From: Thermodesulfobacterium sp. TA1
GTDB lineage: Bacteria > Desulfobacterota > Thermodesulfobacteria > Thermodesulfobacteriales > Thermodesulfobacteriaceae
Length of the DNA: 64,000 bases
Direction: 5' to 3'
Assembly (NCBI RefSeq): GCF_008630935.1
Contig: NZ_CP043908.1
Coordinates: 1,488,001-1,552,000, forward strand
The position numbers were made by a program, and so were the translations under genes. The notes below the pieces were generated by a model. It worked only from the letters and a program-made list of their open reading frames with translations. It did not search any database and had not been told where the DNA came from. Shown piece by piece: positions 1 to 64,000 of the stretch (positions are counted from its first letter, which is position 1; each line of letters begins with the position of its first letter).

Positions 1-149
1 AGTATAACCTTAGGTTCTTTACTTAAACCCCTTCTTAAGCTTTGTCCTTAAAGGGCCAACCTTTGGACTTAAAGGTACAAAGTCTAAAAATCTATATAGT
101 TTTAACCTTTTAAACTTCCTAATTTTTAAAGCAAAAAAGTTATCTTATT

Positions 150-167
150 TTGGCATAATCTTTGCTA
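150..167 (+). promoter_or_regulatory. candidate sigma-54 promoter of the split TauE/SafE genes
   Basis: The sequence TTGGCATAATCTTTGCTA has GG at 152-153 and GC at 164-165 with exactly ten bases between them, the spacing required for the -24/-12 elements of RpoN promoters. The predicted start near 177 leaves a leader of about 30 bases before the ATG at 207, which has a strong ribosome binding site (AGGAGGAGG). An NtrC-type activator with a GAFTGA motif is encoded at 49989-51365, so the sigma-54 system exists in this genome. No activator binding site was identified upstream. Confidence 0.6.
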
Positions 168-206
168 ACGCCTTCCCTAAAAAAACAAAAAGGAGGAGGT
201 TAGATT

Positions 207-1481
207 ATGCGGTACAAGCTTAAGCTAAGTTTTTACTGGATACTCTCGCTTTTATTTTTTATGTTTTTCTCTAAAACCCTTCTTGCTCAGCCGCAGGAAA
301 GTATTATCAAACCTGTGACTGAGGTACCACTTTTAAAAATTGAATTACAGGTTGATAAAACCACTTTTAAAGGTGATGAAAAAATCAAACTTACAGGAAA
401 GGTGCCTGAAGGCTACAGGGTAAACTTTATCGAGATTACCTCTAAGGAAAAGGTTCAAGTAAGTAGACTTGATAGAAAGGATTTTAAATTTTACTTAAGT
501 AAAGAAATACCAGCTTTTTATCAAGTTTGGATTGCCGATGACTATGTGGCTAAAATAGACAAAAATGGAACAGTAGAAGAAAAACCGATAAAAGAAATTT
601 ATCAGAAATATGCACAGAACAAAAAATGGAAAATCGGAGAATTTTTAAAGGAAAGTAATGCTAACGTAGCCTTTATTACTCCTGTGAAAGAAATTACACA
701 AATCGACGTTTGGAAAACCACGGTATTAAGGGCGATTATAGGCTCAAGAGGTATTAAGTTAGAACCCCTCACAGATAAAAAAGAAATAAGTAAAGAAGCT
801 GCAAGATTAATTCAAACCAGGTTTAGAAATTTTAACAAAATCTTTAGACTTGCTCAAATCAAACATAACCCTGACGGAACCTTTGAGGCAGAAATAACCA
901 TTCCTGGGAGTGCTCCCAAAGGTGAATTTACCGTTTTAGCGGTAGCCAGCAAAGAAGTTAAAAGTGAGCCTATAAAATTAATCCATGATATCTCCTTTCC
1001 TACGGTTTATTTCCCTGTAGCTGGTACTTCTACTAATGTTTTTGGGCCTCTCGCCTTAGCTTTTATCATCTGTACTTTTGGAGTAATCATGGGAGCAGGT
1101 GGTGGGTTCATTTTAAACCCATTATTAATCCTTATTTATGGCTTACCTCACGGTGTAGTAGCTGGTTCAGTCATGCCTACTGTGCTTTTTAGCCAAGCTT
1201 CTGGTATTTACAACTATTCAAAAATTGGATTTATCAATTGGAAACTTGGAATCGGAGTAGGTATCTTTATGTTGCTTGGTGGATTTATAGGTCCTCTATT
1301 AAACCAGTTTGTTACGTTAGATGAATATAAATTTATCTTTGGTATTATATTGTTAATCTTAGCAGTCCTTCTTGTTTGGCAGACAACCCCAGGTTACTTA
1401 GAGAAGAACAAGAAAGAAAGAGCTATTCTTCAAGAATACATGAAACGTGCTAAAGAAGCTAAGGAAAAAAAATCTAATTAG
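207..1481 (+). CDS. TauE/SafE-family exporter, N-terminal half with large extracytoplasmic domain
   Basis: This looks like the first half of a sulfite exporter TauE/SafE-type permease. A signal-like hydrophobic segment (about residues 8-27) is followed by about 240 residues of non-membrane sequence, presumably periplasmic. About four membrane helices follow from residue 280, with the glycine-rich GAGGGFILNPLL stretch typical of a TauE repeat, and then a charged tail. Family members normally carry two such helix repeats in one chain. Here the second repeat is in the next gene, 13 bases downstream, so the working transporter is probably a heteromer. Substrate is not readable from sequence; sulfite, sulfonate or another small anion are possible. 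The start follows a strong AGGAGGAGG site. Confidence 0.75.
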   Translation: MRYKLKLSFYWILSLLFFMFFSKTLLAQPQESIIKPVTEVPLLKIELQVDKTTFKGDEKIKLTGKVPEGYRVNFIEITSKEKVQVSRLDRKDFKFYLSKEIPAFYQVWIADDYVAKIDKNGTVEEKPIKEIYQKYAQNKKWKIGEFLKESNANVAFITPVKEITQIDVWKTTVLRAIIGSRGIKLEPLTDKKEISKEAARLIQTRFRNFNKIFRLAQIKHNPDGTFEAEITIPGSAPKGEFTVLAVASKEVKSEPIKLIHDISFPTVYFPVAGTSTNVFGPLALAFIICTFGVIMGAGGGFILNPLLILIYGLPHGVVAGSVMPTVLFSQASGIYNYSKIGFINWKLGIGVGIFMLLGGFIGPLLNQFVTLDEYKFIFGIILLILAVLLVWQTTPGYLEKNKKERAILQEYMKRAKEAKEKKSN

Positions 1482-1494
1482 GAGGTAAAGGACT

Positions 1495-1893
1495 ATGAAG
1501 TTAAGGATAGAGTTTTGGGGACAAGAGTTTTATGCTAACATGATAGTTGGTGCCATAGGAGGTTTCTTAATCGCTGTTGCTTCAAGTTTAGGTGGTTTCG
1601 GAGGAGGACCTTTTGTGGTTCCACTTATGACGGTTATCATGGGACTTCCGATTTACGTAGTAGTTGGAAGTTCTCTTTTAGCCATCTTTTTTAACACCCT
1701 TATGGCAAGCTCACGTTATTTCCTCTTTGGACAAACCGACCTTTTGTTGTTTGCCGTAATGGCTGTAGGAGCAATAGCCGGTGGATTTATAGGACCAAGA
1801 ATTGCTAAAAGATTAAGTCCCATTTGGGTTAAAAGAGTAGCTGCAATCGGTATAACCTATCTCGGATTAAAACTTTTAAATATTCTTCCTTAG
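1495..1893 (+). CDS. TauE/SafE-family exporter, C-terminal half
   Basis: A 132-residue, almost entirely hydrophobic protein with about four helices. It contains the second TauE/SafE repeat signature (SLGGFGGGPFVVPLM) and ends in the short cytoplasmic tail usual for the family. Its own ribosome binding site (AGGAGGT) lies 8 bases before the ATG and no frameshift would join it cleanly to the upstream gene, so it appears to be a genuine separate subunit rather than a broken fragment. It is presumably co-transcribed with the gene at 207-1481 and assembles with it into one exporter. A hairpin terminator follows at 1922. Confidence 0.75.
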   Translation: MKLRIEFWGQEFYANMIVGAIGGFLIAVASSLGGFGGGPFVVPLMTVIMGLPIYVVVGSSLLAIFFNTLMASSRYFLFGQTDLLLFAVMAVGAIAGGFIGPRIAKRLSPIWVKRVAAIGITYLGLKLLNILP

Positions 1894-1921
1894 TGTTTTT
1901 TATTTAACTTTTATATTTTAG

Positions 1922-1967
1922 GGACCGGCCTAATTTAATCTTAGGTCGGTCCTTAAGTTTATTTTTT
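1922..1967 (+). terminator. intrinsic terminator after the TauE/SafE pair
   Basis: GGACCGGCCTA (1922-1932) pairs with TAGGTCGGTCC (1942-1952) over 11 base pairs including one G-T wobble, with a 9-base loop, and is followed by a T-rich run ending in TTTTTT at 1967. The T-run orientation fits termination of plus-strand transcription. The hairpin overlaps the 3' end of hydE on the other strand, so the same bases serve as hydE coding sequence. Confidence 0.6.
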
Positions 1968-2967
1968 CAAAGAACTCAAAATAGTCTTCTAATTTAGTCT
2001 GGTATGTTCCTTTTCCTGGATAGATTTCATAATGTAGCTTGTATTTTGTCGGGGTTAAGTCTGGCATAAGAACATTAGCACCAACCAAAAAAGCTTTAAA
2101 CCTTAAGTCTGGTGCTAAAACGTTTAAAGCGGTAGTTGCTGGAATATTGGCTTTAGGAAGAATTATCCTGGTTAAGGTAATAAGTTTAAGGGTCAAGTAA
2201 GGAAATCCAGAAGGAAAAGAAGCTAAAGGAGTTTGAGGATGAGGAATAAAAGGACCATGCCCTACCATATTTGGTTTAAGTTCTTGTAAAAAAAGTAGGT
2301 CATCAACCAAGGTTTCTATTCTCTGTCCTGGAAGACCAACAATACATCCAACACCTACTTCATATCCAAGTTCCTTTAACCAATACAAACGCTGAATTCT
2401 TTCTTTTAAGGTAGTATCTGGTTTTAACCAGCTAAAAAGTTTTTCATCTATTGTTTCGTGTTTAAGTAAAAACCTATCAGCCCCGGCAACTCTTAAAAGT
2501 TTATAGTCTTCGTAACTTAATTCTCCTATAGAAAGAGTAACTGCTACATCTAACTTTTTAAGTTTCCTTACTACATTACTCAGTTTTTTAGCACTCCAAA
2601 AAGGGTCTTCTCCAGATTGTAAAACAATAGTTCTAAAGCCATTATTTACCAGTTTCTCTGCTACCTCAAGGATTTCATCTTCATTCATGCGATAACGTTT
2701 AAGTTTTTTATTATCCCTTCTTATCCCACAATAAAGACAATTATTTTTACAATAGTTAGAAAATTCTATGATTGCTCTAAGATAAACTATATTTCCTTTT
2801 AATTGTTTTCTTATTTTATTAGCAATATCATAAACCCATTCAGGGTCAGCCTCTAAAAGAAGGAAAGTAAGCTCCTCTCTGGTAAAACCTACCCCTGATA
2901 AGGATTTTTCTATTATTGTTTCTTCGTTCAGTGGTTTACTCTTTCGGTAAGAAAGGATTTTATACAT
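1930..2967 (-). CDS. hydE: [FeFe]-hydrogenase H-cluster maturase HydE (radical SAM)
   Basis: HydE is a cytoplasmic radical SAM enzyme that helps build the diiron subcluster of the [FeFe]-hydrogenase H-cluster. The C-x3-C-x2-C motif of the SAM-binding [4Fe-4S] cluster is at C73, C77 and C80 (YCKNNCLYCG), and the 345-residue length is normal for HydE. The start overlaps the end of hydF by 40 bases, and no internal Met before residue 93 offers an alternative. Last gene of the minus-strand maturation cluster aspA-hydG-unknown-hydF-hydE. BioB and PylB are related folds, but the hydF/hydG neighbours settle the assignment. Confidence 0.93.
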   Translation of the reverse strand: MYKILSYRKSKPLNEETIIEKSLSGVGFTREELTFLLLEADPEWVYDIANKIRKQLKGNIVYLRAIIEFSNYCKNNCLYCGIRRDNKKLKRYRMNEDEILEVAEKLVNNGFRTIVLQSGEDPFWSAKKLSNVVRKLKKLDVAVTLSIGELSYEDYKLLRVAGADRFLLKHETIDEKLFSWLKPDTTLKERIQRLYWLKELGYEVGVGCIVGLPGQRIETLVDDLLFLQELKPNMVGHGPFIPHPQTPLASFPSGFPYLTLKLITLTRIILPKANIPATTALNVLAPDLRFKAFLVGANVLMPDLTPTKYKLHYEIYPGKGTYQTKLEDYFEFFEKINLRTDLRLN

Positions 2968-4208
2968 CTTAGGTCTTCTGCTATTTTTTTATATCCCTTT
3001 TCCTCTAAAGAAACCAATTCTTGTAAACGAGGAAATGGAGAAAGGGCTTTTTTTAAAATTCCGTGCATATGAGCCAATATCACCCCATAGTTTACGATAG
3101 GAACCCCTGCCCTTTTTGCCTGCATAATTCTTGAAAGCATCTCTTTTCTGTTAAGCATACAAGCTCCACAATGAACTATCAGCTTATACTCTTCAAGGTT
3201 TTCAGGAAGAGGGCCACCTCCAGCTTTTACTTCTATTTCAAGGTCTTGGCCTACTTGTGCCCTAAGCCATCTTGGAATCTTTACCCTTCCTATATCATCC
3301 TCTAAAGGATGATGGGTACAAGCTTCAGCTATCAAAACCTTATCTCCGGGTTTAAGGTTCTTTATAGCAAGTATCCCTTCTACCAAAGTTTGCAAATCGC
3401 CTTTATATCGTGCAAAAAGTATAGAAAAGGAGGTAAGTCTTACGTCAGGTGGAGTGTCTGCTGAAACTTTGGTATAAACAGAAGCGTCTGTTATTACTAA
3501 ACTTGGCTTTTTCTTAAGCTGTTCTAAAGCATAAGCAAGTTCTCTTTCTTTTACTACAAAAGCTATTGCCTCATTGTCTATAATATCCCTTATAACCATC
3601 TGTTGAGGCAAAATAAGTCTTCCTTTAGGTGCTGCTTTATCTACCGGTACTACGCAAAACACAACATCACCAGGATTGATTAAATCTCCTACGATAGTAG
3701 GAAGAGCCCAATCCTTAGGAGCATGTTTTATGATTACTTGTTTAAGTTCGTCTATCCCCTCTCCGGTTAAAGCACTCACAAAAACTTTTGGTTCTAAAAA
3801 AGCTCCATTTTTAGCTTCAGGATAAAGGTCTATTTTATTAATTACATAAACTATTGGTGTATTATATTCTTGAGCCCGTTTTATTACTTCTTCTTCAAAT
3901 TCACCCAAACCTATCTTGGGGTCTATTACTAATAAAATCAAGTCAGTTTTGTTTAAAACTTCATAAGACTTCTTTTTTCTCAATTCCCCAAGTTTTCCCA
4001 CATCGTCTATCCCAGCAGTATCTATAACTACGACAGGGCCTAAAGGAAGAATTTCCATAGCCTTAATTACCGGGTCAGTAGTGGTGCCTGGAACATCTGA
4101 TACGATAGCAAGTTCTTGACCGGTTAAAGCATTTATTAAAGAGGACTTACCAACATTCCTTCTTCCAAAAAAGGCTATATGAAGCCTCTGTCCTCGGGGG
4201 ATGTTCAT
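2928..4208 (-). CDS. hydF: [FeFe]-hydrogenase maturation GTPase and scaffold HydF
   Basis: HydF accepts the diiron precursor made by HydE and HydG and delivers it to apo-HydA. The N-terminal Era-like GTPase domain has the P-loop GRRNVGKSSL at residues 15-24, a DTAG switch and an NKID motif. The C-terminal cluster-binding domain carries the CTHHP element and the later HCGAC element, which match the family's C-x-H and HCxxC cluster ligands. The 426-residue length is typical. The ATG overlaps the stop of the 88-residue gene upstream (ATGA), implying translational coupling. Confidence 0.95.
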   Translation of the reverse strand: MNIPRGQRLHIAFFGRRNVGKSSLINALTGQELAIVSDVPGTTTDPVIKAMEILPLGPVVVIDTAGIDDVGKLGELRKKKSYEVLNKTDLILLVIDPKIGLGEFEEEVIKRAQEYNTPIVYVINKIDLYPEAKNGAFLEPKVFVSALTGEGIDELKQVIIKHAPKDWALPTIVGDLINPGDVVFCVVPVDKAAPKGRLILPQQMVIRDIIDNEAIAFVVKERELAYALEQLKKKPSLVITDASVYTKVSADTPPDVRLTSFSILFARYKGDLQTLVEGILAIKNLKPGDKVLIAEACTHHPLEDDIGRVKIPRWLRAQVGQDLEIEVKAGGGPLPENLEEYKLIVHCGACMLNRKEMLSRIMQAKRAGVPIVNYGVILAHMHGILKKALSPFPRLQELVSLEEKGYKKIAEDLRCIKSFLTERVNH

Positions 4209-4471
4209 TTTAAAAGTTCCTCTTTTAAAATCTTTATTAAAGTTTCTTTTTCATGTTCTGGTATCTTCTCCCATTCATTAGAAACCACAGCAAACCTTTC
4301 GTTAAGATAGAGAGGTTCTGGAGGCAAAAAACCGTCTTCTTTATGTCCAGCTAAATAAGAATGCCTTTTTCCAAGCACCTCAACCAACCAAAGATTTACT
4401 CCATATTTTTTCTTTATTTCCTCAGCAAGAACTATAAACTTAGAAATAAAGGTCTCTTTCTCCATTTTCAA
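4205..4471 (-). CDS. small protein of unknown function inside the hydGFE cluster
   Basis: An 88-residue soluble, charged protein between hydG and hydF. It overlaps the hydG 3' end by 32 bases and the hydF start by 4 bases, an arrangement that strongly suggests real, coupled translation. Met3 (4465) is an alternative start. There is no cysteine, signal peptide or membrane segment. It does not resemble the small ACT-type hydrogenase regulator (TM1266-like) sometimes found with these genes. I do not recognise the family; the position suggests an accessory role in H-cluster assembly, which is inference only. Confidence 0.7.
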   Translation of the reverse strand: MKMEKETFISKFIVLAEEIKKKYGVNLWLVEVLGKRHSYLAGHKEDGFLPPEPLYLNERFAVVSNEWEKIPEHEKETLIKILKEELLK

Positions 4472-5945
4472 TCCTCTGATAATACTCTAAAAGTTTTTTA
4501 TAAACACCTGATGAAACCATTTGTTTTAATTCTTCTATTTCTTTTTGAATCACCTTTTCCCCTACTTTCTTTGTTTCTTCTGAAGCAAAATCATCAAGCC
4601 ATTCTTTAAACGTAAGAACAGCATTAAGTTTACAAAAGATACGTTCTTTACCTGTTTTCAAAAGATCCATGATCCTTTCTCCTGTTCTTCCGCAACGATA
4701 TCCTGCAGTACAAAAACTGGTAATGTATCCCATTTCAGCAAGTTCTCTTATTACTTCATCAAGACCTCTGGTGTCCCCCAATTGAAATTGTTGTCTTTCT
4801 AATTCTTGTTCTGTATATCTATCGGAATAAGCACCTATTCCTATTCTGGTTGAAGCATCCGTCTGGGTAACAATTCCTAAAGCTAAAATTTCTTTTCTTA
4901 GGGGAGCAGGCTCCCTCGCAGTAAGTATCATCCCTGTATAGGGAACAGCAAGTCTTATTAAACAAATTATTTTTTTAAAATCCTCGTCAGAAACTTTATA
5001 TCTTGCTTCTTGAACAAAAGGGGTATTGGCAGCAGGCTCAAGTCTTGGAAAAGAAATGGTATGTGGACCTATTCCAAACTTTTTTTCAAGGTCTCTTGCA
5101 TGATATAAAAGCCCCATCAACTCAAACCGCCAATCATAAAGTCTAAAAAGAACCCCAAAGGCTACATCATCAACCCCTGCCTCTAAAGCCCTATGATGAC
5201 AGTAAAGCCTCCATCGATAATGATGTTTAACCGTGCCTTCGGGATGAACATAAGCATATGTTTCATGATGATAAGTTTCTTGAAAAACTTGATAGGTTCC
5301 TATACCAACTTCTTTTAACATTTTGAGTTCGTCGATCGACATAGGAGCAGCGTTAACATTAACCCTGCGTATCTGTCCGTATCCATTTTTAGTCTTTACT
5401 TTTACCGAATAGATGGCTTCTATCGTATCTCTTATATATTTTGCGCCGGTAGCAGGATGTTCTCCATACACAACTATTAATCTTTTATGCCCTATCTCAC
5501 CTGCTAAAACCTCTGCTTCACGCTTAACCTCTTCTATAGTAAGAACCCTTCTTTTGATGACTTTATTTTCTCTTCTAAAACCACAATATAGACAATTGTT
5601 TATGCAAAGATTTCCACAGTAAAGCGGTGCAAAGGTAACAATTCGGTTGTCATAAACTTTCTTTTTTATTTCCCTTGCAGTAGCAAACATCTCTTCCCAA
5701 AGTTCTGGATCTTTAACATTAATTAAGGTAGCAAGTTCGTCTGGTTCAAGAGTTTCAATAGAAAGAGATTTAGCTAAAATTTCTCTCACCCTTACTGGGT
5801 CTGGATTAGCATTTTTTAGCTTTTCCCAAATTTCTTCATCGTTGATAAAGTCCTTTCCATTATCTAAATATCTTTCTATCTCGTCCTCTTTTATGATTTG
5901 ATTACCCACATTCAACCCTTCTGCCATTTCAAAACTTAAAAACAT
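4440..5945 (-). CDS. hydG: [FeFe]-hydrogenase maturase HydG, tyrosine lyase (radical SAM)
   Basis: HydG cleaves tyrosine and makes the CO and CN ligands of the H-cluster, releasing an Fe(CO)2CN synthon. The SAM-cluster motif C114-x3-C118-x2-C121 (CINNCLYCG) is intact and the 501-residue length is normal. The C-terminal auxiliary cluster normally uses C-x2-C-x22-C. Here the first (C412) and last (C438) cysteines have the expected 26-residue separation, but the second is Gly415, and a cysteine occurs instead at 418 (FCTAGYRCGRTG). The start is supported by a GGAGG site 8 bases upstream and overlaps the aspartase-like gene by 10 bases. Confidence 0.93.
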   Translation of the reverse strand: MFLSFEMAEGLNVGNQIIKEDEIERYLDNGKDFINDEEIWEKLKNANPDPVRVREILAKSLSIETLEPDELATLINVKDPELWEEMFATAREIKKKVYDNRIVTFAPLYCGNLCINNCLYCGFRRENKVIKRRVLTIEEVKREAEVLAGEIGHKRLIVVYGEHPATGAKYIRDTIEAIYSVKVKTKNGYGQIRRVNVNAAPMSIDELKMLKEVGIGTYQVFQETYHHETYAYVHPEGTVKHHYRWRLYCHHRALEAGVDDVAFGVLFRLYDWRFELMGLLYHARDLEKKFGIGPHTISFPRLEPAANTPFVQEARYKVSDEDFKKIICLIRLAVPYTGMILTAREPAPLRKEILALGIVTQTDASTRIGIGAYSDRYTEQELERQQFQLGDTRGLDEVIRELAEMGYITSFCTAGYRCGRTGERIMDLLKTGKERIFCKLNAVLTFKEWLDDFASEETKKVGEKVIQKEIEELKQMVSSGVYKKLLEYYQRIENGERDLYF

Positions 5946-7384
5946 TGCTTATCCCTCCGCTGATTTTTTAAAACGTATTCTTTTATTTTTTCTAATCCTG
6001 CAACCCCAGGGGTAGTAAGCTCCTGAGGCTGAACTATTATCTTAAGTTCTTCCTCAACAAAATAGCCCTTCTCTACAAGTAAATCCTCTACCCTTTTACC
6101 TGTCCTAATAGCTTCTTGATAAATTTCAGCACAAACTTCATATCCCAAATAAGGTGAAAAAGCAGTAATCACACAAGCACTTTTTTCAAACAATTCTTTA
6201 CATCTTTCTTCATCAACGCTTATACCTGCTATGCATCTTTCTCTAAAATTTTGGCAACAACTTTTTAAAAGCCTTAAACTTGTGATAAGTTCATGAGAAA
6301 TCAAAGGTAAAAAGGGGTTTAATTCTAAATGCCCAAGGCTACATCCCAAGGTTATAGCATGATCTAAAGCAATAGCTTTTATAGCAACTTGGGCTACCAT
6401 CTCAGGAATAACTGGATTTACCTTTCCTGGCATGATAGAAGATCCCGGTTGTAAAGCCGGTAGTTTTATTTCTCCTATTCCTGCCTTGGGTCCAGAAGAT
6501 AAAAATCTTATGTCTCCTGCTATCTTTATAAGATTTGATGCTAAAGTTTTTAAAAAGCCTGAAACTTCACACAGAGTGTCTACATTTTGAGTAGCCTCAA
6601 ATAGGTTTTCTGCTTTCGCTACCGGAAGCCCGGTAAATTCTCTTAACTTTTCTATGGCTATTTCTACAAAATCTCTTGGGCAGTTTAACCCCGTTCCTAC
6701 CGCTGTCCCACCTAAATTAACCTGTCTAACCCTTTCTATGGCTTTGTTAAGCCTCCACCAGTCCCTATTTAAAGCTTCAGCCCAGGCACCAAATTCTTGT
6801 CCCACCGTTACCGGACAAGCATCTTGCATTTCTGTCCTACCTACTTTTAATACCTTAGCGTACTCTTTTTCTTTTTTCTGAAACTCTCCTTGTAGAAGAG
6901 CTACTTCTTGAGCTAACTCTTTTAAAAGTTTTAAAACCGCTACCTTTATACTGGTAGGAAAAACATCATTAGTAGATTGATTAAGATTTACTACCTCTAT
7001 GGGATGGATAATTTCATATTGTCCTTTAGCATAACCAAGAATTTCAAGGGCACGGTTGGCTATTACTTCGTTAACATTCATGTTAAATGATGTCCCCGCA
7101 CCTCCAGCCAAAGGGTGAACCAAAATTTGATCGTCAAACTTTCCTTCAGAAAGTTCACTACATGCCTGTAAAATAGCAGAGGCTTTTTTTTCGTCTAAAA
7201 AACCAAGCTCTTTGTTTGCAAAAGCACAAGCTTTTTTTACTAAACCTATAGCCCAGATAAGTTCTCTATGAACCTTATCTTCAGAAAGAGAAAAATTTTC
7301 TAAAGCTCTTAAGGTATGGATACCATAATAAACTTCTTTAGGAAGAAGTCTTTCTCCTAAAAAATCTTTTTCTTTTCTAAACAA
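5936..7384 (-). CDS. aspA: aspartate ammonia-lyase (aspartase/fumarase superfamily)
   Basis: Aspartase interconverts aspartate with fumarate and ammonia in the cytoplasm. The superfamily signature GSSIMPGKVNP is present, and the NQSTNDVFPTS and GGAGTSFNMNVNEV stretches fit the aspartase branch rather than class II fumarase. Length is 482 residues. The start codon appears to be TTG at 7384, about 10 bases after GGAGGTG. It is the first gene of the segment aspA-hydG-unknown-hydF-hydE and overlaps hydG, so it is transcribed with the maturases. From memory, aspartase-like genes occur with hydEFG in other anaerobes; their role in maturation is unsettled. Confidence 0.85.
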   Translation of the reverse strand: MFRKEKDFLGERLLPKEVYYGIHTLRALENFSLSEDKVHRELIWAIGLVKKACAFANKELGFLDEKKASAILQACSELSEGKFDDQILVHPLAGGAGTSFNMNVNEVIANRALEILGYAKGQYEIIHPIEVVNLNQSTNDVFPTSIKVAVLKLLKELAQEVALLQGEFQKKEKEYAKVLKVGRTEMQDACPVTVGQEFGAWAEALNRDWWRLNKAIERVRQVNLGGTAVGTGLNCPRDFVEIAIEKLREFTGLPVAKAENLFEATQNVDTLCEVSGFLKTLASNLIKIAGDIRFLSSGPKAGIGEIKLPALQPGSSIMPGKVNPVIPEMVAQVAIKAIALDHAITLGCSLGHLELNPFLPLISHELITSLRLLKSCCQNFRERCIAGISVDEERCKELFEKSACVITAFSPYLGYEVCAEIYQEAIRTGKRVEDLLVEKGYFVEEELKIIVQPQELTTPGVAGLEKIKEYVLKNQRRDKQCF

Positions 7385-7407
7385 TTGGTAAAATCACCTC
7401 CTGAGAA

Positions 7408-7490
7408 AATACCCCCCTTGGGGAAGAAGGGAGGGGAAGGGTATGCAGAGGGGCCTCCCTTAAAGTTTCTATCCCCTTGGGGGAAAATAA
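7408..7490. repeat. GC-rich palindromic element between hydrogenase and maturase genes
   Basis: CCCCTTGGGG, itself nearly palindromic, occurs at 7414-7423 and again at 7473-7482. Between them AAGGGAGG (7427-7434) is exactly complementary to CCTCCCTT (7454-7461). The pieces form one extended inverted repeat, striking in this AT-rich DNA. It lies between the hydrogenase small-subunit stop (7494) and the aspA start (7384). It could be an mRNA processing or attenuation hairpin separating structural and maturation genes, or a REP-like insert. No other copy was noticed in the window. Confidence 0.5.
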
Positions 7491-7493
7491 GCT

Positions 7494-7817
7494 TTATCCT
7501 CTTTTTTTATAATGAGTATGTAAAAGCATCTCGCTTATTTCACTTAACGGATAATGGGCAAATTCTTGATAAAATTTCTTTATCATAGGGTTTTCATGAC
7601 TTGCCGCCAATTTAAACTTTTCTCTCACTATTTTATCGTCTTTGTAAAGATTGGTTTGTCTGGCTTTAATAAGTTCAAGCTTTTCCCTACCTACAGAGGT
7701 CTCAAAAAAGTTTTTGGTTGTTTCTTGTGAATATACTGTCTCAGGCAACCCAACCCCTAAAACCACAGAACTTATTCCTAAAATCTTTATAAAATCTCTT
7801 CTGGTTATTTCTCCCAT
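7494..7817 (-). CDS. hydB: [FeFe]-hydrogenase small subunit with Tat signal
   Basis: A 107-residue small subunit of a periplasmic-type iron hydrogenase. The N-terminus carries a twin-arginine motif (RRDFIK, residues 5-10) and a hydrophobic core, so the folded large/small complex is probably exported together by Tat; the large subunit has no signal of its own. The C-terminal LLHTHYKKRG is the iron-hydrogenase small-subunit signature and recurs at the C-terminus of the 587-residue hydrogenase in this operon. The gene follows hydA by 31 bases. The Desulfovibrio-type two-subunit periplasmic hydrogenase is the closest known arrangement. Confidence 0.88.
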   Translation of the reverse strand: MGEITRRDFIKILGISSVVLGVGLPETVYSQETTKNFFETSVGREKLELIKARQTNLYKDDKIVREKFKLAASHENPMIKKFYQEFAHYPLSEISEMLLHTHYKKRG

Positions 7818-7848
7818 GATAACACCCCCTCTTTAAAATTACTAAAAT

Positions 7849-9225
7849 CTAAGCCTTAGCCAATTTATAAAGCATTTTTTGTATAAACCCCATACTCATA
7901 GAGGGTTTAGGTTGCCCTCCTCCGTTGATACAACCTCCAGGACAAGTCATTACTTCTATAAAGTGATATGGACTTTTCCCTTTAAGCACCTCTTCTAATA
8001 CAGGCTTCAAATGAGCTCCATCACATCCAATACCGTTTATGGTACACACTTTAAACTTATACTCTTTAGCATTAAAAACCTTTTGATATTCAGGCCTCAA
8101 AGGTATGGTCAGAGTAGCTCTCACAATAGGATTAGTAAGCCCTCTTACATCTTGGAATTCCCATTCCATAGAGGTAGGAGACGGTGATTTTCCAGAAAGC
8201 ACATGAAAAGCAAACCTAACCGCCGCCTCCATCACCCCTCCGCTTACTCCAAAAATAGTTGCTCCTCCTGAATACCACATAAAATCTTTAGGAAACCTTT
8301 CTTCTGGTAAATTCATAAAATCGATATTAAGCCGTCTAAATACCTCAGCAAGGTCTCTTGTAGTAAGCACAGCATCTACGTCTCTCATGGCTTCGTTTTT
8401 ATGGTACCTTCCTGCTGAATTAAACTCAGGTCTAAAAGCCTCAAAAATTTTAGCAGTACAAGGCATAACCCCTACAGTATAGATCTTCTCGACTGAAACC
8501 TTCCACACAGCCTTAGACCCATAAGTCTTAGCGGTTGCTCCTGCCATCTGCTGAGGAGACTTACAGCTCGAAAGATAAGGCAAAAGATCAGGATAGTAAA
8601 TTTCTGCATACCTTACCCAACCAGGGCAACAAGAAGTAAATTGAGGTAGTGGTTTATGCTTAAACTCCTCTACATCAAGTTCTATTTTTTTATCCCAAAG
8701 AAAAACAGGAAGTTTTTTTAATCCAGCATGGGCGGCAATTCTTGCTAAAAGCTCGGTTCCTTCTTCTAAAATAGTCTGGTCGGCTGCAAAATTATTATCG
8801 TAAATCTCAAAACCAGCCTTTTTAAGGGCTCTCCAAAGCTTTCCTACGGTTAAAGTTCCAGGTTTAGCCCCAAATTCCTCGGCTATGGCCACTCTTACTG
8901 CAGGAGCTATGATAGCAACCACCTTCGTTTGTTTGTCCTTTAACTTGCCTACTACCTCATCCACAAAGCTCATCTGTTCTATAGCATCAAAAGGACAATT
9001 AACCAAACACTGCCCACAGATTATACATCTATCAAAATCAATAGAATGCTTTTCTCCAAGATTACCATTGATAGCTTTAGCAGGACAGACGCTCTTACAG
9101 GTGTCACATCCCACGCATAAATCTTCATTAATCCTAAGGATACCCTTAAGTTCCCCTTTCCTATAAGTTCCAACATCTTGAGTTATCCCTTTTTCTGCTT
9201 TAAAAGTTCTAACCTTGCCCACCAT
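7849..9225 (-). CDS. hydA: [FeFe]-hydrogenase large (catalytic) subunit, periplasmic type
   Basis: This subunit catalyses reversible H2 oxidation at an H-cluster. Two [4Fe-4S] ferredoxin motifs (C37/C40/C43/C47 and C67/C70/C73/C77) lead to the catalytic domain. The three signatures are FTSCCPGW (C199 as ligand, C200 as the usual proton-relay cysteine), MPCTAK (C256) and EVMTCPGGC (C428, C432). Length is 458 residues, slightly longer than the Desulfovibrio large subunit because of an N-terminal extension. It is paired with the Tat-tagged small subunit immediately downstream, so the enzyme probably faces the periplasm and takes up H2. Confidence 0.93.
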   Translation of the reverse strand: MVGKVRTFKAEKGITQDVGTYRKGELKGILRINEDLCVGCDTCKSVCPAKAINGNLGEKHSIDFDRCIICGQCLVNCPFDAIEQMSFVDEVVGKLKDKQTKVVAIIAPAVRVAIAEEFGAKPGTLTVGKLWRALKKAGFEIYDNNFAADQTILEEGTELLARIAAHAGLKKLPVFLWDKKIELDVEEFKHKPLPQFTSCCPGWVRYAEIYYPDLLPYLSSCKSPQQMAGATAKTYGSKAVWKVSVEKIYTVGVMPCTAKIFEAFRPEFNSAGRYHKNEAMRDVDAVLTTRDLAEVFRRLNIDFMNLPEERFPKDFMWYSGGATIFGVSGGVMEAAVRFAFHVLSGKSPSPTSMEWEFQDVRGLTNPIVRATLTIPLRPEYQKVFNAKEYKFKVCTINGIGCDGAHLKPVLEEVLKGKSPYHFIEVMTCPGGCINGGGQPKPSMSMGFIQKMLYKLAKA

Positions 9226-9248
9226 ATTTTTACCTCCTAATCTGTGTT

Positions 9249-11012
9249 TTATCCTCTACGGGTGTAATGGGTATGTAAAAGTTTGTGAGATTTTTCTCCA
9301 AGAGGCTCTCTTAAAAATTCTTGATAAATTGCCTGAACTTCTGAATTTTCATGGCTCTTCCTGATAGGTAATTTTCTATCCCTCTCATAAATTCCTCTAA
9401 TACGCTCTTCTCTAGCTTCTACAGTAGTAGGAATAGGTTGACCTCCACCTCCTATACATCCTCCAGGACAAGCCATTACTTCTATAAAATGATAATCCTT
9501 TAACTCACCTTCTCTTATTTTATCCATCAACCTTCTTGCCGCACCTAAGGAATGGGCTACCAAAACCTTTACCGTTAACCCGTTCATCTCAACTACAGCC
9601 TCTTTAATATCTTTCATACCCCTTACTTCTTCGAAATCAAGCTTAGGCAAAGTCTTTCCTGTAACCACTTCATAGGCTGTCCTTAAAGCTGCCTCCATCA
9701 CCCCTCCGGTAGCCCCAAAAATTTGAGCAGCACCGGTACCTTCTCCCATAATAGGATCATAAGGACTATCTGGAAGGTTCGCAAAATCTATCCCAGCCTC
9801 TTTAAACATCCTGATGAGTTCTCTTGAAGTAAGCACCACATCTACATCTCTGGAAATATTAGGATTATTCCAATACTTTCTGGCAGAAACCATCTCAGGA
9901 CGAGCTGCTTCATACTTCTTGGCAGTACAAGGCATGATAGAAACCACAAAAATGTCCTCAGGATTTATTCCTTTCTTTTCTGCATAATAGGTTTTTGCTA
10001 TTGCTCCAAACATCTGCTGTGGAGACTTACAGGTTGAAAGATGAGGTATCAGGTCAGGATAAAACTCTTCAACAAACTTAATCCATCCAGGAGAACACGA
10101 AGTAAACTGAGGAAGCACTCCATCGTTTTTAATCCTATGGATTAATTCGTATCCTTCTTCCATAATAGTAAGGTCAGCAGACCAATTAGTATCAAAAACT
10201 GCATCAAACCCAAGCATTTTAAGTGCGGTAACCATTTTTCCTGTAATGTCTGTACCGCGAGGCAACCCAAAAGCCTCACCGATGGTTACATGGGTTGCAG
10301 GTGCAGTTTGAACCACTACATGTTTTTTGGGATCTTTCAAAGCCTCCCAAACTAAATAAGTATCGTCTTTTTCTACAATCGCCGCCGTAGGACACACCAA
10401 AGCACACTGCCCACAAGCTACACACTTGGTTTCAATAAGGGGTTTGCCACCCAAAGGTCTTACTATTGCCTCAAACCCGTTACCATAAATCTCTAACACA
10501 TCAACCGTTTGTAAAACTTTACAAGCAGTAATACATCTTTGACACAAAATACACTTGTTAGGATTTCTTACGATAGAAGGAGAAGAATCATCTATTTCAT
10601 AAGTTTTTTTCTCCCCTTTTGGTCTTATCTCTCTTATATTGAGTTCAGCACATAAAGCTTGTAACTCGCATATTCCATTTTTAGAACAAGTAGGGCAGTC
10701 CAAATGATGATCACTTAACATAAGCTCAAGGTTCATCTTTCTTGCAGAAAGCACCCTTGGAGTATGCGTATAAACCACCATTCCCTCTTCTACCGGGGTA
10801 TTACAAGATGAAACCAAATCGTTTTTACCCTCGATCTCAACCACACAAACTCTACAAGCACCTACATCATGTTTTATATGACGCAACCCTACCCCGTCCA
10901 AATAACAAAGAGTAGGAATCTTTATCCCTACCTTTTTAGCAGCCTCTAAAACGGTTATCCCTTCAGGAACTTTAACGGTTATTCCATCGATGGTTAATTG
11001 CACTTCTTTCAT
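9249..11012 (-). CDS. multi-cluster [FeFe]-hydrogenase, HndD/HydA-like, fused small-subunit domain
   Basis: A 587-residue monomer-type hydrogenase, probably cytosolic (no signal). In order: [2Fe-2S] plant-type domain (C36, C53, C56, C70), a His/Cys [4Fe-4S] site (H103, C106, C109, C115), two ferredoxin clusters (C154-C164 and C197-C207), and the H-cluster domain (C306, C362, C515, C519). The C-terminal small-subunit-like tail ends LLHTHYTRRG. The architecture matches subunit D of NADP-reducing hydrogenases and HydA of electron-bifurcating ones. The flavin subunit (HydB/NuoF) and NuoE-like partner of those complexes are not adjacent. Residue 307 is Ser where the second hydrogenase has Cys. Confidence 0.92.
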   Translation of the reverse strand: MKEVQLTIDGITVKVPEGITVLEAAKKVGIKIPTLCYLDGVGLRHIKHDVGACRVCVVEIEGKNDLVSSCNTPVEEGMVVYTHTPRVLSARKMNLELMLSDHHLDCPTCSKNGICELQALCAELNIREIRPKGEKKTYEIDDSSPSIVRNPNKCILCQRCITACKVLQTVDVLEIYGNGFEAIVRPLGGKPLIETKCVACGQCALVCPTAAIVEKDDTYLVWEALKDPKKHVVVQTAPATHVTIGEAFGLPRGTDITGKMVTALKMLGFDAVFDTNWSADLTIMEEGYELIHRIKNDGVLPQFTSCSPGWIKFVEEFYPDLIPHLSTCKSPQQMFGAIAKTYYAEKKGINPEDIFVVSIMPCTAKKYEAARPEMVSARKYWNNPNISRDVDVVLTSRELIRMFKEAGIDFANLPDSPYDPIMGEGTGAAQIFGATGGVMEAALRTAYEVVTGKTLPKLDFEEVRGMKDIKEAVVEMNGLTVKVLVAHSLGAARRLMDKIREGELKDYHFIEVMACPGGCIGGGGQPIPTTVEAREERIRGIYERDRKLPIRKSHENSEVQAIYQEFLREPLGEKSHKLLHTHYTRRG

Positions 11013-11038
11013 GCTTTCACCTCCATTAATTCAATTTT

Positions 11039-11866
11039 TTACAAAGAGACCACTTTATCCCATCCAGGATGTCCTGGGATGTTTTCTTTACAAATACCTT
11101 CTTTATGAGCCAATATATCTTCATAACAACAATTAAGGGCATATTTAACAGCCTTACCTGCAAGCCTCCCAAGGTCACACTTACTAGAATAACCTATGTC
11201 TTCTGCTAAAAGGTGAAGAAGTCTCTCAGCTTCTCCATTTATACTCCCTGATAAAATACCTGATAAAACCTCTTGAATTCTTTTTGTACCAATTCTACAA
11301 GGAATACACTGAGCACAGGAGTTTTTTTGCACAAAGTCCAAGAAAGAAAGAACTACCTCAGTCATACATTTGGCTTCGTTCCAAAAAACCTTACCTGCAG
11401 AACCAACCGCAGCCACCACTCGACTAAGCTCTTTCCAATCGATTAGATGGTTTCGTTCAATTTTGATAGGTCCTAAAGACCTAATCTTTTCGGTAAATTC
11501 CGTTGCTACTTGAGCAAACTTCAAACCCTCTGCCCCAGAAATCCATTCAAGCCTAACCCTTTCCTTTTCAATCCCTAAAACCTCTAAAAACCTTTGTAAA
11601 AGATTGTATCTACGATGGGCATAGTAGTTACCGTACCGGTAATGACAATCCCCAGGATGACATCCTCCGATAAGCACCCCATCTGCCCCACTAAAAAAAG
11701 CGTGAAAAACAAACTCAGGCTCTACCCTTCCAGAACAAGGCACCCTTACAATACAAACATTAGAAGGATAGGAATATCTTAAAGAACCAGCCAAATCAGC
11801 CCCAGCATAGGTACACCAATTACAAGCAATAACGATTATCTTAGGTTCAAATCTTTGACACATCAT
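11039..11866 (-). CDS. MvhD-like electron carrier fused to a NuoF-type [4Fe-4S] domain
   Basis: This 275-residue protein joins two modules. Residues 1-130 resemble the MvhD/hydrogenase delta subunit that links hydrogenases to heterodisulfide reductases, with C15, C18, C44, C69 and C74 as probable [2Fe-2S] ligands. Residues 165-250 resemble the C-terminal cluster domain of NuoF/HndC: the SCAQCIPCRIG motif gives C184, C187 and C190, and C230 is the likely fourth ligand. No FMN- or NAD-binding domain is present. As the first gene of the operon it probably wires the cytosolic hydrogenase to another redox enzyme. The second ATG (11863) has better spacing from AAGGAGGG than the first. Confidence 0.8.
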   Translation of the reverse strand: MMCQRFEPKIIVIACNWCTYAGADLAGSLRYSYPSNVCIVRVPCSGRVEPEFVFHAFFSGADGVLIGGCHPGDCHYRYGNYYAHRRYNLLQRFLEVLGIEKERVRLEWISGAEGLKFAQVATEFTEKIRSLGPIKIERNHLIDWKELSRVVAAVGSAGKVFWNEAKCMTEVVLSFLDFVQKNSCAQCIPCRIGTKRIQEVLSGILSGSINGEAERLLHLLAEDIGYSSKCDLGRLAGKAVKYALNCCYEDILAHKEGICKENIPGHPGWDKVVSL

Positions 11867-11922
11867 CTCCCTCCTTAGATAACTTAGCCTAATCTATTTT
11901 TCTCTTTGTATTACAATTTTTA

Positions 11923-11951
11923 AAAATATGTTATTTAATTTTAAAAGTCAA
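11923..11951 (-). promoter_or_regulatory. candidate sigma-70 promoter of the [FeFe]-hydrogenase operon
   Basis: Read on the minus strand, TTGACT (11951-11946) and TATTTT (11928-11923) are separated by 17 bases. The predicted start near 11916 gives a leader of about 50 bases before the first gene of the operon at 11866. The region is very AT-rich, so chance matches are possible. Confidence 0.45.
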
Positions 11952-12168
11952 ATCTTTTTATTCTCAATTATTAAAAATTTTTAACTATTTTTCCTAATTT
12001 TTTAAATTATTCTGCAATTTTTCACATATTTTTTAGTTTTATAATATTTTCATGCTAAATAAATCGTCTGTTTTGGTCCTTTACGCTTGGGAACTTCTAA
12101 GCAAATCAAGTTAAGTGATAAAATAAAACTTAAGGTCCTACTTAGCTCAGGTGAAAAATAAAAAAGGT

Positions 12169-12196
12169 TTGGTTATTTTTTAAAAAAGGTTATAAT
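12169..12196 (+). promoter_or_regulatory. candidate sigma-70 promoter, nearly leaderless, for the YihY gene
   Basis: TTGGTT (12169-12174) and a perfect TATAAT (12191-12196) are separated by 16 bases. The ATG at 12207 lies only 11 bases beyond the -10 box, so the transcript would start within about 5 bases of the start codon. No ribosome binding site precedes the ATG, consistent with near-leaderless translation. Confidence 0.5.
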
Positions 12197-12206
12197 AAGA
12201 TGGGCT

Positions 12207-13337
12207 ATGTATAAGGAATCTTTTTCTTTTCTTAAAGCTTTCTTTCAAAAAATCTTAAAGGATGAGGTTTTGGTCTATGCTCAGGGACTTTCTTTTAATA
12301 CCGTTTTAACCCTTATCCCCTTATTAGGCCTTATCTTGTCTGTGGCTAAAATTTTTATTCCATCAGAAAAAATATTAGACCAACTGTTGGTTCAAATAAC
12401 CCAATATTTAACCCCTGAAGCTACTCAAAAGGCAACCCAGTTTTTGATTAAACTAATTAAAAAGCTTGAAACTTTTCCCTTAGGAAAGTTTAGCATTTTG
12501 TTTTATTTTTTAATGAGTATCGGCCTTTTGTTTCAGATAGAAGACATCTTAAATAAAATCTTCGAAAGCAACAAAAGGCGAAATATTTACCAAAGGGTAC
12601 TTTTCTTTTGGCTTTGCATCACCCTTACCCCTTTTATTTTTGTAGTACCCTTTATTTTTTCTTCTTACATAGGAAAATTTTTTATTGTTTTAAATTTTTT
12701 ATTTTTAGTCCTTTTCTTCTTTTTAATCTATCTTTTCTTTCCTGCTAAAGATGTACCTAAAAGAGAAGCACTTATCGGTGCAATTTTTTCTACTTGTCTT
12801 TGGTTCACAACCTCTTATCTTTATTCGGTCTATGTTAAGTATGCGGTAGGTTATTCTAAAATTTATGGGTCTTTAGCCGCTTTTCCGCTTTTTTTAGTTT
12901 GGATTTTTATCAACTGGGTAGTCTTTCTTTTAGGGGCTGAGCTTATCGTGTTCTTAGAAAAAAAGGGTTGGGAGTTAGACACTGAAAAAGTCCCTAAAAA
13001 TCTTTTTACCTTGTTTGTGATGTATCTTTTAGGGAAAAGTTTTTATTCTGAAGGACCGTTAGAGATTTATACTCTTTGTCAAAACCTTAAAATTTGTCCT
13101 ATAGAGTTGGAAACCATTTTACAAAACCTTGAAAACCAAGGCTTAGTAGTGTTTAAAGAAGGTAAGGTTTTCTTAGCCAAAGCCCCAGAAAAAATAAGCC
13201 TCTTAGAGGTCTTAACCTTAGAAATCAAACCCTACGAAGAAGATCTTCCTAAAATCTTTCCTGAAGACTTCGTAAAAAAACTTACTCTCTGGAAAGAACA
13301 AACCCCTCATTTTACTCTAAAAGACTTTTTAAACTAA
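12207..13337 (+). CDS. YihY/BrkB-family inner membrane protein
   Basis: A polytopic membrane protein of the YihY/BrkB family, once mislabelled ribonuclease BN; its molecular role is unsettled. About six helices span residues 30-250 and include the family's QGLSFNTVLTLIPLLG start and the later YSKIYGSLAAFPLFLVWIFI element. The remaining 125 residues are soluble and resemble the winged-helix-like C-terminal extension found in some members. Its neighbours are the hydrogenase operon on the other strand and the pilus operon downstream, so it appears to be a single-gene unit. Confidence 0.85.
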   Translation: MYKESFSFLKAFFQKILKDEVLVYAQGLSFNTVLTLIPLLGLILSVAKIFIPSEKILDQLLVQITQYLTPEATQKATQFLIKLIKKLETFPLGKFSILFYFLMSIGLLFQIEDILNKIFESNKRRNIYQRVLFFWLCITLTPFIFVVPFIFSSYIGKFFIVLNFLFLVLFFFLIYLFFPAKDVPKREALIGAIFSTCLWFTTSYLYSVYVKYAVGYSKIYGSLAAFPLFLVWIFINWVVFLLGAELIVFLEKKGWELDTEKVPKNLFTLFVMYLLGKSFYSEGPLEIYTLCQNLKICPIELETILQNLENQGLVVFKEGKVFLAKAPEKISLLEVLTLEIKPYEEDLPKIFPEDFVKKLTLWKEQTPHFTLKDFLN

Positions 13338-13416
13338 TTACTAAAGGAGATATATTTATCAAATAAATAAACTTTAATATAAATAGCTTAACAATAAAAA
13401 AATTGTAAATATTAAG

Positions 13417-13445
13417 TTGACAAATTTTATATTAACGCTTATTTT
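13417..13445 (+). promoter_or_regulatory. sigma-70 promoter of the MSHA-type pilus operon
   Basis: A consensus TTGACA (13417-13422) is followed after 17 bases by TATTTT (13440-13445). It lies 33 bases upstream of the pilin ATG at 13479, which has a strong GGGGGGG-type ribosome binding site. Confidence 0.6.
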
Positions 13446-13478
13446 GTTACAATAAAAGCAAAATTAAGGGGGGGGATT

Positions 13479-14087
13479 ATGAAAAGTAAGGGTTTTACTT
13501 TGGTAGAATTAGCGATTGTGTTGGTTATTATTGGTATCATCTTAGGGGCAGTGCTTAAGGGACAAGAATTGATATATAATGCTAAAGTAAAGAGGGTTCA
13601 AAGCCAAATAAAAGAATTCGCTGCAGCTTTTTATACCTACTATGATAAATATGGTTATTACCCTGGAGATGACCCAACTGCTTCTAATAAATGGTCAGGG
13701 GCTCCTAACGGAAACGGAGATGGATTGGTAGCTGGAGGATATTGTGACAATGCTGGTGAAGAATCTTGTTATATTTGGAGGCATCTAAGATATGCTAATA
13801 TAATAAGTGGAGATCCTAATGAATCAACTCCTGCTAACCTTCTTCCTAAGCATATCTTTGGAGGATCGATCGATATGTTTACCGGTACTTATACTATCGG
13901 TGGTCAAACAAGGTCAGGATTATGGCTTACCCTTAGAAACATAGAAGCTCAAGCCGCAGAAGCTATTGACCGAGCTATGGATGATGGTAAATGCACAACC
14001 GGTTCTATAGCTCGTTATGCAGGAACATCTTGCAATGGTAATAATTATCCTTCTTCTGGATATTTAGACATATGGCTAAACTTATAA
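13479..14087 (+). CDS. type IV-pilin-like protein, probable major pilin of MSHA-type pilus
   Basis: The prepilin leader MKSKG is followed by FTLVELAIVLVIIGI: cleavage after G5 would expose F6 as the methylated residue with Glu at +5, the standard type IV pilin signature. The hydrophobic helix is followed by a globular domain with two cysteine pairs, for a total of 202 residues. It is the first gene of an 11-gene pilus operon and is separated from the next gene by a hairpin that could leave it the most abundant product. No prepilin peptidase is encoded in the window, so processing depends on an enzyme from elsewhere. Confidence 0.85.
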   Translation: MKSKGFTLVELAIVLVIIGIILGAVLKGQELIYNAKVKRVQSQIKEFAAAFYTYYDKYGYYPGDDPTASNKWSGAPNGNGDGLVAGGYCDNAGEESCYIWRHLRYANIISGDPNESTPANLLPKHIFGGSIDMFTGTYTIGGQTRSGLWLTLRNIEAQAAEAIDRAMDDGKCTTGSIARYAGTSCNGNNYPSSGYLDIWLNL

Positions 14088-14103
14088 ACTAAACGTTAAA
14101 TCT

Positions 14104-14123
14104 CTCCCCTTTAAAGGGGGAGG
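14104..14123 (+). promoter_or_regulatory. hairpin between the two pilin genes, attenuator-like, overlapping a ribosome binding site
   Basis: CTCCCC (104-109 of this kilobase block, 14104-14109) pairs with GGGGGAG (14116-14122) around a TTTAAA loop, and TTTAATTTT follows. This could partly terminate transcription after the first pilin. The 3' arm GGGGGAGG is also the only ribosome-binding sequence upstream of the ATG at 14136, so folding would also hide it. Both effects would lower expression of the lectin pilin relative to the first pilin. Confidence 0.45.
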
Positions 14124-14135
14124 TTTAATTTTAAC

Positions 14136-15917
14136 ATGAAGAATTTTGAAAAGAAATTTTCTAAAGGTTTTACCCTCATAGAAATAGCTATCGTGTTAGT
14201 TATTTTGGGTTTACTTATAGGTTTAGGGGCAAGCTTAGTAGGTGTACTTACCCAGAGAGCAAAAATCACAGAGGCCAGAGAAGTTGTTAATGCGGCGGTT
14301 GAATCCTTAATAGGTTTTGCCACCCAAACAAACAGACTTCCCACTCTGTTAGAATTTTCAAGAACTATAAGAAATCCAAATGATCCATGGAATAAGCCTC
14401 TAAATTACTTTGTTGATCCTTCTTTAACCTCTAACCCAAACCATCCAGCAGAAGGAATATGCGGTAAAAAAACTACCAATCTAATAGTTTGTACAGACAC
14501 TAATTGCAATTTTCAAATTCCTAATGTAGCTTTTATTGTCGTAAGTGGTGGTCCTAACTATAATATCCAAACAGGAAATTTAACCAATCCTCCCTGTCCT
14601 ACAGGGAAGACATGTTATAGAGTTTATCCTCAAGGGACTCAAAATATAGATGATTATCCATATGATTTTACCAGACCCGAAGAGTATGATGATATAGTAA
14701 AATGGGTAACCTTAGAAGAATTAAGAATTAAAATGGGGTGTCAAGGAGCCCAACTTAAAATTCTAAACAATGAACTCCCTTATGGTTATGTGAATACTAT
14801 CTATAATGCTATAATTTATGCAGAAGGTGGGGTACCTTTTACCAACGGAAATGGAAAGTATAAATGGTGTGTAGAAGTAAACGGAACTCTACCAGGAATA
14901 AACTTAACCCCCACCGCTACCTCAAACAATTGTACGGCTTTACCTGAAAATTCTTGGGGACAGGCAGACTTTCTCACTTTAACCGGTACTCCTAACCAAA
15001 GTGGTAGTTTTTATTTAAGTATTTTTGTAAGAGACGATCAAGACCAATCAGGTAACAACGACAATATAGCTCAAAAAACCCTTATACTTACGATAAATCC
15101 TCAAACATCTTCTAATTCCACGGGTACGATAGGAGCTCAAATATCCTTTGCCGACAACATAAACCAATTTCAAGAAAATGAAAATAATCCCTCTGCGGTT
15201 CAAGTTATCGGAAATACTTTGTTATTAGGAGGGAACACAGGAAATACATATGGATGTTTTTGGTTCCCTTCTTCTTACACCTTAAACGGTAAAAAACTGA
15301 GAGCTTATTTTAAGTTTAAGTTTCTTACAGTTGATACCTCTCCTTATTCTACAGGTTATGCAGATGGTTTTACTTTCGCGGTAGTTGATGGCAATATGCC
15401 AACTAATGTCTGTGGAAGTGCTGGAGAAGGGCTTGGATTTTTAGGTTTAAATTATGACTCTATAGCCGTAGAATTTGATGTTTATCCAAACTCAGGAAGA
15501 AATGATCCTATAAATTACAACCATGTAGCTATCGTGAAAAGAGGGACGGTTACTCATAATACTTATACCTTAATGGGAGATAATCCAAGTTGTACGTCTA
15601 ATGGATGTTATAGAACCAATGTTACAACCTGGTTAGAAGATGGAATTGAACATACGGCAAGAGTTGAAATACATACAGGGTGTAATCCATCTTGTAATAA
15701 CTGCGGAAATAATCCTCAAAACTATGCTCTTTTAAAGGCCTGGATTGACTGTAGTAACTGTAATGATTTAACCCAAGACTATGCCTCAAACCCTACGATT
15801 CAACACTGTTTTCAATTACCTCAAACAATGTCTTCTGTTAAGTTTGGTTTTACTGAAGCAACCGGAGGTAGAAATCAAAATATTGAAATCAAAGATTTTG
15901 GAATAGGTTTTTATTGA
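14136..15917 (+). CDS. pilin-like protein carrying a C-terminal L-type lectin domain
   Basis: A 593-residue fusion. The prepilin leader is cleaved at G11/F12 (GFTLIEIAIVLVI, Glu at +5). Residues 45-200 form a pilin-like globular part and 210-322 look like an Ig-like (putative He_PIG-type) domain. Residues 330-593 resemble a legume/L-type lectin: YADGFTFAV (D410), VEFDVYPN (E446, D448, N452) and NHVAIV (N462, H463) match the carbohydrate- and calcium-binding positions of that fold. Many cysteine pairs suggest extracellular disulfides. It probably sits at the pilus tip as a sugar-binding adhesin; that role is inference. Confidence 0.8.
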   Translation: MKNFEKKFSKGFTLIEIAIVLVILGLLIGLGASLVGVLTQRAKITEAREVVNAAVESLIGFATQTNRLPTLLEFSRTIRNPNDPWNKPLNYFVDPSLTSNPNHPAEGICGKKTTNLIVCTDTNCNFQIPNVAFIVVSGGPNYNIQTGNLTNPPCPTGKTCYRVYPQGTQNIDDYPYDFTRPEEYDDIVKWVTLEELRIKMGCQGAQLKILNNELPYGYVNTIYNAIIYAEGGVPFTNGNGKYKWCVEVNGTLPGINLTPTATSNNCTALPENSWGQADFLTLTGTPNQSGSFYLSIFVRDDQDQSGNNDNIAQKTLILTINPQTSSNSTGTIGAQISFADNINQFQENENNPSAVQVIGNTLLLGGNTGNTYGCFWFPSSYTLNGKKLRAYFKFKFLTVDTSPYSTGYADGFTFAVVDGNMPTNVCGSAGEGLGFLGLNYDSIAVEFDVYPNSGRNDPINYNHVAIVKRGTVTHNTYTLMGDNPSCTSNGCYRTNVTTWLEDGIEHTARVEIHTGCNPSCNNCGNNPQNYALLKAWIDCSNCNDLTQDYASNPTIQHCFQLPQTMSSVKFGFTEATGGRNQNIEIKDFGIGFY

Positions 15918-15924
15918 AAATTAT

Positions 15925-17565
15925 ATGGAAAGAAAACCTATAGGACAACTTCTTAAAGAAAGAGGGTTTATCACAGAAGATTATATTCAATTTGCTTTAC
16001 TTGAACAAAAAGCCACTGGAGAAAAGTTAGGAGAGGTTTTAGTAAGGATTGGACTGGTAACTGACCTGGAAATTGCCATCGCTCTTGCCGAACAAAGTGG
16101 ATTACCTTTTGTAGATCTTTCTCAACTTTCTCCTTCTAAGGATGCCTTAAATTTAATCCCTCCTTCTTTTGCAAGAAAACATAAAGTTTTACCTATAAGA
16201 TTAAAACAAGACAGGACTCTTGAATTAGCTATATCGGATCCATTTAACTTTCAACTGATTGAGGCAGCTTCAAGGGTTTCAGGGTTAAAAATCACACCTG
16301 TAATAGCTTCTTCTCTGCAGATAAACAAAGCTATAGAAAAATTCTATTATTTTTTAGAAAACCCTATTGAGGATCAAATTAATACTATCGTTGAAAGATT
16401 AAAAATTAACCCTCAAGCAGACTTTAACGCTGAAGAACTTTTAGAAAAAATTCTAATTTTAAGCATCATCAGACGAGCTACAGACCTCCATATTACCCCT
16501 ACCGAAAAAAGCGTTCAAATCTATCTAAGGATAGATGGAGTACTTGAACCTTTAATAGTTTTTCCCAGGACTGTATATGGGAAATTAGTCAATGTGGTTA
16601 AAATAAAAGGACAGATGGATATAGCAGAATCAAGACTTCCTCAAGACGGTAGGATGCAATTTTCTTTTTTAGGAGAAAGCTTTGACTTAAGACTTTCAAG
16701 CGTAAGAACTCCTTTTGGAGAAAACTTGGTTTTAAGGTTTTTACCTTCAGGGGCCTATGCTCAGCATCTTTTTTATTTAGGGTTTTCCTCTGAGCAAATT
16801 GAGCTTATCCACAAGATAATGGCTTCTCCTTATGGAATGTTTTTAGTTACTGGTCCTACAGGTTCTGGGAAAACTACTACTTTGTTTGCTTGTCTCAGGA
16901 CTTTAAATCTTCTTGAAAAAAACGTTCTTACTGCAGAGGACCCTATAGAATATAGTTTACCTTTGGTAAGACAAACTCAAGTTCATGAGGAAATCGGTTA
17001 TACCTTTGCAAAAGCTATAAGACATTTTCTACGCCAAGACCCAGATGTAATTTTAGTTGGAGAAATAAGGGACGAAGAAACCGTTCAAATGGCGATCAGA
17101 GCTGCCCTTACCGGACATCTTTTCCTCTCTACCTTACACACCAACAACGCCATTTCAACTATCTTTCGTCTAAAAGACCTAAGAATTTCTTCAGAAATGA
17201 TAGCTTCTACTTTGGTAGGTCTTTTAGCGCAAAGATTGGTAAGAAAAATTTGTCCTTACTGTAGAGAAGAATATCAACCAGATCCTACTTTATTAAATTA
17301 CTATGAATTACCTGAAGATATACCCTATTATAGAGGTAAAGGTTGTGAGGCCTGCAGATTTAAAGGCTATCTTGGAAGGACTGTAATTTCAGAGATCATT
17401 TACATAGATAAAGATTTTATAAAACTTCTCTCTAAAGACGCTTCCTTACCAGAATTTTTAGATCTTATGAAAAATAAAAACATACCCTCTTTAAAAGAAG
17501 ATGCTAAACTTAAAGTTTTAAACGGTTTAACCACGGTTGAAGAAATAAAAAGAGTAGTAGGATAA
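15925..17565 (+). CDS. mshE: pilus assembly ATPase, MshE/PilB/GspE family
   Basis: This hexameric ATPase powers pilin polymerisation at the inner membrane. The first 150 residues form the GspE/MshE N-terminal domain. The motor follows, with Walker A GPTGSGKTT (about residue 310), AEDPIEY (Asp box), Walker B ILVGEIRDEE and the His box STLHTN. A four-cysteine zinc site (CPYC ... CEAC) closes the ATPase domain, as in PilB and GspE. Length is 546 residues. It follows the lectin pilin by 7 bases and its stop overlaps the next start (TAATG). The mshE name rests on the operon context. Confidence 0.9.
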   Translation: MERKPIGQLLKERGFITEDYIQFALLEQKATGEKLGEVLVRIGLVTDLEIAIALAEQSGLPFVDLSQLSPSKDALNLIPPSFARKHKVLPIRLKQDRTLELAISDPFNFQLIEAASRVSGLKITPVIASSLQINKAIEKFYYFLENPIEDQINTIVERLKINPQADFNAEELLEKILILSIIRRATDLHITPTEKSVQIYLRIDGVLEPLIVFPRTVYGKLVNVVKIKGQMDIAESRLPQDGRMQFSFLGESFDLRLSSVRTPFGENLVLRFLPSGAYAQHLFYLGFSSEQIELIHKIMASPYGMFLVTGPTGSGKTTTLFACLRTLNLLEKNVLTAEDPIEYSLPLVRQTQVHEEIGYTFAKAIRHFLRQDPDVILVGEIRDEETVQMAIRAALTGHLFLSTLHTNNAISTIFRLKDLRISSEMIASTLVGLLAQRLVRKICPYCREEYQPDPTLLNYYELPEDIPYYRGKGCEACRFKGYLGRTVISEIIYIDKDFIKLLSKDASLPEFLDLMKNKNIPSLKEDAKLKVLNGLTTVEEIKRVVG

Positions 17566-18764
17566 TGCCTATTTACCGATATAAAGCTTTAAACAAAGAA
17601 GGCTTAATAGTAAAAGGAGAGATAGAGCTTTCAAACTTAGAAGAGTTTTTTAACTATCTATATCAGGAAGGACTTATCCCCTTAAAATACAAAACTTCTT
17701 CTTTATCTTTGAAATTTTTGTTTAAAAAGGTAAAAAGAAAAGATTTAGCAGATTTTTGTCACAACTTAGCTTTTTTGCTTTCTGCAGGGGTGCCACTACT
17801 TTCAGCTTTAAAGGATCTATATGAAACCGTAAATAATCCTATTTTAAAAAGAAAAATAGCTCAAATCATAGCAGAAATATTAAGAGGAACTCCTATATCA
17901 GAAGCGTTTAAACAAACTCAAATATTCCCTCCTGTAGTGATTTTTCTGATAAAAATAGGTGAAGAAACAGGAAGAATCGATAAAACCTTAGAAGATGCCT
18001 CCAAACATCTTTACCGTATAGACGAAATTGTCTCTCAAACGAAAAGGGCTATGATGTATCCTATCTTTGTTTTATTTTCTATTTCAACAGCTTTTCTCTT
18101 TTGGATGCTTTACGTCTTACCCAAGATTTTAGATGTTTTTAAACAAATGCACATTACCTTACCTCTTCCTACTCTTATTTTGATGAAAATAGTAGATGTT
18201 TTTCAAAAACATTATGTTTTGATATTTTCTGTTTCGTTGATTGTAATCCTATTTCTATTAATACTTTATAAACATCAAAAAACACAGCATAAAATAGAGA
18301 AGATCTTATTAAAACTTCCTTTTATAGGTTTTGTAAAAAGGTCAAGTTTTCTTGCCTTCTTTTTTGAATATTTTTCATTACTTTTAGAAGCCGGTGTAGA
18401 TATTTTAAGAAGTTTTGATTTAATGTATAGTTCCTTAAATACCCAACTTACTAAAAAAATTATTTTAAATATAAAAGAAAAAATAACAGAAGGTATAACT
18501 CTAAGTGATGCTTTAAAAGAAGAAAAAATTTTCAACTCTTTTGATATAAGGTTAATCAACGTGGGAGAAAAAACTGGAAAACTTAACGAACAAATGAAAC
18601 TACTTTCAAACTATTATTTTAATGAGGTGCAAAACCTAATCCAAACCATTAGTAAAATACTTGAACCTCTTATTATCGCTATAGCCGGTATGATTTTTTT
18701 AATCATAATTATAGCTCTTATTGGACCAATATATGAACTTATTTCTCAAATTGGCAAAATGTAA
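17565..18764 (+). CDS. mshG: pilus inner-membrane platform protein, MshG/PilC/GspF family
   Basis: A polytopic platform protein that couples the ATPase to pilin insertion. Two GspF repeats are visible: residues 62-185 (FCHNLAFLLSAGVPLLSAL) and 265-390 (FFEYFSLLLEAGVDILRSF). Each ends in hydrophobic helices. The 399-residue length is normal. The start overlaps the ATPase stop by one base (TAATG), so the two are translationally coupled. Confidence 0.9.
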   Translation: MPIYRYKALNKEGLIVKGEIELSNLEEFFNYLYQEGLIPLKYKTSSLSLKFLFKKVKRKDLADFCHNLAFLLSAGVPLLSALKDLYETVNNPILKRKIAQIIAEILRGTPISEAFKQTQIFPPVVIFLIKIGEETGRIDKTLEDASKHLYRIDEIVSQTKRAMMYPIFVLFSISTAFLFWMLYVLPKILDVFKQMHITLPLPTLILMKIVDVFQKHYVLIFSVSLIVILFLLILYKHQKTQHKIEKILLKLPFIGFVKRSSFLAFFFEYFSLLLEAGVDILRSFDLMYSSLNTQLTKKIILNIKEKITEGITLSDALKEEKIFNSFDIRLINVGEKTGKLNEQMKLLSNYYFNEVQNLIQTISKILEPLIIAIAGMIFLIIIIALIGPIYELISQIGKM

Positions 18765-18768
18765 AAAT

Positions 18769-18942
18769 ATGATAATAATCTTAATATTAGCTCTTTTTTT
18801 AATAGGTTTAGGTTATTTCTTTCTTATTAGTATTGACCCTAATATAACTTATGAAAGATTGATCTTTGAGGTTAGAACTGCTCAGATTTCTATTATAGTA
18901 GGAAGTTTTTTATTATTACTTTACCTTTACAGAAGATTATAA
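18769..18942 (+). CDS. small membrane protein of the pilus operon
   Basis: A 57-residue protein with two membrane helices joined by a short charged loop. The reading frame is open from 18721, inside the platform-protein gene, but the ATG at 18769, just after that gene's stop, is the likelier start. The next gene begins 1 base after its stop. The position resembles that of small accessory genes in MSHA loci; I do not recognise the family. Its tight packing between operon genes argues that it is real. Confidence 0.6.
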   Translation: MIIILILALFLIGLGYFFLISIDPNITYERLIFEVRTAQISIIVGSFLLLLYLYRRL

Positions 18943-18943
18943 A

Positions 18944-19840
18944 ATGAACCTTTGGAACTCTCAAGAAAAACAAATTTTTGATTACTTAAATTTTTTTGGA
19001 TTAAAAGAACCACCTTTTTCCCTTACCCCTGACCCAAACTATTTTTTTCCTTCTTCAACCCATATCAAGGTGATAGAGGTTTTAAAATATGGTTTTTTAA
19101 AGAAAGAAGGATTTATGGTGCTAACCGGAGAACCAGGGCTTGGAAAAACTTTACTTATTAAACTACTTTTAAATCTTTTACCAGAAAGTTATTACACACT
19201 TTTTCTTCTTACTCCTACTCTTTCTCCCAATGAACTCATAATAACTATTTCTCAAAAATTAAAGTTTATCTCGGAAAAAGAAAATCCCCCTTCTAAAGAA
19301 ACACTTTTAAACCTTTTACAAAAATATTTGGAACAGTTAGAAAAGGAGAATAAAACCTTACTTATCATAATAGACGAAGCTCAAAATCTTCCTATAGAAA
19401 CTTTAGAAGAATTGAGGCTTTTAAGCAATTTTGAAACTGAAAGGAACAAATTAATCCAGTTTTTTTTGGTAGGACAACCTCTATTAACCACTAAATTAAA
19501 AAACTACCGACTATATCAATTATCTCAAAGAATTACCATATGGGAAAACATAACACCATTTAACCAAGAAGAGACAGCTGAATATGTTAGATTTCGTTTG
19601 TTTAAGGCAGGATATCCTGTGATATCTTTTGAAAGAGGTTTTGAAAAACTGTTATACAAATTTACACAAGGTATCCCAAGGCTTATCAATAAGCTTATGG
19701 ACAGAACTTTATTAGTAGCTTATGCTGAGAAGTCTCAAAAAATTAAGAAAAAACATCTTAAAACTGCCAAAAGATCTTTTCCCGATGAAGTTTTTCCGTT
19801 AAAATCTAACAAAAATTGGCTAAAATTTTGGAAAAGATGA
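18944..19840 (+). CDS. mshM: ExeA/MshM-like AAA ATPase
   Basis: An AAA+ ATPase of the ExeA/GspA group, which in MSHA and type II systems helps place the secretin in the cell envelope. Walker A GEPGLGKT lies near residue 66, Walker B LLIIIDEAQNL near 145, and a sensor segment follows. The family's opening FGLKEPPFSLTPDPNYFF is present. Unlike ExeA of Aeromonas it has no C-terminal membrane helix or peptidoglycan-binding domain; the 298-residue length fits MshM. Its stop overlaps the next start (ATGA). Confidence 0.87.
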   Translation: MNLWNSQEKQIFDYLNFFGLKEPPFSLTPDPNYFFPSSTHIKVIEVLKYGFLKKEGFMVLTGEPGLGKTLLIKLLLNLLPESYYTLFLLTPTLSPNELIITISQKLKFISEKENPPSKETLLNLLQKYLEQLEKENKTLLIIIDEAQNLPIETLEELRLLSNFETERNKLIQFFLVGQPLLTTKLKNYRLYQLSQRITIWENITPFNQEETAEYVRFRLFKAGYPVISFERGFEKLLYKFTQGIPRLINKLMDRTLLVAYAEKSQKIKKKHLKTAKRSFPDEVFPLKSNKNWLKFWKR

Positions 19841-21156
19841 TAAAAAAAGAATCTGTCTGGATAATAAAACCTTTAAAAGAAGACTTTTTTGAAGGTTTCA
19901 AGTTTGATAGACAATTTAAAAAATTTGAGTTCTTACCTAAAATAGAACTTTCTCAAATCAAAAAACAAAAAGTTTATCTTATCTTAGAACCTCAAATATT
20001 TTTTGCAGACTATATAGAAATCCCTGGGAAAATTTCAGAATTTATCAAAGTCCAAGCGGAAAACCGAGTAAAAGAAAGTGGAATTTTCCTCAGTCCTCCT
20101 AAAACGATTTATAAAGTTACTGAAACCCTTGAGATGAGCTCAAAAGTTTTTGTTTTTGGTATAGAAGAAAAATTGATTAATAATTACTTAGAAAAATTAA
20201 GAAATGTCCAAGCAAGAGTAGAAATAATAACCCATAAAATACTCTCTATTTTTTGTTGGTTCCAAAAACAACTTTATTCAGAAAGTATCAGTTTACCTGT
20301 ATTACTCGTTATTTTAGATCCAAACGAAGTTTGGTATTTAGTAGTTTATCAAAAAGCCCCACTTTACATAAAATTCTCTGTATTAGATGAATTTATCGGA
20401 ATTTCTACTCAAATTATTTCAGAAAACATTTTATCGTTAAAAGACTATGTATATAAATTTTTCCAAGAGGACATAAAGGGGCTGTTTTTCTTAGGTAAAG
20501 AACGAAACAAAATAAATCAAGAAGAAATTGCTGAAAAAACTAAACTTTCTTTAATAGACTTAAACCTAAAAACCTTTGAAGAAGCTTATTCTTATCCTGA
20601 AATTTTTGGAGCTATAACTTTAGACCAAAATTTTAATTTTCTACCCAACTTAGAAAAACTATTTTTGACTCAAATAAATTGGATTGAAAAATTGACCCCT
20701 GTTATTTTAGGATTAACCGGGATTAACATTTTGTTATGTTTATATTTTTATAAAATAAACTCCGATTTAGAAAAAAAGATAGAAGCTGAAATTCTAAATA
20801 CTAATAAAGTCATTAGTGAAATCGCTTATAAAATACCAGAATCTTCTCTTCCTAAAATCAAAACCTATCTTTCTTTAGAAAAAGAAAAAACAACCAGTTT
20901 AAAATTAGATGAGTTTTTATTATGGCTCTCCCAAATATGGAATGAAAATTTAATTTTAAAAAATCTTAAAGTAGATAAAAATAACAAAATTTTTATTGAA
21001 GTTGAAATAAAAGGAGATATGATAACTACACAAAAAAGAACAGATGAACTAATCAATCACTTTAAAAAACATTTTAAAATAGAAAAAAGTAACTTACATT
21101 TTTTTGGTAGAGAAAATAAAGGTATTCTAAACTTAGAAGCAGATTTAATAAGATGA
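19837..21156 (+). CDS. MshI/PilM-PilN-like pilus assembly protein
   Basis: A 439-residue bitopic protein. Residues 1-285 are cytoplasmic and resemble PilM/MshI actin-fold proteins in position and length, with weak sequence signal. One membrane helix (about 290-312) leads into a periplasmic coiled-coil and a PilN-like domain. It would thus combine the PilM and PilN functions of the alignment complex. An upstream Met at 19816 is possible, but the ATG at 19837 overlaps the previous stop as ATGA and is preferred. The assignment rests mainly on gene order and topology. Confidence 0.65.
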   Translation: MIKKESVWIIKPLKEDFFEGFKFDRQFKKFEFLPKIELSQIKKQKVYLILEPQIFFADYIEIPGKISEFIKVQAENRVKESGIFLSPPKTIYKVTETLEMSSKVFVFGIEEKLINNYLEKLRNVQARVEIITHKILSIFCWFQKQLYSESISLPVLLVILDPNEVWYLVVYQKAPLYIKFSVLDEFIGISTQIISENILSLKDYVYKFFQEDIKGLFFLGKERNKINQEEIAEKTKLSLIDLNLKTFEEAYSYPEIFGAITLDQNFNFLPNLEKLFLTQINWIEKLTPVILGLTGINILLCLYFYKINSDLEKKIEAEILNTNKVISEIAYKIPESSLPKIKTYLSLEKEKTTSLKLDEFLLWLSQIWNENLILKNLKVDKNNKIFIEVEIKGDMITTQKRTDELINHFKKHFKIEKSNLHFFGRENKGILNLEADLIR

Positions 21157-21590
21157 GAAAACTTGTAAAAATTTATCAAAAACAGTTAGTTTCCTGGTAC
21201 ATTATTTTACTGGTTTTTGCATTTTCTTTATCTTTTTTAAGCTATACCTTTCTAAAGCTATTCAACAATCAAAAAAGATACGATGCTCTTATAGAAAGCA
21301 AACAAATCTTAATTTCACAAGTTCAAAACATTTATCTTGGGATGGTTAAGATTAATACAGAAAAAATCATAGAGCAACAAATAATACCGGTTAACATAGT
21401 TTTTGAAATAAACGATCTTAATTCTGTGCTTTATAATATTTCTTCTTTATATTCTCACAAAGGAAGTTTTTTTAGATTAAACGAAGCTATAATCTCTCCC
21501 TGCGAAAAAAATTATAATACAACGTTAGGGACCGATTGCCTTTATATAATGACCATTTCTGGAGAAAGGGTAAAATACCTTTTAGATTGA
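21153..21590 (+). CDS. PilO/MshJ-like bitopic pilus assembly protein
   Basis: A 145-residue protein with one N-terminal membrane helix (about residues 15-36), a short coiled coil and a small periplasmic domain with two cysteines. Size, topology and position directly after the PilM/N-like gene fit PilO or MshJ, part of the inner-membrane alignment complex. The ATG overlaps the preceding stop (ATGA). Sequence similarity alone would not identify it. Confidence 0.6.
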   Translation: MRKLVKIYQKQLVSWYIILLVFAFSLSFLSYTFLKLFNNQKRYDALIESKQILISQVQNIYLGMVKINTEKIIEQQIIPVNIVFEINDLNSVLYNISSLYSHKGSFFRLNEAIISPCEKNYNTTLGTDCLYIMTISGERVKYLLD

Positions 21591-21594
21591 AACC

Positions 21595-22074
21595 ATGAAA
21601 GAAAACTATAAAATATACCTAATATTTTGGGGTCCTTGCTTCTTGTTAATAGTTCTTACTTGTTTTTCGTTTTTTCTTATCAAACAAAAAGTCTTTTCTA
21701 CCCCTTTTTACGTAATTAACCTATCTTCAAGCTATATAGAAATCATCAACGAAATTAATGCCTTGAATTATTTAAAACCTTTTCAGCTTATAGAAAAAAC
21801 TGCGGTAAATAAAGACCTTTTTGTAAACGCCAAAAAAACTGAACCTTCCAAAGAAAAAACCCTTTTAACCACAATTAAACCCTATATGTTAAATTTAAGC
21901 ATGATTTATATAGAAGGAAATAAGAAAAAATGTATAATAAACGATAAATATTTTACAGAAGGAAGTAATTTAACTCAAGATATAAAAATAGTAAAAATAG
22001 GTGATTATTATGTGGACCTACAAATTAAGGGCGAGATTAAAAGGCTTTTTTTGGGACAAACTATTAGTTTTTAG
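21595..22074 (+). CDS. MshK/PilP/GspC-like periplasmic linker protein
   Basis: A 159-residue protein with an N-terminal membrane helix (about 8-28), a low-complexity linker and a small C-terminal beta domain (residues 95-159). That domain's pattern of INDKYFTEG and KIGDYYVDLQ resembles the PilP/GspC homology region that contacts the secretin. Its 3' end overlaps the secretin gene by 65 bases, implying coupling. The assignment follows order and topology. Confidence 0.65.
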   Translation: MKENYKIYLIFWGPCFLLIVLTCFSFFLIKQKVFSTPFYVINLSSSYIEIINEINALNYLKPFQLIEKTAVNKDLFVNAKKTEPSKEKTLLTTIKPYMLNLSMIYIEGNKKKCIINDKYFTEGSNLTQDIKIVKIGDYYVDLQIKGEIKRLFLGQTISF

Positions 22075-23605
22075 TATTATTTTTTTAGTAAGCTGTGCGG
22101 GAAAAGAACCTGAGATAGAAAAAAGTTCTTCTAAATTTTTACAAACCTTTTATGCTAATGAAACTTTAAAAGAGAGTTCTACTTCAAACTCTTCTAATAC
22201 TAAACAAACAACATATAGTCTCCCTAAGCTATCCCCTATTTATACAGAGGTTTCTCCTCTTGAAAACAAAATACTTACTCTTTCTTTTAAAGATGAAAGC
22301 TTTGAAAATGTGCTTTATTTTCTTGCTAAAGAAGCTGGGCTTAATTTAATCATTTCTCCTGAGGTTTATCAAAATGTTCCTCAAGAATTTAGGAAAATCA
22401 GCTTTCAGTTTAAAAAACAACCTTTAAAAAACATTTTAGAGGCTATTTTGGAATCCTTAGACCTCCATTATCAAATCAAAAAAGGGGTACTTTACGTGGT
22501 GCCGTTTGAAGAAAAAGTCTTTTCTTTAAGTTTTTTACATGTAGTCCAAGAAAGTGATTTTAATTTAGGAGGTGATGTCCTTGGAGGAGCAACCAATTTA
22601 GGAAGTTCTACAGGTAGTTCTAGTGGCAGTTCTTCTGCATCTATCGGAGGCTCCTCTCTAAAAGGTAAATATGAAATAAAAGGACAAATTGACAAAAAAC
22701 AGATAGACATCTATAACCAAATAGAAAGTTCTTTAAAGGATCTTATAAGCGAAAACGGAGTCTATACATTAAACAGACTTACAGGTACTTTATATGTAAA
22801 AGATAGGCCAAGTCATATAAAAGCGATTTATAATTTTATAAATGATATAAAATCAAAATATAAAAATCAGGTAATTATTGAAGCAAAAATTGTAGAAGTA
22901 GTATTAAACAAAGAGCATAATTTGGGTATAGATTGGATAGAAATTTCAAATTTCCCCTTAGGCAAAAATTCAGTAAGGTTTAACGAAGTTACTTCTCGTT
23001 TTAGCACTAAAACTAATGAACCCAGCCTTTCTCTTACGATTACAGGAAGCCCTAACATTAATTTGATTTTAAACTTGTTAAAACAATATGGAAACATCAA
23101 TCTACTTTCTAATCCTCGTTTAAGAGTTATCCATGGACAACCTGCTTTGATAAGCGTAGGTAAATCTGTAGAGTTCGTAAAGGAGATTACCAGAAATTTA
23201 GTTTCTTCCCAACAAACCGCCCAGGTTCAAACCAATATAACCACTTCGGCTATTTTTGAAGGAGTAATGTTAGCTGTCACACCTTATCTTACAGAAGAAA
23301 AAGAAATTTTGCTTCACATAGTACCTATTAAAAGTGATATCCTCTCTTTAAAAAGAGAGGATTTTGGGCAAGATACCTCAATAACCCTCCCTGAGGTTAA
23401 CTTGAGAGAAGCTACTTCTATTATAAAAGTAAACCCTGGTGATATAATAGTTTTAGGTGGACTTATCCTTGAAAAAGAAATTAATAATGAAAAAAAACTT
23501 GTAGGAGTAGGAGACATACCTATATTGGGGAATATTTTTAAAACTAACCAAAAATCTAAACAAAAAACAGAGCTGGTAATTATTATAAAGGTAGACATAG
23601 TTTAA
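22010..23605 (+). CDS. mshL: outer-membrane secretin, MshL/PilQ family
   Basis: The secretin forms the outer-membrane pore of the pilus. The N-terminus is a lipoprotein signal with lipobox LVSC followed by AGKEP. Next comes an STN/N0-type domain (about residues 75-170), then a Gly/Ser-rich linker near 190-215, an N1-type domain, and the secretin channel (about 330-530) ending in the conserved VPILGNIFK and ELVIIIKVDIV. A GTG at 22001 is in frame, but the ATG at 22010 lies 6 bases after AGGTG and is preferred, giving 531 residues. The N-terminus overlaps the preceding gene. Confidence 0.9.
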   Translation: MWTYKLRARLKGFFWDKLLVFSIIFLVSCAGKEPEIEKSSSKFLQTFYANETLKESSTSNSSNTKQTTYSLPKLSPIYTEVSPLENKILTLSFKDESFENVLYFLAKEAGLNLIISPEVYQNVPQEFRKISFQFKKQPLKNILEAILESLDLHYQIKKGVLYVVPFEEKVFSLSFLHVVQESDFNLGGDVLGGATNLGSSTGSSSGSSSASIGGSSLKGKYEIKGQIDKKQIDIYNQIESSLKDLISENGVYTLNRLTGTLYVKDRPSHIKAIYNFINDIKSKYKNQVIIEAKIVEVVLNKEHNLGIDWIEISNFPLGKNSVRFNEVTSRFSTKTNEPSLSLTITGSPNINLILNLLKQYGNINLLSNPRLRVIHGQPALISVGKSVEFVKEITRNLVSSQQTAQVQTNITTSAIFEGVMLAVTPYLTEEKEILLHIVPIKSDILSLKREDFGQDTSITLPEVNLREATSIIKVNPGDIIVLGGLILEKEINNEKKLVGVGDIPILGNIFKTNQKSKQKTELVIIIKVDIV

Positions 23606-23608
23606 ACT

Positions 23609-24376
23609 ATGAGTAATTTTTACGAAATCATAAAAAAATTAAAGACTTCTAACCCTCAAAAAAGCAACCTTCAGGGAAAAAAACTTAAAATAAAGCTCTT
23701 ATTTTTTCTTATCATAACTTTTGTCTCTGGAATAGGTATAACCCTTTTTAGTTACTATATCAAAAGTTTTGTTAAAAAATCTACTGAAAAATCTACCCTA
23801 AATAAACCTATTTCTAATTTAGTTCAAAACTATACACAAACTGTGCATAATCAAACAAATTCCTCTTCCCCATCCCCCTCTTTATCTAAAAAAATTCCTG
23901 AAAAAACTCTCTCCTCTCCCCTAAAGATTAAAACCAAACTTTCTTACCCTGCTATCTCTCCTTCTAAATTACCTCAAACATCTTCTCAACCACAGGTTAT
24001 AGAAGGATTTCTCTTAACCCAAGGAGATTTATTAAACAATCTTCTTGTTTTGGCTGAAGAAGAAAGAAAAAAAGGAAATTATCAAATGGCTATTGTTTAT
24101 TATGAAAATTATTTAAAAGAAAAGGAAGATCCGTTAGTAATGAACAATTTAGGTGGTTGCTTAACTGAAATCGGAGCCGTTGAAGAGGCCATAAAAGTCT
24201 TTCATAAAGCACTTTCTTTAAAAAACGACCCAATTATTCGTTATAATCTAATTATAGCTTATCTAAAAAAGGGAGATAAAGAAAAGGCTTGTTCTGAAAT
24301 AAAAAAAATAAAACCTCCCCTTACATTACCTCCACAAATAACCCATCTTGAAGAACTTTGTAAAAGCCTTAACTAA
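23609..24376 (+). CDS. MshN-like TPR protein of the pilus operon
   Basis: A 255-residue membrane-anchored protein. One membrane helix (about residues 29-51) is followed by a Ser/Pro/Lys-rich linker to residue 130. The C-terminal domain has at least two TPR repeats (LAEEERKKGNYQMAIVYYENYL and the following MNNLGGCLTEIGAVEEAIKVFHKAL). MshN in MSHA loci has the same layout and lies next to mshL. Last gene of the pilus operon. Confidence 0.75.
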   Translation: MSNFYEIIKKLKTSNPQKSNLQGKKLKIKLLFFLIITFVSGIGITLFSYYIKSFVKKSTEKSTLNKPISNLVQNYTQTVHNQTNSSSPSPSLSKKIPEKTLSSPLKIKTKLSYPAISPSKLPQTSSQPQVIEGFLLTQGDLLNNLLVLAEEERKKGNYQMAIVYYENYLKEKEDPLVMNNLGGCLTEIGAVEEAIKVFHKALSLKNDPIIRYNLIIAYLKKGDKEKACSEIKKIKPPLTLPPQITHLEELCKSLN

Positions 24377-24462
24377 AATTCTTTGATTTCCTCCCAGGTT
24401 AAAAGGTGGACTCCTTTTTCTTGTAAGATAGATATGGTTTTATCCAGATTGTTGGGTCCTGA
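24373..24462 (-). pseudogene. 3' fragment of a gene, probably an ACT-domain protein, cut by an IS256 remnant
   Basis: On the minus strand an open frame of 29 codons ends at 24373 and reads SGPNNLDKTISILQEKGVHL, then LTWEEIKEF. This matches the closing helix and strand of small ACT-domain regulators, which typically end in a pattern like DNLDKAIEVLKENGI. The frame is interrupted at 24463, exactly where the IS256-type terminal repeat begins, and no continuation is seen beyond the other end of that remnant. The gene was probably decapitated by insertion and deletion. Confidence 0.5.
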
Positions 24463-24807
24463 TAGTGTCTCATTAATTGTGTAAAGACTTGAGGGAAAGG
24501 GAAGGGTATGGTAGCTTCCCTAATGCTTAATAACCAAAACTACCAGAAAGAAGGGGAAGCTACCATTAAAAAAAACAAAACTTTAACCGCACAACCTATA
24601 AAAGAATTTCTAAACAAAAAGACTATGCAAACGGTTTTTATACCAAAGATCTACTTTTCGTGCCTTCCTACTTCCTGAAAGATTATTATACTTGATCTTA
24701 AAAGAGATGAATGAGAGGTTAAACTCAAGGAAGTTAAGAGGATGTAATGAAATTGGGGAATACCATGCCTTTCCCGGAAAAATTTTTACACAATAAAAGG
24801 AACACCA
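24463..24807 (+). mobile_element. decayed IS256-family remnant (copy A)
   Basis: A 345-base relic. It keeps the left terminal repeat (TAGTGTCTCATTAATTGTGT), the internal hairpin GGTAGCTTCCC/GGGGAAGCTACC, short stretches matching the transposase of the copy at 32346-33430 (including codons for KDYANGFYTKDLLFVPSY and the C-terminal LNSRKLRG region), and the right terminal repeat. Most of the transposase is deleted. The left end truncates an ACT-domain-like gene. Confidence 0.8.
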
Positions 24808-24832
24808 TGAAATACAACCTCATAAGGATAAG

Positions 24833-24860
24833 TTGACAAAAAAGGATAACTGTTTAAAGT
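24833..24860 (+). promoter_or_regulatory. promoter of tRNA-Ser
   Basis: A consensus TTGACA (24833-24838) and TAAAGT (24855-24860) are separated by 16 bases, ending 11 bases before the tRNA. It lies just outside the right end of the IS256 remnant. Confidence 0.55.
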
Positions 24861-24871
24861 TTATAAAAAAA

Positions 24872-24963
24872 GGAGGAGTGCCCGAGTGGACGAAGGGGGC
24901 CGACTCGAAATCGGCTGAAGGGGTGTTAAGCCCCTTCCGGGGGTTCGAATCCCTCCTCCTCCG
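24872..24963 (+). tRNA. tRNA-Ser, anticodon CGA
   Basis: A 92-base class II tRNA. Acceptor arms GGAGGAG (24872-24878) and CTCCTCC (24956-24962) pair fully. The anticodon stem GCCGA/TCGGC encloses the loop CTCGAAA with anticodon CGA at 24906-24908. The long variable arm (AAGGGGTGTTAAGCCCCTT) and the discriminator G at 24963 are as expected for serine. The T arm is GGGGG-TTCGAAT-CCCTC. CCA is not encoded (TTGC follows), so it must be added after transcription. It reads codon TCG. Confidence 0.97.
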
Positions 24964-24995
24964 TTGCTAAAATTTTTAAGTATATCCTAATATAA

Positions 24996-25967
24996 ATGCG
25001 TAATTACAACCTTAAAAAATTTAAAATCTTAGAACTCTTGTCTCAATCTTCTTTTATTTCAGGAGAAATTTTGGCACAAAAGCTTGAAATCTCAAGAACG
25101 GCTGTTTGGAAGTATATTCAAGCCTTAAAAGCAGAAGGATACCCTATTGTAACCACCAAAAAAGGTTATACTCTCAAGCCTACCTCAGACCTAATTTTAC
25201 CTGAAAAAATAGAACAAGCTCTAAAAAAACAAAAGATAGGATTGGTAGATAAAGTTTACTACTTTCGGTCTGTTTCTTCTACGATGGAAGTAGCCAAAGA
25301 ACTGGCTAAAAAAGAAAAAAATTTTTTAGTTATAGCTGAAATACAAACCTCTGGACGTGGAAGGCTTGGAAGGTCATGGCTTTCAAACGAAGGCGGAATA
25401 TGGATGAGTTTATTAATCAGACCTTCTTTTTCTTTAAGAGAAAGTTTTATACTTACTTACCTTGCGAGTTTATGTGTAGTTAAAGCCCTTAGAGAAACAA
25501 CCCAGCTTCCTTTTTATCTGAAATGGCCTAACGATGTAGTGTTTTTAAAAAATGAAGAAATAAAGAAAGTTGCAGGAATTTTGCTTGAATTAAAGGCTGA
25601 AGTAGACCAAATAGAGTATGCTATAATAGGAATAGGAATAAACGTTAACAATCAAATTAGTCCTTTAGAACCTACCGGTATTTCTTTACAAGAGCTTACT
25701 AACAAAATTTGGAATAGAACAGAAATCATCATAGAAATCATAGAAAATTTTGAAAAATATTCCCAAACCACATCTGAAGAAATCTTAAAGGCATGGAAAG
25801 AACTTTGTTTAACCTTAGGCAAAAAGGTTAAAATCATAAAACCTCAAGAAGAACTAATCGGAATAGCTATTGATATAGCAGAAGACGGGGCCCTTATTTT
25901 GGAAACAGGAGCCCCTTCGTTAGTAAAAATCTATTCAGGAGATTGTATCCATTTAAGAACCACTTAA
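24996..25967 (+). CDS. birA: bifunctional biotin ligase / biotin operon repressor BirA
   Basis: BirA attaches biotin to carboxylase carrier proteins and in its long form represses biotin genes. The N-terminal winged helix is present (residues 8-60, LAQKLEISRTAVWKYIQAL). The ligase domain has the biotinyl-AMP loop GRGRLGRSW (120-128) and KWPNDV. A C-terminal SH3-like domain closes the 323 residues. It begins 32 bases after tRNA-Ser and may be read from the same promoter; no clear ribosome binding site precedes the ATG. Confidence 0.93.
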   Translation: MRNYNLKKFKILELLSQSSFISGEILAQKLEISRTAVWKYIQALKAEGYPIVTTKKGYTLKPTSDLILPEKIEQALKKQKIGLVDKVYYFRSVSSTMEVAKELAKKEKNFLVIAEIQTSGRGRLGRSWLSNEGGIWMSLLIRPSFSLRESFILTYLASLCVVKALRETTQLPFYLKWPNDVVFLKNEEIKKVAGILLELKAEVDQIEYAIIGIGINVNNQISPLEPTGISLQELTNKIWNRTEIIIEIIENFEKYSQTTSEEILKAWKELCLTLGKKVKIIKPQEELIGIAIDIAEDGALILETGAPSLVKIYSGDCIHLRTT

Positions 25968-25974
25968 TTAGGTA

Positions 25975-26907
25975 TTATAAGTTTATTATCGCAATGGTTG
26001 GCTCTAAACATCTACTTATAACTGATGAGCTTACTCCGCCAAGAACGATTTCTCTAAGGGCTGAACGGCCTTTCCTACCCATAACTACAAGGTCATAACC
26101 ACCTTCTTTTATTTCTTTAACTATTTCTTCTTTAGGAAAACCAAGAGAAACTTTAGTTATAATTAAGTCTTGAGAAATCCCTTCCTCTAAAAATTTATTT
26201 TTAGCTTTATCAAGGATTTCTTTGGCTTCTTGCTCAGGATCTATACCCTCCCTTACTCTTTCAAGATAAAAAGAAAGATTAACAACCCTTAAAAGGGTAA
26301 TTTTATTTATACTTTTAACCATTTTTACTACACATACTGCATGCTCTACTGCTTTCATCGAGTATTCCGAACCATCAACAGGAACTAAAACCTGGGAAAC
26401 AGGGGTTTCTTCTACTACCTTTTCTCCAACAAGATATACATTGTGATTTATCAATCCATGCAAAACTTTACTTGATATACTTCCAAGAAAAAAACCCTTT
26501 AATTCTGACATTCCTCTTCTTGCAAGTATTACTGTCTGGAAATTTTCCTTTTTTGCAATTTCAATTATTTTATTTCCAGGGTCTCCCTCTTCAATTCTTT
26601 TTTCTATTAAACCATTAAATCCAGCATCTTTTAAAATCTTCTCGTACTCAGACATAAAAGGCATTATATTTTCTTCAACATATTTCTCTTTAATCTTTTT
26701 AAAAACCTCTGAACCCTTTATAAGCTCTGCCCTAAAATCAACATTTTTCATGTGTTCACTTAAGTACCCACCTGCCATTACGTAAAGAAAAGTAATGTTT
26801 AAGGATTCAATCCCTTTTAGTAAAGCCCCAGCAAATTTAACCGCTCTTAATGCATTTGGACTCCCATCAACCGGTAATAAAACTTTATCAAAATAACATT
26901 TATTCAT
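25975..26907 (-). CDS. tandem universal stress protein (UspA x2)
   Basis: Two UspA domains in one 310-residue cytoplasmic protein: residues 1-155 and 170-310. Both begin with the VLLPVDGS/VLVPVDGS strand and end in a nucleotide-loop-like segment, LARRGMSELKGFFLGSIS and VMGRKGRSALREIVLGGVS, the G-x2-G-x9-G(S/T) pattern of ATP-binding Usps. It is the last gene of the six-gene minus-strand operon starting at 32200, and the spacing to the permease gene is 30 bases. Usps with transporters often modulate them; the role here is inferred. Confidence 0.9.
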   Translation of the reverse strand: MNKCYFDKVLLPVDGSPNALRAVKFAGALLKGIESLNITFLYVMAGGYLSEHMKNVDFRAELIKGSEVFKKIKEKYVEENIMPFMSEYEKILKDAGFNGLIEKRIEEGDPGNKIIEIAKKENFQTVILARRGMSELKGFFLGSISSKVLHGLINHNVYLVGEKVVEETPVSQVLVPVDGSEYSMKAVEHAVCVVKMVKSINKITLLRVVNLSFYLERVREGIDPEQEAKEILDKAKNKFLEEGISQDLIITKVSLGFPKEEIVKEIKEGGYDLVVMGRKGRSALREIVLGGVSSSVISRCLEPTIAIINL

Positions 26908-26937
26908 TTTTTCCCCCTCATTTTTTAAAATAAAACC

Positions 26938-28668
26938 TTAGTAAAAGAGTAAAAGCCATATATTACTAATTATAATAGTAATTACCATAAAAAGAAAAGC
27001 GTACTTCATAAATCCAAAAAAGCTTATTTTGTAGCCTGCTGCCTCAGCAATTCCTACAGTTACAACGTTAGCAGAAGCACCAATTATTGTGCCATTACCT
27101 CCTAGACAGGCCCCTAAAGCAAGCGCCCACCAAAGAACATTACTTTCAGCACCTGGAATTACCTTTGTAAGGTAGGAAACTATAGGCAACATGGTTGCAG
27201 TAAAGGGAATGTTATCTACAAAGGCACTCATTATAGCGGAAACCCACAAAATTAGACATATAGCAACGGTTAAATTTCCGGCAGAAAGATTATGAACCCA
27301 ATCTGCGATAACCGCAAGCAACCCGACTTCCTCTACCGCTCCAACGATTATAAAGAGAAAAATAAAAAATAAAAGGGTTGTCCACTCTATATCTTTTTCA
27401 ATCAATTCCAACATTTTTACTTTTTTAGTTAAAACTGCATAGGTAAACAGCACCCCAGCACCAAACAAAGCGGGAATACTTACTTCCATATGCCAAATTC
27501 CATGGGTTACAAAAAACGAGATAACGATTGCCATAGTTAAAAGGCCATAGTTAAGAAGGGTTTTATCTTTGATTTTATATTCTTCTCTTAAATAATTTAT
27601 AAAATCATCTATTTTTTCAACCTTTCCTTTTTGGTATTCCTTTGAATAGAAAAATTTATTATAAATTATTAAAGCTATCATACAGATGAGAACAACGGGG
27701 GTAAGAGCATATACAAACTGCATAAAAGTAAGGCCTGTATATGAGCCAATCATAATGTTAGGTGGGTCACCGATAAGGGTTGCAGTTCCGCCAACGTTTG
27801 ATGCCATTATACCTGGAATAAGCAAACTCAAAGGATTAATTTTTAAAGCTATGGCAATTTCTATTAAAACAGGTGTATAAAGAAGCATTGTAGTTACATT
27901 ATCAAGTAAAGCAGAGGTAACGGCTATAAAAAAGCAAGAGATGATTGCAAGAGCCATAACATTTCCTTTTGCAATTTTATAAGACATATAAGCACACCAC
28001 TGAAAGATCCCTGTATGTTTAAGTACTCCGATTATTACCATCATTCCCATAAGAAGAAAAATTACATTCATGTCTATTGCCTGGATAGCTCTTTCAAAGG
28101 AAATGATATGAAACTCTGGATTAAAGGTGCCAAGGGTATAGGTTAAAATAAGCATGGTTGCCGCACCTAACATGGCTGCAACCGTTCTGTGAAGCAGTTC
28201 AAAGGATATAAGAGCATAGGCAATGAGAAAAACTGCTGTTGCGATCCAAAAAGCAGGTCCGAGTTTTCTTTCAATCATTATGTCCTTAGTTAGGTAAAAT
28301 TGATTTCCTTTAACCGCAAAATCCTCTTTTTTAAACTCAACCAATGTTTTCTTATAGGAACTTTTTACTATCTCAAGCTGAATTTTAGCCTTTTCGATAA
28401 CACCTTTCGGAAGATGGAATTCAATCTGAAAAGTTCCTTGAGAGGAAGTAACGGTTTTATCAATTTCTTTATCCTCTACTATCAATTTATGAGGTTTTCC
28501 ATCAACAAGTAATCTAATTTCTGTTTCTTTTACAGGTTCTTTGTGAGAATCAATGATTTTTCCTGAAATATAAAATATATCTAAATCTTTTTGTGTCTCT
28601 TCTGCAAAGGCGAATACATTAAAAAAACACATCCAAAAAAGCCATAAAAATATAAATGGCCACTTCAT
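26938..28668 (-). CDS. ArsB/NhaD-family permease with N-terminal extracytoplasmic beta domain
   Basis: A 576-residue ion-transporter-superfamily permease. A signal-like helix (residues 1-23) and a beta-rich domain of about 100 residues (30-130, resembling a carboxypeptidase-regulatory fold) precede the membrane part. That part (137-576, about 11-12 helices) shows the ArsB/NhaD hallmarks LLDNVTTMLLYTPV, VGGTATLIGDPPNIMIG, SAFVDNIPFTATMLPI and GGNGTIIGASANVV. NhaD members are Na+/H+ antiporters and ArsB members export arsenite; no arsenic gene is nearby. The partner genes suggest anion or bicarbonate handling, which is inference. Confidence 0.85.
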   Translation of the reverse strand: MKWPFIFLWLFWMCFFNVFAFAEETQKDLDIFYISGKIIDSHKEPVKETEIRLLVDGKPHKLIVEDKEIDKTVTSSQGTFQIEFHLPKGVIEKAKIQLEIVKSSYKKTLVEFKKEDFAVKGNQFYLTKDIMIERKLGPAFWIATAVFLIAYALISFELLHRTVAAMLGAATMLILTYTLGTFNPEFHIISFERAIQAIDMNVIFLLMGMMVIIGVLKHTGIFQWCAYMSYKIAKGNVMALAIISCFFIAVTSALLDNVTTMLLYTPVLIEIAIALKINPLSLLIPGIMASNVGGTATLIGDPPNIMIGSYTGLTFMQFVYALTPVVLICMIALIIYNKFFYSKEYQKGKVEKIDDFINYLREEYKIKDKTLLNYGLLTMAIVISFFVTHGIWHMEVSIPALFGAGVLFTYAVLTKKVKMLELIEKDIEWTTLLFFIFLFIIVGAVEEVGLLAVIADWVHNLSAGNLTVAICLILWVSAIMSAFVDNIPFTATMLPIVSYLTKVIPGAESNVLWWALALGACLGGNGTIIGASANVVTVGIAEAAGYKISFFGFMKYAFLFMVITIIISNIWLLLFY

Positions 28669-28677
28669 AAAAACCTC

Positions 28678-29388
28678 CTAAATTTCAAGTTTTTTCTTTT
28701 CACCGTTAAATACTACATAAGCTTCATCAGGAACAATATAGTTCTCCTCTGGTCCATGAACTTGAATACCGGTAAAAACAGCGTAATCGGATTTTTGAGG
28801 GTCTACAACCTTTTCTATTACGTTTTCAAGGTCTTCTTTAATTACTTTAAGAGTAATCTTTGTAAGGGTTAGAAGGTCAGGAATTTCACCGTAAGGAATT
28901 TCTCTTAACAATCTCCTTTTTAAAATACTTTCTTCAAGGTCATTTTCATCTAACCTGATACTTATTTTTTTTGATGAAAGTTCATTTAAAAAAAGACACA
29001 AAGCACCACAGGCATGAGATTTTTCAAGCCCTTTTCTTTTACAAACGCCCAAGTTCTCATTTTCATCGATTGCAATGTGAGAAAAAGCATAAAAAACATA
29101 TCTTTCCTTACCATCAACTTGTGGTGCATGACTTATAAATGCTTTCATACCCGTCTTGCCGGCTGTAAATAGTCCAGCAAGACTAGAAAAATTAAAGGCT
29201 TCACCCCACATTCTTTTTACATGGCTTCTTACTGTTTGTGAAATCTCATCTCTACAAACACATACAGATGCGATAGCATTATCATATGTAAATCCAAAGC
29301 TTTTCAAAACATCGTAGGATTTCTTTACAAAGTCATATTCTTTGTAAAATCTTCCAAAAAGCCTTTCTAAAATAGGCTTTATAACCAT
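28678..29388 (-). CDS. LCIB/LCIC-type carbonic anhydrase homologue
   Basis: A 236-residue soluble protein that strongly resembles the algal limiting-CO2-inducible LCIB/LCIC family, a divergent group of beta-type carbonic anhydrases found also in bacteria. Diagnostic stretches are FGFTYDNAIASVCVCRDE, SLAGLFTAGKTG, ERYVFYAFSHIAID, SHACGAL and VFTGIQVHGP. Probable zinc ligands are C45, H104 and C127, with D47 in the C-x-D arrangement. There is no signal peptide. The gene sits 9-10 bases from a permease gene on each side, so it is firmly part of the operon. Activity cannot be judged from sequence, since some family members are inactive alone. Confidence 0.82.
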   Translation of the reverse strand: MVIKPILERLFGRFYKEYDFVKKSYDVLKSFGFTYDNAIASVCVCRDEISQTVRSHVKRMWGEAFNFSSLAGLFTAGKTGMKAFISHAPQVDGKERYVFYAFSHIAIDENENLGVCKRKGLEKSHACGALCLFLNELSSKKISIRLDENDLEESILKRRLLREIPYGEIPDLLTLTKITLKVIKEDLENVIEKVVDPQKSDYAVFTGIQVHGPEENYIVPDEAYVVFNGEKKKLEI

Positions 29389-29398
29389 AGTTCACCCC

Positions 29399-30910
29399 CT
29401 ATTTTAAAAGTATTGGCATTCCAAGCAGTGGCCAAACTGTAACAAGAAAAATTGCAAGAACAATAATCAATACAATACTCATTATAATACCGTGCTTAAA
29501 AAATTCTTCTAGCGTAAACTGTCCTGACTGGTAGGCAATCGCATTTGGAGCTGCACCAATTAAAAATAAGAAAGGCATTCCCGCGGTAACCAAAGAAGCA
29601 TAAAGTATAACATCAGGGGCAACACCTAAATATTGAGCAATAACTAAAGAAACAGGCAGAGATATAGCGATGGCTGCAACATTCATTATAAAATTGGTCA
29701 TCAGCAAAACAAAAGTAGCCACACCCAAAACAAAAACAATCCATGGTGCATTTTTAAACAATCCTAACCAGTTTATTGCAATCCATTGAGCTGCCCCTGT
29801 TTTCCAGAGACAAAAACCAATACTCATTGCCCCGCTGAAAAGGAGAATTATATTCCATGGAATTTCTTCAAGTTCTTTTATCGTTAAAATACCTACAAGA
29901 AAGAAAAGTAAAGTTGAGCAAAGTATTATAGCCGAACGATCAAGAGGTTTTAAAGCTGGAACAAAGGACTGAGCTGACATCGCACAAACAACCGCTATAA
30001 CAGTTAGGATCACAAATTTTTCTTGACCTGTCATAGGTCCAAGTTCTTTAACCATTGTTTTAACTTTATCTTTTAAACCTGGTATAATGTTTTTTTCTGG
30101 TTTAAGAAAAATCATGAAATAAACCCAGATTAGGAAAACCATCAACCAACCGATTAAAAACATATATTTTGTTAATTCAAAAAATCCTATGTCTCTTCCG
30201 GTAAATTCTTTAAACATTCCTGCTGCAGCAGGTCCTCTTGCTGCACCAAGAAAGGTAACAATACTTCCTGCACCTGCAGCATAAGCCATTCCAATAAACA
30301 AAGATTTTCCAAACTTTGTGGGTTTATCTCCCTCACCATATAAAGCATTTATAGCAAGTAAGATGGGAAACATTGTGGCAGCAGCTGCGGTGTGTGCCAT
30401 AAAATGAGTTAATAAAGCTGTTACTATAAACGATCCTAAAAGGATCATGCCTGTTCTTTCACCTACTATTGCAAGCATCCTATAGGCAATCCTTTTTGTA
30501 AGTCCTGTTTTAGTAAAAGCGATTCCAATAACTACGGAACCAAAAATAAACATAACAGCTGGGTCCATAAAATCACGAAAGGCATCTTTTGCTGAACGTA
30601 TCCCAAAAAGAGCCTGAAATACACCAATTGCAATACCCGTAACACCTATAGGTACAACTTCAAAAACCCACCATATACCTGCCAAAAGAAATAAAGCTAT
30701 TGCCCCTTTAGCTTGCTGTGTAAGAGGAAAGTGTTTACCTGTAGGGTCTACTGCATCCGGCCAAGGTGGTGAAAAATATACTATAAAAAAACAAGCTAAA
30801 CCGAGAAAAATAAAAAGTATTTTTTTCCAATTAATTTTTCTTTTTTCCTTTGCAACATAAATCTCTGGTGGTGGTTCTGATAACCCTTCGATTTTTCTTT
30901 TCTCAGACAT
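29399..30910 (-). CDS. SLC13/DASS-family sodium-coupled anion permease
   Basis: A 503-residue membrane protein of the divalent-anion/sodium symporter family. About 12 helices follow a 30-residue cytoplasmic N-terminus. Family features are TGKHFPLTQQAKGAIALFLLAGIWW, the cation-binding-type loops FMAHTAAAATMFPILLA and MNVAAIAISLPVSLVIA, and the matching IGAAPNAIAYQSG. Family substrates are sulfate, dicarboxylates, tricarboxylates or phosphate; which applies cannot be told here. The adjacent carbonic anhydrase homologue raises bicarbonate as a hypothesis, and sulfate is a natural alternative in a sulfate reducer. Confidence 0.87.
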   Translation of the reverse strand: MSEKRKIEGLSEPPPEIYVAKEKRKINWKKILFIFLGLACFFIVYFSPPWPDAVDPTGKHFPLTQQAKGAIALFLLAGIWWVFEVVPIGVTGIAIGVFQALFGIRSAKDAFRDFMDPAVMFIFGSVVIGIAFTKTGLTKRIAYRMLAIVGERTGMILLGSFIVTALLTHFMAHTAAAATMFPILLAINALYGEGDKPTKFGKSLFIGMAYAAGAGSIVTFLGAARGPAAAGMFKEFTGRDIGFFELTKYMFLIGWLMVFLIWVYFMIFLKPEKNIIPGLKDKVKTMVKELGPMTGQEKFVILTVIAVVCAMSAQSFVPALKPLDRSAIILCSTLLFFLVGILTIKELEEIPWNIILLFSGAMSIGFCLWKTGAAQWIAINWLGLFKNAPWIVFVLGVATFVLLMTNFIMNVAAIAISLPVSLVIAQYLGVAPDVILYASLVTAGMPFLFLIGAAPNAIAYQSGQFTLEEFFKHGIIMSIVLIIVLAIFLVTVWPLLGMPILLK

Positions 30911-30920
30911 CTCTCCCCTC

Positions 30921-31442
30921 CTATTCTTTTATTATTTCTTCTGATATAGCATCAAAAACTTCAATCATTCTTACAATTCCAACAAACTTCTTTTTTTCTT
31001 CAATCACTGGCAAAACAGGCAAATCGTAATGAATCATTAGATAAGCAGCTTTTGTAATAGGGTCTTCTGGTCCAACAAAATGTTTTACTGGAACCATTAT
31101 CTCGCTTACTGGTTTTTTAGCAAGCTTTTTTGATTCTTGATTAAAAAGACTATCCCATACTATGGCAAGCCCTGTTTTTTCTTCCTCTGGTACTTGTGCT
31201 TTTGCAGGTGCTTTAAGAAATAGGGGTTCAATTCCTTTTAAAATATCTTTAAGTGTAACGGTTCCTAATAGATTATACTTCTCATCAAACACAAGTACAG
31301 TAAGCGGTTCTGTATATTTTTTAGTTTGAATAAAAGAAGCCTTAACAACTTTAATAGTTTGCTCAATGCTAAACCAGTAAGGAATGTGAGGATACTCAAA
31401 TATCCCAAGCATTACATCTTTAACTAATTTTCCATCTGACAT
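30921..31442 (-). CDS. CBS-domain protein
   Basis: A 173-residue soluble protein with a CBS pair: residues 5-70 (VLVFDEKYNLLGTVTLKDIL) and 108-170 (VSEIMVPVKHFVGPEDPITKAAYLMI ... FVGIVRMIEV). CBS pairs bind adenine nucleotides and often regulate transporters or enzymes. Position between the regulator gene and the DASS permease (10 bases downstream) suggests it senses energy state for the transport system, an inference. Confidence 0.85.
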   Translation of the reverse strand: MSDGKLVKDVMLGIFEYPHIPYWFSIEQTIKVVKASFIQTKKYTEPLTVLVFDEKYNLLGTVTLKDILKGIEPLFLKAPAKAQVPEEEKTGLAIVWDSLFNQESKKLAKKPVSEIMVPVKHFVGPEDPITKAAYLMIHYDLPVLPVIEEKKKFVGIVRMIEVFDAISEEIIKE

Positions 31443-31459
31443 ATTACACCTCCTAAGTT

Positions 31460-32200
31460 TTATAGTATTTGTCTTTGAAAAGCTATAAATAACTTATTTT
31501 TGTCATTTTTCTTGTAAAATTTATTCAAAAGAACTACTGTATTTCCTGAAAAAACTTTTTGAGTTATTAAAATCACTGGGGTGTCTTCAGCAATCTGAAG
31601 AAATTGGGCAAGCTCTTTATCTAAAGAATTTAGTTCAAAAAAGTTATGCACCTTTGTAATCTTTATACTGTATTTCTTCTCAAAGAGGTCAATAATTGAC
31701 TGAGTTTCAACGTCTTCCTCAAGAAGGTGAGAACATATATTAAAGGGAACAAAGGATTCTTGTAAAATTGAAGGTTCATTATCGCTTTGCCAAAGAATTC
31801 TCAGATATATGATGTGTTTATTTTCAAAAACTCCAAGTTCCTTACTTAAATCACCAACTGGCATTATTACAGTTTTTGCAAGAACTTCTTTTCTAAAAAT
31901 TGATTCATCTTCAACCCAAAGCTTTTTAAAAATTGTTGTCATCAGCAAACCTTCTGAAATAAAATTCTTCCTCACAAAGGTTCCCTTACCTTGTTTTCTT
32001 ATTAAATAACCATGCCTTACAAGTTCCAAAACAGCATTTCTTACAGTTGCTCTACTTACATTAAACATCTTACAAAGTTGTTCTTCAGTGGGAATCTTTT
32101 TCCCCGGCTTCCATTCCCCACTTTCAATTTTTCTTTTCAAAATATCAAATACTTGCAGATAAAGCTTTTCATGTTCATCTCTACTGATTAACTCAACCAT
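31460..32200 (-). CDS. GntR-family regulator with UTRA ligand-binding domain (HutC group)
   Basis: A 246-residue repressor-type regulator. The N-terminal winged helix spans residues 8-75 (YLQVFDILKRKIESGEWKPGKKIPTEEQL, FNVSRATVRNAVLELVRHGYLIRKQGKGTFV). The C-terminal UTRA effector domain spans 90-240. It is the first gene of the operon with the CBS, DASS, LCIB, ArsB/NhaD and Usp genes. A palindrome over its own promoter implies autorepression. Effector unknown. Confidence 0.92.
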   Translation of the reverse strand: MVELISRDEHEKLYLQVFDILKRKIESGEWKPGKKIPTEEQLCKMFNVSRATVRNAVLELVRHGYLIRKQGKGTFVRKNFISEGLLMTTIFKKLWVEDESIFRKEVLAKTVIMPVGDLSKELGVFENKHIIYLRILWQSDNEPSILQESFVPFNICSHLLEEDVETQSIIDLFEKKYSIKITKVHNFFELNSLDKELAQFLQIAEDTPVILITQKVFSGNTVVLLNKFYKKNDKNKLFIAFQRQIL

Positions 32201-32212
32201 TTTTTTCCTATT

Positions 32213-32257
32213 ATTGTATTATAATAATGTTATTACAATATAACAAAATTATTATAA
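32213..32257. promoter_or_regulatory. nested-palindrome operator over the promoter of the GntR operon
   Basis: TTATAATAA (32219-32227) and its exact complement TTATTATAA (32249-32257) enclose a second perfect inverted repeat, TGTTAT (32229-32234) and ATAACA (32240-32245). ATTGTA/TACAAT (32213-32218 and 32234-32239) adds a third. The cluster covers the -35 and -10 boxes of the minus-strand promoter. This is the expected location for an autorepressing GntR/HutC operator. The AT richness lowers specificity, but the perfect symmetry at two scales is unusual. Confidence 0.6.
32218..32246 (-). promoter_or_regulatory. sigma-70 promoter of the GntR-CBS-DASS-LCIB-NhaD-Usp operon
   Basis: On the minus strand TTGTTA (32246-32241) and a perfect TATAAT (32223-32218) are separated by 17 bases. 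The predicted start near 32211 leaves a leader of about 11 bases before the ATG at 32200. Confidence 0.6.
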
Positions 32258-32345
32258 TGAAGTTAGGATTTTTGTCAAGAGGCAAAGTTAAAAATTTTAA
32301 AAATTATTATAGAATAAATGATTAAATAAATATTTAGGAGATAGG

Positions 32346-33430
32346 TAGTGTCTCATTAATTGTGTAAAGCCTTGAGGGAAAGGGAAGGGTATGGTAGCTT
32401 CCCCAATGCATAATAACCAAAACTACCAGAAAGGAGGGGAAGCTACCGTGAAAAAAAAACTAAAACTTTAACAAAACAACCTATAGAAGGGATTCTAAAC
32501 TTTTTTCAGCAAGAAGTCAACAATCTTATTAAAAACCTTTTAGAAAACCTTATGCTTGAAGAAAGAAGGATTTATTTAGAAGAGCAAGAAGACTATGCAA
32601 ACGGTTTTTATACCAGAGATTTACTTTTCGTGCCTTCCTACTTCCTGAAAGAAGGAGGGCTGAAAAGCATTTCCCGGTTAATAAAGGTGACTGAAGATGA
32701 AGTTAAAAAACTTATTTATCTATTCGTCGAAATGAGGTAGCAAAGGAGCCAGTATATTTAGCTTTAGGGATAAAGCCTGATGGGAGAAGAGAGATACTTG
32801 GATTTTGGATATTTGGGTATGCCAGGGAGAGTGCCAAGAATTGGGAAAACCTTTAAGAGAGTTAAATCGGCGTGGGGTAAAGAAAGTTCAACTTTTTATT
32901 ACGGATGATTTGCCTGGGATAGAAAATGCCATAAAGATGGTTTATCCAGCTTCGGAATGGCAACTTTGTGTATTACATACTGTAAGGAATTCTTTAAATA
33001 AGGTGCGGGCAAAAGATAGAGGTTTATTTGCAGAAGATTTAAAAAGGATATATAGAGCAGAAACAGAAGAAAGAGTTAAGGAGGGGATATTAAGATTAAG
33101 GGAAAGATGGGGTAAGATATATCCTAAGGTAGTGAAGAAATGGGAGGATAAAGCGTATGCATTATTAACCTTTTTGAGGTATCCGAGAGAGATAAGGCAG
33201 TTTATTTATACAACTAATCAGGTTGAGAGGTTAGCGAAAGAGATAAAAAGGAGGATAAAGGTAATAGAAGTATTTCCGGATGAAGGCTCTGTTGAGAGGT
33301 TGTTATATTTAATCTTGAAAGAACTGAGTGAGAGGTTAAACTCAAGGAAGTTAAGAGGGTTTAATGAAATTGAATTGGGGAACTACCATGCCTTTCCCGG
33401 AAAAATTTTTACACAATAAAAGGGACACTA
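32346..33430 (+). mobile_element. IS256-family insertion sequence, inactive (copy B)
   Basis: The longest of three related copies, 1085 bases. The left end TAGTGTCTCATTAATTGTGT and the inverted right end (TAGTGTCCCTTTTATTGTGT on the other strand) form imperfect terminal repeats. A 12-base-pair hairpin (GGTAGCTTCCCC at 32393-32404 with GGGGAAGCTACC at 32436-32447) lies just before the transposase start and would hide its ribosome binding site, as in many IS elements. GGAGATA at 32337-32343 and 33434-33440 may be the target duplication, though offset by 2-3 bases from the ends. Confidence 0.88.
32448..33419 (+). pseudogene. IS256-family (mutator-type) transposase, frameshifted and internally deleted
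   Basis: Translation from the GTG at 32448 stops after seven codons because of a length change in an A-run. The original frame resumes around 32461 (KTLTKQPIEGIL) and runs to 32740. After a deletion that removes the first catalytic Asp, the sequence continues in pieces (ALGIKPDGRREILGFWI, then 32805-33419). The last piece, 204 residues, keeps the second Asp region (FITDDLPGIENAIKMVYP), the WQLCVLHTVRNSL motif and the distal Glu region (YTTNQVERL). Intact family members have about 400 residues. Confidence 0.88.
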
Positions 33431-33517
33431 TGGGGAGATATACAGGGATTTTAAAAACAGTTGTAAAACAAATAAAATCATTTATAGTAAAAATAACGGA
33501 TTTTTGAGGGTTTTATA

Positions 33518-36085
33518 ATGAGAATAACGGATTTGTTTGGGCTTTTTAAGTCTAAGAAAAAAATTGAAGAGAAAGAAAAACTAAGACAGGTTTTAAAAGA
33601 AAAATACTCACTTTTTCAAAAAGTTCTTAATGAAAATAACCGGGCCTTAAGCATAATGGCAGACCTGGAAGAAAAACTTTCCGGAGAGTATCTTTTTGAC
33701 ATGCATTATGTCAAAACTAATGTGAAGGATGTTTTAGATGCAGTAAATGAAATTATTAAAAATCTAAATGCTCTTTCTGATGGAAAGTATTTACAGTTAG
33801 AAAAAATCTATACCGAAATTAAAGAAAAAATAGAAAAAATTTTAATTTCAAAAATTGAAATTCTAGAAACTGATTTTACTATACCTCTTGAATTGCTTAA
33901 TAAAGACTCCGTATTAATTGCAGGAGGAAAGGTTGCTCATCTTGCAGAGCTTAAAAATATTCTTGGAATACCTACTCCTGAGGGATTTGCTATTACATCT
34001 TACGCATTTTTAAAATTTATTGAAAAGGTTCAGCTTAAAGAGCAAATTTCTCGAATCCTACAAAGTATTAATATCAACAAAATTGAAAGCTTAAATGAGG
34101 GAAGCCAAAAAATTCAAGAATTAATCATAAATTCAGAAGTTCCTGAAGAAATTGCAAATTCAGTAAAATTAGCTTATGAAAATCTATGTAAAAAGCTCAA
34201 TAAAAAATGTATGGTCTCTGTTAGAAGTAGTGCAATTTATGAGGACTCTGATTTTAGTTTTGCAGGGCAGTACTCCTCTTTCTTAAACATTCCAGAAGAA
34301 GAGATTCTTTACTATTATAAAAAGGTTATTGCAAGTCTTTTCAATACAAGAGCGATTTTTTACTATAAAACAAAGGGATTTTCTGAAACAGAAATGGTCA
34401 TGGCAGTAGGAGTTATTTCTATGGTAAATGCTCGAGCTGGTGGGGTTATATATTCATGTAATCCAAACAATCCCGAAAGCGATAACATAATAATAAATGC
34501 AGTTAGAGGACTCGGCAAATTAGTTGTTGATGGAACTGTAACTGCTGAAACCTATATAGTGAATAGGAAGGGAGAAATCATTGAAAAACTACCTGGGAAA
34601 CAAAATAAAATGCTTATTTGCAGGGAAAAAGGAGGTATAGAGGAAATTCCTTTGCCTGATAATATTTCTTCAAACTCCTTAAGCAATGAAGAAATCCTTG
34701 AATTATCAAAATTAGCCATAAAAATTGAAGAATATTACGGGTTTCCGCAAGATATTGAATGGGCAATTGATGAAGAAGGAAATATTTTTATTCTTCAGGC
34801 AAGGCAACTAAGAATTCTTGAGAAAAAGTCTGAAACAAAAGTATATCTACCGACAAGGATAAAGGGATACAATATTCTTCTTGACAAAGGTATTACTGCT
34901 TGCAAAGGTGTTGGATATGGAAAAGCCTTTGTTTTGGAATCAGATGAAGAACTTGATAATTTTCCCGAAGGACATGTGCTTGTTGCAAAACATACAAATC
35001 CAAAATATGTAGTAGTTATGAATAAGGCATCTGCCATAATTACTGATATTGGAAGTCCAACAGGTCATATGGCATCTCTTTCAAGAGAATACAATGTTCC
35101 AACAATACTAAATACAGAAGTTGCAACTAAAACCATAAAACATGGGCAGGAAATTACTGTAGATGCTATAAATTGTGTAATCTATGAAGGCAAAGTAAAT
35201 GAACTTATTGAAGCTTATAGTAAACAAAAAAAAGAACCTTTTAGAGATACCTTAATATTTAAAACTCTTGAAAAGGTTTTAAAACTTGTTGTTCCGCTGA
35301 ATCTTGTAGATCCTATAAGTGAAGATTTCAAGCTTGAAAATTGTAAAACTCTTCATGATATAACAAGATTCTGTCATGAGATGGTCATGCATGAGATGTT
35401 TACCATGTGGAATAAATATGAAGAAAGTGAAATTTATGCTATTCCTCTTTTGGCAGGAATACCAATTGGAATTTTGGTTCTTGATATAGGAGGAGGATTG
35501 AAAAAGGGGATAAAAAAGGCTACCCCAGAGGATATATATTCCATTCCTTTTAAAGCCATACTTAAAGGGATGCAATCAATGCAATGGCCAGGGCCTCCTC
35601 CTGTTGATATAAAAGGATTTCTTGGAATGGTTGCTCATACTGTATCTATTCCAGAAGATGAGCTTAAAGAAACAGGGAAAAAAAGTTTCTGTATTGTTAC
35701 TAAAAACTATATGAATTTTAGTATTCGATTGGGATATCATTTTTCATTGATTGAAGCCTATGCTGGTGAAAACATAAATGATAACTACATTAAATTTTTC
35801 TTTAAAGGCGGGGGCGCAGCTCTTGACAGAAGATTAAGAAGAGTAAGATTAATAACTGAAATCCTTAAAAAATTAGGATTCAGAGTTGTTCTGAAAGAAG
35901 ATGTTATAGATGCTATTTTACTTAAATATGATATATCTACAATTGAAAATACTCTTGAAATACTTGGAAAATTAACAGCTTATACAAAACAGCTTGATAT
36001 GGTACTTTTTAACGATGCAGTAGCACAAATGTATACAGATGATTTTATAAAAAAATATATGAAAGAAAAAATAAATCAGCTTTGA
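33518..36085 (+). CDS. PEP-synthase-like protein with coiled coil, lacking the PEP-binding barrel
   Basis: An 855-residue protein. Residues 1-120 are a predicted coiled coil. Residues 125-435 form the ATP-grasp-like PEP/pyruvate-dikinase N-terminal domain (MVSVRSSAIYEDSDFSFAGQY, QDIEWAIDEEGNIFILQARQ). Residues 455-560 form the swivelling phosphohistidine domain with the motif GSPTGHMASL, H517 being the expected phosphorylated residue. The last 295 residues do not look like the TIM-barrel that binds PEP in true PEP synthase, so it probably is not a complete PEP synthase. It may phosphorylate another acceptor. It lies 87 bases after the IS256 copy, divergent from the GntR operon. Confidence 0.75.
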   Translation: MRITDLFGLFKSKKKIEEKEKLRQVLKEKYSLFQKVLNENNRALSIMADLEEKLSGEYLFDMHYVKTNVKDVLDAVNEIIKNLNALSDGKYLQLEKIYTEIKEKIEKILISKIEILETDFTIPLELLNKDSVLIAGGKVAHLAELKNILGIPTPEGFAITSYAFLKFIEKVQLKEQISRILQSININKIESLNEGSQKIQELIINSEVPEEIANSVKLAYENLCKKLNKKCMVSVRSSAIYEDSDFSFAGQYSSFLNIPEEEILYYYKKVIASLFNTRAIFYYKTKGFSETEMVMAVGVISMVNARAGGVIYSCNPNNPESDNIIINAVRGLGKLVVDGTVTAETYIVNRKGEIIEKLPGKQNKMLICREKGGIEEIPLPDNISSNSLSNEEILELSKLAIKIEEYYGFPQDIEWAIDEEGNIFILQARQLRILEKKSETKVYLPTRIKGYNILLDKGITACKGVGYGKAFVLESDEELDNFPEGHVLVAKHTNPKYVVVMNKASAIITDIGSPTGHMASLSREYNVPTILNTEVATKTIKHGQEITVDAINCVIYEGKVNELIEAYSKQKKEPFRDTLIFKTLEKVLKLVVPLNLVDPISEDFKLENCKTLHDITRFCHEMVMHEMFTMWNKYEESEIYAIPLLAGIPIGILVLDIGGGLKKGIKKATPEDIYSIPFKAILKGMQSMQWPGPPPVDIKGFLGMVAHTVSIPEDELKETGKKSFCIVTKNYMNFSIRLGYHFSLIEAYAGENINDNYIKFFFKGGGAALDRRLRRVRLITEILKKLGFRVVLKEDVIDAILLKYDISTIENTLEILGKLTAYTKQLDMVLFNDAVAQMYTDDFIKKYMKEKINQL

Positions 36086-36495
36086 GATTTTAGTTTCTCT
36101 TTTAATATTCTATTTTCCTTCTGCACCTTTAACCATTTTATAGCCTTTTCAATAGTAAAAAGTATCTGTTCTTTTTTAAAAGGTTTAGTTATAAAATCAA
36201 AAGCTCCCAATTTAATTGCTTCTGTGGCGGCATCAATTGTCCCATAAGCTGTAATTATAATTACAGGTATATCTTCATCTTTCTTTTTTGCTTCCTCAAG
36301 AAGTTGTAAACCATCAAGTCCTGGCATTTTGAGGTCCGTTATAATAAGGTCAAACTCCCCCCTTTTTACCAACTCAACTGCTTCAATAGGATTATTTGTA
36401 GTGAAAACTTCATAAGGTGTTTTTTCTCTTAATATCATAGATAGAAGTTTAAGCATATCTGGCTCATCATCAATTATTAAAATCTTTTCAGCCAT
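36076..36495 (-). CDS. single-domain response regulator (CheY-like receiver)
   Basis: A 139-residue receiver domain with the acidic pair D9/D10, phospho-acceptor D54 (IITDLKMPG), the conserved Thr/Ala of ITAYG and Lys of TKPFKKE. There is no DNA-binding output domain, so it acts through protein contacts. It ends tail to tail with the PEP-synthase-like gene, overlapping by 10 bases. The cognate kinase is almost certainly the gene at 37962-40181; the two are now separated by the IS110 insertion, which cuts the regulator off from upstream transcription. Confidence 0.92.
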   Translation of the reverse strand: MAEKILIIDDEPDMLKLLSMILREKTPYEVFTTNNPIEAVELVKRGEFDLIITDLKMPGLDGLQLLEEAKKKDEDIPVIIITAYGTIDAATEAIKLGAFDFITKPFKKEQILFTIEKAIKWLKVQKENRILKEKLKSQS

Positions 36496-36530
36496 CCTTT
36501 ATCCTCCTCCTGCAATTTTTATGTTAAGGT

Positions 36531-36558
36531 TTGTTTAACACATTTTGTTTTGTATAAT
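36531..36558 (+). promoter_or_regulatory. promoter in the IS110 left end
   Basis: TTGTTT (36531-36536) and a perfect TATAAT (36553-36558) with 16 bases between. The predicted start near 36565 would transcribe the structured leader and then the transposase. Confidence 0.55.
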
Positions 36559-36564
36559 AAAACA

Positions 36565-36736
36565 AAAGCTTATAAGTTAGAGAGGGACAGGGACTCCATT
36601 TTTGGTAGGCCTTTGAGCCTCTTAAGGAGTATGTCCCTCTGTCCCTCAACACCCGATAAGTTGGTTGGGCTACCAAAGCCCCAGCTACTCGGGAGGATGG
36701 TGTGAGGGACAAAAATCTTAAAAAGGAGGTAGCATC
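36565..36736 (+). ncRNA. candidate IS110 bridge RNA
   Basis: The transposase leader contains two hairpins with internal loops, the layout of IS110 bridge RNAs. In the first, GAGGGACAG (36582-36590) pairs with CTGTCCCTC (36639-36647), and inside it AGGC (36607-36610) pairs with GCCT (36617-36620). Its loop holds TTAAGGAGT (36622-36630), the exact complement of ACTCCTTAA in the right flank (37957-37965). In the second, CCCGA (36652-36656) pairs with TCGGG (36689-36693) around GGGCT/AGCCC (36667-36671/36677-36681). Its 5' side has AGTTG, also present at the element's right end. Ends of the RNA are estimates. Confidence 0.65.
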
Positions 36737-37936
36737 ATGACCCATTACATCGGTGTTGACATTTCTAAAGATAACTTCCACTTCTGCATCCTTAACCATG
36801 AAGCTAAAACCCTCTCCTCCGGCAAACTCTCTATGTCTCTTCAAGGCTTCTCTGATTTCTTTAACCTTCTCAAAACCCTCTCTGACCCTATCGTTGTTAT
36901 GGAATCCTCTGGTAGGTTCCACATCCCCCTTTACTGCTTCCTCGTTGAAAAAGATATCCAAACCTTCATCCTTAACCCTAAAATCGTCCACAGATTCTTT
37001 GAATTTATCTCCGCTAACAACCCCTCTAAATACGACACAAAAGATGCCAAAATCCTTGCACTCTTCGCTCTTAATAACCCTGAATTCCTTAAATCCTATC
37101 CTGAAAACTCTGAACTCCGTAGTGCTTCTCGTCTTATCCAAAAACTTAAACATGAACTTGCTGAAGCTAAAACTCAAATCAAATACGCCCTCACTGTTCT
37201 TTTCCCAGAAGCTGAAAAGCACTTTAATATTTACTCCCACTCCTTCCTTAACATACTCCTTAAATTCCCCTCTGCTAAAACCCTTAAAAAAGCTAAACCA
37301 AATGAAATTTCCGAAATTATTAAATCCTCTGTTCCTAAAGGTAAAACCCCTTCCTTTTCTCCCGATGAAGTCATAAACCTTGCTAAAAACTCTATCGGGG
37401 TTGACAATCCTTATCTCTCTCAAACTCTTATCATCTACATCGAAAAACTCTTTTTCCTTGAGCCAAGAATAAAAAAGCTTGAAGAGATGCTTGTAGAGAA
37501 AATGGATGAAGACCAGCAAGAACAAATTAAGCTCATTTCCTCTATAAAAGGTATTTCCTCTAAACTTGCAAGTCTCTTTTTGGCTGAAATCAGAGACGTA
37601 AAAAGATTTTCTAATGCCAAAAAGCTCATAAAGTTTGCGGGCACAGACCCAGTAACAAAACAATCTGGTAAGTATAAAGCTAAGATGAGCATATCTAAGC
37701 AAGGGTCGAGCTTTCTCAGAAATGTTCTTTTCCAGATGGCGGTAGGTGTAGTAAAATGGAATTTTTACTTCAGATCCTATTTTATACGTAAGAAGAAAAA
37801 CTTTGGCAGTTATAAGAAAGCTATGATATCAGTTGTAAACAAACTTATAAGAGTTATCTATGCAATTTGTAGAAAAAAAACTTTCTTTAATCCTGCTTTT
37901 TCTAAGTTCCCTGTTCTGGAGGTCTCTCATGTTTAA
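36737..37936 (+). CDS. IS110-family transposase (DEDD type)
   Basis: A 399-residue transposase. The N-terminal RuvC-like DEDD domain has D8 (YIGVDISKD), E56 (VVMESSGR), D100 and D103 (YDTKDAKIL). The C-terminal Transposase_20-type domain (about 265-345) has ISSIKGISSKLASLFLAEI and the serine-bearing SKQGSSFLRN (S324/S325), the proposed catalytic serine region. A strong AAGGAGGT site precedes the ATG. It appears intact. The long open frame on the opposite strand is a codon-use artefact. Confidence 0.93.
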   Translation: MTHYIGVDISKDNFHFCILNHEAKTLSSGKLSMSLQGFSDFFNLLKTLSDPIVVMESSGRFHIPLYCFLVEKDIQTFILNPKIVHRFFEFISANNPSKYDTKDAKILALFALNNPEFLKSYPENSELRSASRLIQKLKHELAEAKTQIKYALTVLFPEAEKHFNIYSHSFLNILLKFPSAKTLKKAKPNEISEIIKSSVPKGKTPSFSPDEVINLAKNSIGVDNPYLSQTLIIYIEKLFFLEPRIKKLEEMLVEKMDEDQQEQIKLISSIKGISSKLASLFLAEIRDVKRFSNAKKLIKFAGTDPVTKQSGKYKAKMSISKQGSSFLRNVLFQMAVGVVKWNFYFRSYFIRKKKNFGSYKKAMISVVNKLIRVIYAICRKKTFFNPAFSKFPVLEVSHV

Positions 37937-37961
37937 TTCCTATTTTCTGATAGTTGACTCC

Positions 37962-40181
37962 TTAATCTTTTATTGGTGGCAATTTTACTATAAATGTAGT
38001 TCCTGTCTGTTCAGATTCTTCTTTAGTTTTAGTTACAAAAGTAATTATACCATTATGTTTTTTAACAATGTTATAGGAAACCCATAAACCAAGACCTGTT
38101 CCTTTCCCAACCTCTTTTGTGGTAAAAAATGGATCAAAAATTCTGTTTCTATATTCTTTGGGAATACCATATCCTGTATCAGATATACTAATTTCAACCC
38201 ATTCACCATCATATCTGGTAGAAATTTTTAATATTCCACCACCTTTCATCACATAAATTGCATTATTAATTATATTAAAGAAAACCTGTTGTAATTCACC
38301 TGCATCTCCTTTTACAAATGGTAAGTTTTGTTGTAAATCTTTTGCTACTTCAATATTGTTTATTACGATCATATTATTCATTATTGCTAAAACTGTTTCA
38401 ACGCAATCGTTAATATTAATAAGTTGTTCCTTATGCTCTTTATGCCTTACAAAACTTAATAAGTTTTCCACAATTCTTTTTGCATTTATTGCCTGTTTTT
38501 CAATTGTTTTTAAAACATCATACTCCTGAGAATCTTGTGGAAGTTTCTCAAGTAAAATATCTGTAAATCCAAGAATTATGGCAAGGGGGTTGTTTATTTC
38601 ATGAGCTACACCTGCAGCAAGAGTACCTAAAGAAGCAAGTTTTTCTGTGTAATAACTCTGCTCTTCCATTTTTTTTCGATCAGTTATATCTCTTGCAATA
38701 CCTAAAATAGAATAAATATTTCCTTTTTCGTCCTTTAAACCTCTTAAATTTGTATTAAACCAAAAATCTTTATTATCCAATATTATTTTATGGATAATTT
38801 GTTTACTCTCACCAGTTTTAAATATTTGCTTAACATTTATCATGAGAATTTCTCCATCAGGAATAAAAATATCTACTATGTTTTTACCAATTATATCAGA
38901 TTCTTTATTTCCAAAAAATTCTAATCCAAATTTGTTCATTGAAGTTATTTTTCCTTCTGAATCTAAGGTAAATATTATATCTTCAGCATTTTCTATTAAA
39001 GATCTGTATCTTTCTTCTGATTTTTTCAACTCTACTGTTTTTTTGGCAACTTCCTTTTCAAGAATATTTGACCAGGTAACAAGAATAAAATTTACAAAAA
39101 ATCCAACGGATAAAATGATAAAAATAATTATTCCTTGGAGAAGCATCTGCTGAAAATGAACTGTTTTAATAGCCCCCTCCACTTCACTTATAGGTGCAAC
39201 AACTGCAATAGACCATATTACAGGTTCTGGTTCTTCTTTTAACTTTATCGGAGTATAGGCAATAAGTTTTTTTATTTCTCCTTCAACCCCTCTATGCCAT
39301 CCTGAAATATACCAACTTGTTCCTTCCTCACCTTTAAGCATCTTTTCCTTTTGAATTTCATTAACCCTTGTAAAGGATATGGTTGGTTTTTTAGCTTTTC
39401 TTGCTTCAAAGGCATTTTGACCTATAAACGACTTTTCTTCATGATAAAGAAAAGTACCCTTGTTGTCTATTACCCATGCATATCCTGTTTTTCCTGACAT
39501 TATTTTCGCTGCAACTTTACTCACTAAATGGGTAACGTCTACTGTAAAAACTAAAGCACCTGAAAACTTATTTGTTGCAACAGGATGAGATTCATCTATT
39601 GATACTTGCCATACTGGGGTTACCATTTTCATAATAAGCTTTTGAGAATTGTCCTCATCTGTGCATTTTATTATTTCAGTAAATAATATTTTACCCTTAT
39701 TCTGCTTAAGAGATGCCCAATTTAAAAATTCTATATCTTCATTTTGAAGATTTTTAATAATGCATTTATTAGCTTCCATAACTTTGTATGTGTTTTTAAT
39801 TTTATCCTCAATAAATTTTATTTCTCTAACACCTTCGTATTTTGCGCTTAAAAAGGTAATATTCATTCTGTTTATTAAAGCTGGTTTTTCTGAATACTGA
39901 ATTGCAGGTGAAAGACTAAGAAGCGTAAGCTCTCTTTTTAATAACTCAATAGAGTTTTCTATCTGACTTGCAGCATACCTTGCAAGCATTAGTTGCTGTT
40001 GATTAAAATCTTCAATAACAATTTCTCTAATCTTTATGGTTGAAAACCATCCAAGTAACAAACCCATACCAAGTAAAAAAATCATTACCACTGTGAAAAT
40101 AAGCTTGAAGTATTTTAAGTTGAATGGATGATACTTTTCTATAAGAGGTATTAACTTATCTATAAAATTTTTGTAAATCAT
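37962..40181 (-). CDS. membrane sensor histidine kinase (Cache-PAS-HisKA-HATPase)
   Basis: A 739-residue kinase. Membrane helices near 29-47 and 346-368 flank a large periplasmic double-Cache-like sensor domain. A PAS domain (about 388-505) follows. The HisKA box has H527 (GVAHEINNPL), and the HATPase domain has the N box (NIINNAIYVM), DTGYGIP and the GKGTGLGL lid. Its stop once lay directly before the ribosome binding site of the response regulator now at 36076-36495; the IS110 element sits between them. Signal unknown. Confidence 0.92.
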   Translation of the reverse strand: MIYKNFIDKLIPLIEKYHPFNLKYFKLIFTVVMIFLLGMGLLLGWFSTIKIREIVIEDFNQQQLMLARYAASQIENSIELLKRELTLLSLSPAIQYSEKPALINRMNITFLSAKYEGVREIKFIEDKIKNTYKVMEANKCIIKNLQNEDIEFLNWASLKQNKGKILFTEIIKCTDEDNSQKLIMKMVTPVWQVSIDESHPVATNKFSGALVFTVDVTHLVSKVAAKIMSGKTGYAWVIDNKGTFLYHEEKSFIGQNAFEARKAKKPTISFTRVNEIQKEKMLKGEEGTSWYISGWHRGVEGEIKKLIAYTPIKLKEEPEPVIWSIAVVAPISEVEGAIKTVHFQQMLLQGIIIFIILSVGFFVNFILVTWSNILEKEVAKKTVELKKSEERYRSLIENAEDIIFTLDSEGKITSMNKFGLEFFGNKESDIIGKNIVDIFIPDGEILMINVKQIFKTGESKQIIHKIILDNKDFWFNTNLRGLKDEKGNIYSILGIARDITDRKKMEEQSYYTEKLASLGTLAAGVAHEINNPLAIILGFTDILLEKLPQDSQEYDVLKTIEKQAINAKRIVENLLSFVRHKEHKEQLININDCVETVLAIMNNMIVINNIEVAKDLQQNLPFVKGDAGELQQVFFNIINNAIYVMKGGGILKISTRYDGEWVEISISDTGYGIPKEYRNRIFDPFFTTKEVGKGTGLGLWVSYNIVKKHNGIITFVTKTKEESEQTGTTFIVKLPPIKD

Positions 40182-40217
40182 CAGTATTACCCTAATTTTT
40201 TGACTTTAATTATTTTA

Positions 40218-40245
40218 AATATATTCTTAATATTTTAAAAATCAA
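40218..40245 (-). promoter_or_regulatory. candidate sigma-70 promoter of the histidine kinase
   Basis: On the minus strand TTGATT (40245-40240) and TATATT (40223-40218) are separated by 16 bases, about 40 bases before the ATG at 40181. It lies immediately beside the end of the IS256 remnant. Confidence 0.45.
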
Positions 40246-40250
40246 AGAGG

Positions 40251-40719
40251 TAGTGTCTCATTAATTGGGTAAAGACTTGAGGAATAATAAGTGATATGCC
40301 TGTTTCCATAAAGATTCATACGAAAATCACCTACCCTTTCATTCCTTAGAAGGAATTTTAACCTTATTTCATAAGGTGCTCAACAACCTACTTAAAAACC
40401 TTTTGGAAAATCTTATTATTGAAGAAAGAAGTATTAGTATAGTAGAAATTGAAGGCTTAAGAGTACCTCAAGTTAAAAAAGAGACTGTGGTTGTGTGATG
40501 AGGAAGTAAAGGCTTGGGATGGCGTAACGAATCAACTTAAGAGTAGAGCAAAAAAGATAAAAAGAAGAAAAGTAAAGGTGATAGAGGTATTTTTAGGGGA
40601 GGGTTAAGCTAATAGATGAGAGATTAAACTCAAGGAGGTTGAAAGGATTTAATGAAGGTTAAATTGCTAATTACCATGCCCTCCTTAAAAGAGTCTTTAC
40701 GCAATACAAAGAGGAACTA
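40251..40719 (+). mobile_element. decayed IS256-family remnant (copy C)
   Basis: A 469-base relic with the left terminal repeat (TAGTGTCTCATTAATTGGGT), fragments of the transposase N-terminus (LLKNLLENLIIEERSI) and C-terminus (LNSRRLKGFNE), and a degraded right end (TTTACGCAATACAAAGAGG). It is more diverged than copy B and has lost nearly all the catalytic region. Confidence 0.75.
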
Positions 40720-40763
40720 TGAAAAATGTTAACAAGTCTGTCTGTTAATTTTTCGAAAGATTA

Positions 40764-40772
40764 TGTTATATT
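40764..40772 (+). promoter_or_regulatory. candidate extended -10 promoter of the hydrogenase protease gene
   Basis: TGTTATATT is a TGn-extended -10 box; TGTTAA 18 bases upstream (40743-40748) is a poor -35 match. The predicted start near 40779 leaves about 40 bases before the ATG at 40821. Confidence 0.35.
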
Positions 40773-40820
40773 TATTTTTTACCCTAAATATTTTTGCCCT
40801 AAAACATTAAAAATTTAAAA

Positions 40821-41345
40821 ATGGATAAGATTATAGTTTTAGGGATAGGGAATGTTTTACTTGCAGACGAAGGAATTGGGGTTTTAGCGGTTAAAGTGTT
40901 AGAAGAATGCTTTGAGTTCCCTTCAAGCGTAGAATTAGTCGACGGCGGGGTAGGAAGTTTTCAGCTTCTTCCTTATATAGAAAAGGCGAAAAAACTTTTG
41001 GTAATAGATGCTATATCTCAAGGAAGTCCTCCTGGAACCCTTCACAAGTTTACCAAAGAAACCCTACCCAAACAAGTATTAGAAAAACTTTCTATTCATG
41101 AAGTCAGTTTTTTAGATATCCTTACTTTAGCTGAGATGCGTGGTTTTTTCCCTGAGGAATTGGTGGTTTTGGGTTTAGAGCCTGCAAATCTTGAGATGAA
41201 TTATGGCTTTTCTGACCCTGTAAAGCACAACTTTATTCGTTTGATTGAATCGGTTCTTTTACAACTTAAAGATTGGGGTATAGAGCCTGTCCCAAAGAAA
41301 GACCTCCATCGTTGGGAGGAACTTTTCTCTGCAAGTATACCTTAA
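40821..41345 (+). CDS. [NiFe]-hydrogenase maturation protease (HycI/HyaD/HupD family)
   Basis: This endopeptidase removes the C-terminal tail of a [NiFe]-hydrogenase large subunit after nickel insertion. Its opening GIGNVLLADEGIGV carries the nickel-sensing Glu, and the VDGGVGS and SIHEVSFLDIL segments supply the expected Asp and His positions. Length is 174 residues. No [NiFe]-hydrogenase structural gene is in the window, so its substrate lies elsewhere. The last 26 codons overlap the end of hypF on the opposite strand. Confidence 0.9.
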   Translation: MDKIIVLGIGNVLLADEGIGVLAVKVLEECFEFPSSVELVDGGVGSFQLLPYIEKAKKLLVIDAISQGSPPGTLHKFTKETLPKQVLEKLSIHEVSFLDILTLAEMRGFFPEELVVLGLEPANLEMNYGFSDPVKHNFIRLIESVLLQLKDWGIEPVPKKDLHRWEELFSASIP

Positions 41346-43518
41346 AACCTTTTTGGGTTAACCTTTCTATAATTCTTTCTACCAAAGGTTTGTTCATCAT
41401 TACCCCACCAGAAAGACACACCTTTTCTACTCCTACCCTTATGGCTATCTCTTCGCAAACCTTAGCTAAGGTGTTTATAAACTTAGTAGCTTTTACCGAT
41501 AAAGGTGCCTTTTCAAAGGCTACTCCTTTTACTAATGCCTCCCAATCAAAAATCCAAGCCCCATCTTCTTTTTCTATCTTTATCTCGTAGGTATCCTGCA
41601 AACTCGGTAGAAACAAATCTTCCAATTGCATAGCAGATTCTCCTTCATAGTGGTTGATAAAGTTTAGACCTGTCAGAGCAGCTACTCCATCAAACAACCT
41701 TCCGCAAGAGGAGGTTAGAAGAGAATTTAGACCTTTTTGCCAGGCCTGATAAAGAAGTTTTAGGGTTTCCTTAGAAAATTCCTTAAGAAAAGGTAAGTCC
41801 TTGTTTAAAGCTTCTTCTCCGTAAATTTCGAGCATTAAGGCAAGAGCTATTCTTTTTGGCTCCTTTACAGCCTTTTCTCCTCCTATAAGCCTAAAATGTC
41901 TAAAATGACCAACTCGCTGAAATCGGTTACTTTTTACTAAAAGAAACTCTCCTCCCCAAACGGTTTGGTCTTCCCCATACCCTGTTCCATCCCAAGCAAT
42001 CCCAAGGACTTCATCGAAGATTTCATTTTCTGCCATACAAGAAAGGATGTGGGCAAAATGGTGTTGGACCTTAATAAACTCAAGCCCATTATCTTTGGCA
42101 AACCTCTCAGCCCATTTAGTAGTTTCGTAATGGGGATGTAGGTCTGCCACCACTATCTCTGGCTCAAACTCGTAAAGCTTGATAAAATCAAAAAGGGTCT
42201 TTTCAAAATCCTTTAAATCTTCTAAAGTTTCTATGTCTCCGATATGCTGACTTAAAACTATTTTGTTTTGAAAAGCAAGGGCAAAGGTGTTTTTCTCTCG
42301 AGGCCCTACCGCAAGCACCCTTTTTTTTACGTTAAAAGGCAAAAATACTGGTAAAGGTGCATATCCTCGTGCCCTTCTGATAAACACCGGTCCAGTAGCT
42401 ATTACCTTTAGGACAGAATCGTCGGCCCTTCTAAGGATTTTTCTATTGTGCATAAGAAGGTAGTCTGCCAAAGAAGCAAGTTTCACAAAAGCCTCTTCGT
42501 TACTTATAACTATCGGTTCATCTGAAAGGTTAGCAGAGGTAACCACTAAAGGTCGGTTAATCTCTCTTAAAATTAGATGGTGAAGGGGTGTGTAGGGTAA
42601 AAAGGCACCTATTTTTTTTAAACCTGGCGCGATAACCTCAGGTAAGAGATCGATTTTTTTTTCTAAAAGCACTATCGGCTGAGCAGGTGAGAGCAAAAGT
42701 TCTTTTTCTTCAGGGGTCAAAATACAATATGTCTCAAGTTGTGATAAATCTGGAAACATAACCGCCAAAGGTTTTTTAGACCTTCTCTTTCTGGTTCTTA
42801 AAAGTTCTACCACCTTTTCATCTGTAGCATCACAAATTAAATGAAATCCCCCTAACCCTTTAACCGCTACGATTTGTTTTTGCTTAATCGCTTCTATTGC
42901 TTTAGCTAAAGCCTCTTCTTTTTCTGCTATCTTATTTTGGTTAACGTCATAGAACTCAAGATAAGGTCCGCATACCGGACAGGCTATAGGTTGAGCATGA
43001 AAACGGCGGTCGGTAGGGTCGGTATATTCCTTATAGCAGTCTTCACACATAACAAACTCTTTCATCACCGTTTTTTCTCGGTCATAAGGTAAAGCTTCTA
43101 TGATGGTAAACCTGGGGCCACAAAGGGTGCAGTTGATAAAAGGATAGCGATATCTATGGTCTTTTGGGTCAAACAACTCTCTTAGACAAAATTCACAGGT
43201 AGCGACATCAGGCAAGATGTCTAAGGTTATTTCTGAGTCTTTTAGACTTTTCTTAATAAAAAACTCTTTATAGCCTATAGGTTCAAGTTTTTCGCAGACA
43301 ATACGATAAATTTGAGAAAGGCGAGGTTTTTCCTTGACTAACTTGTCTAAGAATTCTTTAAGGACTGTTTCCTCTCCTTCAACCTCTATAAAAACGCCGT
43401 TGGTGTCATTGCTGACAAAACCTGCCAAACCTAAGGATTTAGCAAGGTTATAGATAAAGGGACGAAAACCAACCCCTTGAACTACTCCGTTTATCCTTAT
43501 TTGATATCTAATCTTCAT
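41266..43518 (-). CDS. hypF: carbamoyltransferase HypF
   Basis: HypF uses carbamoyl phosphate and ATP to start synthesis of the CN ligands of [NiFe] hydrogenases, passing the carbamoyl group to HypE. Domains in order: acylphosphatase-like (1-90, VQGVGFRPF), two zinc-finger-like motifs (CEFC ... CTLC and CEDC ... CPVC, about 108-185), a YrdC-like domain (about 200-390) and the Kae1-like domain (about 400-750, with VQHHFAH). The 750-residue length is standard and the conserved end (NDGGLSLGQA) is intact. The 5' end overlaps hypA by 11 bases. Confidence 0.96.
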   Translation of the reverse strand: MKIRYQIRINGVVQGVGFRPFIYNLAKSLGLAGFVSNDTNGVFIEVEGEETVLKEFLDKLVKEKPRLSQIYRIVCEKLEPIGYKEFFIKKSLKDSEITLDILPDVATCEFCLRELFDPKDHRYRYPFINCTLCGPRFTIIEALPYDREKTVMKEFVMCEDCYKEYTDPTDRRFHAQPIACPVCGPYLEFYDVNQNKIAEKEEALAKAIEAIKQKQIVAVKGLGGFHLICDATDEKVVELLRTRKRRSKKPLAVMFPDLSQLETYCILTPEEKELLLSPAQPIVLLEKKIDLLPEVIAPGLKKIGAFLPYTPLHHLILREINRPLVVTSANLSDEPIVISNEEAFVKLASLADYLLMHNRKILRRADDSVLKVIATGPVFIRRARGYAPLPVFLPFNVKKRVLAVGPREKNTFALAFQNKIVLSQHIGDIETLEDLKDFEKTLFDFIKLYEFEPEIVVADLHPHYETTKWAERFAKDNGLEFIKVQHHFAHILSCMAENEIFDEVLGIAWDGTGYGEDQTVWGGEFLLVKSNRFQRVGHFRHFRLIGGEKAVKEPKRIALALMLEIYGEEALNKDLPFLKEFSKETLKLLYQAWQKGLNSLLTSSCGRLFDGVAALTGLNFINHYEGESAMQLEDLFLPSLQDTYEIKIEKEDGAWIFDWEALVKGVAFEKAPLSVKATKFINTLAKVCEEIAIRVGVEKVCLSGGVMMNKPLVERIIERLTQKGFKVYLQRKVPPNDGGLSLGQALYPNL

Positions 43519-43858
43519 CGACTAATTCTAAACTTTTAAGTAACATCTCTTCTCCTGAAAGGACCTCGGTTTCAAAGGACCCACAGAAAGGACAGGTTAT
43601 ATCCCATTTATCTTTAGAAAATTCTTGCTGGCAATTTTTACATCTAAGCTTTAGATCTTCTATCTCTATAACGATTTCTGCATCTTTTAAAACGCTTCCT
43701 TGTTTAAAAAAATCAAGGGCGGTCTGCAAAAGTTCAGGTTCCACCCCCGAAAATTTTCCTATCAATAACACCGCTTTGACTACTTTTTTTCCAGGATATT
43801 TAACCACAAGGTCTTCTACGGTTTTTATTACGTTTTGGACGATAAAAAACTCGTGCAT
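43508..43858 (-). CDS. hypA: hydrogenase nickel incorporation protein HypA
   Basis: HypA delivers nickel together with HypB. The N-terminal MHE supplies the nickel-binding His2 and Glu3, and the zinc site is C73-x2-C76 with C89-x2-C92. Length is 116 residues, normal for the family. It lies between hypE (9 bases upstream) and hypF (11-base overlap) in the minus-strand hypB-E-A-F order. Confidence 0.95.
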   Translation of the reverse strand: MHEFFIVQNVIKTVEDLVVKYPGKKVVKAVLLIGKFSGVEPELLQTALDFFKQGSVLKDAEIVIEIEDLKLRCKNCQQEFSKDKWDITCPFCGSFETEVLSGEEMLLKSLELVDED

Positions 43859-43867
43859 GGTCTTACC

Positions 43868-44878
43868 TTAACAAATCCTTGGGAAAAGTTCCCCGGAAGT
43901 ATTTTCTAAAATTCTATGGGTGCCATATAAAGTCTTTAAGAGAACCTGAGGAGAAGGACTATAATCAAGTACTTGTCCTATGATATTGGCTTCAGTTCCA
44001 GAGGGATGAGACCTTAAAATCTCTAAAGCCCTGTAAGCCTCTTTTTCTGGTAAGGCTATCACTACCCTACCTTCACAGGCAAGATGATAAGGCTCAAACC
44101 CCAGGGCTTCGCAAAAGGCTTTTACTTGAGGTCTTACTGGAATTTTTTCTTCTTCTACCATCAAGTTTACTTGAGAGCTGTCAGCCCATTCATGAAGGGT
44201 AGCTGAAAGACCTCCTCTTGTTGGGTCCCTCATGGCATGGATTTCAATCCCGCTTTCAAAAAGTGGTTTTAAAAGTGGCCACAAGGTTTCACAATCGCTT
44301 TCCAAGTCTATGTCTACCTTAATTCCTTCTCTTTCTGCTAAAATACAAGCACCATGATCACCTATAGGGCCTGAAACGATAATTAGGTCTCCGGGCTTAA
44401 GGTTCTTACAAGAAATCCCAGGACAAACCACCTCCCCTATCCCAGAGGTGGTGATAAAAATCCCGTCTACCTCTGACTTGGGAACTATTTTTGTATCACC
44501 TGCTACGATGTTAACCTCGTTTTTAATCGCCTCTTGCTTCATCGATTCTAAAATTTTTTCTAAGTCTTTAATCTTAAACCCCTCCTCTATGATAAACCCT
44601 ACGGTAAGGTATAACGGTTTAGCCCCCATCACTACCAAGTCGTTGACAGTGCCGGTAACCGCAAGCTTTCCGATATTACCTCCTTTAAAAAAGATAGGTT
44701 TTACCGTAAAACCATCTATAGTAAAAGCTAACTTAGAAAATTGATTGGTTATTAAGGCTGAATCCTCAAGAGATTCAAGGATTGGATTGGAAAAATATTT
44801 TAAAATAAAATCTTTTATTAAAGATAAAGTCTCTTCTCCACCGCCTCCATGGGCTAATAAAAGTTTTTCCCCTAACAT
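43868..44878 (-). CDS. hypE: hydrogenase expression/formation protein HypE
   Basis: HypE accepts the carbamoyl group on its C-terminal cysteine and dehydrates it to thiocyanate, the CN donor. The chain ends in PRIC with the acceptor Cys at the last residue (336). The AIR-synthase-like ATP-binding features (LAHGGGGEETLSLI, GDTKIVPK, MRDPTRGGL) are visible. It starts 10 bases after hypB. Confidence 0.95.
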   Translation of the reverse strand: MLGEKLLLAHGGGGEETLSLIKDFILKYFSNPILESLEDSALITNQFSKLAFTIDGFTVKPIFFKGGNIGKLAVTGTVNDLVVMGAKPLYLTVGFIIEEGFKIKDLEKILESMKQEAIKNEVNIVAGDTKIVPKSEVDGIFITTSGIGEVVCPGISCKNLKPGDLIIVSGPIGDHGACILAEREGIKVDIDLESDCETLWPLLKPLFESGIEIHAMRDPTRGGLSATLHEWADSSQVNLMVEEEKIPVRPQVKAFCEALGFEPYHLACEGRVVIALPEKEAYRALEILRSHPSGTEANIIGQVLDYSPSPQVLLKTLYGTHRILENTSGELFPRIC

Positions 44879-44888
44879 AAACCTTCCT

Positions 44889-45692
44889 CTATTTTAAAGA
44901 TTCTTTATACTGCTGATAAGTCTCTTCTAAAAATTTTATCCAAAGGTCAAACCCTTCTCCAGTTTTAGCAGAAAGGGCGATAACTTGGGTTTTAGGGTTT
45001 ATTTTTTGAATCTGAGACTTTACTTTTTCTAAATCAAAGTCAAAATAAGGAAGCAGGTCTACTTTAGTAATAATCACTAATTGAGAAACCTTAAAAATAA
45101 GGGGATATTTTTCAGGCTTGTCTTCTCCTTCGGGGACAGAAAGAAGGGTTACGTTGAGATGGGTGCCGAGGTCATAACTTGCCGGGCAAACAAGGTTCCC
45201 TATGTTTTCTACAAAGAGAAGGTCTACCTGGTCCATAGGAAGTTTGTGCATAGCTTTATGCACTAAAGAAGCATCCAAATGGCAAGCGCTACCGGTGGTT
45301 ATTTGATAAACAGGGACTCCTTTTTTCCTTATTCTTTCAGCATCTCTTTCGGTTTCTAAGTCTCCCTCTATCACCCCTATCCTTAACCTGCCTGAAAGGG
45401 CCTCTATGGTTTTTTCTAACAAGGTAGTCTTACCTGACCCAGGGGCACTCATAAGGTTTATCGCATATATACCATATTCCTCAAAGTGTTCTCGGTTGTG
45501 CCTTGCCTGAAATTCGTTATACTTCATGATGTCCTCAAGAAGTTGTAAAGTCTCTTTAGACGGAGTAGGTCCATGTTGGTGCTCATGAGGATGACCGTGA
45601 TTATGTTTATGATGGTGTTCATGATGGTTATGATGTCCTTCTACCCCTTCTTTAGAAGGAGGAACAAGCCCACAGCCACACTCTTTACACAT
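44889..45692 (-). CDS. hypB: hydrogenase nickel incorporation GTPase HypB
   Basis: A 267-residue GTPase for nickel insertion. The N-terminal CKECGCG (C2, C5, C7) is the high-affinity nickel motif, followed by a histidine-rich store with 13 His between residues 20 and 40. The P-loop SAPGSGKTT is at about 82-90, and the metal-binding Cys/His of GSACHLD follows. First gene of the hypB-E-A-F operon; hypC and hypD are not in the window. Confidence 0.96.
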   Translation of the reverse strand: MCKECGCGLVPPSKEGVEGHHNHHEHHHKHNHGHPHEHQHGPTPSKETLQLLEDIMKYNEFQARHNREHFEEYGIYAINLMSAPGSGKTTLLEKTIEALSGRLRIGVIEGDLETERDAERIRKKGVPVYQITTGSACHLDASLVHKAMHKLPMDQVDLLFVENIGNLVCPASYDLGTHLNVTLLSVPEGEDKPEKYPLIFKVSQLVIITKVDLLPYFDFDLEKVKSQIQKINPKTQVIALSAKTGEGFDLWIKFLEETYQQYKESLK

Positions 45693-45824
45693 CCTTTCAC
45701 CTCTTAATAAAATTTAAAAAGAAATTATAATATAAAAGTAAAAAAAGTAAAATAGAAGAAGCTTAAAATAGAACCTTTACATTTATTAACCTTATAATAT
45801 AAAAAGGATTAATAAAAATAGAAA

Positions 45825-46772
45825 ATGAACGAAACTAAAGTTTATGACCTTATTATAGTAGGAGGGGGTCCTGCTGGACTTACAAGCTATCTTTATGCCC
45901 AAAGAGGCCTTTTAAACACCCTTTTGGTAGAAAAAAATTTCTTAGGAGGACAAGTAGTTCTTACAGACCAGATAGAAAACTATCCTGGATTTCCTGAAGG
46001 AATTTCTGGTTTTGAACTAATAGAAAAGATGGTTAAACAGGTAGAAAAATTAGGTTTAAACTTAGTGCAAAAGGAGGTTGTAAAAATAGAAAAAATAGAA
46101 AATCAAAACCTAATTTTTAAAATTTGGTTTTCTGACGGAACCTATACCTTAAGTTATGCGGTTATTTTGGCTTTGGGTGCATCTCCTAAAAGATTAGGAA
46201 TTCCAGGAGAAAAAGAATTTATCGGTAAAGGGGTTTCTTTTTGTGCTACCTGTGACGGACCTTTTTTTAAAGACGAAGTAATAGCGGTAGTAGGAGGTGG
46301 GGACTCTGCCTTAAAAGAAGCTTTAACCCTTACTAAATTTGTAAAAAAGGTTTTCTTAATCCACCGAAGAGATAAATTTAGGGCTGAACCTTACTTACAA
46401 AAGTTAGTTTTACAAAATCCTAAAATTGAGATACTTTGGAACTCAACGGTTGAAGCTATCGAAGGAAACCAAAAGGTGGAAAAGATAAAAGTTTTGAATA
46501 AACTTACTGGAGAAAAAATTTTTCTGGAGGTAGCGGGGATTTTTATTTTTATAGGATACGAACCTAACACCTTTTGGTTAAAAGGATTGGTTGAAGTTGA
46601 CCCTGAGGGTTTTATCCTAACCGATAAAGCAATGCAAACTTCACAACAAGGTGTCTTTGCTTGTGGAGATTGCGTAAGCAAACCTTTTAGACAAATAATA
46701 ATTGCTTGTGGAGAAGGCGCGTTAGCCGCCCTTAGCGCTAAGGAATACATAGCACATGTCAAAACTAGTTAA
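45825..46772 (+). CDS. trxB: thioredoxin reductase
   Basis: A 315-residue NADPH-linked flavoprotein disulfide reductase. FAD-binding GGGPAGL (13-19), redox-active C140-A-T-C143, and the NADPH-binding GGGDSALKEA (157-166) with HRRDKFRA (180-187) are all present; the HRR-x3-R pattern indicates NADPH preference. It is the first gene of a four-gene operon with a PhnD-like protein, a Cys-rich histidine kinase and an NtrC-type regulator, and overlaps the second gene by 17 bases. Confidence 0.93.
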   Translation: MNETKVYDLIIVGGGPAGLTSYLYAQRGLLNTLLVEKNFLGGQVVLTDQIENYPGFPEGISGFELIEKMVKQVEKLGLNLVQKEVVKIEKIENQNLIFKIWFSDGTYTLSYAVILALGASPKRLGIPGEKEFIGKGVSFCATCDGPFFKDEVIAVVGGGDSALKEALTLTKFVKKVFLIHRRDKFRAEPYLQKLVLQNPKIEILWNSTVEAIEGNQKVEKIKVLNKLTGEKIFLEVAGIFIFIGYEPNTFWLKGLVEVDPEGFILTDKAMQTSQQGVFACGDCVSKPFRQIIIACGEGALAALSAKEYIAHVKTS

Positions 46773-48411
46773 ATTCTTTTATTTAGTACTAATTTTTTTT
46801 CTTTTAGGTTTGTTGCCTGGTTGCTTTAAAGATAAAGTCCAACAAAATTCTGAGAGTCAAGGTTATGAGACTTTAACTGGACCTCCTTTAGTCATAGGAG
46901 TTTTAAACATAAGTTCCCCTCAACAAACCCTTTTACAGGTTTATCCTCTTAAATCTTTTTTAGAAAAAAAACTTAAAAGGCCTGTTTTGATAGACATTTC
47001 TGCTGATTTTGAGGAGATGGTTAGAAAAGTAAAAGAAGAACGGCTCCATCTTTTGTTGATAGACCCTGCTTTTTATTGTGAATTAAAAGCCCTTTATCCA
47101 CAAAAAATTTTCCCACTGGTTAAACCTAAGGGTGGTTATGGAGAGTCAAGCAGTGTTTTTGTAACCAAAGAAAACTCCAGTATAGAAAGGATTTTTGATG
47201 CTACCCAAAAAAGGCTTGCTTTAGGAGACCAAACCTCATCTTTTAACTATCTCATCCCTCTTTCTATGTTAAAGGACTTAGAGCTTTCGCTAAAAGACTT
47301 CAAAAAAGTAGAATTTTTAGGTCAGGACAAAAGGATCGCTCTTTCGGTGTTGATAGGAGACCATGAAGTAGGTGCTTTAAGTGAAGTAGTAGCTCAATCT
47401 TATTTAAACGCTGGGCTTAAAATCATCAAATCCTCTGAAAAAGTACCTGTGTTTTTGATAGCCTCAACCCAGTCCTTAGAAGCAAGAACACAAATAAAAG
47501 ACCTTCTTTCTAACCTTCCCGCTGAGGTTTTAAAGGCTTTGAAGGTTGAAAAACTTATACCTGCAGAAGACAGAGATTTTGACTACATAAGGGTTTTGAT
47601 TAAGTTATTTAAAGGTAAGGACTTAATAGAATATGGTCCGAACACCGTAAAGGTTGCTATCCTTCCTCTTTATAGCCCTCTTACCATCTATCAAAGGTTT
47701 GAACCTCTGATGAAATACCTTTCAGAAAAAACAGGAAAAGAGTTCAAAATAGTCATCCCAAGAAATTTTGAAGAGTTTATCTCTCTGGTAAAAAAAAGAG
47801 AGGTACACTTTGCTTATCAAAACCCTTATGTATATGCCTTTTTATCTAAAACCGGCCATGCTAAAGCAATAGCCTTAACAGTAGGGGAAGATTGTGTAGA
47901 CGAACCGAGCGACATCTGCGGAGGAGATAGGTTTAGAGGGGTTATTATCGTAAAAAAAGATAGTCCTTTAAAAACAATCAGAGAACTAAAAAATAAAAGA
48001 ATTTTGATAGTTTCTCCGTATTCAGCCGGTGGCTTTTTGTCTCAAAAAATCTATTTAGAAAAAAGAGGATACGATCTAAAAAGGGATTTTAAACTGATAG
48101 ATGTTAAAAGGCAAGAAAGGGTAATTATTGGGGTTTACAAAGGAGAAGCTGATGCTGGGTTTATAAGAGAGTCTGCCCTCGGTGTTTTTGGTAAAGAGGT
48201 TGACCTCTCTCAAATCAGGGTCTTAACCCCTACCGAATTTCTCCCTAACTGGCCTTGGGCAGTGGTAAAAGCTGACGAAGAACTTACTAAAACAGTTCAA
48301 GAAACCATCATCCATCTACCTACTTCTATTTTAAAAAATTTAAAAGTAAAGGAGTTTAAGCCGGTTGATGAAAAGATTTTTGAACCACTTAAAAAATATA
48401 TCACCCCTTAA
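46756..48411 (+). CDS. lipoprotein with two tandem PhnD-like substrate-binding domains
   Basis: The signal peptide ends in lipobox LLPGC (Cys23 or so), so the protein is probably anchored in the envelope. Two phosphate/phosphonate-type binding domains follow: about residues 45-270 (PPLVIGVLNISSPQQTLLQVYPL ...) and 293-551 (VKVAILPLYSPLTIYQRFEPLM ... FAYQNPYVY). No ABC permease or ATPase is adjacent. The next genes are a histidine kinase (overlapping by 44 bases) and its regulator, so it probably presents a ligand to the kinase rather than to a transporter; this is inference from context. Confidence 0.8.
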   Translation: MSKLVKFFYLVLIFFLLGLLPGCFKDKVQQNSESQGYETLTGPPLVIGVLNISSPQQTLLQVYPLKSFLEKKLKRPVLIDISADFEEMVRKVKEERLHLLLIDPAFYCELKALYPQKIFPLVKPKGGYGESSSVFVTKENSSIERIFDATQKRLALGDQTSSFNYLIPLSMLKDLELSLKDFKKVEFLGQDKRIALSVLIGDHEVGALSEVVAQSYLNAGLKIIKSSEKVPVFLIASTQSLEARTQIKDLLSNLPAEVLKALKVEKLIPAEDRDFDYIRVLIKLFKGKDLIEYGPNTVKVAILPLYSPLTIYQRFEPLMKYLSEKTGKEFKIVIPRNFEEFISLVKKREVHFAYQNPYVYAFLSKTGHAKAIALTVGEDCVDEPSDICGGDRFRGVIIVKKDSPLKTIRELKNKRILIVSPYSAGGFLSQKIYLEKRGYDLKRDFKLIDVKRQERVIIGVYKGEADAGFIRESALGVFGKEVDLSQIRVLTPTEFLPNWPWAVVKADEELTKTVQETIIHLPTSILKNLKVKEFKPVDEKIFEPLKKYITP

Positions 48412-49999
48412 AAACCTTTTCTCTTTCTTATATAGACTTTTAAGAAATGTTAGTATTAGAAATAGAATTTTTTTCTCGTTTTTACTTGTGATAATTTTAC
48501 TACTTTTCAGTGTAAACTTTTTGATAATAAACTATCAAAAAAAATCCCTAAAAGAGCAATACTATAAAAACTTAAATCATAGTTTAGAATCCTTCTCTTT
48601 AGAAGTAGTTGACTGGCTGGTGTTTTTTGACCCTTTAAAGCTTGAAGAAAAGGTTAATGCTCTTAAGACCACTCCAGGTATAACCTATGTAATGATAGTA
48701 GATAAAAACGGAAGGGTGGTTGCCCATACCGATCCGTCTCAATTAGGATCGTTTATTTCTTTAGACCAAAACACTTTTAAACCTTGGGAAAAAACAGACG
48801 ATAAAGGAATTAAACACTTTAATCGTCCGGTTTTTAAAGAAGACTTCTCCTTAGGGACGGTTAGGGTCGGGGTTTTAGAGACAGAACTGGAGGTTTTCGT
48901 AGAGCAATCAGTAAGAACCCTAAGAAACTACATGGTTTTTGTCTCAGGGGTTTTTTTATTGATAGCCTTGGTGGTTTCTTATTTTATTTCAACTACCCTT
49001 ATAAAACCTCTTGCTAAACTCAAAAGTAGTATACAAAAGGTTCAAGCTAATGAATTTGAGCTTTGTGAAAACGAAAATCTTATTCTTTGTAAAGATTTTT
49101 ACCAATGTAAGGATTACCGATGTCCTTCTTATGGAAAAACAAGATGTTGGCTCTATGAAGATACAAGAAAATGGTGCAAAAGAACCTTAAAAATACAGTG
49201 TGAAGACTGTTTTGTTTATAAGTATTCTTGTGGAGACGAATTAGGTTATGTAATCGAAAGCTTTAACAAAATGCTCATAGATTTAAAAACTTACATGAAA
49301 CAACTTGAACGAGCTACTCAAGAGAAGATCAAATTAGAAAAATACTCAGTGATATCAGAAATGGCCATGGTTGTAGCGCATGAAATCAAAAACCCGTTAA
49401 ACTCTATCAAAGCTGCTTGTTCTTATCTTAAAGCTAACTTTAAAGGAAAAGTTTTACAAGAATTTCTCTCAATAATAGACAAGGAAACCCAAAGATTAAA
49501 CGAACTTATAACCGGCTTTTTAACCTATGCAAGACCCCTTCCATTAAAACTTGAAAAACTACAAATTAATACTATCATAAAGGAAGTGATAAACTTGGTT
49601 AAAACTGAATTTGATGAAGAAAACAAACAAATAGAAGTAATCTTAGATTCTTCTATTCCTGAGTTTTATTTTGACCCTTATCAAATTAAACAGATGTTAT
49701 TAAACCTGTTGGTAAATGCTGAAGAGGCTACTAAAGAAGGTGATAAAATTTGGGTGTTTACTAAGAAAGAAGAAAATTTTGTGGTAATTTCTGTAAAAGA
49801 TACAGGTGAAGGGATACCAGAGGAATTTCAAGACAAAGTGTTTGAACCCTTTTTTACTACCAAGGTAACAGGCTCAGGATTAGGTCTTGCCTGTGTAGAA
49901 AAGATCGTTAGAGAACATGGAGGTAAAATAACCTTTTTTAGCAAAAAAGGTGAGGGAACAGAATTTAAAGTATATTTACCTATAAGACATGAGCCATAA
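48368..49999 (+). CDS. membrane histidine kinase with a Cys-rich insert after HAMP
   Basis: A 543-residue kinase. Helices at about 33-55 and 190-210 flank a periplasmic domain. Next comes a HAMP-like region interrupted by a segment with nine cysteines between about 233 and 288 (spaced 8, 6, 5, 8, 10, 8, 3 and 7 apart). The HisKA box (VVAHEIKNPLNS, H338) and the HATPase domain (NLLVNAEEAT, DTGEGIP, GSGLGLA) follow. A TTG at 48365 is in frame, but the ATG at 48368 is preferred. The cysteines may bind metal or respond to redox state. Confidence 0.85.
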   Translation: MKRFLNHLKNISPLKNLFSFLYRLLRNVSIRNRIFFSFLLVIILLLFSVNFLIINYQKKSLKEQYYKNLNHSLESFSLEVVDWLVFFDPLKLEEKVNALKTTPGITYVMIVDKNGRVVAHTDPSQLGSFISLDQNTFKPWEKTDDKGIKHFNRPVFKEDFSLGTVRVGVLETELEVFVEQSVRTLRNYMVFVSGVFLLIALVVSYFISTTLIKPLAKLKSSIQKVQANEFELCENENLILCKDFYQCKDYRCPSYGKTRCWLYEDTRKWCKRTLKIQCEDCFVYKYSCGDELGYVIESFNKMLIDLKTYMKQLERATQEKIKLEKYSVISEMAMVVAHEIKNPLNSIKAACSYLKANFKGKVLQEFLSIIDKETQRLNELITGFLTYARPLPLKLEKLQINTIIKEVINLVKTEFDEENKQIEVILDSSIPEFYFDPYQIKQMLLNLLVNAEEATKEGDKIWVFTKKEENFVVISVKDTGEGIPEEFQDKVFEPFFTTKVTGSGLGLACVEKIVREHGGKITFFSKKGEGTEFKVYLPIRHEP

Positions 50000-51365
50000 A
50001 ATACTTTTTATAGACGACGAAATAAACAGCCTAAAAACCATTTCCGCTATTCTTAAAAAACACAATTATACCGTAATCACTGCCCAAACGGTAGAAGAAG
50101 GTATTGTTCAGCTTAGAAAGCATAAACCCAACTGTATCCTGCTTGATTATAGGCTCCCTGGTATGGATGGAATAGAAATGTTGCGTTGGCTAAAACAAGA
50201 AAATATTACATTGCCGGTAATCATGCTTACAGCCTACGGAACGATAGAAAAAGCTGTAGAGGCGATGAAGTTAGGAGCTTTCCATTATTTAGTAAAACCG
50301 GTTGACCCTGACCTTCTCCTTGAAACCATAAGAGAAGCTATTTTAAAACATGAAACCTTCAGCTATCAACCGAACATCTCTCATAAGTTTCCAGAGATCA
50401 TAGCCAAAAGTCAGGCAATGAAAGAAATTTTTTATATTATAGACATGGTAGCAGATACCAGTTCTAATGTGCTTATTACTGGCGAATCTGGTACCGGTAA
50501 AGAACTGGTAGCAAGAGCTATTCATCGGCTTTCTAAAAGGAAAGACCGTTCCTTTATAGTGGTAGATTGTACAACCATCCCAGAAAACCTTTTAGAAAGT
50601 GAGCTTTTTGGATATGAGAAAGGAGCCTTTACTGGAGCTACAGATAAAAAAATCGGTCTTTTAGAGCTGGCTAACGGAGGTACAGTCTTTTTCGACGAGA
50701 TAGGAGAATTACCTATATCCCTTCAAAAAAAATTTTTAAGGTTCTTACAAGAAAAAGAGATTCAAAGATTAGGGAGTATTAATAAGATTAAAGTAGATGT
50801 AAGGGTGATTGCTGCAACCAACAGAGACCTTGAAAAAGCGGTAAAAGAAGGGACCTTTAGAGAAGACCTTTATTGGAGGTTAAACGTAGTAAGAATACAT
50901 CTACCTCCTCTTAGAGAAAGGAAAGAGGACATTCCACTTCTTGTGCAGCATTTTGTCCAAAAGTTTGCTCAGGAAAACAACCGCCCAATTCCTACATTAG
51001 AGCCTGAAGTAATGGAGGTGTTAATAAACTATGAATGGCCTGGAAATGTCCGTGAGCTTATTCATGTAGTAGAGCGTGCTGTTATTCTTTCTACATCTGG
51101 TGTGATTTCTTTTAAACATCTACCTAAAAGGCTCTTAGGTCAAAAGGGAGAAAAAGAAATTCTTCCTACGGATACCTTTAACCTATTAGAAATGGAAAAA
51201 ACCCTTATTCTTAAAGCACTAAACGAAACCGGATGGAACCAAACTAAAGCTGCTCAGCTATTAGGGATTTCAAGAAAACAACTAAGAACTAAGATGAAAA
51301 ACCACGGCCTCCTTCCCGTCTCTTCCATTAAGGATGAGGAAGAAGACGAAGAAGAGGCCTCTTAA
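49989..51365 (+). CDS. NtrC-family sigma-54-dependent response regulator
   Basis: A 458-residue activator. The receiver domain (1-120) has D53 (LLDYRLPG), the AAA+ domain has Walker A GESGTGKE, the sigma-54-contacting GAFTGA loop and Walker B GGTVFFDEIGEL, and the C-terminus is a Fis-type helix-turn-helix (NQTKAAQLLGISRKQLRTKM). It overlaps the kinase by 11 bases and is surely its partner. The acidic tail ends 5 bases from the convergent chemoreceptor gene. The window's only clear sigma-54-like promoter is at 150. Confidence 0.95.
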   Translation: MSHKILFIDDEINSLKTISAILKKHNYTVITAQTVEEGIVQLRKHKPNCILLDYRLPGMDGIEMLRWLKQENITLPVIMLTAYGTIEKAVEAMKLGAFHYLVKPVDPDLLLETIREAILKHETFSYQPNISHKFPEIIAKSQAMKEIFYIIDMVADTSSNVLITGESGTGKELVARAIHRLSKRKDRSFIVVDCTTIPENLLESELFGYEKGAFTGATDKKIGLLELANGGTVFFDEIGELPISLQKKFLRFLQEKEIQRLGSINKIKVDVRVIAATNRDLEKAVKEGTFREDLYWRLNVVRIHLPPLRERKEDIPLLVQHFVQKFAQENNRPIPTLEPEVMEVLINYEWPGNVRELIHVVERAVILSTSGVISFKHLPKRLLGQKGEKEILPTDTFNLLEMEKTLILKALNETGWNQTKAAQLLGISRKQLRTKMKNHGLLPVSSIKDEEEDEEEAS

Positions 51366-51370
51366 ACATT

Positions 51371-52960
51371 TTAAACTTTAAACCATTCTACCGAAGCCTC
51401 AAGTTCTTTAATTCCCTCTGAAATCTTTTCTATAGAAGTCACTACTTCTTCTACCAACCTGTTTATGTTTTGCACCTGTTCCCTTATCGTGTCTACGCTT
51501 TTAGCCATGTCTTCAGAAGTTACTGAAAATTCTTCGGTAGCTGAGGCTATCATTTGGACCATATCCATCGTTTTTTCAGCGGCTTCAAGGATTTTAGAGA
51601 GTGCTTCTTTAGCTTCTAACAAGGCCATGTCTGCTTCCTTAGCCTTTTCGCTACTCTGGTACATTGCGTTTACCGAAAGGGTAGTTCTTTGTTGCATGTT
51701 TTTAATTTTTTCGGTTATTTCTCCGGTGGCTTTAGCCGTACGTTCTGCAAGTCTTCTTATTTCTTCAGCTACTACCGCAAAACCTTTGCCGTGTTCTCCA
51801 GCTCGAGCAGCTTCAATCGTTGCATTTAAGGCAAGAAGATTAGTTTGGTCAGCAATATCTCTTATTACATTAACAATATCGCCGATTTCCTCAGAGCTTT
51901 TTCCCAATTCCTCAATAGCAACAGCAAGGTCATTCATGTTATTCATCAGTTCCTTTACTACTTCAGATACCCTTTCCACTGAACTTTTGCCAATTTCAGC
52001 CCTTTCTTTAGAAAGTTTACTTGTCTCACTTGCCTCTTGGGCGTTTTTGGCTACATCTATGGTGGTTTGGGCTATTTGAGTAGCTGAAGCTGCTACTTGA
52101 TTGGTTTGGTCAGCCAATCCCCTAAAACCTTCATATAATCTATCAGTATTATCTTTTATTTTTTTAAATTCCACCCCAGTGTCTTTAACGGTTCCTCTTA
52201 TTTTTAATATTATACCTTTCAGACTGGCAACGATATTTAAATAAACCTCTTCTATTACATCCTTTACCCTTACAGAAGTATCCTCTGTAAGATCCCCCTG
52301 CTCTAATTTTTTTAATTTAGACAAAGAGTCTTGAAGTTTTTTGTCTACCATATTCCAAGAAAAGTAGATTAAGAAACTTAAACCTAATAAAGAAACCAGC
52401 AGGATACCTATAGTTATCATAAATTGTCGTTGAATTTGGCTTACAACCATTAAACTATAGATTTTAGACTCCTTTTCTTGAACTTCAGAAGCCTTAAGAA
52501 GGTTGTCTTTTATCTGCCTCCATACCTTGGTTTCTTCTACGATAAGATTTTTAGCCTCATCAAACCTTCCTTCTTCAGAAAGTTTTTGAGCGTTAAGTTT
52601 CATTTCATGAGCTTTAGGCCATAGCTGATAAGCCTCTTGTAAAAGTTTTTTAATTTCAGGATGGGTAGTTAACTTTAAAGTTTCCTCCATTGTTTTTATA
52701 AAATCTTCATGGGCTTTTTGGTAGTTCTTCTTGGCTTTTTCATCCTTAGGGTTTATAAAAACATTTCTGGTAGCTTGTTCTGTTTGCAACCCTAAACCAT
52801 ACAATTTTTCTGTATTTTTTAAAATGACAATTTCTTTTTCAATTAAACGGTTTAAAGTATTTTTATACTTCTGATTAGAGTAAAACCATACCCCTATTTG
52901 AAGAATCAATACTACTACAATACCTAAATTTATTAATTGAAAAAGACGTTTAATCTGCAT
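51371..52960 (-). CDS. methyl-accepting chemotaxis protein
   Basis: A 529-residue chemoreceptor. Helices at about 9-28 and 182-205 flank a four-helix-type periplasmic domain of about 155 residues. After a HAMP region comes the long signalling coiled coil, with the hairpin tip [40 protein letters not shown]. The ligand is unknown. A good AGGAGGG site precedes the ATG. No other chemotaxis or flagellar gene is in the window. Confidence 0.95.
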
Positions 52961-53020
52961 GTTTTACCCTCCTGCAATCTATTTTATCTTTAAATAAAAT
53001 AATATTCCAAAAAAATTTTT

Positions 53021-54391
53021 TTAAGAAGCAAACAAAACAGGGAAAACCCCAAGTAAAGTGGTAAAAATCAGGGTAAAAGTAAGGACTAATCTTAAAGTAA
53101 AAGGAACAGAAAGTGTTACTAATCCTCCTTCGTAAAAAAACATCTTTACTCCGACCCTTAAGTAATAATAAGCTGAAAGGATGCTAAAAAGGATGACTAC
53201 TACCGCTACCCAAGTATAGCCTGCCTCTATGATAGACTTAAAAACAAAAAACTTGGCTACAAACCCCCCAAAAGGAGGAAGTCCGGTCAAAGAAAAGAGA
53301 AAAACCAACATAGCAAAGGCTAAAAAAAGGCTAACTTGAGAAAGTCCTTGAAAAGAATTTATCCTTTCTCCTTGAGGAAAGGCTATAAGGGTAGCAAAGG
53401 CACCAAGGTTCATAAAGGCATAAACTAAAGCATAAAAAGCTATGGCTTTTAAACCGGTAGTTGAACAAGCTATCACCGCAAGGAGAAGGTAACCTGCATG
53501 GGCTATAGAGGAATAGGCAAGAAGACGTTTAAGGTTGTTTTGTCTTAAAGCTAAGATGTTTCCTATCCCTACGGTTAAAAAGGCTATAAAAATTAAAGGT
53601 CCTATCCAAAGGTTAGGTGCTAAAGACAAGGATTCTATCAAAAATCTTGCCATAGCTCCTACTGCTGCAGCCTTAGGTCCCACGGACATAAAGGCTGTAA
53701 CCGGTGTAGGTGCTCCCTCGTATACATCAGGAGACCATTGATGAAAAGGCGCAAGCCCTGCCTTAAAACTTAAAGCAGAAAGGACTAAAACTACTCCGGC
53801 TAACAGATAAAAGGTTCTATCTGCAAATAAAGAAACTTTCTCTGAAATGGTTAAAAAGTGAGTTCCCCCAAAAACACCAAAAAAAATAGAAATTCCCAAA
53901 ACAAACAAAGCAGAAAACATACTTCCTAAAAGATAATACTTAAGAGAGGCTTCGTTAGATTTAAGGTCTGTTACAACCAAACCTGCTAAAAGATAAAGAC
54001 AAAGAGACATAAACTCTAAGGAAAGGAAAAGACTTAAAAGTTCTCTTGAAGAAACCATAAACATCATCCCCAAGGTGCTAAGCATAAGAAGAAGGTTAAA
54101 CTCATAAAAAACCTCGTCTTTTATTTTAGGATAATGCATGCCCATAAGGCTACACAAACCAAGGTTTATCAAAAACACTAATTTTAACGTTTGACTAAAA
54201 GGGTCAGCCACAAACATTCCTTTAAAGGTTTCTCCCTGAAAAATAGATAAAGAAAACATGGTTAAAACAGAAAAGACTACTACCAATAAGGTATGAATTT
54301 TTCTTTCTTTAATCCAAAGACCTACCAAAAAATAAACCAAAGTAAAACCCACAAAAAGGGTTTCTGGAAAGATAGGTATCAAGGTTTCCAT
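53021..54391 (-). CDS. nuoN: complex I proton-translocating subunit NuoN
   Basis: An antiporter-like membrane subunit, 456 residues, about 14 helices. NuoN features include SLEFMSLCLYLLAG, the FHQWSPDVYEGAPTP stretch and KRLLAYSSIAHAGYLLLA. An upstream in-frame ATG at 54415 exists, but GAGGAGGT lies 5 bases before the ATG at 54391, which I take as the start. Last gene of the complex I operon, 24 bases after nuoM. Confidence 0.93.
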   Translation of the reverse strand: METLIPIFPETLFVGFTLVYFLVGLWIKERKIHTLLVVVFSVLTMFSLSIFQGETFKGMFVADPFSQTLKLVFLINLGLCSLMGMHYPKIKDEVFYEFNLLLMLSTLGMMFMVSSRELLSLFLSLEFMSLCLYLLAGLVVTDLKSNEASLKYYLLGSMFSALFVLGISIFFGVFGGTHFLTISEKVSLFADRTFYLLAGVVLVLSALSFKAGLAPFHQWSPDVYEGAPTPVTAFMSVGPKAAAVGAMARFLIESLSLAPNLWIGPLIFIAFLTVGIGNILALRQNNLKRLLAYSSIAHAGYLLLAVIACSTTGLKAIAFYALVYAFMNLGAFATLIAFPQGERINSFQGLSQVSLFLAFAMLVFLFSLTGLPPFGGFVAKFFVFKSIIEAGYTWVAVVVILFSILSAYYYLRVGVKMFFYEGGLVTLSVPFTLRLVLTFTLIFTTLLGVFPVLFAS

Positions 54392-54415
54392 CGTTACCTC
54401 CTCAAAAAGCCTCAT

Positions 54416-55891
54416 CTAAAGCCCTTTGTTTAAAAACTCAAGCAATTGGGCTATAGGAATTTTCATCACGCTTAAAACCACCTGAGGATAAAGTCCCAAA
54501 ATAAAAACCAGAAAAACTAAAGGCAAAAACATTACAACCTCTCTTAGATTAAGGTCATAAAGCTGGTCTTTAATCTCAGAAGGCACTTCTTTTAACACCA
54601 CCCGATAATAAAGCCACACCATATAAGCAGTTCCAAGGACAAAACCTAAAGGTAAAAAAGCACCTAAGGACATTTTATCCTTAAAAACCCCTAAGGCTAC
54701 TAAAAACTCACCTATAAAAGAATTAGTGCCTGGAAAACCTATGGCTGCAGCAGAGAAAAGGGTATAAAAAACCACAAAAACAGGAACAGCCTTACCAAGT
54801 CCTCCGTATTTAGTTAGATCTCTGGTATGAGTTCTTTCATAGATAGCCCCGATACACATAAAAAGTGCACCGGTTACTATTCCATGGTTTATCATCTGAA
54901 GAACCGCCCCTTCTATAGCCTCTTGGTTTAGGGTAAAAATACCTAAGGTAACAAATCCCATATGACTTACACTGGAGTAGGCTATCAGACGTTTAAAGTC
55001 TGTTTGCATAAGGGTTACCAAGGCTCCGTAAATAATAGCTATTATCGAAAGTATTTGCATAAAATCTTTTAATCCAAGGGTAGCCTCTGGGCAAAAAGGA
55101 AGGGTAAACCTTAAAAATCCATAGGCACCCACCTTAAGAAGGATGCCGGCTAAAATAACCGAACCCGCGGTAGGGGCTTCTGTATGGGCATCAGGAAGCC
55201 AGGTATGGAAGGGAAACATAGGGACTTTTACCGCAAAAGCAGCAAAAAAAGCTAAAAAAAGCCAGTATTGGAGGTTTAACGGAAGGTTTGCCTTGGAAAG
55301 CTCTATGATGTCAAAAGTTTTGCCTCCTACATAATAAAGAACGATAAGACCTATTAACATAAGGACACTGCCAGCAAAAGTGAAAATAACAAACTTAACC
55401 GAGGCGTAAATCCGGTTTTGACTTCCCCAGATACCTATCAGTAAAAACATCGGAATCAGCATGGCCTCCCAAAACACATAAAACAAAAACATATCAAGGG
55501 CACAAAAAACCCCTATCATAACCGTTTCCATCACCAGAAGCAAAGCGTAAAATTCTTTAGTCCTATGTTTAATGGCTGTCCATGAACAAAGCACGCATAA
55601 AACGCTGATAAAAAGGGTTAACCACACAAAGAGAAAGCTTATCCCATCTACTCCAACCTTATAGTAAGAGTTTAAAAATGGAATCCAAGGATAGATTTCT
55701 AAAAACTGAAAATTGGGGTTAGTTTTATCAAAGTTAAACCAAAGAGGAATACCTAAAAGTAAATTTAAAAGCGTAGTCCCTAAAGCGATATACTTAGCTA
55801 ATCCTTCTTTTTTTACTAAAAAAATTAAAACTGCACCAACTAAAGGTAAAAAAATAAGATAAGAAAGAATAGGATAGCCTACCCCACCCAT
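54416..55891 (-). CDS. nuoM: complex I proton-translocating subunit NuoM
   Basis: A 491-residue antiporter-like subunit. Hallmarks are VGVDGISFLFVWLTLF, FYVFWEAMLIPMFLLIGIWG, FPFHTWLPDAHTEAPTAGSVILAGILLKVGAYG and KRLIAYSSVSHMGFV. The conserved Glu of FWEAM and the Lys of GILLKVGAYG are present for proton transfer. It lies between the 590-residue antiporter-like gene and nuoN. Confidence 0.95.
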   Translation of the reverse strand: MGGVGYPILSYLIFLPLVGAVLIFLVKKEGLAKYIALGTTLLNLLLGIPLWFNFDKTNPNFQFLEIYPWIPFLNSYYKVGVDGISFLFVWLTLFISVLCVLCSWTAIKHRTKEFYALLLVMETVMIGVFCALDMFLFYVFWEAMLIPMFLLIGIWGSQNRIYASVKFVIFTFAGSVLMLIGLIVLYYVGGKTFDIIELSKANLPLNLQYWLFLAFFAAFAVKVPMFPFHTWLPDAHTEAPTAGSVILAGILLKVGAYGFLRFTLPFCPEATLGLKDFMQILSIIAIIYGALVTLMQTDFKRLIAYSSVSHMGFVTLGIFTLNQEAIEGAVLQMINHGIVTGALFMCIGAIYERTHTRDLTKYGGLGKAVPVFVVFYTLFSAAAIGFPGTNSFIGEFLVALGVFKDKMSLGAFLPLGFVLGTAYMVWLYYRVVLKEVPSEIKDQLYDLNLREVVMFLPLVFLVFILGLYPQVVLSVMKIPIAQLLEFLNKGL

Positions 55892-55903
55892 TACACCACT
55901 CCT

Positions 55904-57676
55904 TTAAAAAAGCATAGGCAAAGCTAAAAGTAATAGCAAAGCAATCAACCCTATTATCATTAGAAAAGCATAGTCTGAAACCTTTCCTGTTTGAATTACC
56001 TTTATTATTTCGCTTAGTTGTAAAGAACCTTTAGCTAAAGCATGATAGGTTCCGTCAACCCCTGAAACATCAATTTTTTTAGAAAGATTCGCTAACCTTA
56101 ACATCCCTCTTATAAAAACCTTTTCATACGCCTCCCCTATTATTTGATAGTCTACCTTAGCCACCACCTTTTCTGCCAGGGTCAAAAACCAAGAGGTAGC
56201 CTTACGATAAAACCAGTCAGCATCAAGGTTTATGCACCTTATCTCAGGAGGATAAAGACCTGAAAGCACAAGTAAAGTAAAGGCTAAAGCTGAAAAACCA
56301 AGAAGCTGAATCTGGTCTATCACATGGGCTGGAGTGTAAGGATGATAGGCTACAGGATAGGGAAGGATAGAGTAAAACAAACCTGGAAAAAGCCCTATTC
56401 CGATGCAAAGAAAAGCTGCTATACCCATGGCAAGTAGCATGTGAGGTGGCGCTTCCTTAGGTTTTAAACCAGAATCATAACTAAAAAAAGAAAAATAAGG
56501 CACCTTTATTCCTGCAACAAGAAAAACACCTGCAGAAGCCAAAAGAAGAGCTAACCAAATAATAAGCAATCCTCCTTCACCAGCAGCAGAAATAATCATA
56601 GACTTACTTACAAATCCACTGGTTAAAGGAAATCCAGAAATAGAAGCAGCCCCTATGATGCAAAAAATAGCAGTTAACGGCATGTATTTATAAAGCCCCC
56701 CGAGGTCGGTAGTGTTTATCTTGCCTGTCCTATATAAAACAGCCCCCAACGCCATAAAAAGCACAGCATCATATAAAATATGACATAATGCATGGGCTAT
56801 TGTTCCGTTAAGAGATAGCGTAGTTCCTATTCCTATGCCTATGACCATAAATCCTACTTGATTGATGATAACATAAGATAAAACCCTTCTTAAGTTGTTT
56901 TCTATAATCCCGTAAAAAATAGGGAAAACAACCATCAATGCCCCTATGTATATCAAAAGCTCTGTCCCTGAAAAACTTCTTGCCAAAACATAAACCGCAG
57001 TCTTAGTAGTAAAAACTGAAAGAAAGACAGTACCTGTCTCAGTAGATTCAGGATAAGCGTCAGGAAGCCAGGCATGAAGGACAGGGAAGGCTGCATTAAC
57101 CCCAAAACCTAAAAAAATAAGCCAAGAGGCTAAACTGTTTAATCCTATATATTCAAACCTTAAAGACCCTGTTTGCTTAAACCATAGTATTATTCCTCCT
57201 AAAAGCAACAAACCACCCGTCAAATGCACCAATAGATATCTCATACCTGCAGAGATAGCCTTTTTCGTCCTTGCTGTAAGTATTACTACGGTTGAGGCTA
57301 AAGCCATAATTTCCCAAAAAATATAAAGGGTAACCAAATCTCCTGCAAAAACTACCCCCAAAGCTGAACCTGCATAAATAAAACCTGCAACTAAATGCAG
57401 GTTGTCTTTAACATGAAGGCTGTAAATAGCGGTTAGTAAAGTAATCAAGGAAAAGATGTAACCAAAAGGCAGAGAAAGCCTATCTACCCTTTTAAACACA
57501 AGCTCTGAATCAAACGCCCTTAAAACCCAAGAAACCCCTTCAGATAAAAACAGCACATAAACAAAAGTCAGGAGAGGGAGGACTACAAGATAAATGGTTT
57601 TTATCCTTCCCTTTAAAAAGGGAATTAAAAAGCTACCTAAAATCAGAATAAACGCAGGAGGTAGGTTAATCACCAT
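55904..57676 (-). CDS. Mrp/NuoL-type antiporter subunit with C-terminal extension
   Basis: A 590-residue antiporter-like membrane protein. Residues 1-430 form the core (LYIFWEIMALASTVVILTAR, LHAWLPDAYPESTETGTVFLS, RRVLSYVIINQVGFMVIG). The remaining 160 residues, ending in a terminal helix, resemble the lateral-helix tail of NuoL. The core resembles Na+/H+ antiporter subunit D proteins more than classical NuoL. It sits where nuoL would be, before nuoM and nuoN, and overlaps the 83-residue gene by 11 bases. It could supply the NuoL function. Confidence 0.8.
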   Translation of the reverse strand: MVINLPPAFILILGSFLIPFLKGRIKTIYLVVLPLLTFVYVLFLSEGVSWVLRAFDSELVFKRVDRLSLPFGYIFSLITLLTAIYSLHVKDNLHLVAGFIYAGSALGVVFAGDLVTLYIFWEIMALASTVVILTARTKKAISAGMRYLLVHLTGGLLLLGGIILWFKQTGSLRFEYIGLNSLASWLIFLGFGVNAAFPVLHAWLPDAYPESTETGTVFLSVFTTKTAVYVLARSFSGTELLIYIGALMVVFPIFYGIIENNLRRVLSYVIINQVGFMVIGIGIGTTLSLNGTIAHALCHILYDAVLFMALGAVLYRTGKINTTDLGGLYKYMPLTAIFCIIGAASISGFPLTSGFVSKSMIISAAGEGGLLIIWLALLLASAGVFLVAGIKVPYFSFFSYDSGLKPKEAPPHMLLAMGIAAFLCIGIGLFPGLFYSILPYPVAYHPYTPAHVIDQIQLLGFSALAFTLLVLSGLYPPEIRCINLDADWFYRKATSWFLTLAEKVVAKVDYQIIGEAYEKVFIRGMLRLANLSKKIDVSGVDGTYHALAKGSLQLSEIIKVIQTGKVSDYAFLMIIGLIALLLLLALPMLF

Positions 57677-57917
57677 AATAGTCTTCCCTCCTCATTACCA
57701 AAGGCCTTAAAAAATGTTTAGCTATAAGCACCGACCATACGCAGGCTACAAACCCAAAAGCCCCATAAAAAGAAGGATAGCCATCAAAACCAAAATAAGC
57801 ATGCTTATGGACAAAAAAATCTACCCCTATCAGTAAAACCAGAAACAAATAAAAACCTTTTAAAAACTTTTTTATGTTTTCTCTATAATCAAAAAACCCT
57901 TTCTTTTCTTCTTCCAT
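57666..57917 (-). CDS. small membrane protein of the complex I operon (83 residues)
   Basis: Two membrane helices (about residues 18-35 and 49-67) with a cytoplasmic, Lys-rich N-terminus. It lies between the 49-residue gene (12 bases upstream) and the 590-residue antiporter-like gene (11-base overlap). I do not recognise a named family; small subunits occur at this position between Mrp-like genes in other loci. Probably an accessory subunit. Confidence 0.65.
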   Translation of the reverse strand: MEEEKKGFFDYRENIKKFLKGFYLFLVLLIGVDFFVHKHAYFGFDGYPSFYGAFGFVACVWSVLIAKHFLRPLVMRREDYYGD

Positions 57918-57929
57918 AAAATTCCCCCG

Positions 57930-58079
57930 TTAATGAGGTTTATGTCCAAAATAAAAGATTAAAAACAAATAAAGGGTAGTAAGGGCCAAAACTATGTAAA
58001 AAATCCTTCGATACCCTGGCCATGGGTCGTGTTTTAAGATTTGTCTTTCCGTGGTCTCATTTTCCCCAACTAAATTCAC
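57930..58079 (-). CDS. 49-residue membrane protein of the complex I operon, GTG start
   Basis: A small open frame begins with GTG at 58079, overlapping the stop of the preceding antiporter gene as GTGA, and ends at 57930. The product has a charged N-terminal half (NETTERQILKHDPWPGYRR) and one membrane helix (about 27-43, FYIVLALTTLYLFLIFYFG), then ends HKPH. It fills the gap between two operon genes precisely, and hydrophobicity and coupling argue it is translated. No family recognised. Confidence 0.6.
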   Translation of the reverse strand: MNLVGENETTERQILKHDPWPGYRRIFYIVLALTTLYLFLIFYFGHKPH

Positions 58080-59551
58080 TTGATAACCTCCGCAGCAAGA
58101 TTTATTAAAAAGTTTGGATAAATTCCCAAAACTATACTAATAAGTGCAGTAATCAATAAAGCAGTAGCCATAAAGGGGTTTTCTTTAATCGGATGGCCTC
58201 CAGGTTTCTCTTTATATTCTCTAAAATAAGCCCTATAAACTATAGGAAAAAAGTAACCTGCGTTAAGTAAAGAACTAAAAAGAAGTACCCATAAAACCCA
58301 AAGGTTTTTTCCTTCTATGGCACCAAGCAAAAGATACCACTTGGTAATAAAGCCTCCTACTAAAGGTATACCTACCATTCCAAGAGCCCCGATCGTAAAA
58401 GCTGCCATCGTAATAGGAAGTCTTCTGGCTATACCATCAAGCTGGCTAACCTCGGTTTTATGAGCGCAAACATAGATAGAACCAGCACAAAAAAAGAGGG
58501 TGATTTTAGCGAAAGCATGGTTAGAAATGTGGATAATACCTCCTATCATGCCATGGTAAGTAAGTAAAAGGGCGCCAAGCAAGATGTAAGAAAGCTGACT
58601 AACCGTAGAATAAGCCAGTCTAGCTTTAAGGTTGTCTCTTGTAAGAGCAATGACTGAAGCGGTAGTTATGGTAAAGGCTGCCATAAAAAGGGCTAAGTCT
58701 GTGGTAGAAAGTAGCTTCATCGTCTCTGAGCCAAATACAAAAAATATCGTTCTTAGCACAGTAAAAACCCCGGTTTTAACCACCGCTACCGCATGAAGAA
58801 GGGCAGAAACCGGAGTAGGTGCTACCATCGCCGCAGGCAACCAGCCATGTAAAGGCATAACCGCAGCTTTGGCAAAACCATAAAAATACATAAGAAAAAC
58901 CACTCCTAAAAGTCCTCGATGAGCCTCTACTATCTTCTCAGTAAAAATCCCGCCTTTTTGGAATTCAAGGGTTCCTGCCAAAAGGTAGGTAATGACTATG
59001 GCTGCAACCAACAAAAGTTTGGCAGCCCCTATAAGATATATAGCATATTTTCTGGCACCAGCCCTGGCTTCCGGAGTTTCATGATGAGCAACCAGAGGAT
59101 AAGTAACAAACGTAAGGGCTTCATAAAAGAGAAACATCGTAAACAGATTAGCCGAAAAAGCAACCCCCATCGTAGAAGAAAGAGCCCCAGCAAAACAGGC
59201 ATAATATCTGGTTTGCTTTTTTTCATGATGTCCTCTCATGTAACCTATGGAATAAAAAGTAGTAATTATCCATAAAAAAGAAGCTCCAAGGGCAAAAAGA
59301 AGTCCCATCGCGTCTACTTTAAACTTTAAAGAAATGCCAGGAAGGATAGAAAAGACTTCAAACTCCAAAACTTTCCCAGAAATAACGGTAGGGACCATCG
59401 ATAAAACTAACAAAAACTTAATCACTCCTGCTAAGACAGACCAAAATTCCCTTAAGTTAGGTTTTTTTTCTCCGGTAACGAGGATAAAAGGTATGGCCAA
59501 TAAAGACACAAGCACGCACAGTAAAGGGGTGATAGAGGTTTCTACCGTCAT
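58076..59551 (-). CDS. Mrp/MnhD-type monovalent cation/H+ antiporter subunit in complex I operon
   Basis: A 491-residue antiporter-like protein, about 14 helices. Features include FKVDAMGLLFALGASFLWI, MFLFYEALTFVTYPLVAH, MPLHGWLPAAMVAPTPVSALLHAVAVVKTGVF and KARLAYSTVSQLSYILLGA; the LLHAVAVVKTGVF element is typical of MrpA/MrpD/NuoL-type proteins. It follows nuoK directly, so the operon has four antiporter-like subunits in total. It may add an extra ion-translocating unit. Confidence 0.82.
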   Translation of the reverse strand: MTVETSITPLLCVLVSLLAIPFILVTGEKKPNLREFWSVLAGVIKFLLVLSMVPTVISGKVLEFEVFSILPGISLKFKVDAMGLLFALGASFLWIITTFYSIGYMRGHHEKKQTRYYACFAGALSSTMGVAFSANLFTMFLFYEALTFVTYPLVAHHETPEARAGARKYAIYLIGAAKLLLVAAIVITYLLAGTLEFQKGGIFTEKIVEAHRGLLGVVFLMYFYGFAKAAVMPLHGWLPAAMVAPTPVSALLHAVAVVKTGVFTVLRTIFFVFGSETMKLLSTTDLALFMAAFTITTASVIALTRDNLKARLAYSTVSQLSYILLGALLLTYHGMIGGIIHISNHAFAKITLFFCAGSIYVCAHKTEVSQLDGIARRLPITMAAFTIGALGMVGIPLVGGFITKWYLLLGAIEGKNLWVLWVLLFSSLLNAGYFFPIVYRAYFREYKEKPGGHPIKENPFMATALLITALISIVLGIYPNFLINLAAEVIK

Positions 59552-59552
59552 C

Positions 59553-59858
59553 TTAGTCTTCCCTCAAAAGATTAAATTCTTCTATCTTTAGAGTTGGTTT
59601 ATTCCGATAGGCTATAACTAATATAATAAGCCCTACTGCTACCGCTCCGGCAGCACAACCTATGATAAAAAGGGCGATTACTTGAGCTTTTAAGTCTTGT
59701 AAGTAATGACCTAAAGCTACTAAAGACAGATTAACCGCATTAAGCATTACTTCTATAGAAATAAGCAACATGATCAGGTTTTTTCTGATAAGAAACCCGG
59801 TAAGCCCGATCCCAAAAAGACAAAAACTTAAGATAAGATACCAATTAAGAGGAACCAT
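59553..59858 (-). CDS. nuoK: complex I subunit NuoK
   Basis: A 101-residue membrane protein with three helices. GIGLTGFLIRKNLIMLLISIE and EVMLNAVNLSLVA carry the two conserved membrane glutamates of the proton path (about residues 36 and 72 in family numbering). It overlaps nuoJ by 14 bases and precedes the Mrp-type subunit by one base. Confidence 0.95.
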   Translation of the reverse strand: MVPLNWYLILSFCLFGIGLTGFLIRKNLIMLLISIEVMLNAVNLSLVALGHYLQDLKAQVIALFIIGCAAGAVAVGLIILVIAYRNKPTLKIEEFNLLRED

Positions 59859-60366
59859 CCGTCTTCCTCCTTAAGAGCATAAGCCCTATCCCAAGCAAAG
59901 GGACAAAAAGGATAAAACCTAACAAGATAAGATGATACACATAATCGCTAAAAAGAATCAAACCCAAAACCTTGGCATGCCCTTCCTTTTCTATAAGCTC
60001 TATGGTATAAGGACCTTGATGATGGGTTTTATAAGTTAAAGCCCCTACTATACCCAAAAACACCCACAAAAGAACAGCACATACCCTTGTCTGCCAAGAC
60101 TTCAAAAACACCTCTCCCTTTTCCTCTTCCTTTATGTCTAAAAGGAAAATAACAAACAGGAACATCACCAAAATAGCACCTGCATAGACTATGATCTGAA
60201 CCATCGCTAAAAATTCGGCATTAAGCAAAAGATAAATACCTCCTAAATGCACAAGCATCACCAAAATCCAGAGTAAACCTTTTACCGGATTTTTTTGAGT
60301 AATACCTAAAATACCTGTACCTAAGATCACTACCGCAAAATAAAGAAAAATAGCCTTTAAAACCAT
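59845..60366 (-). CDS. nuoJ: complex I subunit NuoJ
   Basis: A 173-residue membrane protein with about five helices. It has the NuoJ features KNPVKGLLWILVMLVHLGGIYLLLNAEFLAMVQIIVYAGAILVMFLFVI, including the helix near the quinone-coupled proton channel, and a loop of about 50 residues before the last helix. It lies 9 bases after nuoH. Confidence 0.94.
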   Translation of the reverse strand: MVLKAIFLYFAVVILGTGILGITQKNPVKGLLWILVMLVHLGGIYLLLNAEFLAMVQIIVYAGAILVMFLFVIFLLDIKEEEKGEVFLKSWQTRVCAVLLWVFLGIVGALTYKTHHQGPYTIELIEKEGHAKVLGLILFSDYVYHLILLGFILFVPLLGIGLMLLRRKTDGSS

Positions 60367-60375
60367 TGTTTTCCC

Positions 60376-61389
60376 CTAAGCACTAAACTTTTTTATCAAA
60401 ATAGTGATAAAAAGGTTTACAAACCCCAAAGGAATTAAAACTTTCCACCCTAAGTTTAACAGTTGGTCAAACCTATATCTTGGAAAGGTAGCTCTAACCC
60501 AGATGTAAAGAAAAATGAAAAAATAAACCTTTAACAAAAACCAAATAATCCCTGGCACTTTTTCTAAAAAAGGAAGTAAAGCGATTACATACTTAGGTAC
60601 CGTCCACCCACCTAAATAACACAATGAAATTAGGCTTGCCATCACATACATGGCAGTATATTCTCCAAGGAAAAATAGAGCATATCTAAAGGCACTGTAT
60701 TCGGTAAGATATCCTGCTACCAGCTCGGTTTCTGCTTCAGGTAGGTCAAAGGGGGTTCTATTGGTTTCAGCAAAGGCAGCAATCACAAAAACCCCAAAAC
60801 CTATTATCTGGGGAATGGCATAAAAGCCAAAAACCGAGTTGTATTGCGCAAGGACTATATCATTAAGCTTGAGAGAATCTGCCATCAAGACTACCGAAGC
60901 TAAACTTAGGGCTAACGCAATTTCATAACTTAACACCTGAGCAGCTGACCGTAAGCCCCCTAAGAAGGAATATCTACTGTTAGACGCCCAACCTGCAAGG
61001 ATAATCCCATATACCGCTAAGCTGGCTGAAGCTAAGATAAAGAGAACCCCTATATTAAGGTCTGCCAAAATAAAACCCTGTTCAAAGGGAAGGACCGTTA
61101 AGTTTACCGTAGTAAAAGCAAAAACTATAACCGGGGCTATTTTAAAAACCGTCTTATAGGCTGCTTGAGGAATAATGTCTTCTTTACCAAAAATCTTTAA
61201 AAAATCTGCTAAAGGCTGAAGAATACCATGCGGACCTACTTCCTTAGGACCAAAACGTGCTTGCGCCCTTCCGATTATTTTCCTTTCAGCATAGGTGGTA
61301 AAAGCCACATGGATTAACGTGATGGCAAAAACCAATATAGTCTTAAAAATCAAAATCCCAAACTGATAAAGGTCTAAAACCTTATCCAT
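60376..61389 (-). CDS. nuoH: complex I subunit NuoH
   Basis: A 337-residue membrane subunit with eight helices that forms much of the quinone cavity. Conserved segments are YAERKIIGRAQARFGP, GPHGILQPLADFLKIFGKEDI, AAFAETNRTPFDLPEAETELVAGY and RATFPRYRFDQLLNLGWK. It lies between nuoC (3 bases upstream) and nuoJ. Confidence 0.96.
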   Translation of the reverse strand: MDKVLDLYQFGILIFKTILVFAITLIHVAFTTYAERKIIGRAQARFGPKEVGPHGILQPLADFLKIFGKEDIIPQAAYKTVFKIAPVIVFAFTTVNLTVLPFEQGFILADLNIGVLFILASASLAVYGIILAGWASNSRYSFLGGLRSAAQVLSYEIALALSLASVVLMADSLKLNDIVLAQYNSVFGFYAIPQIIGFGVFVIAAFAETNRTPFDLPEAETELVAGYLTEYSAFRYALFFLGEYTAMYVMASLISLCYLGGWTVPKYVIALLPFLEKVPGIIWFLLKVYFFIFLYIWVRATFPRYRFDQLLNLGWKVLIPLGFVNLFITILIKKFSA

Positions 61390-61392
61390 GGG

Positions 61393-61893
61393 TTATCCTT
61401 CCTTGTGTATCTGACTTAATAGGTCTTTTATTCCTTGCCAATCCCCTTCACCTCTAACAGGATAATCCTTTCTCAAAGGATAGCCTTCCCAGTCTTCAGG
61501 CATATAAATCCTTCGCAAATCAGGATGCCCTTTAAAGACTATCCCAAACATGTCATAACACTCCCTTTCCAGCCAGTTAGCAACCGGCCAAAGGTCTACC
61601 ACACTGTCTATACTAAGGTCATCCTCTTCAACCAAGGCCTTTATCCTTAACTGGGTCTTATTAGGAAGACTATAAAGTTGATAAACCACCGCAAAACGTG
61701 GTGTCTTACCTAAAAAATCTACACCAAAAAGGTCTTGAAGATGGTTGAAACTCCAATTAATCTTAAGCCAACCCAAAATTTCTTTTATTTTTTCTTTTTT
61801 TACTACTACAAAAGTTTGCCCTCTAAAACTTCCTATTTCTACGATTTCTTCTTTAAAATTCTCTTGTAAACCTTTTAAGACTTCTTCAACCAT
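61393..61893 (-). CDS. nuoC: complex I subunit NuoC
   Basis: A 166-residue peripheral-arm subunit. The signature ERECYDMFGIVFKGHPDLRRIYMPEDWEGYPLRKDYP is intact. It is separate from NuoD, unlike the NuoCD fusion of Escherichia coli. It overlaps nuoA by 19 bases. Downstream of nuoA rather than next to nuoB, so gene order differs from the common nuoA-B-C-D series. Confidence 0.94.
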   Translation of the reverse strand: MVEEVLKGLQENFKEEIVEIGSFRGQTFVVVKKEKIKEILGWLKINWSFNHLQDLFGVDFLGKTPRFAVVYQLYSLPNKTQLRIKALVEEDDLSIDSVVDLWPVANWLERECYDMFGIVFKGHPDLRRIYMPEDWEGYPLRKDYPVRGEGDWQGIKDLLSQIHKEG

Positions 61894-62258
61894 TCCAAGG
61901 CCTCCTTCTTAATTTCATAAAAGTAGCCTAACAGAATAAGAATGATAAAAAACAACATTCCCCAAAAACCTACTGTGCTAAGATGATTGAACGCCAAAGC
62001 CCATGGATAAAGAAAAACCAACTCTACGTCAAATACCACAAAAAGAATGGCTAACACATAATATCCTATAAAAAACCTTTCTCTTACTTCTCCTGAAGGA
62101 AGGTTTCCTGATTCGTAGGCCATAAGCTTTGTAGGAGTCTTTTTCTTGGGTGCAAGCAACCGATTGATAAAGATGGCAGCAAAGGCAAAAACAGTAGCTA
62201 AGATTAACATCAAAAACACAGGAAGATATTTTAGCGGTAGGTAGGTCCCAGGGGTCAC
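61875..62258 (-). CDS. nuoA: complex I subunit NuoA
   Basis: A 127-residue membrane protein with three helices. The loop KLMAYESGNLPSGEVRERFFIGYYV and the acidic helix FVVFDVELVFLYPW are characteristic; the latter's Asp/Glu lie near the quinone site. It overlaps nuoI by 4 bases. Confidence 0.95.
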   Translation of the reverse strand: MTPGTYLPLKYLPVFLMLILATVFAFAAIFINRLLAPKKKTPTKLMAYESGNLPSGEVRERFFIGYYVLAILFVVFDVELVFLYPWALAFNHLSTVGFWGMLFFIILILLGYFYEIKKEALEWLKKS

Positions 62259-62821
62259 TGCTTAGCCTCCATTTTAACATTTATAGGCTTAGGGAACCTT
62301 TTTTCAAAGGGTAGCCGCCTTCTCTCAATCCCTTTTAAATACCAAAATTTGTTTAGATAAGAGTCTCCTTTGTATCCAGCTATGAATTCATCCCAGTTTT
62401 GAAGTAGTTTATCCTTGGTAAAGTAGTTTTCTTCTTTATCGTAAACTGCATACTCGTAATATTCTGTAAGCACGATGGCGTTTACAGGGCAGACCTCTAC
62501 ACAATAAGCACAATAAATACATCGAAAGGCCTCTATTTCGTATTTAGTTAGAACCCTTGCACCTGAGGTTGGGTCTTCGGTATACTCCACACGAATACAT
62601 TGCGAAGGGCAAACCCTAACACACCTTAAGCAAGCTACACATCTTTCCTTGCCTGTTTCTGGGTCTCTGACTAAAGCGTGTCTCCCTCGAAAACCTTCTG
62701 TTATTTCTCTTTTTTGTTTAGGGTATCTGATGGTAACCGGATGGGTAAAAATGGTTTTTAAGGTAATTAAAAGCCCTTTTATCAGGTCTATTAAAAGAAG
62801 TTTTTTAATCAATTGTCTCAT
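62255..62821 (-). CDS. nuoI: complex I subunit NuoI (two [4Fe-4S] clusters)
   Basis: A 188-residue ferredoxin-type subunit. The cluster motifs are CVACLRCVRVCPSQCIRV and CIYCAYCVEVCPVNAI, binding the N6a and N6b clusters that feed electrons toward NuoB. An N-terminal amphipathic segment precedes them. It lies directly after nuoD with a 4-base overlap. Confidence 0.95.
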   Translation of the reverse strand: MRQLIKKLLLIDLIKGLLITLKTIFTHPVTIRYPKQKREITEGFRGRHALVRDPETGKERCVACLRCVRVCPSQCIRVEYTEDPTSGARVLTKYEIEAFRCIYCAYCVEVCPVNAIVLTEYYEYAVYDKEENYFTKDKLLQNWDEFIAGYKGDSYLNKFWYLKGIERRRLPFEKRFPKPINVKMEAKQ

Positions 62822-64000
62822 TTATCCGCCTCTCCCATCACGATGTCAAGGGTCCCGATGATGGCTACTACGTCAGCCAAAAATTGCCCTTCTGACATTT
62901 TGGGAATAGCTGCAATGTGTATAAAAGAAGGAACTCTAATCCTTACCCGATAAGGTCTACCTGTACCGTCGCTAATAATATAAAATCCCAGCTCACCTTT
63001 AGCACCCTCCACCGCTGAATAAACCTCTCCTTGAGGTAACAAAAGTTCTTTTTCTTTTAAAAATGAAATAAAACTACCGGTTAACCACCCTTCTGGATGA
63101 AGCCTCTTTTTACCAAAAGGGAGAAGGTCTAAATCTAAGGCCTCTTCGGCAAGTATGCTTCCCTCTGGCATTTTTTGAATACATTGTTTCACTATTCTCG
63201 CAGACTGTCTCATCTCTTGAATACGGCATAGATAGCGGTCATAGGTATCTCCATGCCTTCCTAAAGGAACTTCAAACTCTACCTCGCTATAAGCGTCATA
63301 AGGAAAATGTTTTCTTACATCGTAGTTTATTCCTGACCCCCTAAGGCTTGGGCCTGTAAGTCCATAGGCCAAGGCATCTTCAGGGGTTATTACCCCCACC
63401 CCTCTGGTTCGGGCTATCCAAATCCTATTTTCTGTAAGCAATCCCTCGTATTCATTAACCTTATCTAAAAACTCATCGATAAACCTGTCTATTTTTTCTA
63501 AGGTTTTTTCTTCTACGTCTACCCTTACCCCACCTATCCTTGGATAACTAAAAGTAAGCCTGGCACCACAAATTTCTTCTAAAAACCAAAGGATTTGTTC
63601 TCTCTCTCGAAAACAGTAAAGGAAGACCGTCATCGCTCCTATATCAAGAGCATGGGTGGCTAACCAGAGAAGATGGTTGCTTATCCTTGACAATTCAGCT
63701 ACCATGGTGCGGATAAATTTAGCCCTTGGAGGAGGTTCTATCCCAAGGAGTCTTTCTACCGCCAAACAATAACCTATGTTGTTTATCATACTAGCTATAT
63801 AATCTAATCTATCGGTCAAAGGGACAACCTGAGGATAGGTCTTGGTCTCAGCCAGCTTTTCTATGCCTCGATGAAGATAACCCACTTCAGGCCTACAACG
63901 ATAAACCCTTTCACCCTCAAGCTCTAAATAAAGCTTTAAAACTCCATGGGTAGCAGGATGATGAGGACCCATCTGCAGAACAAACTTAGAGGGTTCTATC
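62818..64000 (-). CDS. nuoD: complex I subunit NuoD (partial, 5' end outside window)
   Basis: The 49 kDa-type subunit that lines the quinone site. The frame stays open to the window edge: residues IEPSKFVLQ precede GPHHPATHGVLKL, so the true start is beyond 64000. Conserved GYLHRGIEKLAE, ISNHLLWLATHALDIGAMT, RGSGINYDVRKHFPYD and the final DIVMGEADK are visible. It shares ancestry with [NiFe]-hydrogenase large subunits. Upstream genes, presumably including nuoB, are not in the window. Confidence 0.96.
   Translation of the reverse strand, partial: IEPSKFVLQMGPHHPATHGVLKLYLELEGERVYRCRPEVGYLHRGIEKLAETKTYPQVVPLTDRLDYIASMINNIGYCLAVERLLGIEPPPRAKFIRTMVAELSRISNHLLWLATHALDIGAMTVFLYCFREREQILWFLEEICGARLTFSYPRIGGVRVDVEEKTLEKIDRFIDEFLDKVNEYEGLLTENRIWIARTRGVGVITPEDALAYGLTGPSLRGSGINYDVRKHFPYDAYSEVEFEVPLGRHGDTYDRYLCRIQEMRQSARIVKQCIQKMPEGSILAEEALDLDLLPFGKKRLHPEGWLTGSFISFLKEKELLLPQGEVYSAVEGAKGELGFYIISDGTGRPYRVRIRVPSFIHIAAIPKMSEGQFLADVVAIIGTLDIVMGEADK

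Follow-up and report, generated by a model that had tools for sequence, protein, structure and literature searches.

An L-type lectin tip on a modular pilin of a compact MSHA-like locus in Thermodesulfobacterium, and the apparent exchange of tips and pilin pairs among its relatives

Introduction

Can a pilus be aimed at a surface by a lectin borne on one of its own pilins, and is such a lectin a fixed part of the pilus or one of several exchangeable parts? The question is raised by a locus in Thermodesulfobacterium sp. TA1 (GCF_008630935.1, contig NZ_CP043908.1, positions 1,488,001-1,552,000, forward strand). This stretch of 64,000 nucleotides is referred to below as the window, and positions are counted from its first letter. 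Genomes compared carry G-numbers, with G000 the window genome, and their loci carry L-numbers. A sequence-only reading of the window had taken the organism for a probable thermophile, which is supported by a full-length reverse gyrase encoded in the genome (1207 bits), and had singled out one pilin-like protein as a sugar-binding adhesin. That protein is here called the modular pilin.

Domain structure of the modular pilin

The gene is present in a single copy in the finished 1.83-Mb genome, and its parts are as follows.

14136..15917, + strand: modular pilin, an ORF of 593 aa with an ATG start
14136..14168, + strand: prepilin leader, residues 1-11 (sequence and N_methyl match)
14169..14744, + strand: pilin body, residues 12-203 (AF2 helix 14-65; invariant columns)
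14745..15101, + strand: Ig-like (He_PIG) stalk, residues 204-322 (match of the G008 homolog to He_PIG; model matches)
15111..15914, + strand: L-type lectin tip, residues 326-593, with a short linker at its start (PF18483, PDB 7elv, hhalign)
15363..15365, + strand: D410 in the ADG loop, the predicted sugar-binding Asp (present in 15 of 16 aligned domains)
15471..15524, + strand: predicted metal-site segment E446-H463, with E446, D448, Y450, N452, D457 and H463 (alignments)
15681..15761, + strand: Cys-rich loop and WxDCxxC, with C516, C520, C523, C539 and C542 (subfamily conservation)

The leader, MKNFEKKFSKG, is followed by FTLIE, with cleavage expected after G11, so that E16 becomes E5 of the mature protein. 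All the marks of a type IV pilin are present (G-1, a hydrophobic residue at +1, E+5, and the hydrophobic stretch), and the N-terminus scores above cut-off with both Pfam N_methyl (E 7.7e-6; 25.7 bits, cut-off 21.2) and TIGR02532 (23.5 bits, cut-off 16.3). AF2 run with 7 sequences gives a long helix at residues 14-65 and then a beta head with strands to ~192, at a pLDDT of mostly 65-91 across residues 11-100; near the end of the body, homologs share the motif RxEEYDDIVKWVTLxEL. He_PIG matches the stalk of the G008 homolog (E 8.8e-7), and the AF2 model of residues 203-325, of moderate confidence, has middling similarity to Ig-like sandwiches (best Z 7.4). The prepilin signature, pilin-like part and Ig-like part proposed from the sequence are thus borne out. 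Matches of the full model in VIA-align were filled by Ig-like domains, which crowded out the pilin and lectin parts, and Foldseek with the full model returned no match below E 0.001.

The L-type lectin tip

A scan with the full-length protein missed the lectin domain, and a scan with the isolated domain recovered a match to PF18483 (Lectin_L-type_dom) at E 8.8e-11; its 42.5 bits do not reach the gathering score, 78.3. Two homologous domains match the same model at E 2e-10 and 7e-12. A profile of four homologs finds PDB 7elv, described as a legume lectin, at E 2.4e-10, and plant legume lectins from E 1e-4. Aligned by hhalign to three bona fide PF18483-type domains, the domain reaches 98.4% across 190 aligned columns (query 29-259 of 268), so that almost all of it is covered, with the GFTxxTGG loop close to the C-terminus included. 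Homology to lectins is backed by these three independent comparisons. AF2 models of this part have low confidence: pLDDT is 33 for the domain alone from a single sequence, and below 50 for the lectin part of the modular pilin when seven sequences are used, too low to speak for or against a jelly-roll fold.

The canonical set in concanavalin A is E8, D10, Y12, N14, D19 and H24. Its register presumably places the equivalents here at E446, D448, Y450, N452, D457 and H463, to which D410 of the ADG loop is added as the sugar-binding Asp. These seven residues are invariant in the five lectin-tipped homologs (G000, G001, G007, G008 and G143) and hardly vary in ten domains that are more distant, so the domain may be expected to bind both metal and sugar. 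The residues named in the sequence-only reading (D410, E446, D448, N452, N462 and H463) all lie where it put them. As a full set its list falls short, since Y450 and D457 were omitted, and N462 should be struck from it: that position is not a canonical ligand in the concanavalin A register and varies among relatives, being N, D or a gap. A WxDCxxC motif marks the subfamily and is present in most members; the Cys-rich loop is found in G001, G007 and G143. Among the aligned domains, that of a relative in G136 is a lectin-like tip without the metal and sugar residues, which suggests that the lectin fold can persist without its metal site. In the same G136 protein (L049:1027-2631), E5 is replaced by N.

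The C-terminal L-type lectin domain of the earlier description thus appears well founded, and sequence comparison gives good support for a pilin that carries an L-type lectin domain within an MSHA-like locus. The protein has the extra C-terminal domain of non-pilin origin that marks modular pilins, and tip-less natural forms that end at the Ig domain are found at L010 and L027.

A compact MSHA-like locus with two pilins

Ten + strand genes at 13479-24376 encode, in order, the partner pilin, the modular pilin, and proteins of MshE, G, M, I, J, K, L and N types. The remaining features of the locus are these.

13479..14087, + strand: 202-aa partner pilin, probably the major one (leader MKSKG followed by FTLVE; N_methyl E 2.9e-7)
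14088..14135, + strand: RNA hairpin between the partner and modular pilin genes (folding, terminator scan, sequence)
15925..17565, + strand: MshE-like extension ATPase with N-terminal MshEN and its c-di-GMP-binding motif (T2SSE E 1.4e-110; MshEN E 9.3e-23)
17565..18764, + strand: MshG-like inner-membrane platform (T2SSF E 4.5e-46)
18944..19840, + strand: MshM-like AAA ATPase (AAA_22 E 1.2e-25)
19816..21156, + strand: MshI-like (position and synteny; no match to family models)
21153..21590, + strand: MshJ-like (position; no match to family models)
21595..22074, + strand: MshK-like (position; no match to family models)
22001..23605, + strand: MshL-like secretin (Secretin E 1.2e-31; TIGR02519 244.9 bits, just below the cut-off of 250.2)
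23609..24376, + strand: MshN-like TPR protein (TPR matches)

The MshE-like ATPase also exceeds the cut-offs of PF05157 (80.5 bits against 23.1) and NF053729 (55.5 bits against 38), and TIGR02519 is the best-scoring secretin model for the MshL-like protein. Gene order taken from the ORFs agrees with the earlier placing of the modular pilin gene as second in the operon. The same reading called the operon a complete MSHA-type one, which holds as far as MshE, G, M, L and N can be recognised. It is overstated in that I, J and K are named from their position only and the locus holds just two pilins, with no counterparts of the MSHA minor pilins MshB/C/D/O/P or of MshQ seen within it. We therefore regard it, on gene content, as a compact MSHA-like system with two pilins only. 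The other five N_methyl matches lie elsewhere in the genome, where a separate set of pilins and minor pilins is found at 512 and 1456 kb, and PilT-type ATPases and a prepilin peptidase are likewise encoded outside the locus. At the second of these places, L077:8137-11934 (G000:C1, ~1456-1460 kb), is a minor-pilin cluster with a 627-aa PilX_N-like protein that has a large uncharacterised C-terminal part; PilY1 does not directly adjoin it. A search of the genome for PilY1 gave no hit, and neither did its control. Within the window, the MshE gene contains an inverted repeat (17161-17236; 21-nt arms, 86%), and an ORF at 32805-33419 resembles, judged by eye, a fragment of a mutator (IS256) type transposase.

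The hairpin between the two pilin genes has an MFE of -19.3 kcal/mol (z -4.25; 0 of 200 shuffles as good), with a terminator-like core at 14103-14123 and a T-rich tail. The only good candidate ribosome-binding site of the modular pilin, GGGGGAGG, lies in its 3' arm. In all, four genomes have a hairpin behind the partner-pilin gene; those of G001, G007 and G003 (z -5.6, -5.1 and -3.2) occupy the same place and are equally strong, with unrelated sequences. None is apparent in the relatives compared where the gap between the pilin genes is 5-15 nt. By attenuation or protection, the hairpin may hold the modular pilin at a low level while that of the partner pilin stays high.

Conserved core and variable tips

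Among 60 relatives, 35 match the modular pilin, and most matches end near residue 200, 235 or 330. The core (~residues 1-325) is common to Thermodesulfobacteriota and has relatives in Aquificota; outside the phylum it occurs on contigs titled Aquificaceae, Persephonella and Helicobacteraceae. Of the relatives examined, only G000, G001, G007, G008 and G143 have the lectin tip, with the metal-less version in G136. G143 belongs to another family of the phylum, and its modular pilin is 59% identical to that of the window. Elsewhere the core bears small unrelated tips, often with cysteines, which fall into the sets L006/L007/L008/L031, L009/L012/L013 and L018/L019/L022; a Pfam scan of the small tips of L007, L008, L009, L012 and L013 gave no match. 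In L030 the stalk is lengthened, with up to four He_PIG matches. The conserved core thus carries several interchangeable tips, of which the lectin is one, a point that the sequence-only reading missed. No silent tip copies or further lectin copies were found in the genome, no homologs were found among viral contigs, and plasmid records gave no match.

In other genomes of the phylum, L-type-like domains on PilX/MshP-like N-termini were found at L040, L042 and L048; the joining of a pilin-like protein to an L-type lectin thus recurs. Fusions of this kind are also seen at L050 and L051, and in G307 two stand in tandem near MshE/MshG-like genes.

Pilin pair and assembly machinery

Of 14 congeneric genomes, 7 have both the core gene and an MshL secretin of this type, and the other 7 have neither. 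With independent placement, a perfect match of this kind would be expected in 1 of 3432 draws, kinship ignored. The partner pilin also co-varies with the modular pilin among genomes. The degree of similarity, given here as the identity of each protein to its counterpart in the window genome, follows a different course. In G007 machinery and pilins are alike close (MshE 83, MshG 74, MshM 76, partner pilin 81, modular pilin 71%). In G005 the machinery is just as close (MshE 82, MshG 72, MshM 79%) but the partner pilin falls to 52% and the modular pilin to 41%, the latter lacking the Ig domain and ending in another tip. The reverse is seen in G143, where MshE (55%) and MshG (39%) are distant and yet the modular pilin is 59% identical, and in G008, where MshG is at 47% and the partner pilin at 75%. 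Among congeners whose machinery is equally similar (70-83%), the pilin pair is thus found in one of two states, conserved (71-81%) or replaced (41-52%). It is also relocated in some genomes, lying inverted downstream of MshN in G005 and G010 and on another contig in G003. In a tree of pilin bodies, three of the four lectin-tipped congeners (G000, G001 and G007) join G143 with a support of 99, and the pilins of G003, G005 and G010 are placed elsewhere; its deep nodes are weak.

This discordance suggests that the pilin pair evolves as a separately exchanged cassette, and exchange of a two-gene cassette would be its simplest reading. Surface proteins evolve quickly, and fast divergence under selection might also leave pilins less similar than machinery while keeping each pair together, as is seen. 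We think this an unlikely explanation, given that pilin identities differ sharply between G005 and G007 when their machinery is equally close, that the Ig and lectin parts are missing outright rather than diverged in G003, G005 and G010, that the pair has moved in these same genomes, and that a closer pilin is found in G143, a member of another family. Returning to cassette exchange, a wider proposal may be put forward, for which we see slightly less than an even chance: in thermophilic Thermodesulfobacteriota and their relatives, MSHA-like pili would be aimed by a mobile cassette of two genes that passes from lineage to lineage without the assembly machine. It would consist of a major pilin and a modular tip pilin, the latter built on a universal adaptor core with interchangeable tips, true L-type lectins among them, and would parallel, between species, the shufflon of plasmid PilV.

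Proposed function of the modular pilin

We consider it likely that the protein is a minor modular pilin of a compact MSHA-like type IV pilus, probably regulated by c-di-GMP, in which an Ig stalk presents a glycan-binding L-type lectin, most likely at the tip, and that its core is a universal adaptor carried in a cassette exchanged separately from the machinery. This is built on what the sequences themselves show: the set of domains, the conservation of the binding residues, the diversity of tips and the discordance between pilins and machinery. The pilin body would be processed and polymerised as in any pilin, so that the canonical N-terminus inserts the protein into the filament, probably at the tip or close to it. 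The Ig-like stalk would hold a calcium/manganese-type lectin away from the filament, where it could bind a glycan; candidates are a polysaccharide of (hot) biofilms, and an S-layer or outer-membrane sugar of neighbours. Once bound, the lectin would let the pilus attach and pull, with extension gated by c-di-GMP binding to MshE and retraction driven by PilT. On the same core, acting as a universal adaptor, relatives would bear their other tips. The tip location is suggested by analogy with PilC (PMC9934059), by the two-pilin locus, and by a hairpin that possibly sets a low dosage; sugar binding is likewise proposed by analogy.

Alternatively, the lectin-like domain could be a structural or protein-binding module that binds no sugar, with the pilin serving as spacer or anchor. 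ConA-like folds often do other jobs, many LamG-type domains being structural or protein-binding, and the G136 relative keeps an identical layout with its metal and sugar residues gone. This seems improbable for the lectin of the window, as the full L-type metal and sugar set is kept in the five lectin-tipped homologs and most distant relatives, even while overall identity drops to about 25-45%. The modular pilin might also decorate the shaft. E5 is present, so there is no mark of an obligate cap, unlike GspK or Streptococcus sanguinis PilA, and with a canonical N-terminus capping is not forced by the sequence; insertion along the shaft is possible, and a survey of modular pilins allows a location in the filament body (PMC8179133). 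We give this only a small chance, given the ~390 residues of bulk past the pilin body, the position of the modular pilin as the sole other pilin of the locus, and the low dosage suggested by the hairpin behind the partner-pilin gene. That the protein belongs to a type II secretion pseudopilus appears very improbable indeed: its N-terminus does score with GspG and GspH models, though far below their cut-offs, but its neighbours include MshL-type and MshE-type (with MshEN) proteins and an MshM-like ATPase, and models of GspC, GspL and GspM match none of the ten operon proteins.

Comparison with known systems

Pilin-Ig-lectin subunits are already known. PilC of S. sanguinis is a minor modular pilin that binds glycans and has been modelled at the tip (PMC9934059), and the protein described here has the same parts in the same order: a class III signal peptide, a pilin moiety, an Ig-like module and a ConA-like lectin module. 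The PilC lectin is described as superposing on galectin-7 and is filed under SSF49899, whereas the present lectin is of the legume/L-type with conserved metal ligands, and it sits in a diderm MSHA-like system. Modular pilins are widespread (more than 1,200 proteins in 264 architectures, of which some include PF05345 He_PIG or domains of lectin type), and the protein resembles them in having Ig-like and carbohydrate-binding modules grafted on a pilin; in the part of the survey's text considered here, a PF18483-type lectin is not named among the architectures (PMC8179133). We found no report in the open-access literature of such a lectin on an MSHA-type pilin. With legume and L-type lectins (PF18483, PF00139, PDB 7elv, 2fmd, peanut lectin) the domain shares the ADG loop, AVEFDxYxN, DP, the H motif and the GFT-TG loop, and it differs from them in the Cys-rich insertion, WxDCxxC and the fusion to a pilin.

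The locus resembles that of Vibrio cholerae MSHA in its MshE with MshEN and its MshG, MshM, MshL and MshN types. It differs in having only two pilins, with the large modular one second, in its MshI/J/K assigned by position, and in lacking counterparts of the V. cholerae minor-pilin set. PilV of IncI plasmid pili has a constant N-terminal part of ~345 aa and C-terminal tips, exchanged by a shufflon, that act as adhesins (PMC9045228). The same division into constant N-terminal part and exchanged tips is seen here, but the tips vary between species rather than inside one cell, and a search of the locus for shufflon sfx-like or recombinase-type repeats found no direct repeats, only one unrelated inverted pair in the MshE gene. 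What is new, then, is a legume-type, metal-site-bearing lectin tip, its setting in an MSHA-like system of two pilins, and what appears to be an exchange of tips and pilin pairs between species.

Implications

These results connect a lectin of the classical metal-dependent type with a pilus, in a thermophilic lineage that branches deeply. The relatives supply a natural series of subunits, one base with varied tips, in which the effect of the tip on pilus specificity can be tested by domain swaps within a single laboratory system. Repeated exchange of a pilin pair over a constant machine would explain in a simple way how type IV pili are retargeted: through exchange of a small gene cassette, a pilus can probably be re-aimed at different surfaces.
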